Shown here: piece by piece, positions 1-13,696 of the stretch
How the letters are laid out: every line of letters starts with the position of its first letter
Numbering within the stretch: the first letter of the stretch is position 1
DNA from: Pseudomonadota bacterium
GTDB lineage: Bacteria > CALINM01
Assembly (NCBI GenBank): GCA_026415985.1
Contig: JAOAGA010000047.1
Coordinates: forward strand, 1 to 13,696
DNA length: 13,696 bases
Direction: 5' to 3'
Translations under genes and position numbers: made by a program
The notes under the pieces: model-generated
Told to the model about the DNA's origin: nothing
What the model saw: only the letters and a program-made list of their open reading frames with translations
The model's database searches: none

Positions 1-428
1 GAGGTGACGAAGTTTTTAATGCCCAGCTCTGCCATAGAGCCGTAAATAAAACGAGGTGCAAGAACATTGTTTACAGGAGAGTCGAAATCACCAAAGGCGG
101 GCATATCTATTGTTCCGTATATAAGGATTGCTCCGGTGAGAATAACTGTTATCAGTGCAACTAAATTGTATATATTAAAATTTTTACTCTTTATCCCTTC
201 TTCCTCCCTCTTAGTTCTGCTTAAGGCAGACAAAAATATAATGGTAGAAACACCCGCACCTACCGATGCCTCTGTAAAGGCTACATCAACAGCATTTAAT
301 CTCGTCCAGACAATAGTCATAACTAAGCTAAAGGCACTCAATATAATTATTGAGCTCAGCAAGTCTTTTGTTCTGACCGAATAAACCGAGAAGATAATGA
401 GGAAGATTAATAGTAAGATATCAATCAT
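1..428 (-). CDS. Mrp/Mbh antiporter subunit, fused MbhD-MbhE (DUF4040), 3' end missing
   Basis: Membrane subunit of a multisubunit Na+/H+ antiporter or an antiporter-linked membrane hydrogenase/oxidoreductase. The reading frame is open for 142 codons from the ATG at 428-426 to the left edge, so the C-terminus is missing. Residues about 1-70 are hydrophobic and carry the DUF4040/MbhD signature (SIIILSAFSLVMTIVWTRLN, then DVAFTEASVGAGVSTIIF). Residues about 85-142 contain a further membrane segment and then an MbhE-like stretch (FGDFDSPVNNV, YGSMAELGIKNFVTS). The start overlaps the mrpG stop by 8 bases, which implies translational coupling. The order E-F-G-B' resembles the archaeal mbhABCD arrangement, which differs from the classical Bacillus mrpABCDEFG order. 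Which larger complex it belongs to cannot be seen here. Confidence 0.85.
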   Translation of the reverse strand, partial: MIDILLLIFLIIFSVYSVRTKDLLSSIIILSAFSLVMTIVWTRLNAVDVAFTEASVGAGVSTIIFLSALSRTKREEEGIKSKNFNIYNLVALITVILTGAILIYGTIDMPAFGDFDSPVNNVLAPRFIYGSMAELGIKNFVT

Positions 429-738
429 TTTCTTTTTTCCTCGTCCATGGTTTCAATCCACTTAAATAGGCAGACTTAACAAGAGCATGTGTTGCTGTAG
501 GATTGACAATTAGTATGAAACAGATTATAAAAAACAGCTTAATGCTTATAAGCGAGAGACCTTCATAGACAATAAGCCCTGTTAAGATTAAAATCTGTCC
601 CATTGTATCTGCCTTACCAGCGGGATGAACCCTTGTGTAAAAATCGGGGAATCTTACAATTCCTATAGAAGCTACTATTATAAAAAAACAGCCTGAGAAG
701 ATAAATAATCCTGCTATAATCTCTTTTAGTTCTATCAT
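421..738 (-). CDS. mrpG: Na+/H+ antiporter subunit G (MrpG/MnhG/PhaG family)
   Basis: Small membrane subunit of the multisubunit Mrp cation/proton antiporter in the cytoplasmic membrane. At 105 residues it has the usual family length, with three hydrophobic segments (about 7-28, 45-62 and 66-85). The family motif is visible in the loop after helix 1: GIVRFPDFYTRVHPAGKADT, followed by the T.G.ILILTG-type second helix and NPTATHALVKSAY near the C-terminus. Its ATG overlaps the stop of mrpF by 4 bases and its own stop overlaps the next subunit by 8 bases, so it lies inside one coupled operon. No isolated function is expected; it acts only within the complex. Confidence 0.93.
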   Translation of the reverse strand: MIELKEIIAGLFIFSGCFFIIVASIGIVRFPDFYTRVHPAGKADTMGQILILTGLIVYEGLSLISIKLFFIICFILIVNPTATHALVKSAYLSGLKPWTRKKEND

Positions 739-989
739 CCTAACTTGCCTGTTGCTCTGTATTTTAAAAAGGCTATAGTGGCAACAAAATTAATCAGGGC
801 ATATAAAAGAGCTATATCGAGAAAATGAGGTCTTTCGTAAGAAAAGCCAATTAAAGCAAGAATAATAACCGCCTTTGTCCCTATAAAATTTATTGCCAAA
901 ACTCTGTCAAAAACCCTTGGTCCCTTTAAAGCCCTGTATATGACCAAAAAAGAAGACAAAATTAAAAGCAAAAGGGCGGTATCAAACAT
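735..989 (-). CDS. mrpF: Na+/H+ antiporter subunit F (MrpF/MnhF/PhaF family)
   Basis: Small membrane subunit of the Mrp-type antiporter. It has 84 residues with three predicted transmembrane segments (about 3-18, 34-50 and 57-75). Diagnostic family features are the loop RALKGPRVFDRVLAIN after helix 1, the conserved GTKAVIILALIG helix, and FLDIALLYALINFVATIAF with the acidic residue near the start of helix 3. It overlaps mrpE by 8 bases upstream and mrpG by 4 bases downstream. This is the smallest subunit and is usually required for complex assembly in the family. Confidence 0.93.
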   Translation of the reverse strand: MFDTALLLLILSSFLVIYRALKGPRVFDRVLAINFIGTKAVIILALIGFSYERPHFLDIALLYALINFVATIAFLKYRATGKLG

Positions 990-1458
990 TTTCTATCTCT
1001 TTAATTTTCTTCTCCATATCTCTTGTAAGCAAAGATTCAGCGTATTTAGATGTGAGTGAGTGAACTATAAAATCTCTTTTTTTCCCTACATCAATCGTAA
1101 CAGTTCCGGGTGTTAAGGTTATTGAGTTTGCGTAAGTAACAATGCAAAAATCTGTTTCCAATTCAGAGTTAAATTTTACTATAACAGGATCAATGGGCAT
1201 TTTTGGGTGAAGTACTCGGTAAACTACATCGATATTGGCAATGATTATTTCATAAATCAGATAGGGTATATATCTCAGAAATTTTATATAAAGATGAACA
1301 TTTTTCCTTACTTTTCCTTCCGATATAAGAAGATCTCCTGACAGATATGTTATAAAAAGACTTGATATGATACCAGAACTGATAAGGATTGGGTTTGTTT
1401 CTCCCGATAGCAGAAACCAAAAGGAGAAAAGAATTAATGATATTAACAGAAACCTCAT
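982..1458 (-). CDS. mrpE: Na+/H+ antiporter subunit E (MrpE/MnhE/PhaE family)
   Basis: First visible gene of the antiporter operon. The 158-residue protein has N-terminal hydrophobic helices (about 2-20 and 25-45), then a cytoplasmic domain typical of MrpE: IPYLIYEIIIANIDVVYRVL, followed by NSITLTPGTVTIDVG and a C-terminal region with FIVHSL. The ATG at 1458-1456 is chosen because the protein aligns from its first residue with the family and the region upstream is non-coding. There is no recognisable Shine-Dalgarno sequence in front of it. A consensus -35 (TTGACA, minus strand) lies only about 36-41 bases upstream, which suggests a very short leader (see the promoter entry). Confidence 0.92.
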   Translation of the reverse strand: MRFLLISLILFSFWFLLSGETNPILISSGIISSLFITYLSGDLLISEGKVRKNVHLYIKFLRYIPYLIYEIIIANIDVVYRVLHPKMPIDPVIVKFNSELETDFCIVTYANSITLTPGTVTIDVGKKRDFIVHSLTSKYAESLLTRDMEKKIKEIENV

Positions 1459-1462
1459 AACG

Positions 1463-1499
1463 CTGTTTTAAATTTAAACAGAAAAAAATTTTTTGTCAA
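1463..1499 (-). promoter_or_regulatory. Candidate mrpE promoter with overlapping inverted repeat
   Basis: On the minus strand a perfect -35 hexamer TTGACA (1499-1494) is followed after 17 bases by TAAATT (1476-1471), a 4/6 match to the -10 consensus. Transcription would begin near 1464, about 6 bases before the mrpE ATG, giving an almost leaderless message; this fits the absence of a ribosome binding site. An interrupted palindrome, CTGTTT-7-AAACAG (1463-1481), covers the -10 and start point and could be an operator. The hexamers are seen directly; their use and the repressor role are inferred. Confidence 0.45.
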
Positions 1500-1572
1500 C
1501 TATTACCTATTGATTTGGTTGATTTAAATTTTTAAAACTGCTTTATTTATTTGATATAAAAAAATTTTTTGT

Positions 1573-1601
1573 TGAGGATTGTTACAAAAAGACCTAAAAT
1601 T
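1573..1601 (+). promoter_or_regulatory. Candidate promoter for the kinase-like/antiporter/mtgA operon
   Basis: TTGAGG (1573-1578, 4/6 to the -35 consensus) and TAAAAT (1596-1601, 5/6 to the -10 consensus) are separated by exactly 17 bases. The predicted start point is near 1608, leaving a leader of about 28 bases that contains the strong ribosome binding site GGGAGGA (1621-1627) before the ATG at 1636. No other gene with a promoter of its own is obvious before 4619, so this site may drive all three downstream genes. Confidence 0.42.
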
Positions 1602-1635
1602 TAGACTTTAGAAATTAAAAGGGAGGAAGATTTAT

Positions 1636-2469
1636 ATGGCAATAATTACAATTTCAAGACCCTATGGTTCCGGAGGAACTCTTTTCGCCCAGGAGCTTGC
1701 TAAGAAAACAAACTACACATACATAGACAAAAATTATTGTGCCATTGTAGGGGAAGAGGTTAAACATTGTCTTACCTATTTTGAGCATGAAGATGAAACT
1801 GCTCCAGTTTTGCTTGACAGAATTTCTGAACTAATGAACAATCGTAGTTTCTATAAGGTTAATTTATTAGCAACAATATACAGCCTTGCTCTTAAAAATA
1901 ACGTTATATTTGTAGGAAGAGGTGCCAATATTATCCTTCAGGGTGTTCCAAATGTCTTAAGCCTGCAAATAGTTGGTAATATAGAAGACAGAGTTAAGGC
2001 TATAGCAGAATTGAAAAATCTTAGCTACGATGATGCGTTAAAACTTATCCAAAAGATGGATAACGAAAAGAGGAAGTTTATAGAATATTATTTTGATAAA
2101 AATATTTTTGATCCCACACTTTATCATTTTGTTATTAATCTCAGTTACGTTCCGTTGAACAATGCGGTAGATACAATAATTGATTATGTTAATAAATATT
2201 TTGGTGAAGAGGATTTCAAAAAATCGGAAAGTATCCTTAAAAATAGACTTATTGAGAAAAAGGCAGAGGTAATTGTTTTTGGATTGGACCTCACACAAAA
2301 CACAAAGGCAAATTTTACTATGAGAGATGACGGAACTCTTATTGTTAAAGGTATGGTAAGCTCAGAAAATGAGAAAAACAGACTTATCAAAGCCCTTGAG
2401 AATATTGAAGAAGTGAAAAAAATTGAGGACAATCTTAAGATTGGCATACTTTCAAGAATGATATATTAA
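1636..2469 (+). CDS. Cytidylate kinase-like family protein with C-terminal BON-like domain
   Basis: Two-part protein of 277 residues. Residues 1-190 match the cytidylate-kinase-like family: ITISRPYGSGGTLFA at 4-18 in the P-loop position, the D-K pair at 31-32, VIFVGRGANIIL at 90-101 (a hallmark of this family), an ERV-type arginine region (IEDRVKAI, 116-123), and DPTLYHFVINLSYVPL at 159-174. The P-loop has no Lys at the GK(S/T) position, as in other members, so canonical CMP kinase activity is doubtful. After a charged linker, residues about 205-270 look like a BON domain (DGTLIVKGMVSSENEKNRL, then a V-x-x-I-E-D-N-L-K strand). The substrate is unknown. It is preceded by GGGAGGA and is 21 bases from the transporter gene, so co-expression is likely. 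It should not be annotated as cmk. Confidence 0.8.
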   Translation: MAIITISRPYGSGGTLFAQELAKKTNYTYIDKNYCAIVGEEVKHCLTYFEHEDETAPVLLDRISELMNNRSFYKVNLLATIYSLALKNNVIFVGRGANIILQGVPNVLSLQIVGNIEDRVKAIAELKNLSYDDALKLIQKMDNEKRKFIEYYFDKNIFDPTLYHFVINLSYVPLNNAVDTIIDYVNKYFGEEDFKKSESILKNRLIEKKAEVIVFGLDLTQNTKANFTMRDDGTLIVKGMVSSENEKNRLIKALENIEEVKKIEDNLKIGILSRMIY

Positions 2470-2490
2470 TTTTTCGGGGGGAAGGTTATT

Positions 2491-3813
2491 ATGCGATTTG
2501 GAACTCTTTTTAAAGTTCTGTTGTTGTCTTTTATTCCCAGCTTGGTAATTGCATCCACAGGTGGTGAGGAGGTTCATTTTCCGTTATGGAGTGGCATTTT
2601 TTTTGTAGTAATGTTACTTTCCATAGCAGTAATACCGTTGATTAATGCAGAGTGGTGGAGTAAGAGATACGGCTGGGTTGCCATTGCCCTTGCTATTCCC
2701 GCGGGGATAATTGTAGTCTCACAAAAAACATCCCTTTTAATCCATGTTATTGGTGAGTACCTCTCCTTTATAATACTTTTAGGCTCTCTTTTTATAATTG
2801 CAGGTGGGATAGTGATAAAGATAGGCGCAAAGGGCACACCTAAACTAAACGTTCTTCTTCTTTTTATAGGGGCCTTTTTTGCAAGTTTTGTGGGAACAAC
2901 CGGTGCAAGTATGGTTCTTATACGACCTCTAATCAGAGCCAATCAGTGGCGTAAAAATGTAGTTCATATATTTATCTTCTTTATCTTTCTTGTATCAAAC
3001 ATTGGGGGGCTTTTAACTCCTCTTGGTGATCCACCGCTTTTTCTTGGTTTTTTGAAAGGTGTTCCCTTTCTCTGGACCTTTAAACTTATTCCTTTCTGGC
3101 TTCTTGCCACGACAATCCTTATTGTAATCTTTTTCTTTATTGATAATCATTTTTTGAAAAAGGAAGATTTATCTGCAATGGATAAGGTTATGCCTCTTTC
3201 TGAAAAAAGGCTTGAGATAAAGGGGAAAAGAAATTTTATATTCCTTCTTATGGTAATCGGGTCTTTTTTCTTGCCACCTCTTTTCAGAGAAGTTGTTATG
3301 ATTTCTGCAGGACTTTTATCAATATATTTTACACCTTTAACCCTTAGAGAGGAGAACTCTTTTACTTATCATCCAATAATTGAGGTTGCCCTATTGTTCA
3401 TCGGGATATTTGTTACGATGATACCGGTTATGAAAATACTCGAAGTTAGTGGCAGCAAGTTAGGCATAGAGGAGCCCTATCAGTTTTTTTGGGTAACCGG
3501 TGCTTTATCAAGTTTTCTGGATAATGCACCAACCTATCTTGTGTTTATGGCAACAGCTCAGAGCGTTGCTATTGCAAAGGGTATAACTACTAATTTAATA
3601 GTAGGTGTTCCTGAGGTCTATCTTAAAGCTATTTCTGTAGGGGCAGTTTTCATGGGTGCAAACTCCTATATTGGTAACGGCCCTAATTTTATGGTCAAAG
3701 CCATTTGTGAAGAAAACGATATTAAGATGCCATCATTTTTTGGTTATATGGCTTGGTCTGTAGGGATTCTGATCCCTGTTTTTATATTAATTACCTTTGT
3801 ATTCTTTAGATGA
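2491..3813 (+). CDS. NhaD/CitMHS-type ion transporter (putative sodium:proton antiporter)
   Basis: Integral membrane protein of 440 residues with about 11-12 hydrophobic segments, of the ion transporter superfamily that includes NhaD, ArsB and citrate carriers. Key motifs are FVGTTGASMVLIRP (133-146), NIGGLLTPLGDPPLFLGFL (170-188), LSSFLDNAPTYL (339-350) and GANSYIGNGPNFMVKA (389-404). The paired internal motifs are typical of the inverted-repeat fold of this superfamily. The N-terminus (1-21) resembles a signal peptide or first helix. Na+/H+ exchange is the usual annotation for this clade (related to the 'putative citrate transport' Pfam group), but citrate or another carboxylate cannot be excluded. 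The gene has a strong GGGGGGAAGG ribosome binding site and its stop overlaps the mtgA start by 4 bases. Confidence 0.85.
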   Translation: MRFGTLFKVLLLSFIPSLVIASTGGEEVHFPLWSGIFFVVMLLSIAVIPLINAEWWSKRYGWVAIALAIPAGIIVVSQKTSLLIHVIGEYLSFIILLGSLFIIAGGIVIKIGAKGTPKLNVLLLFIGAFFASFVGTTGASMVLIRPLIRANQWRKNVVHIFIFFIFLVSNIGGLLTPLGDPPLFLGFLKGVPFLWTFKLIPFWLLATTILIVIFFFIDNHFLKKEDLSAMDKVMPLSEKRLEIKGKRNFIFLLMVIGSFFLPPLFREVVMISAGLLSIYFTPLTLREENSFTYHPIIEVALLFIGIFVTMIPVMKILEVSGSKLGIEEPYQFFWVTGALSSFLDNAPTYLVFMATAQSVAIAKGITTNLIVGVPEVYLKAISVGAVFMGANSYIGNGPNFMVKAICEENDIKMPSFFGYMAWSVGILIPVFILITFVFFR

Positions 3814-4619
3814 GAATATTTTTTAAAACGGTAATTTTTATCATAATAATAACCATAGCCCTTTCAGCGGGTTATGGTTTTTTTATTTATGGAAAGGTTG
3901 TTGAGTTAAAAAATCCAAGAAGTTCAATTACAATCACCATCTACGATTGGAAAAAAAATCCCTATGAGTTTATTGTAGGTCCCAAAAACCCTGCTTATAC
4001 AAGCTGGAATAACATAAGTCCCTATGTCAAATGGGCGGTAATACTTTCTGAAGATGCAAAGTTTTACAAACACGGTGGAGTTGATTACGAAGCCTTAAAA
4101 TCGGCCATTAAAAAAAATCTTGAAGTAGGAAAGTATGTAAAAGGTGGTTCAACGATAACTCAACAGCTTGCAAAGAATTTGTTTCTTTCCAGAGAGAAAT
4201 CATTGATAAGAAAATTTAAAGAGTTGATAATTGCTTTTATTTTAGAGAGGGAGTTATCAAAAACAAGGATACTTGAGCTTTATCTTAATGCAGTTGAGTT
4301 TGGCCCCTTAATTTACGGTATAAACAATGCCAGTCATTATTATTTTAATAAATACCCATCACAGCTAAACCCTTTGGAGGCTTCAATTCTTGCCTCGCTA
4401 CTTCCAAGTCCAAAAATTTTTAATCCCCTGCGGAATGTAGAGAGGGCTGAGGTAAGGGCAAAAAGGATATTAAAGAGAATGAAACAGGCAAAGGTTATAA
4501 CAGATACAGAGTTTGATATATATGACAAATCAGACCTTGCCTTAACAGTGGAGAAGAAGATAGAGGTAAGAACCTCAAAAGAGGAAGGCTTTTCAAATAT
4601 CACATCAAAAGCCCCGTAA
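3810..4619 (+). CDS. mtgA: Monofunctional biosynthetic peptidoglycan transglycosylase (GT51)
   Basis: Polymerises lipid II into glycan strands on the periplasmic face of the inner membrane. The 269-residue protein has one N-terminal membrane anchor (about 5-28) and a GT51 domain (about 60-230). Visible motifs are SEDAKFYKHGG with the catalytic-type Glu at 81 (EDxxFxxHxG), GGSTITQQLAKN (112-123), the second conserved Glu at 156 in ILELYLN, and LNPLEASILASLLPSP. There is no transpeptidase domain, which separates it from class A PBPs. The ATGA overlap with the transporter stop, without its own ribosome binding site, implies translational coupling. The C-terminal tail after about 230 is poorly conserved. 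The gene ends in a 15-base tail-to-tail overlap with trmL. Confidence 0.92.
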   Translation: MRIFFKTVIFIIIITIALSAGYGFFIYGKVVELKNPRSSITITIYDWKKNPYEFIVGPKNPAYTSWNNISPYVKWAVILSEDAKFYKHGGVDYEALKSAIKKNLEVGKYVKGGSTITQQLAKNLFLSREKSLIRKFKELIIAFILERELSKTRILELYLNAVEFGPLIYGINNASHYYFNKYPSQLNPLEASILASLLPSPKIFNPLRNVERAEVRAKRILKRMKQAKVITDTEFDIYDKSDLALTVEKKIEVRTSKEEGFSNITSKAP

Positions 4620-5054
4620 TCTTCTCAGTGCTTCATAAAGAACTATTGAAACAGAGTTGGAAAGATTCAGACATCTGACCTTGCCAAACATAGGTATAGT
4701 ATAAATTCTGTCGGAAAAATCCTTAAAAACAAAAGGTGGAAACCCTGCAGTCTCTGCTCCAAAGATGAGATAATCTTTCTCATTGTATTCGATTTCAGTA
4801 TAAATTTTTATACCCTTCGATGAAAAAAAGTATAACTCGCCGTCTTTTACTGATAAAAAGTCTTTAAAGGAGCTGTGAACAAAAAGTTTTAAATGATCCC
4901 AGTAGTCAAGGCCTGCCCTTTTTAAGTATTTATCCGATAATGAAAATCCCAATGGTTTTATAAGATGTAGCTCACAGTCAGTTGCTACGCATAATCTTGC
5001 AATATTTCCGGTGTTTGGTGGTATCTCTGGATTTAGTAAAACAACCCTTGGCAT
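4605..5054 (-). CDS. trmL: tRNA (cytidine/uridine-2'-O-)-methyltransferase TrmL
   Basis: SPOUT-class (SpoU/TrmH superfamily) methyltransferase that 2'-O-methylates the wobble base of certain leucine tRNAs using S-adenosylmethionine. The 149-residue minimal form lacks extra RNA-binding domains, as usual for TrmL. The three SPOUT motifs are clear: NPEIPPNTGNIARL (8-21), LIFGAETAGFP (96-106), and IPMFGKVRCLNLSNSVSI (120-137) leading to LYEALRR. The ATG at 5054 is chosen because E. coli TrmL starts at the equivalent position before its PEIPPNTGN motif; a TTG at 5072 would add six residues but is too close to the only purine-rich site. It starts 4 bases after the upstream regulator stop, so it is the last gene of the feoB operon. 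Confidence 0.92.
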   Translation of the reverse strand: MPRVVLLNPEIPPNTGNIARLCVATDCELHLIKPLGFSLSDKYLKRAGLDYWDHLKLFVHSSFKDFLSVKDGELYFFSSKGIKIYTEIEYNEKDYLIFGAETAGFPPFVFKDFSDRIYTIPMFGKVRCLNLSNSVSIVLYEALRRLRGF

Positions 5055-5058
5055 ATTT

Positions 5059-5715
5059 TCAGTCTTTTTCAATCCTTACATAGACTGCTTCAGCAACCGT
5101 TTTGTCTACAGCAAACTCTGAGTTGCCTATTGCGAAAAGGTATGAGGGAAATGTTTGTTTTACCTTTATGGTGGCACCGGGTAAAATTCCCAAACTTGCA
5201 AGGCTTTGGAGGTTTTTATCGGCAATCCCCTGAATATAAACAATTTTTCCCTTTTGACCGAACTTAAGTTGACTTAAAGGCACTACATATTTGTCTCCCA
5301 CCTTCATCTCGAGCTTGCAACAGGGGCCGGGTGGTATTGGGTTTCCGTGGGGACAGGTTTTTGGATGGCCAAGAAGGGTGCATACTTTGTCTTCTATGCC
5401 TTCTTTTAGATAATGTTCTAACTTACAGGCGGTATCATGTATGGCACTGCCAGAGACGTCTATTACATCTACAAGGAGTTTTTCAGCCAGTCTGTGCCTT
5501 CTGACTACATTTTCACCTTTTGTCATCCCGTCTTCTGTGAGATTGACATTGTCATCATTTACATTTATAAGTTTTTTCTCAAGAAGCTCTTTTATCTCTT
5601 CTGCTCCCTTCTCCACTCCCAAGACATTAAAGTTGAGATTATCCTTGTTACGCTCCTTTTTGGCTATCCATAACATTTCGAGAATCTCTTCAAGTTTTTC
5701 GGTTAAAAGACTCAT
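5059..5715 (-). CDS. Iron-type DtxR-family regulator fused to a FeoA domain
   Basis: Metal-dependent transcriptional repressor of 218 residues. Residues 1-70 form a compact winged helix (wing NVNDDNVNLTEDG). Residues 70-130 form the metal-binding/dimerisation domain: RRHRLAEKLLVD (72-83), then IHDTACKLEHYL (92-103) and HPKTCPHGNPIPPG (117-130). The Cys97-x-x-Glu100-His101 arrangement matches the C102/E105/H106 primary site of DtxR/IdeR, where MntR has Glu instead of Cys, so Fe(II) sensing is favoured. His74, Glu78 and His93 match the ancillary site; the Met10 equivalent is not evident. Residues about 140-216 are a FeoA/SH3-like domain (LGILPGATIKV). It starts 3 bases after the Cys-rich gene and its ribosome binding site (AGGGG) lies in the end of that gene. 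It probably controls iron genes or modulates FeoB through the FeoA part. Confidence 0.88.
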   Translation of the reverse strand: MSLLTEKLEEILEMLWIAKKERNKDNLNFNVLGVEKGAEEIKELLEKKLINVNDDNVNLTEDGMTKGENVVRRHRLAEKLLVDVIDVSGSAIHDTACKLEHYLKEGIEDKVCTLLGHPKTCPHGNPIPPGPCCKLEMKVGDKYVVPLSQLKFGQKGKIVYIQGIADKNLQSLASLGILPGATIKVKQTFPSYLFAIGNSEFAVDKTVAEAVYVRIEKD

Positions 5716-5718
5716 AAA

Positions 5719-5898
5719 CTACCCCTTTTTAAAAATCTTTTTTATGAAATTCGTTTTTTCAGATTTTTTTTCTCGTGGAAACTCATAACCACAGTTAGGG
5801 CATCTTACAAGCCCGCATCCCTTAACACCACAGCCAGAACAGCCACCTTTAGCACTTTCTTCGTCAAAGGTGTTGCCACATAAAGGACATTTTATCAT
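5719..5898 (-). CDS. Small Cys-rich zinc-ribbon-like protein of the feo operon
   Basis: A 59-residue protein with a good ribosome binding site (GAGGG, 4-5 bases before the ATG at 5898-5896). It has seven cysteines arranged as CPLC (4-7), CSGC (20-23), GCG (28) and CPNC (33-36), followed by GYEFPRE and a lysine-rich tail. The CxxC pairs suggest a metal-binding rubredoxin-like knuckle or zinc ribbon; the extra CSGCGVKGCG cluster could bind a second metal or Fe-S centre. It sits between feoB and the DtxR-FeoA gene with the same orientation (3-base gap downstream), so a role in ferrous iron handling or FeoB assembly is likely. Similar short proteins ending in CGLVRCPNCGYE occur beside FeoB in anaerobes, to my recollection. 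Function is not established. Confidence 0.85.
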   Translation of the reverse strand: MIKCPLCGNTFDEESAKGGCSGCGVKGCGLVRCPNCGYEFPREKKSEKTNFIKKIFKKG

Positions 5899-5919
5899 AT
5901 TCCCTCACAAATATAATAT

Positions 5920-5937
5920 AAGGTTAAGGTTGAGGTT
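5920..5937. repeat. Three tandem hexamers AAGGTT/AAGGTT/GAGGTT
   Basis: In the 93-base gap between feoB and the Cys-rich gene, the plus strand reads three consecutive hexamers, two identical and one with a single change. On the transcribed strand this is AACCTC-AACCTT-AACCTT just before the next ribosome binding site. No function is known; it could be a binding site or chance. Confidence 0.5.
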
Positions 5938-5991
5938 GTATGAGATAGTGTATCTGACATATTCTATATTATACCTTCTGCTAATTAATAA

Positions 5992-7941
5992 TTATAATCT
6001 AATATTGAAAACTTCGAGAAAAATATGTAATAAATAACCTATAAATATTGAAAAGGTTAATACAAACCCGGCGATTTTAAGACCTGTTTTTAGCCCCCTT
6101 TCTTTAATTGTCATAATAAACTGTGCTATACAGGGAAGGAAAAGAGTTAGCATAACCGCCATAATAAGTAGCTCGTTATTATTAAAAAGTCCTTCTTTAT
6201 GGAGATCATAAAGTCCTGCGGCACCGTAATCTCTCCTGAAAAATCCAAATAGAAAGATCTTTGCAGAAGCATGTGGAAGTCCTATAAATTTTAAAGGATA
6301 GGCAATAACTTCAATTAATAAATCAAAAATTTTCGTTATTCTCCCAAGCCATATAAAAAGGCTTGCGTAAATAAACAAAGGCATTACCTCTTTGAAATAC
6401 CAGATAAGTCTTGTGTATGTCTTCATAAAAATATTACTCAGTTTAGGAATTCTCACCGGTGGTATCTCAACAAAAAATATATTTTTCTCACCCTTAATGA
6501 TTTTTCCGGAGAGATATCCAACCAATATAAAAATGGCAATTAAAATAAAAATCCAGCTAAAGAGCAGGGCTTTGCTATGACTAAGTACCGCAAGCATCAC
6601 TCCCAACTGCGCAGAGCAGGGGATAGCTAAAGAAAGAAGGATAGTTGCTATTATCCTTTCTTTTTTTGTATTAAGAGTTCTTGTGACCATAGTTGCCATA
6701 GTGTCGCATCCAAGTCCAAGAACAAGAGGTATCACCGCTTTACCGGTAAGCCCTATTTTTTTAAAAAATCTATCCATTAGCAGTGCCAGTCTTGGCAGAT
6801 AACCACTGTCTTCCAGTATTGAGAAAAAAAGGAAAAATGTTGTTACTATTGGGAAAATAATTGCTATGGCGTATTTTATTCCAAGAGTTATTACACCGTA
6901 ATCTCTGATCAGGAGTTCTTTTATTAGGTCACTTGAAATGCTCTTTTCGATAAAATTTACAACGTAAGGAAGTAATATATTTTCAAATATTTCTGTCTCT
7001 ATGTAATCTACAAGAGTTCCTGCACCGAACTCACCTACAAACTTATATAATCCGTAATAAAGAACCAAAAGCAAGATAGGATAGCCAAAGACAGGATGAA
7101 TTGTTATGCCACTGATAAATCTGACTATTCTGTTTTCCTCGGTTATTTTTTTTTCTTGGGTGACTTTTTGGGCTATTTCTTCACAAATAAGTTGTCTTTT
7201 TTGTGCAAGGATATAGTCAATTGAAGTTTTGAAGATACTTGAGAGGTTCCTTCTGATTTGTTCTATTTCTTCGATAACGTCTTGCCCTTCCTGTTCTAAA
7301 ACCTTCTTATATACGTCATTATCACTTTGAATCAATAGTAGCGAAATAGTACTTTTAGATATAGGATAGTTATTTTTTAGCATAGCAGATATTTTATTTA
7401 TAGAATCTAAAATTTCAGTGTCATAGGGAGAAGAAAATTTATTGCCTGTTTTATAGTTTAGAATAGTTTCGAGGATTTGTTTGATACCGATTTTTTTTAT
7501 TGAGACTGCTGGAATTACCGGTACCCCGAGAATTTCTGATAAGATGTTTACATTAATATTAAGACCCTTTCTTTCTGCCTCATCCATCATATTTAAAACA
7601 ACTATTATATTAAGCCCCGTTTCTATTAATTGAATCGTTAATGGTAACATTCTCGCTATATTTTTAGCGTCTATAACATTTATTATAAAATCGGCTCCCC
7701 CATTAAAAATAAGATTTCTGGCAACCCGTTCTTCTTCCGATATGGGAAGCATTGAATACATACCGGGGGTATCAATAATATTAATCTCTTTGTTTTTGTA
7801 AACAATAGATCCTTCTGTTATCTCAACGGTAGTACCGGGATAGTTGGAAACAGTAACATATTTTCCTGTTAAAGCATTAAAAAGGGCGCTTTTCCCAACA
7901 TTAGGGTTTCCAACCAGCAGTACTTTAATTTTATCTTTCAT
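5992..7941 (-). CDS. feoB: Ferrous iron transporter FeoB
   Basis: Fe(II) uptake across the cytoplasmic membrane. The 649-residue protein begins with a G domain: G1 GNPNVGKSALFN (11-22), G2 PGTT (35-38), G3 DTPGMY (57-62), G4 NMMD (117-120), and a likely G5 around SIKKIG (147-152). A helical regulatory domain follows to about 270, then the membrane domain with two gate regions. Cysteines of the transport path are seen in GLGCDTMATMVTRTL (C412), IPCSAQLG (C442) and FLPCIAQ (C604). The GLGCDTMAT form differs from the GFGCNVPA of E. coli FeoB and is typical of the variant in many anaerobes. A Fur box overlaps its promoter. Downstream genes in the operon supply the FeoA domain and a Cys-rich partner. 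The 93-base gap after it holds three imperfect tandem hexamers. Confidence 0.95.
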   Translation of the reverse strand: MKDKIKVLLVGNPNVGKSALFNALTGKYVTVSNYPGTTVEITEGSIVYKNKEINIIDTPGMYSMLPISEEERVARNLIFNGGADFIINVIDAKNIARMLPLTIQLIETGLNIIVVLNMMDEAERKGLNINVNILSEILGVPVIPAVSIKKIGIKQILETILNYKTGNKFSSPYDTEILDSINKISAMLKNNYPISKSTISLLLIQSDNDVYKKVLEQEGQDVIEEIEQIRRNLSSIFKTSIDYILAQKRQLICEEIAQKVTQEKKITEENRIVRFISGITIHPVFGYPILLLVLYYGLYKFVGEFGAGTLVDYIETEIFENILLPYVVNFIEKSISSDLIKELLIRDYGVITLGIKYAIAIIFPIVTTFFLFFSILEDSGYLPRLALLMDRFFKKIGLTGKAVIPLVLGLGCDTMATMVTRTLNTKKERIIATILLSLAIPCSAQLGVMLAVLSHSKALLFSWIFILIAIFILVGYLSGKIIKGEKNIFFVEIPPVRIPKLSNIFMKTYTRLIWYFKEVMPLFIYASLFIWLGRITKIFDLLIEVIAYPLKFIGLPHASAKIFLFGFFRRDYGAAGLYDLHKEGLFNNNELLIMAVMLTLFLPCIAQFIMTIKERGLKTGLKIAGFVLTFSIFIGYLLHIFLEVFNIRL

Positions 7942-7960
7942 ATAAACTCTCTTGCTTATT

Positions 7961-7979
7961 GATAATGATTATCATTATA
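7961..7979 (-). promoter_or_regulatory. Fur box overlapping the feoB -10
   Basis: The minus strand reads TATAATGATAATCATTATC, which matches the classical 19-base Fur consensus GATAATGATAATCATTATC at 18 positions. In the 7-1-7 model the core TGATAAT-G-ATTATCA (plus strand, 7960-7974) is perfect. Its 5' six bases on the minus strand are also the feoB -10 TATAAT, so Fur-Fe(II) binding would block RNA polymerase directly. The fur gene is not in the window. Regulation of feoB by Fur is well established in other bacteria; here it is inferred from the site. Confidence 0.88.
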
Positions 7980-8001
7980 CACAAATAATATTTTTTGTAA
8001 A
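7974..8001 (-). promoter_or_regulatory. feoB promoter
   Basis: On the minus strand TTTACA (8001-7996, 5/6 to the -35 consensus) is followed after 16 bases by a perfect TATAAT (7979-7974). The start point would be near 7967, giving a leader of about 25 bases with a purine-rich AAGAGAG ribosome binding site before the feoB ATG. It probably drives feoB, the Cys-rich gene, the DtxR-FeoA gene and trmL. Confidence 0.7.
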
Positions 8002-8023
8002 TACTTTTTTTTAACATTATAAA
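7995..8023 (+). promoter_or_regulatory. Candidate aspartase promoter, back to back with the feoB promoter
   Basis: TTGTAA (7995-8000, 4/6) and TATAAA (8018-8023, 5/6) are spaced by 17 bases, predicting a start near 8030 and a leader of about 53 bases. The -35 occupies the same base pairs as the feoB -35 on the other strand, so the two polymerases could compete and the Fur box would lie about 50-70 bases upstream of this start. The hexamers are only moderately good. Confidence 0.38.
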
Positions 8024-8082
8024 AATTCTACGATTTTCAGAAAAGATATAAACTTTGTTAAATTTGAAAAATAAGAAATTAT

Positions 8083-9483
8083 ATGTATAATTCTTATATG
8101 TATGAAAAAAAATATAGAAAAGAAAAAGATTTTTTAGGCTATAAGTTTATACCGGAAGATGCCTATTATGGCATTCATTCAGAAAGAGCCAAAGAGAATT
8201 TTCCTGTTTCTGGTAATAAAAATCATCCTGAGTTAATAAGAGCAATTGTTGAGATAAAAATTTCATCTGCCAGGCTTTTTTCAGATAGGAATTTTTTTGA
8301 TAAAAGATTGTGTAAAGCCATTATAATGGCAGGAGAAGATATTCTTGCAGGTAAGTTATCGGATCACATAGTGGTTGATGTCTTTCAGGCAGGTGCAGGG
8401 ACTTCTCTTCATATGAATATAAATGAGGTAATAGCAAACAGAGCCAATGAGTTACTCGGTGAGAGAAAGGGTTCTTATAAGCCCGTTCATCCGAATGATA
8501 CGGTAAATTATGCCCAATCGACAAATGATGTGATACCAACAGCAATGAGGATAGCGGTAGTTAGGCTCTCCAATGAACTTATCTCTCAAATAAAATCTCT
8601 TAGTGTTTCCTTTCGTAAAAAGGCAAAAGAGTTTGAAAATATTTTAAAGTCTGGGAGGACTCATCTTTCCGATGCAACTCCCATTAGTTTAGGTGAGGAG
8701 TTTTTAGCCTACGGGATTGCTTTAGAGAAGGATTTAGAAGAGATTAAAAGAGCACAAAAAAACTTATATTATATAGGCCTATCCGGAACTGCTACTGGCT
8801 CAGGTATAAATGCACCGGATTTTTATAGGAAAAATATTGTTAAATACCTTGCAAAGGAAACAAAATTACCATTAAAAAGGGCTGAAAGTTTATATGAGTC
8901 TATGCAAAATCAGACAGATTTTTCCCACTTAATGGGTGCAATAAAGGGGTTTTGTTTAAATCTCATCAGGATTTCTAATGATTTAAGGCTGATGAGTTCC
9001 GGGCCTAATACCGGGTTAAATGAGATAAGGCTACCTGAGGTTCAGGCGGGCTCATCCATTATGCCGGGAAAAATTAATCCATCAATACTTGAGATGCTTA
9101 CAATGGTTTGCTTTTACGTTTTAGGGATGGAAAATACTGTTTCCTTGGCTGTTCAGGCAGGACAGTTTGAACTAAACGTTTTTCTTCCCATTATTGCCCA
9201 TGGAACATTGACTTCTCTGGAATATTTAACAAATGCCATCAGAGTAACAAAAGAAAAATGTATTGATGGTATCATTCCCAACAGAGAAGTTATGAAAGAG
9301 TATGCAATTAAAAGCCTTGCAATAGCAACAGTTTTTAGCCCCAAAATAGGTTATGAAAAAACTGCCGAGATTGTAAAAGAGGCAAGAAAGACAGGAAAAA
9401 ATATTATCGATATAATTAAAGAAAAAGGATTGATGTCTGAAATGGAGTTAATTGAATTAATTGAAAGATCGGCCAGAACTTAG
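8083..9483 (+). CDS. aspA: Aspartate ammonia-lyase (aspartase)
   Basis: Reversible deamination of L-aspartate to fumarate and ammonia, feeding fumarate to respiration or the TCA cycle; soluble homotetramer. The 466-residue length is typical. Superfamily motifs are YYGIHSERAKENFP (28-41), AGAGTS followed by MNINEVIANRA (103-121), HPNDTVNYAQSTNDVIPTA (136-154), SGRTHLSDATPISLGEEF (190-207, His194), and the flexible SS loop GSSIMPGKINP (323-333, with Ser324, Lys330 and Asn332 aligning with the AspB active site). The GAGTS form favours aspartase over fumarase C, which has GSGTQ. An unusual His110 stands where most members have Asn (TSxNMN). The first ATG is used; Met6 is a less likely start and neither has a strong ribosome binding site. 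The stop overlaps the convergent gene by 4 bases. Confidence 0.9.
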   Translation: MYNSYMYEKKYRKEKDFLGYKFIPEDAYYGIHSERAKENFPVSGNKNHPELIRAIVEIKISSARLFSDRNFFDKRLCKAIIMAGEDILAGKLSDHIVVDVFQAGAGTSLHMNINEVIANRANELLGERKGSYKPVHPNDTVNYAQSTNDVIPTAMRIAVVRLSNELISQIKSLSVSFRKKAKEFENILKSGRTHLSDATPISLGEEFLAYGIALEKDLEEIKRAQKNLYYIGLSGTATGSGINAPDFYRKNIVKYLAKETKLPLKRAESLYESMQNQTDFSHLMGAIKGFCLNLIRISNDLRLMSSGPNTGLNEIRLPEVQAGSSIMPGKINPSILEMLTMVCFYVLGMENTVSLAVQAGQFELNVFLPIIAHGTLTSLEYLTNAIRVTKEKCIDGIIPNREVMKEYAIKSLAIATVFSPKIGYEKTAEIVKEARKTGKNIIDIIKEKGLMSEMELIELIERSART

Positions 9484-9779
9484 ATAAAAAACAGGGGGTC
9501 CGTAATAAACTGCTTCTTGCAGATGGGGCATTTGCTGGGTTTTTTCAGTCTTTCTCTTTTTTTGAAGATAAATCCACAGGTTTTGCACCTTGAGGGTTCA
9601 ATATTTAATTTTTCTGATTTTTCAACAGATTCTAAATGATAATAGATCTCCTTCTCTGATATCCCTAATATTTTAGACAAGTCCTTGGCTGAGTGTTTGC
9701 CCGTTTTCAAGATCTTAATAATTTCCTGTCTTAAGGTTATGAATCTTTCATTTATTACATCTTGTTTATTACTGTACAT
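9480..9779 (-). CDS. Small helix-turn-helix protein with C-terminal zinc ribbon
   Basis: Probable transcriptional regulator of 99 residues. Residues about 13-58 form an ArsR-like winged helix: RQEIIKILKTGKHSAKDLSK, then LGISEKEIYYHLESVEKS, where the recognition helix follows SEKE. Residues 62-99 hold a zinc ribbon with Cys65-x-x-Cys68 and Cys84-x-x-Cys87 (CKTCGFIF, CPICKKQF). This resembles the COG3357-type 'HTH plus zinc ribbon' predicted regulators common in anaerobes and archaea. The target and signal are unknown. It is 86 bases downstream of rmuC on the same strand, with a poor ribosome binding site (AGGAAA is too distant), and it overlaps aspA by 4 bases at the 3' end. Confidence 0.78.
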   Translation of the reverse strand: MYSNKQDVINERFITLRQEIIKILKTGKHSAKDLSKILGISEKEIYYHLESVEKSEKLNIEPSRCKTCGFIFKKRERLKKPSKCPICKKQFITDPLFFI

Positions 9780-9865
9780 AAAATCAGATATATTTTTCCT
9801 GTATTTTTGGACTTTTATTAAAAAAACGTTTTTTACTCAAATCAAACTAAAACTTTATTTTTATC

Positions 9866-11224
9866 TTATTCTTCCTGATTTTCGAAAAGGATGCTTTTTG
9901 CTTTGTCGTAGGAAATTTCTTCAACCCTTTTTAATTTTGCCTGTATGGCTTTAGTTCTTGTCCCAACGAGCTTTTCTATGTCTTCACTTGCCTTATCAAT
10001 CTTCTCCTTCGCCTTTTCAAGAACTTCGCCAAACTTGTTAAACTCTGTTTTCACCGCCCCTAATATCTCCCATACCTCGCTTGCCCTTTTTTCTATAGCA
10101 AGGGTTTTGAACCCCATCTGAAGGCTGTTTAAAAAGGCAGAAAGGGTGGTAGGACCTGAAATAATTATTTTGTATTCTGACTGCAATATCTCTATTAGAC
10201 TTGTTCTTTTAACTACCTCTGCATATAATCCCTCTGTTGGAAGAAACATTATAGCAAAATCAGTTGTATAAGGTGGATCTATATATTTATCCCTGATATC
10301 TTTTGCAAACCCCTTAATTGAATTTTCCAAATCTTTAATAGCCTTTTCTGTTTTTTGGTTATCGCCAGCATCATAGGATTCTATTAGTTTGTGGTAAATA
10401 TCCATAGGAAATTTAGAGTCAATAGGTAAGTACACAACAGGGTTTTCATCACCTTTACCTGGTAGTTTAATGGCAAACTCAACCTTTTCGCTGGAGTTTT
10501 TCTTTGTTTTTACTTCCCTTTCATATTGGTCAGGGGTTAATATCTGTTCGAGAATGTTGCCCAGCTGAATCTCACCTAATATGCCTCTTGTTTTGACATT
10601 TGATAATACCTTTTTTAAATCTCCTACGCTTACCGCCAAGTTTTGCATTTCTCCGAGGCCCTTATAAACCATTTCTAATCTTTCCGAGACAATTTTAAAT
10701 GACTCTGAAAGTCTTTTTTCGAGTGTCGTTTGAAGTTTTTCATCAACGACATTTCTCATCTCGTCCAGCTTTTTTGCATTTTCATCTCTCAAGCTTTTTA
10801 ACTGATTTTCTAAGGTGTTTTGAATCTTTTCGAGGTTTTTTCCAAGCTCTTCTCTGCTTTCTCTTGAAGAGTTCACAAACTGACTATTAAAATCTTTTAG
10901 CTGGGTTAAGAATACCTGTGTAAGTTCGTTTAATCTGCTTGAGAAGGTGTCGAGCTGGTTTTTTTGCAGTTGGGCTATACTTGTCATATTAGTAGCTAAA
11001 TTGTTTGAGAAGCTACTTAACGTTTTGGTTTGCTCTTCTCTGTTTTTGGAAAACTCATCTCTTAGGGAGGCCTCTATTTTATCAATGTTTTTGTCTAAGT
11101 TTTGCAGAAAGATTTTCAACTCCGTCAAAAGATTGGTAACTTCTCTGTCTGATTGTTTTCTGAAGATCAGAGCAGAGTTTATGATAAGAATCAGTAATAC
11201 CAATCCTAAAAGTATCTCAACCAT
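9866..11224 (-). CDS. rmuC: DNA recombination protein RmuC
   Basis: RmuC family protein of 452 residues, linked in E. coli to limiting recombination at inverted repeats; a PD-(D/E)XK-type nuclease fold is assigned to the family. It has one N-terminal membrane anchor (about 2-21), a long coiled coil (about 30-190, heptad-rich with many Lys/Glu/Leu), and the RmuC domain (about 205-430). Visible motifs are GILGEIQLGNILEQIL, the catalytic-type segment VYLPIDSKFPMD, and FLPTEGLYAEV, followed by IIISGPTTLSAFLNSLQMG, all hallmark sequences. The ribosome binding site AAGGAG is 9 bases before the ATG. It starts 22 bases after yajQ, so the two are probably co-transcribed. Confidence 0.94.
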   Translation of the reverse strand: MVEILLGLVLLILIINSALIFRKQSDREVTNLLTELKIFLQNLDKNIDKIEASLRDEFSKNREEQTKTLSSFSNNLATNMTSIAQLQKNQLDTFSSRLNELTQVFLTQLKDFNSQFVNSSRESREELGKNLEKIQNTLENQLKSLRDENAKKLDEMRNVVDEKLQTTLEKRLSESFKIVSERLEMVYKGLGEMQNLAVSVGDLKKVLSNVKTRGILGEIQLGNILEQILTPDQYEREVKTKKNSSEKVEFAIKLPGKGDENPVVYLPIDSKFPMDIYHKLIESYDAGDNQKTEKAIKDLENSIKGFAKDIRDKYIDPPYTTDFAIMFLPTEGLYAEVVKRTSLIEILQSEYKIIISGPTTLSAFLNSLQMGFKTLAIEKRASEVWEILGAVKTEFNKFGEVLEKAKEKIDKASEDIEKLVGTRTKAIQAKLKRVEEISYDKAKSILFENQEE

Positions 11225-11246
11225 ACTGATTAACTCCTTAGGGAAT

Positions 11247-11735
11247 TTAATCCCTGTAATTTACGAACTGGAGCGGTACCTTGAAGTCTATTGATTTAAG
11301 GTGGGCTATAACTGTCTGTAAATCGTCTATTTTTTTTCCTGACACTCTAAGCTCGTCGCCCATAATCTGAGTCTGGACTTTCAGCTTCGTGTCTTTGATG
11401 ATTTTTGAAAGTTCTTTCATCTCATCCTGTGTGAGACCTTGTTTGATCTTAATCTTTTGCCTTAGAGTGTCTCCCGAGGCCTTTTCTACTTTGCCCAGTT
11501 CAAGAGATTTCAGAGAGACGTTTCTTTTGACCATCTTTGCTTTCAGAATCTCAACAACCGCATTAAGTTTAAAGTCATCATCAGCAATAATTTCGATTTC
11601 ATCTTTTCCTGACAGGGTAACGGAAGATTTTGAGCCTCTGAAATCGTAGCGGGTCTCGATCTCCTTTTTGGCTTGATTGACTGCGTTATCAACTTCTTGC
11701 AGATTAACTTTTGATACTATGTCAAAACTTGGCAT
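11247..11735 (-). CDS. yajQ: YajQ-family (DUF520) nucleotide/cyclic-di-GMP-binding protein
   Basis: Cytosolic protein of 162 residues, the standard length. The N-terminus PSFDIVSKVNLQEVDNAVNQ followed by YDFRGSKSSV is diagnostic for the family, as are KAKMVKRNVSLKSLE, IKIKQGLTQDEMKEL and the C-terminal DDLQTVIAHLKSID plus VPLQFVNYRD. Members bind nucleotides or RNA; a Xanthomonas homologue (XC_3703) binds cyclic di-GMP, but whether that holds here is unknown. No Shine-Dalgarno sequence precedes the ATG; a candidate promoter places the start of transcription at or next to the ATG. It is the first gene of the yajQ-rmuC pair. Confidence 0.95.
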   Translation of the reverse strand: MPSFDIVSKVNLQEVDNAVNQAKKEIETRYDFRGSKSSVTLSGKDEIEIIADDDFKLNAVVEILKAKMVKRNVSLKSLELGKVEKASGDTLRQKIKIKQGLTQDEMKELSKIIKDTKLKVQTQIMGDELRVSGKKIDDLQTVIAHLKSIDFKVPLQFVNYRD

Positions 11736-11967
11736 ATATTTTTATATACCAAAATATTTTGAAAAATACAATTAATAAATATTGTGTTGATTAGTGAATA
11801 CAGGTCAGTTTCCGCTGATAAAATCCATAAGATAAATTTTTTTTGAAAATTATTAAGCAAAAATTATCGATATTGTCTATGGTTTTGACTTTTTGAATAG
11901 ATATAATCAATTTGACTTTAGATTCAATATTTGATGAAAATTATTAAAAAAAATTTCTGGAGGAGTC
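11736..11967. other. Divergent intergenic region between yajQ and the rhodanese gene
   Basis: This 232-base AT-rich stretch has no reading frame with coding character. It holds the candidate yajQ promoter on the left. On the right are two copies of TTTGACTTT (11884-11892 and 11911-11919) flanking a TATAAT at 11902-11907, but no properly spaced -35/-10 pair for the plus-strand operon could be assigned. No RNA gene or riboswitch fold is recognised. Confidence 0.5.
11743..11771 (-). promoter_or_regulatory. Candidate near-leaderless yajQ promoter containing a palindrome
   Basis: On the minus strand TTGTAT (11771-11766, 4/6) and TATATA (11748-11743, 4/6) are 17 bases apart. The start would fall at about 11736, adjacent to the yajQ ATG, which fits the missing ribosome binding site. 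The spacer contains the perfect 12-base palindrome CAAAATATTTTG (11750-11761). In such AT-rich DNA both elements could be chance. Confidence 0.35.
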
Positions 11968-12384
11968 GTGAAAAAAATACTTATCTTGTTCTTTTGTCTA
12001 TTTGTTTTTAAATCCTTTGGTTTTGCCGAGAGTTATAATTTTATCAAACCAGAAGAGCTAAAAAGATTAATCGAGTCAGGGAAAAGGATTCACCTTATTG
12101 ATGTTCAGAAGGAGGGTGATTTTGTAAAAAAACATATAAAAGGTTCTGTTCAGACTGATGCCTATCCCGTAAAAAGTGATGAAGATAAAAGAAAGCTTGA
12201 TTATGTAGCTGAAAAGATTAAGAATGATAACTTAGATGTTGTGATTGTATGTCCGAGAGGAGGTGGTGCTGCGAAAAATACATACAGTTATCTGAAAGAG
12301 AAGGGGATAGCTGAAAAAAGATTATATATCCTTGAGGGTGGTATTCAAGGTTTTTCCTATGAAGAGGTCTGTGTAAAAAAATAG
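11968..12384 (+). CDS. Exported rhodanese-like domain protein
   Basis: Single-domain rhodanese-like protein of 138 residues with an N-terminal signal peptide (KK, then a hydrophobic core to about 18, probable cleavage after FGFA at 20), so probably periplasmic. The domain shows IHLIDVQKEGDFVKKHIKGS (41-60) and the active-site loop CPRGGGA with Cys95, the predicted sulfur (or selenium) carrying residue, then RLYILEGGIQGF. The loop lacks the canonical CRxGxR, so its acceptor may be unusual. The start is GTG at 11968 with a near-perfect GGAGGAG ribosome binding site; no ATG fits better. Its TAG stop abuts the ATG of the glycosyltransferase, so it is the first gene of an apparent arsenosugar-type operon. 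Its exact role there is unknown. Confidence 0.85.
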   Translation: MKKILILFFCLFVFKSFGFAESYNFIKPEELKRLIESGKRIHLIDVQKEGDFVKKHIKGSVQTDAYPVKSDEDKRKLDYVAEKIKNDNLDVVIVCPRGGGAAKNTYSYLKEKGIAEKRLYILEGGIQGFSYEEVCVKK

Positions 12385-13056
12385 ATGGAACTTTCTGTAG
12401 TAATTCCAACATATAATGAGGCATCATTCATTGAGAAATGTATTGATTCATTAAAAAATATAGAGCCACAGGAGATACTGGTAATAGATGGTGGTAGTTT
12501 AGATAATACAGTAGCTATAGCTACCTTAAAAGGTGCAAGAGTTATCGAGAGTGAAAGAGGGCGTGGCAAACAGATAAAAAAAGGGGTTGAAGAAGCAAAG
12601 GGAGATATAATTCTTATCATTCATGCCGATGCATATTTGTCAAATGATATAACGAAAGAAGATTTCAGACTCTATGAAGGCTTTTGTGCCGGTTTTTTCA
12701 GACTTAAGTATGACAGCAATTTGATAACAATCAAGCTCGTCGAGTTTTTTGCTAATTTAAGGTCTATATTACACTCATTGCCATATGGTGATCAGGCAAT
12801 TTTTGTTAAAAAAGAAGCTCTTGAAAGGATAGGGGGTATAAAAGATTATCCGTTTTTAGAAGACATTGATCTTGTTTTAAGGTTAAGAGAAGTTGGTAGA
12901 TTAAAGGCTGTTCCAAAAAGTGTGTTGGTTTCCTCAAGAAAGCTATTGAGAGGAGGTTTTTTATACCCAATCTTTCATAGTTTCAAAAACTTTATTATAG
13001 TAATACTCTTTTTTCTTGGATTTTCTCCTGATAAGCTTATTAAATTTTACAGATAG
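12385..13056 (+). CDS. TIGR04283-type family 2 glycosyltransferase (arsenosugar locus)
   Basis: GT-A fold glycosyltransferase of 223 residues, a usual length. Visible are the N-terminal nucleotide-binding strand LSVVIPTYNEASFIEKCI (3-20), VIDGGSLDNT (33-42), the clade-specific ERGRGKQIKKGVEEAKGD (57-74), the metal-binding HAD (80-82, DxD equivalent), LPYGDQAIFVKKE (132-144) and the acceptor-side FLEDIDLVLRLRE (157-169). RGRGKQ, HAD and YGDQ are the signature of the family first named 'rSAM/selenodomain-associated transferase 2' and now annotated as an arsenosugar biosynthesis glycosyltransferase. The C-terminal segment (about 192-215) is hydrophobic and may contact the membrane. It starts directly after the rhodanese stop without its own ribosome binding site and is 8 bases from the methyltransferase. 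The sugar donor and acceptor are not known from sequence. Confidence 0.88.
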   Translation: MELSVVIPTYNEASFIEKCIDSLKNIEPQEILVIDGGSLDNTVAIATLKGARVIESERGRGKQIKKGVEEAKGDIILIIHADAYLSNDITKEDFRLYEGFCAGFFRLKYDSNLITIKLVEFFANLRSILHSLPYGDQAIFVKKEALERIGGIKDYPFLEDIDLVLRLREVGRLKAVPKSVLVSSRKLLRGGFLYPIFHSFKNFIIVILFFLGFSPDKLIKFYR

Positions 13057-13064
13057 GAGCTTTT

Positions 13065-13696
13065 ATGGATCAGGAAAGAATGGTTTATGAACGTTATAAA
13101 AGGGCATCGGAGAAAAAAGAGGAATCTCTTTGTTGTCCCACATCTTATAACAGAAAATATTTAGATATAATTCCGGAAGAGATAATAGAAAAGGATTACG
13201 GATGTGGAGATCCCTCCAAATATATTCTTGAAGGAGAAACAGTGCTTGATCTGGGTTCAGGGGGTGGTAAGCTTGTTTATATAATTGCTCAGGTAGTAGG
13301 GAGCCAAGGAAAGGTAATTGGTGTTGATATGAATAAAGATATGATTTCATTGGCAAAAAGGTATGAGAATATTATGACGGAGAGGTTGGGCTATAAAAAT
13401 TTTGAGTTTAAAAGGGGAAGAATTCAGAACCTGAAACTTGATCTGGATAAATTAGATACATTTTTGAAGAAAAAACCTGTCTTTAATGTTGAAGATTATT
13501 TATCTCTCGATTTTGCCATTAAAGAGATGGAGGATGAATCTCCTTTAGTACCTGACAATGATATAGACGTGGTCGTTTCCAATTGTGTTTTAAATCTTGT
13601 CAGAGATGATGAAAAATTAGACCTTTTTAAAGAGATTTTCAGAGTTTTGAAAAAAGACGGCAGGGCTATTATCAGCGATATTGTCTCTGATAAAGA
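13065..13696 (+). CDS. ArsM-like arsenite S-adenosylmethionine methyltransferase, 3' end missing
   Basis: Frame open for 210 codons to the right edge; AGGAG lies 5 bases before the ATG. Class I SAM methyltransferase: motif I VLDLGSGGGKL (60-70), acidic end of strand 2 at VIGVDMN (84-90), and the post-motif FRVLKKDGRAIISDI (192-206). Two arsenic-ligand positions of ArsM are present: Cys47 in KDYGCGDPSKY (YGCGNP in ArsM) and Cys174 in VVSNCVLNLV (ISNCVINL in ArsM). An extra SLCCPTSY at 21-28 gives a vicinal Cys pair. About 40 residues (127-165) are inserted between the GRIQNL strand and the SNC motif, a feature I associate with the subgroup beside radical SAM ArsS. The third ArsM cysteine would lie beyond the window. 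Probably methylates trivalent arsenic as a step to arsenosugars; simple detoxification is the alternative. Confidence 0.85.
   Translation, partial: MDQERMVYERYKRASEKKEESLCCPTSYNRKYLDIIPEEIIEKDYGCGDPSKYILEGETVLDLGSGGGKLVYIIAQVVGSQGKVIGVDMNKDMISLAKRYENIMTERLGYKNFEFKRGRIQNLKLDLDKLDTFLKKKPVFNVEDYLSLDFAIKEMEDESPLVPDNDIDVVVSNCVLNLVRDDEKLDLFKEIFRVLKKDGRAIISDIVSDK

Follow-up and report, generated by a model that had tools for sequence, protein, structure and literature searches.

Glycosyltransferases of the TIGR04283 family and ArsM methyltransferases are known partners in loci annotated for arsenosugar synthesis together with the radical SAM protein ArsS, and to our knowledge the accessory genes of these loci have no proven roles. 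The heterodisulfide reductase-like clusters of sulfur oxidisers combine CCG-type Fe/S domains with rhodanese and TusA-DsrE proteins, and two CCG motifs are the signature of HdrB-type noncubane clusters, which act on disulfides. Known organoarsenic synthesis forms its C-As bonds through methylation by ArsM and radical SAM adenosylation (PMC12159101), and rhodanese-TusA-DsrE sulfur trafficking clusters of sulfur oxidisers are described in PMC4175335. The locus presented here is strongly identified as an arsenosugar-type operon and is set apart by its conserved exported rhodanese and, as judged from relatives, by an ArsM-ArsS fusion and a CCG-VTT protein replacing the flavoprotein; a literature search on ArsM-ArsS fusions or rhodaneses in arsenosugar loci, with subscription papers mostly outside its reach, found nothing.

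The window (the whole stretch of 13,696 nucleotides analyzed) spans contig C103 in full, within a genome assembly (G000) of 1.57 Mb in 161 contigs that is 84% complete, and the third gene of the operon is therefore cut at its 3' end. Three open reading frames at 11968-13696 of the forward strand encode a rhodanese, a glycosyltransferase, and a methyltransferase, separated by 0 and 8 bases (Table 1), lying exactly where the original prediction had placed a coupled three-gene unit. A sigma-70 promoter scan returned 9 sites compared to 8.4 expected, which is not above chance. Neither the remainder of the cut methyltransferase gene nor ArsS was found on the other contigs of this incomplete assembly.

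Table 1. Positions of the operon genes, candidate translation signals, and key residues in the window.
Feature	Position	Strand	Basis
Shine-Dalgarno-like GGAGGAG ahead of the rhodanese GTG	11959..11965	+	Sequence
Exported single-domain rhodanese, 138 aa, GTG start, the operon's first gene within the window	11968..12384	+	PF00581, fold, conservation before the glycosyltransferase
Signal-peptide-like N-terminus, rhodanese residues 1-20, MKKILILFFCLFVFKSFGFA	11968..12027	+	Sequence, by eye; homologues
Rhodanese active-site loop, Cys95 in CPRGGGAA	12250..12273	+	Invariance in homologues
Second, C-terminal Cys135 of the rhodanese	12370..12372	+	Conservation confined to the window's family
TIGR04283 family glycosyltransferase, 223 aa	12385..13056	+	196.7 bits, cut-off 182, full length
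GGAG ribosome-binding-like site ahead of the methyltransferase start	13056..13059	+	Sequence
5' part of ArsM gene, 210 aa, 3' open, cut by the contig end	13065..13696	+	NCBIfam, PDB, sister genomes
Cys47 codon, aligned with As-binding Cys72 of algal ArsM	13203..13205	+	Alignment
Cys174 codon, aligned with As-binding Cys174 of algal ArsM	13584..13586	+	Alignment

The glycosyltransferase exceeded the curated cut-off of the family to which it had been assigned, a family that may owe its name "arsenosugar glycosyltransferase" to association. It fell in a 14-row clade (support 100/99) composed only of CCG/VTT-type cassettes, which ties the window to this cassette type without its missing end. The whole locus was identified in two genomes of the same family, G002 (JAOABK010000003.1, locus L037) and G001 (L036), in the order YdjY, rhodanese, glycosyltransferase, a 598-aa protein, and an Fe/S-VTT protein. 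YdjY in the sister locus scored 97 against NF040466 (cut-off 50), and a search for YdjY elsewhere in the window's genome found none. The 598-aa protein joins ArsM and ArsS in one chain, the latter forming the C-terminal half, carrying the radical SAM domain PF04055 and DUF3641 (PF12345), and scoring 309.6 bits in G002 and 336 in G001 against TIGR04167 (cut-off 300). The radical SAM ArsS that the original prediction sought downstream was thus present in both sister genomes, as the C-terminal half of the fused gene rather than as a later gene. The C-terminal Cys/Sec motif foreseen for it was borne out in the Cys form, CTAxxGSSCxG (CTAKRGSSCFG in CYACTAKRGSSCFG), but not in the Sec form, and a TIGR04282/DUF2064 transferase expected nearby was not seen in the window's family. 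Selenocysteine in the ArsS of this family was rejected, the Cys form being free of TGA in both relatives. An in-frame TGA does occur in some of the other ArsS genes surveyed.

The window methyltransferase was 72% identical to its G002 homologue, and its best NCBIfam matches were ArsM models, with NF040538 scoring 239.9 bits on the 210-aa fragment, below a cut-off of 500 that applies to the full length. Arsenic methyltransferases in the PDB also matched and, together with the two aligned cysteines (Table 1), bear out the ArsM-like assignment made from the sequence. Cys72, Cys174, and Cys224, the arsenic-binding residues of algal ArsM, are all kept in the L037 fusion as Cys47, Cys174, and Cys226, the third position lying past the contig end in the window. 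The fused L037 protein scored 306.4 against the NCBIfam ArsM model (cut-off 500), the C-terminal part of its ArsM being replaced by ArsS, and the fusion is predicted to work like ArsM while not being filed under the full-length ArsM models. Its AlphaFold model had two mostly confident domains joined by a weak linker at 280-290 (pLDDT 84, pTM 0.53). Judged from these relatives, the cut gene of the window is likewise predicted to be an ArsM-ArsS fusion. A plain detoxifying arsenite methyltransferase (or one of the arsinothricin type) in a genome lacking ArsS is very unlikely: the best NCBIfam match of the third gene was an ArsM of an arsinothricin cluster and ArsS was not found in an assembly 84% complete, but the contig ends within this gene, its homologue runs into ArsS in both sister genomes, and the glycosyltransferase clade and gene order are the same as theirs. 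Fusions of the two domains occurred in both orders across the survey (L185, L196-L208, L150, L121, and L054), ArsS-ArsM in many genomes and ArsM-ArsS in the window's family and L208 (G576).

The neighbourhoods of 97 ArsS loci were read, and rhodaneses were sought in them with an iterated profile. Ordinary ArsS loci often encoded VTT with a MerA-like flavoprotein, the glycosyltransferase, and DUF2064, and 11 of the 97 encoded a CCG Fe/S domain, in most cases as a fusion with VTT. A rhodanese was present in six of these 11 loci (five of the window type and one TsoB-like) compared to none of the other 86 (Fisher p 5e-7, a guide only, given the relatedness of the loci and the shortness of some contigs). 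All 11 CCG loci fell in one 21-row ArsS clade (99/93) that is also home to most ArsM-ArsS fusions. The CCG protein of L037 contained two CCG motifs, CX30CCX35CX2C and CX28CCX31CX2C, whose cysteines were invariant in seven sequences. YdjY and the rhodanese were both present in L153 and L154, and four other CCG cassettes had YdjY before the glycosyltransferase (adjacent, with a gap in L203) without a window-type rhodanese, which indicates that the rhodanese is replaceable. A second, TsoB-like exported rhodanese was encoded within the cassette at L196:7468-7989 and L218:13112-13621. Each of these TsoB-like genes follows one for a small membrane protein that is MauE/DoxX-like by eye, with a weak BT_3928-family match in L196.

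The rhodanese of the window matched PF00581 (E 1.9e-14), and its AlphaFold model (pLDDT 90) matched rhodanese-fold structures in Foldseek, while a PDB sequence search gave no match. Residues 1-20 consist of KK, a hydrophobic core, and GFA/ES, a type conserved by eye in all operon homologues, and the call of a signal-peptide rhodanese is thereby sustained by the domain match and a typical N-terminal hydrophobic segment. Cys95-Pro-Arg-Gly was invariant across the window's family and the operon homologues, and Cys95 lies in a loop of sulfurtransferase length, consistent with a rhodanese domain. Cys135 was absent from the rhodaneses of L148, L180, L181, and L182. Tests for a seleno-rhodanese were negative, with scores of 21.3 against NF041203 (cut-off 115) and 16.4 against TsoB (cut-off 805) and no in-frame TGA in the window's rhodanese reading frame. 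We know of no biochemistry for this rhodanese. The G001 gene (L036:8358-8360, reverse strand) apparently starts at ATT behind a good ribosome-binding site, with no ATG, GTG, or TTG available ahead of the signal peptide.

The rhodanese-fold protein could alternatively be an Acr2/Cdc25-type arsenate or As(V) reductase, which we hold to be extremely improbable. In its favor, an arsenic operon would call for a way of reducing As(V), and the Foldseek matches of the model included the Leishmania As/Sb reductase 2j6p and Cdc25B, but plain rhodaneses matched the model equally well, and the window protein is exported whereas the Acr2 enzymes known to us are cytosolic. The candidate was rejected on its active site, where the HCX5R motif is missing and V-C95-PRGGGA has no His before the Cys and an Ala where the catalytic Arg is expected.

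A profile built from the three rhodaneses of the family was searched in 386 genomes and matched six at E <= 1e-18. ArsS was present in all five matched genomes besides the window's own compared to 66 of 386 overall (hypergeometric p ~1e-4 with phylogeny ignored). The best match outside the family was G263, where 0.7 kb separates the rhodanese from ArsS and the genes run ArsS, YedF, rhodanese, glycosyltransferase, CCG/VTT, and DUF2064; its phylum, another one than the window's, was sampled with 295 genomes and gave seven rhodanese matches. The rhodanese was encoded in the cassette directly before the glycosyltransferase in G263, G497, G530, and G643, and those of G659 and G663 stood alone and had no active-site Cys. 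In G416 (L185:2750-3242), only a remnant of the rhodanese is left, its start being joined to the end of the VTT gene, as if a deletion (or misassembly) had removed the rhodanese end, the glycosyltransferase, and CCG.

Adjacency of the rhodanese and the glycosyltransferase, in this order, was thus observed in the window, L153, L154, L148, L180, L181, and L182 within differing gene orders, and the co-occurrence proposed at the outset held in three of three family members and four genomes of another phylum. The placement of the rhodanese at the operon head was true of the window but not of two relatives, in which it comes second after YdjY. Rather than a chance neighbour, the rhodanese is a conserved component of cassettes of this type. 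The active-site Cys has been lost (HAPGK) in close homologues that lie outside ars loci (L183:8816-9244 and L184:8965-9408). In L163-L166 (G246 and G373), paralogues with a CFGG loop were found, lying near stand-alone CCG proteins in L164 and L166 and away from ArsS, and a rhodanese-CCG pairing therefore exists without arsenic genes. A bystander role, as a general periplasmic thiosulfate/cyanide sulfurtransferase sharing the promoter by chance, would accord with rhodaneses being common and promiscuous, with the related proteins outside ars loci (L163-L166, L183, and L184), and with the four YdjY cassettes without a window-type rhodanese. It is nevertheless quite improbable, as the adjacency has survived gene rearrangements in seven genomes from two phyla, the rhodanese was confined to CCG-type ArsS loci (6/11 vs. 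0/86), and a second rhodanese type was found in the same cassette elsewhere.

Several relatives encoded YedF in the operon (196, above a cut-off of 110), a TusA-DsrE protein whose occurrence among bacteria follows that of SelD (PMC5322559), and the CCG part resembled NF045663, whose model name diclust_near_Sec points to Sec genes. SelD over the cut-off with an in-frame TGA was identified in the window's genome and, of five further rhodanese genomes tested, in four. The TGA lies near the start of the window genome's SelD gene at L186:5301-6209, and the organism therefore probably uses selenocysteine. The selD gene adjoins YedF/YdjY/CCG(/VTT) genes in L222, L224, and L226, away from ArsS, and a selD remnant is located between the TsoB-like rhodanese and YedF at L218:12551-13107. 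Organoarsenic and selenium/sulfur metabolism may be genetically connected, as the neighbouring YedF and selD genes suggest. A putative chalcogen step, as originally predicted for the rhodanese, gained backing from the gene company of YedF, selD, and CCG, which does not separate sulfur from selenium.

ArsS was absent from G643, G510, and G667, which kept the glycosyltransferase and CCG/VTT with a BioB-like radical SAM protein, and two of the three also kept YedF and a rhodanese. The BioB-like genes (weak BioB and HydE matches) are located in or near the cassette at L182:6912-7958 (-), L218:9940-11013 (-), and L217:6996-8006 (+). With a BioB-like enzyme replacing ArsS in three genomes, the cassette may not be arsenic-only and may serve more than arsenic. 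A broader interpretation is that the cassette (YedF, rhodanese or YdjY, glycosyltransferase, CCG/VTT, and DUF2064) would primarily be a selenium/sulfane-sulfur system making a chalcogen-containing metabolite, its radical SAM slot filled by ArsS or a BioB-like enzyme and arsenic being only one substrate or mis-assigned. This replacement, the YedF in the operon with its tracking of SelD (PMC5322559), and the selD genes beside CCG, YedF, and YdjY in L222, L224, and L226 with the remnant in L218 favor such a system. It is, however, unlikely, since the window's family fuses an ArsM with conserved As-binding cysteines to an ArsS over the cut-off, fitting arsenic chemistry, and its locus is without a selenium gene, with the selD of G000 and G002 located elsewhere.

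The reading we favor, and consider moderately probable, is that a variant arsenosugar-type operon, of which the window holds the 5' end, works in five proposed steps. Trivalent arsenic would be methylated by the ArsM domain (step 1), and the fused ArsS domain, past the contig end, would join a 5'-deoxyadenosyl group to the methylated arsenic (step 2), placing both C-As bond-forming steps on one polypeptide; as methylation and adenosylation both form C-As bonds, the fusion is a plausible case of channelling. The sugar part would then be processed by the glycosyltransferase, and DUF2064 where present (step 3). These three steps would follow from family membership. In step 4, the CCG Fe/S-VTT fusion would take the place of the MerA-like flavoprotein and VTT of ordinary ArsS loci, and since the CCG domain stands where a flavin disulfide reductase stands elsewhere, the protein would probably serve at the membrane as a redox partner for thiol/disulfide or persulfide chemistry, as judged from domain content and gene replacement. 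In step 5, the exported rhodanese may act outside the cytoplasm as a carrier, binding sulfane sulfur (or selenium) on Cys95 and exchanging it with an arsenical, YdjY-type Cys-rich proteins, or the CCG-VTT protein, and a putative thiolation of an exported trivalent arsenical by the rhodanese is chemically attractive. Against this explanation, a periplasmic rhodanese and a cytoplasmic ArsM-ArsS would need a shared, exported substrate, and ArsS lies neither in the window nor elsewhere in the incomplete assembly. A bolder extension, distinctly unlikely in our estimate, is a selenium/sulfane-sulfur relay (exported rhodanese or YdjY, YedF, and CCG-VTT) built into a radical SAM sugar pathway, with C-As formation by ArsM-ArsS and chalcogen transfer on one molecule giving thio-/seleno-organoarsenicals and the BioB-like enzyme carrying out a parallel C-S/C-Se reaction in ArsS-free genomes.

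Comparison with described systems places the favored arsenosugar-type operon near the known arsenosugar loci (e.g., L039: ArsM-ArsS-VTT/MerA-glycosyltransferase-DUF2064), with which it has the ArsM, ArsS, and glycosyltransferase families and a nearby VTT domain in common. It differs from them in that ArsM and ArsS are fused, a CCG Fe/S domain replaces the MerA-like flavoprotein, an exported rhodanese and/or YdjY stands directly before the glycosyltransferase, and the ArsS of the sister genomes belongs to a separate clade (99/93). The rhodanese-TusA-DsrE/Hdr-like clusters share with it the rhodanese, a TusA-DsrE protein (YedF in relatives), and a CCG-type Fe/S domain, whereas here a single CCG/VTT membrane fusion was found with no Hdr complex seen, and the rhodanese is exported and linked to ArsS. 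MnmH (SelU), NF041203, and TsoB have the rhodanese fold in common with the window protein, which matches MnmH and NF041203 weakly; in contrast to them, it lies far below all family cut-offs and has neither Sec nor a tRNA-modifying partner domain. The E. coli ydjXYZ-ynjABCDE gene run shares VTT proteins (YdjX and YdjZ), YdjY (111 bits against the YdjY profile), and the exported rhodanese-family YnjE but encodes an ABC transporter and YnjA and no ArsM, ArsS, glycosyltransferase, or CCG protein, and YnjE (435 aa) was not matched by the window rhodanese profile. In K-12 (L216, ydjX to ynjE), the YdjY/VTT/YnjE set echoes the YdjY/rhodanese/VTT of the operon, and we know of no function for the ydjXYZ-ynjE run. 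The exchange of a MerA-like flavoprotein for an HdrB-type Fe/S domain alongside the rhodanese or YdjY gives a testable handle on the roles of these partners, and the same set of YdjY, VTT, and a rhodanese-family protein in E. coli offers a laboratory entry point.
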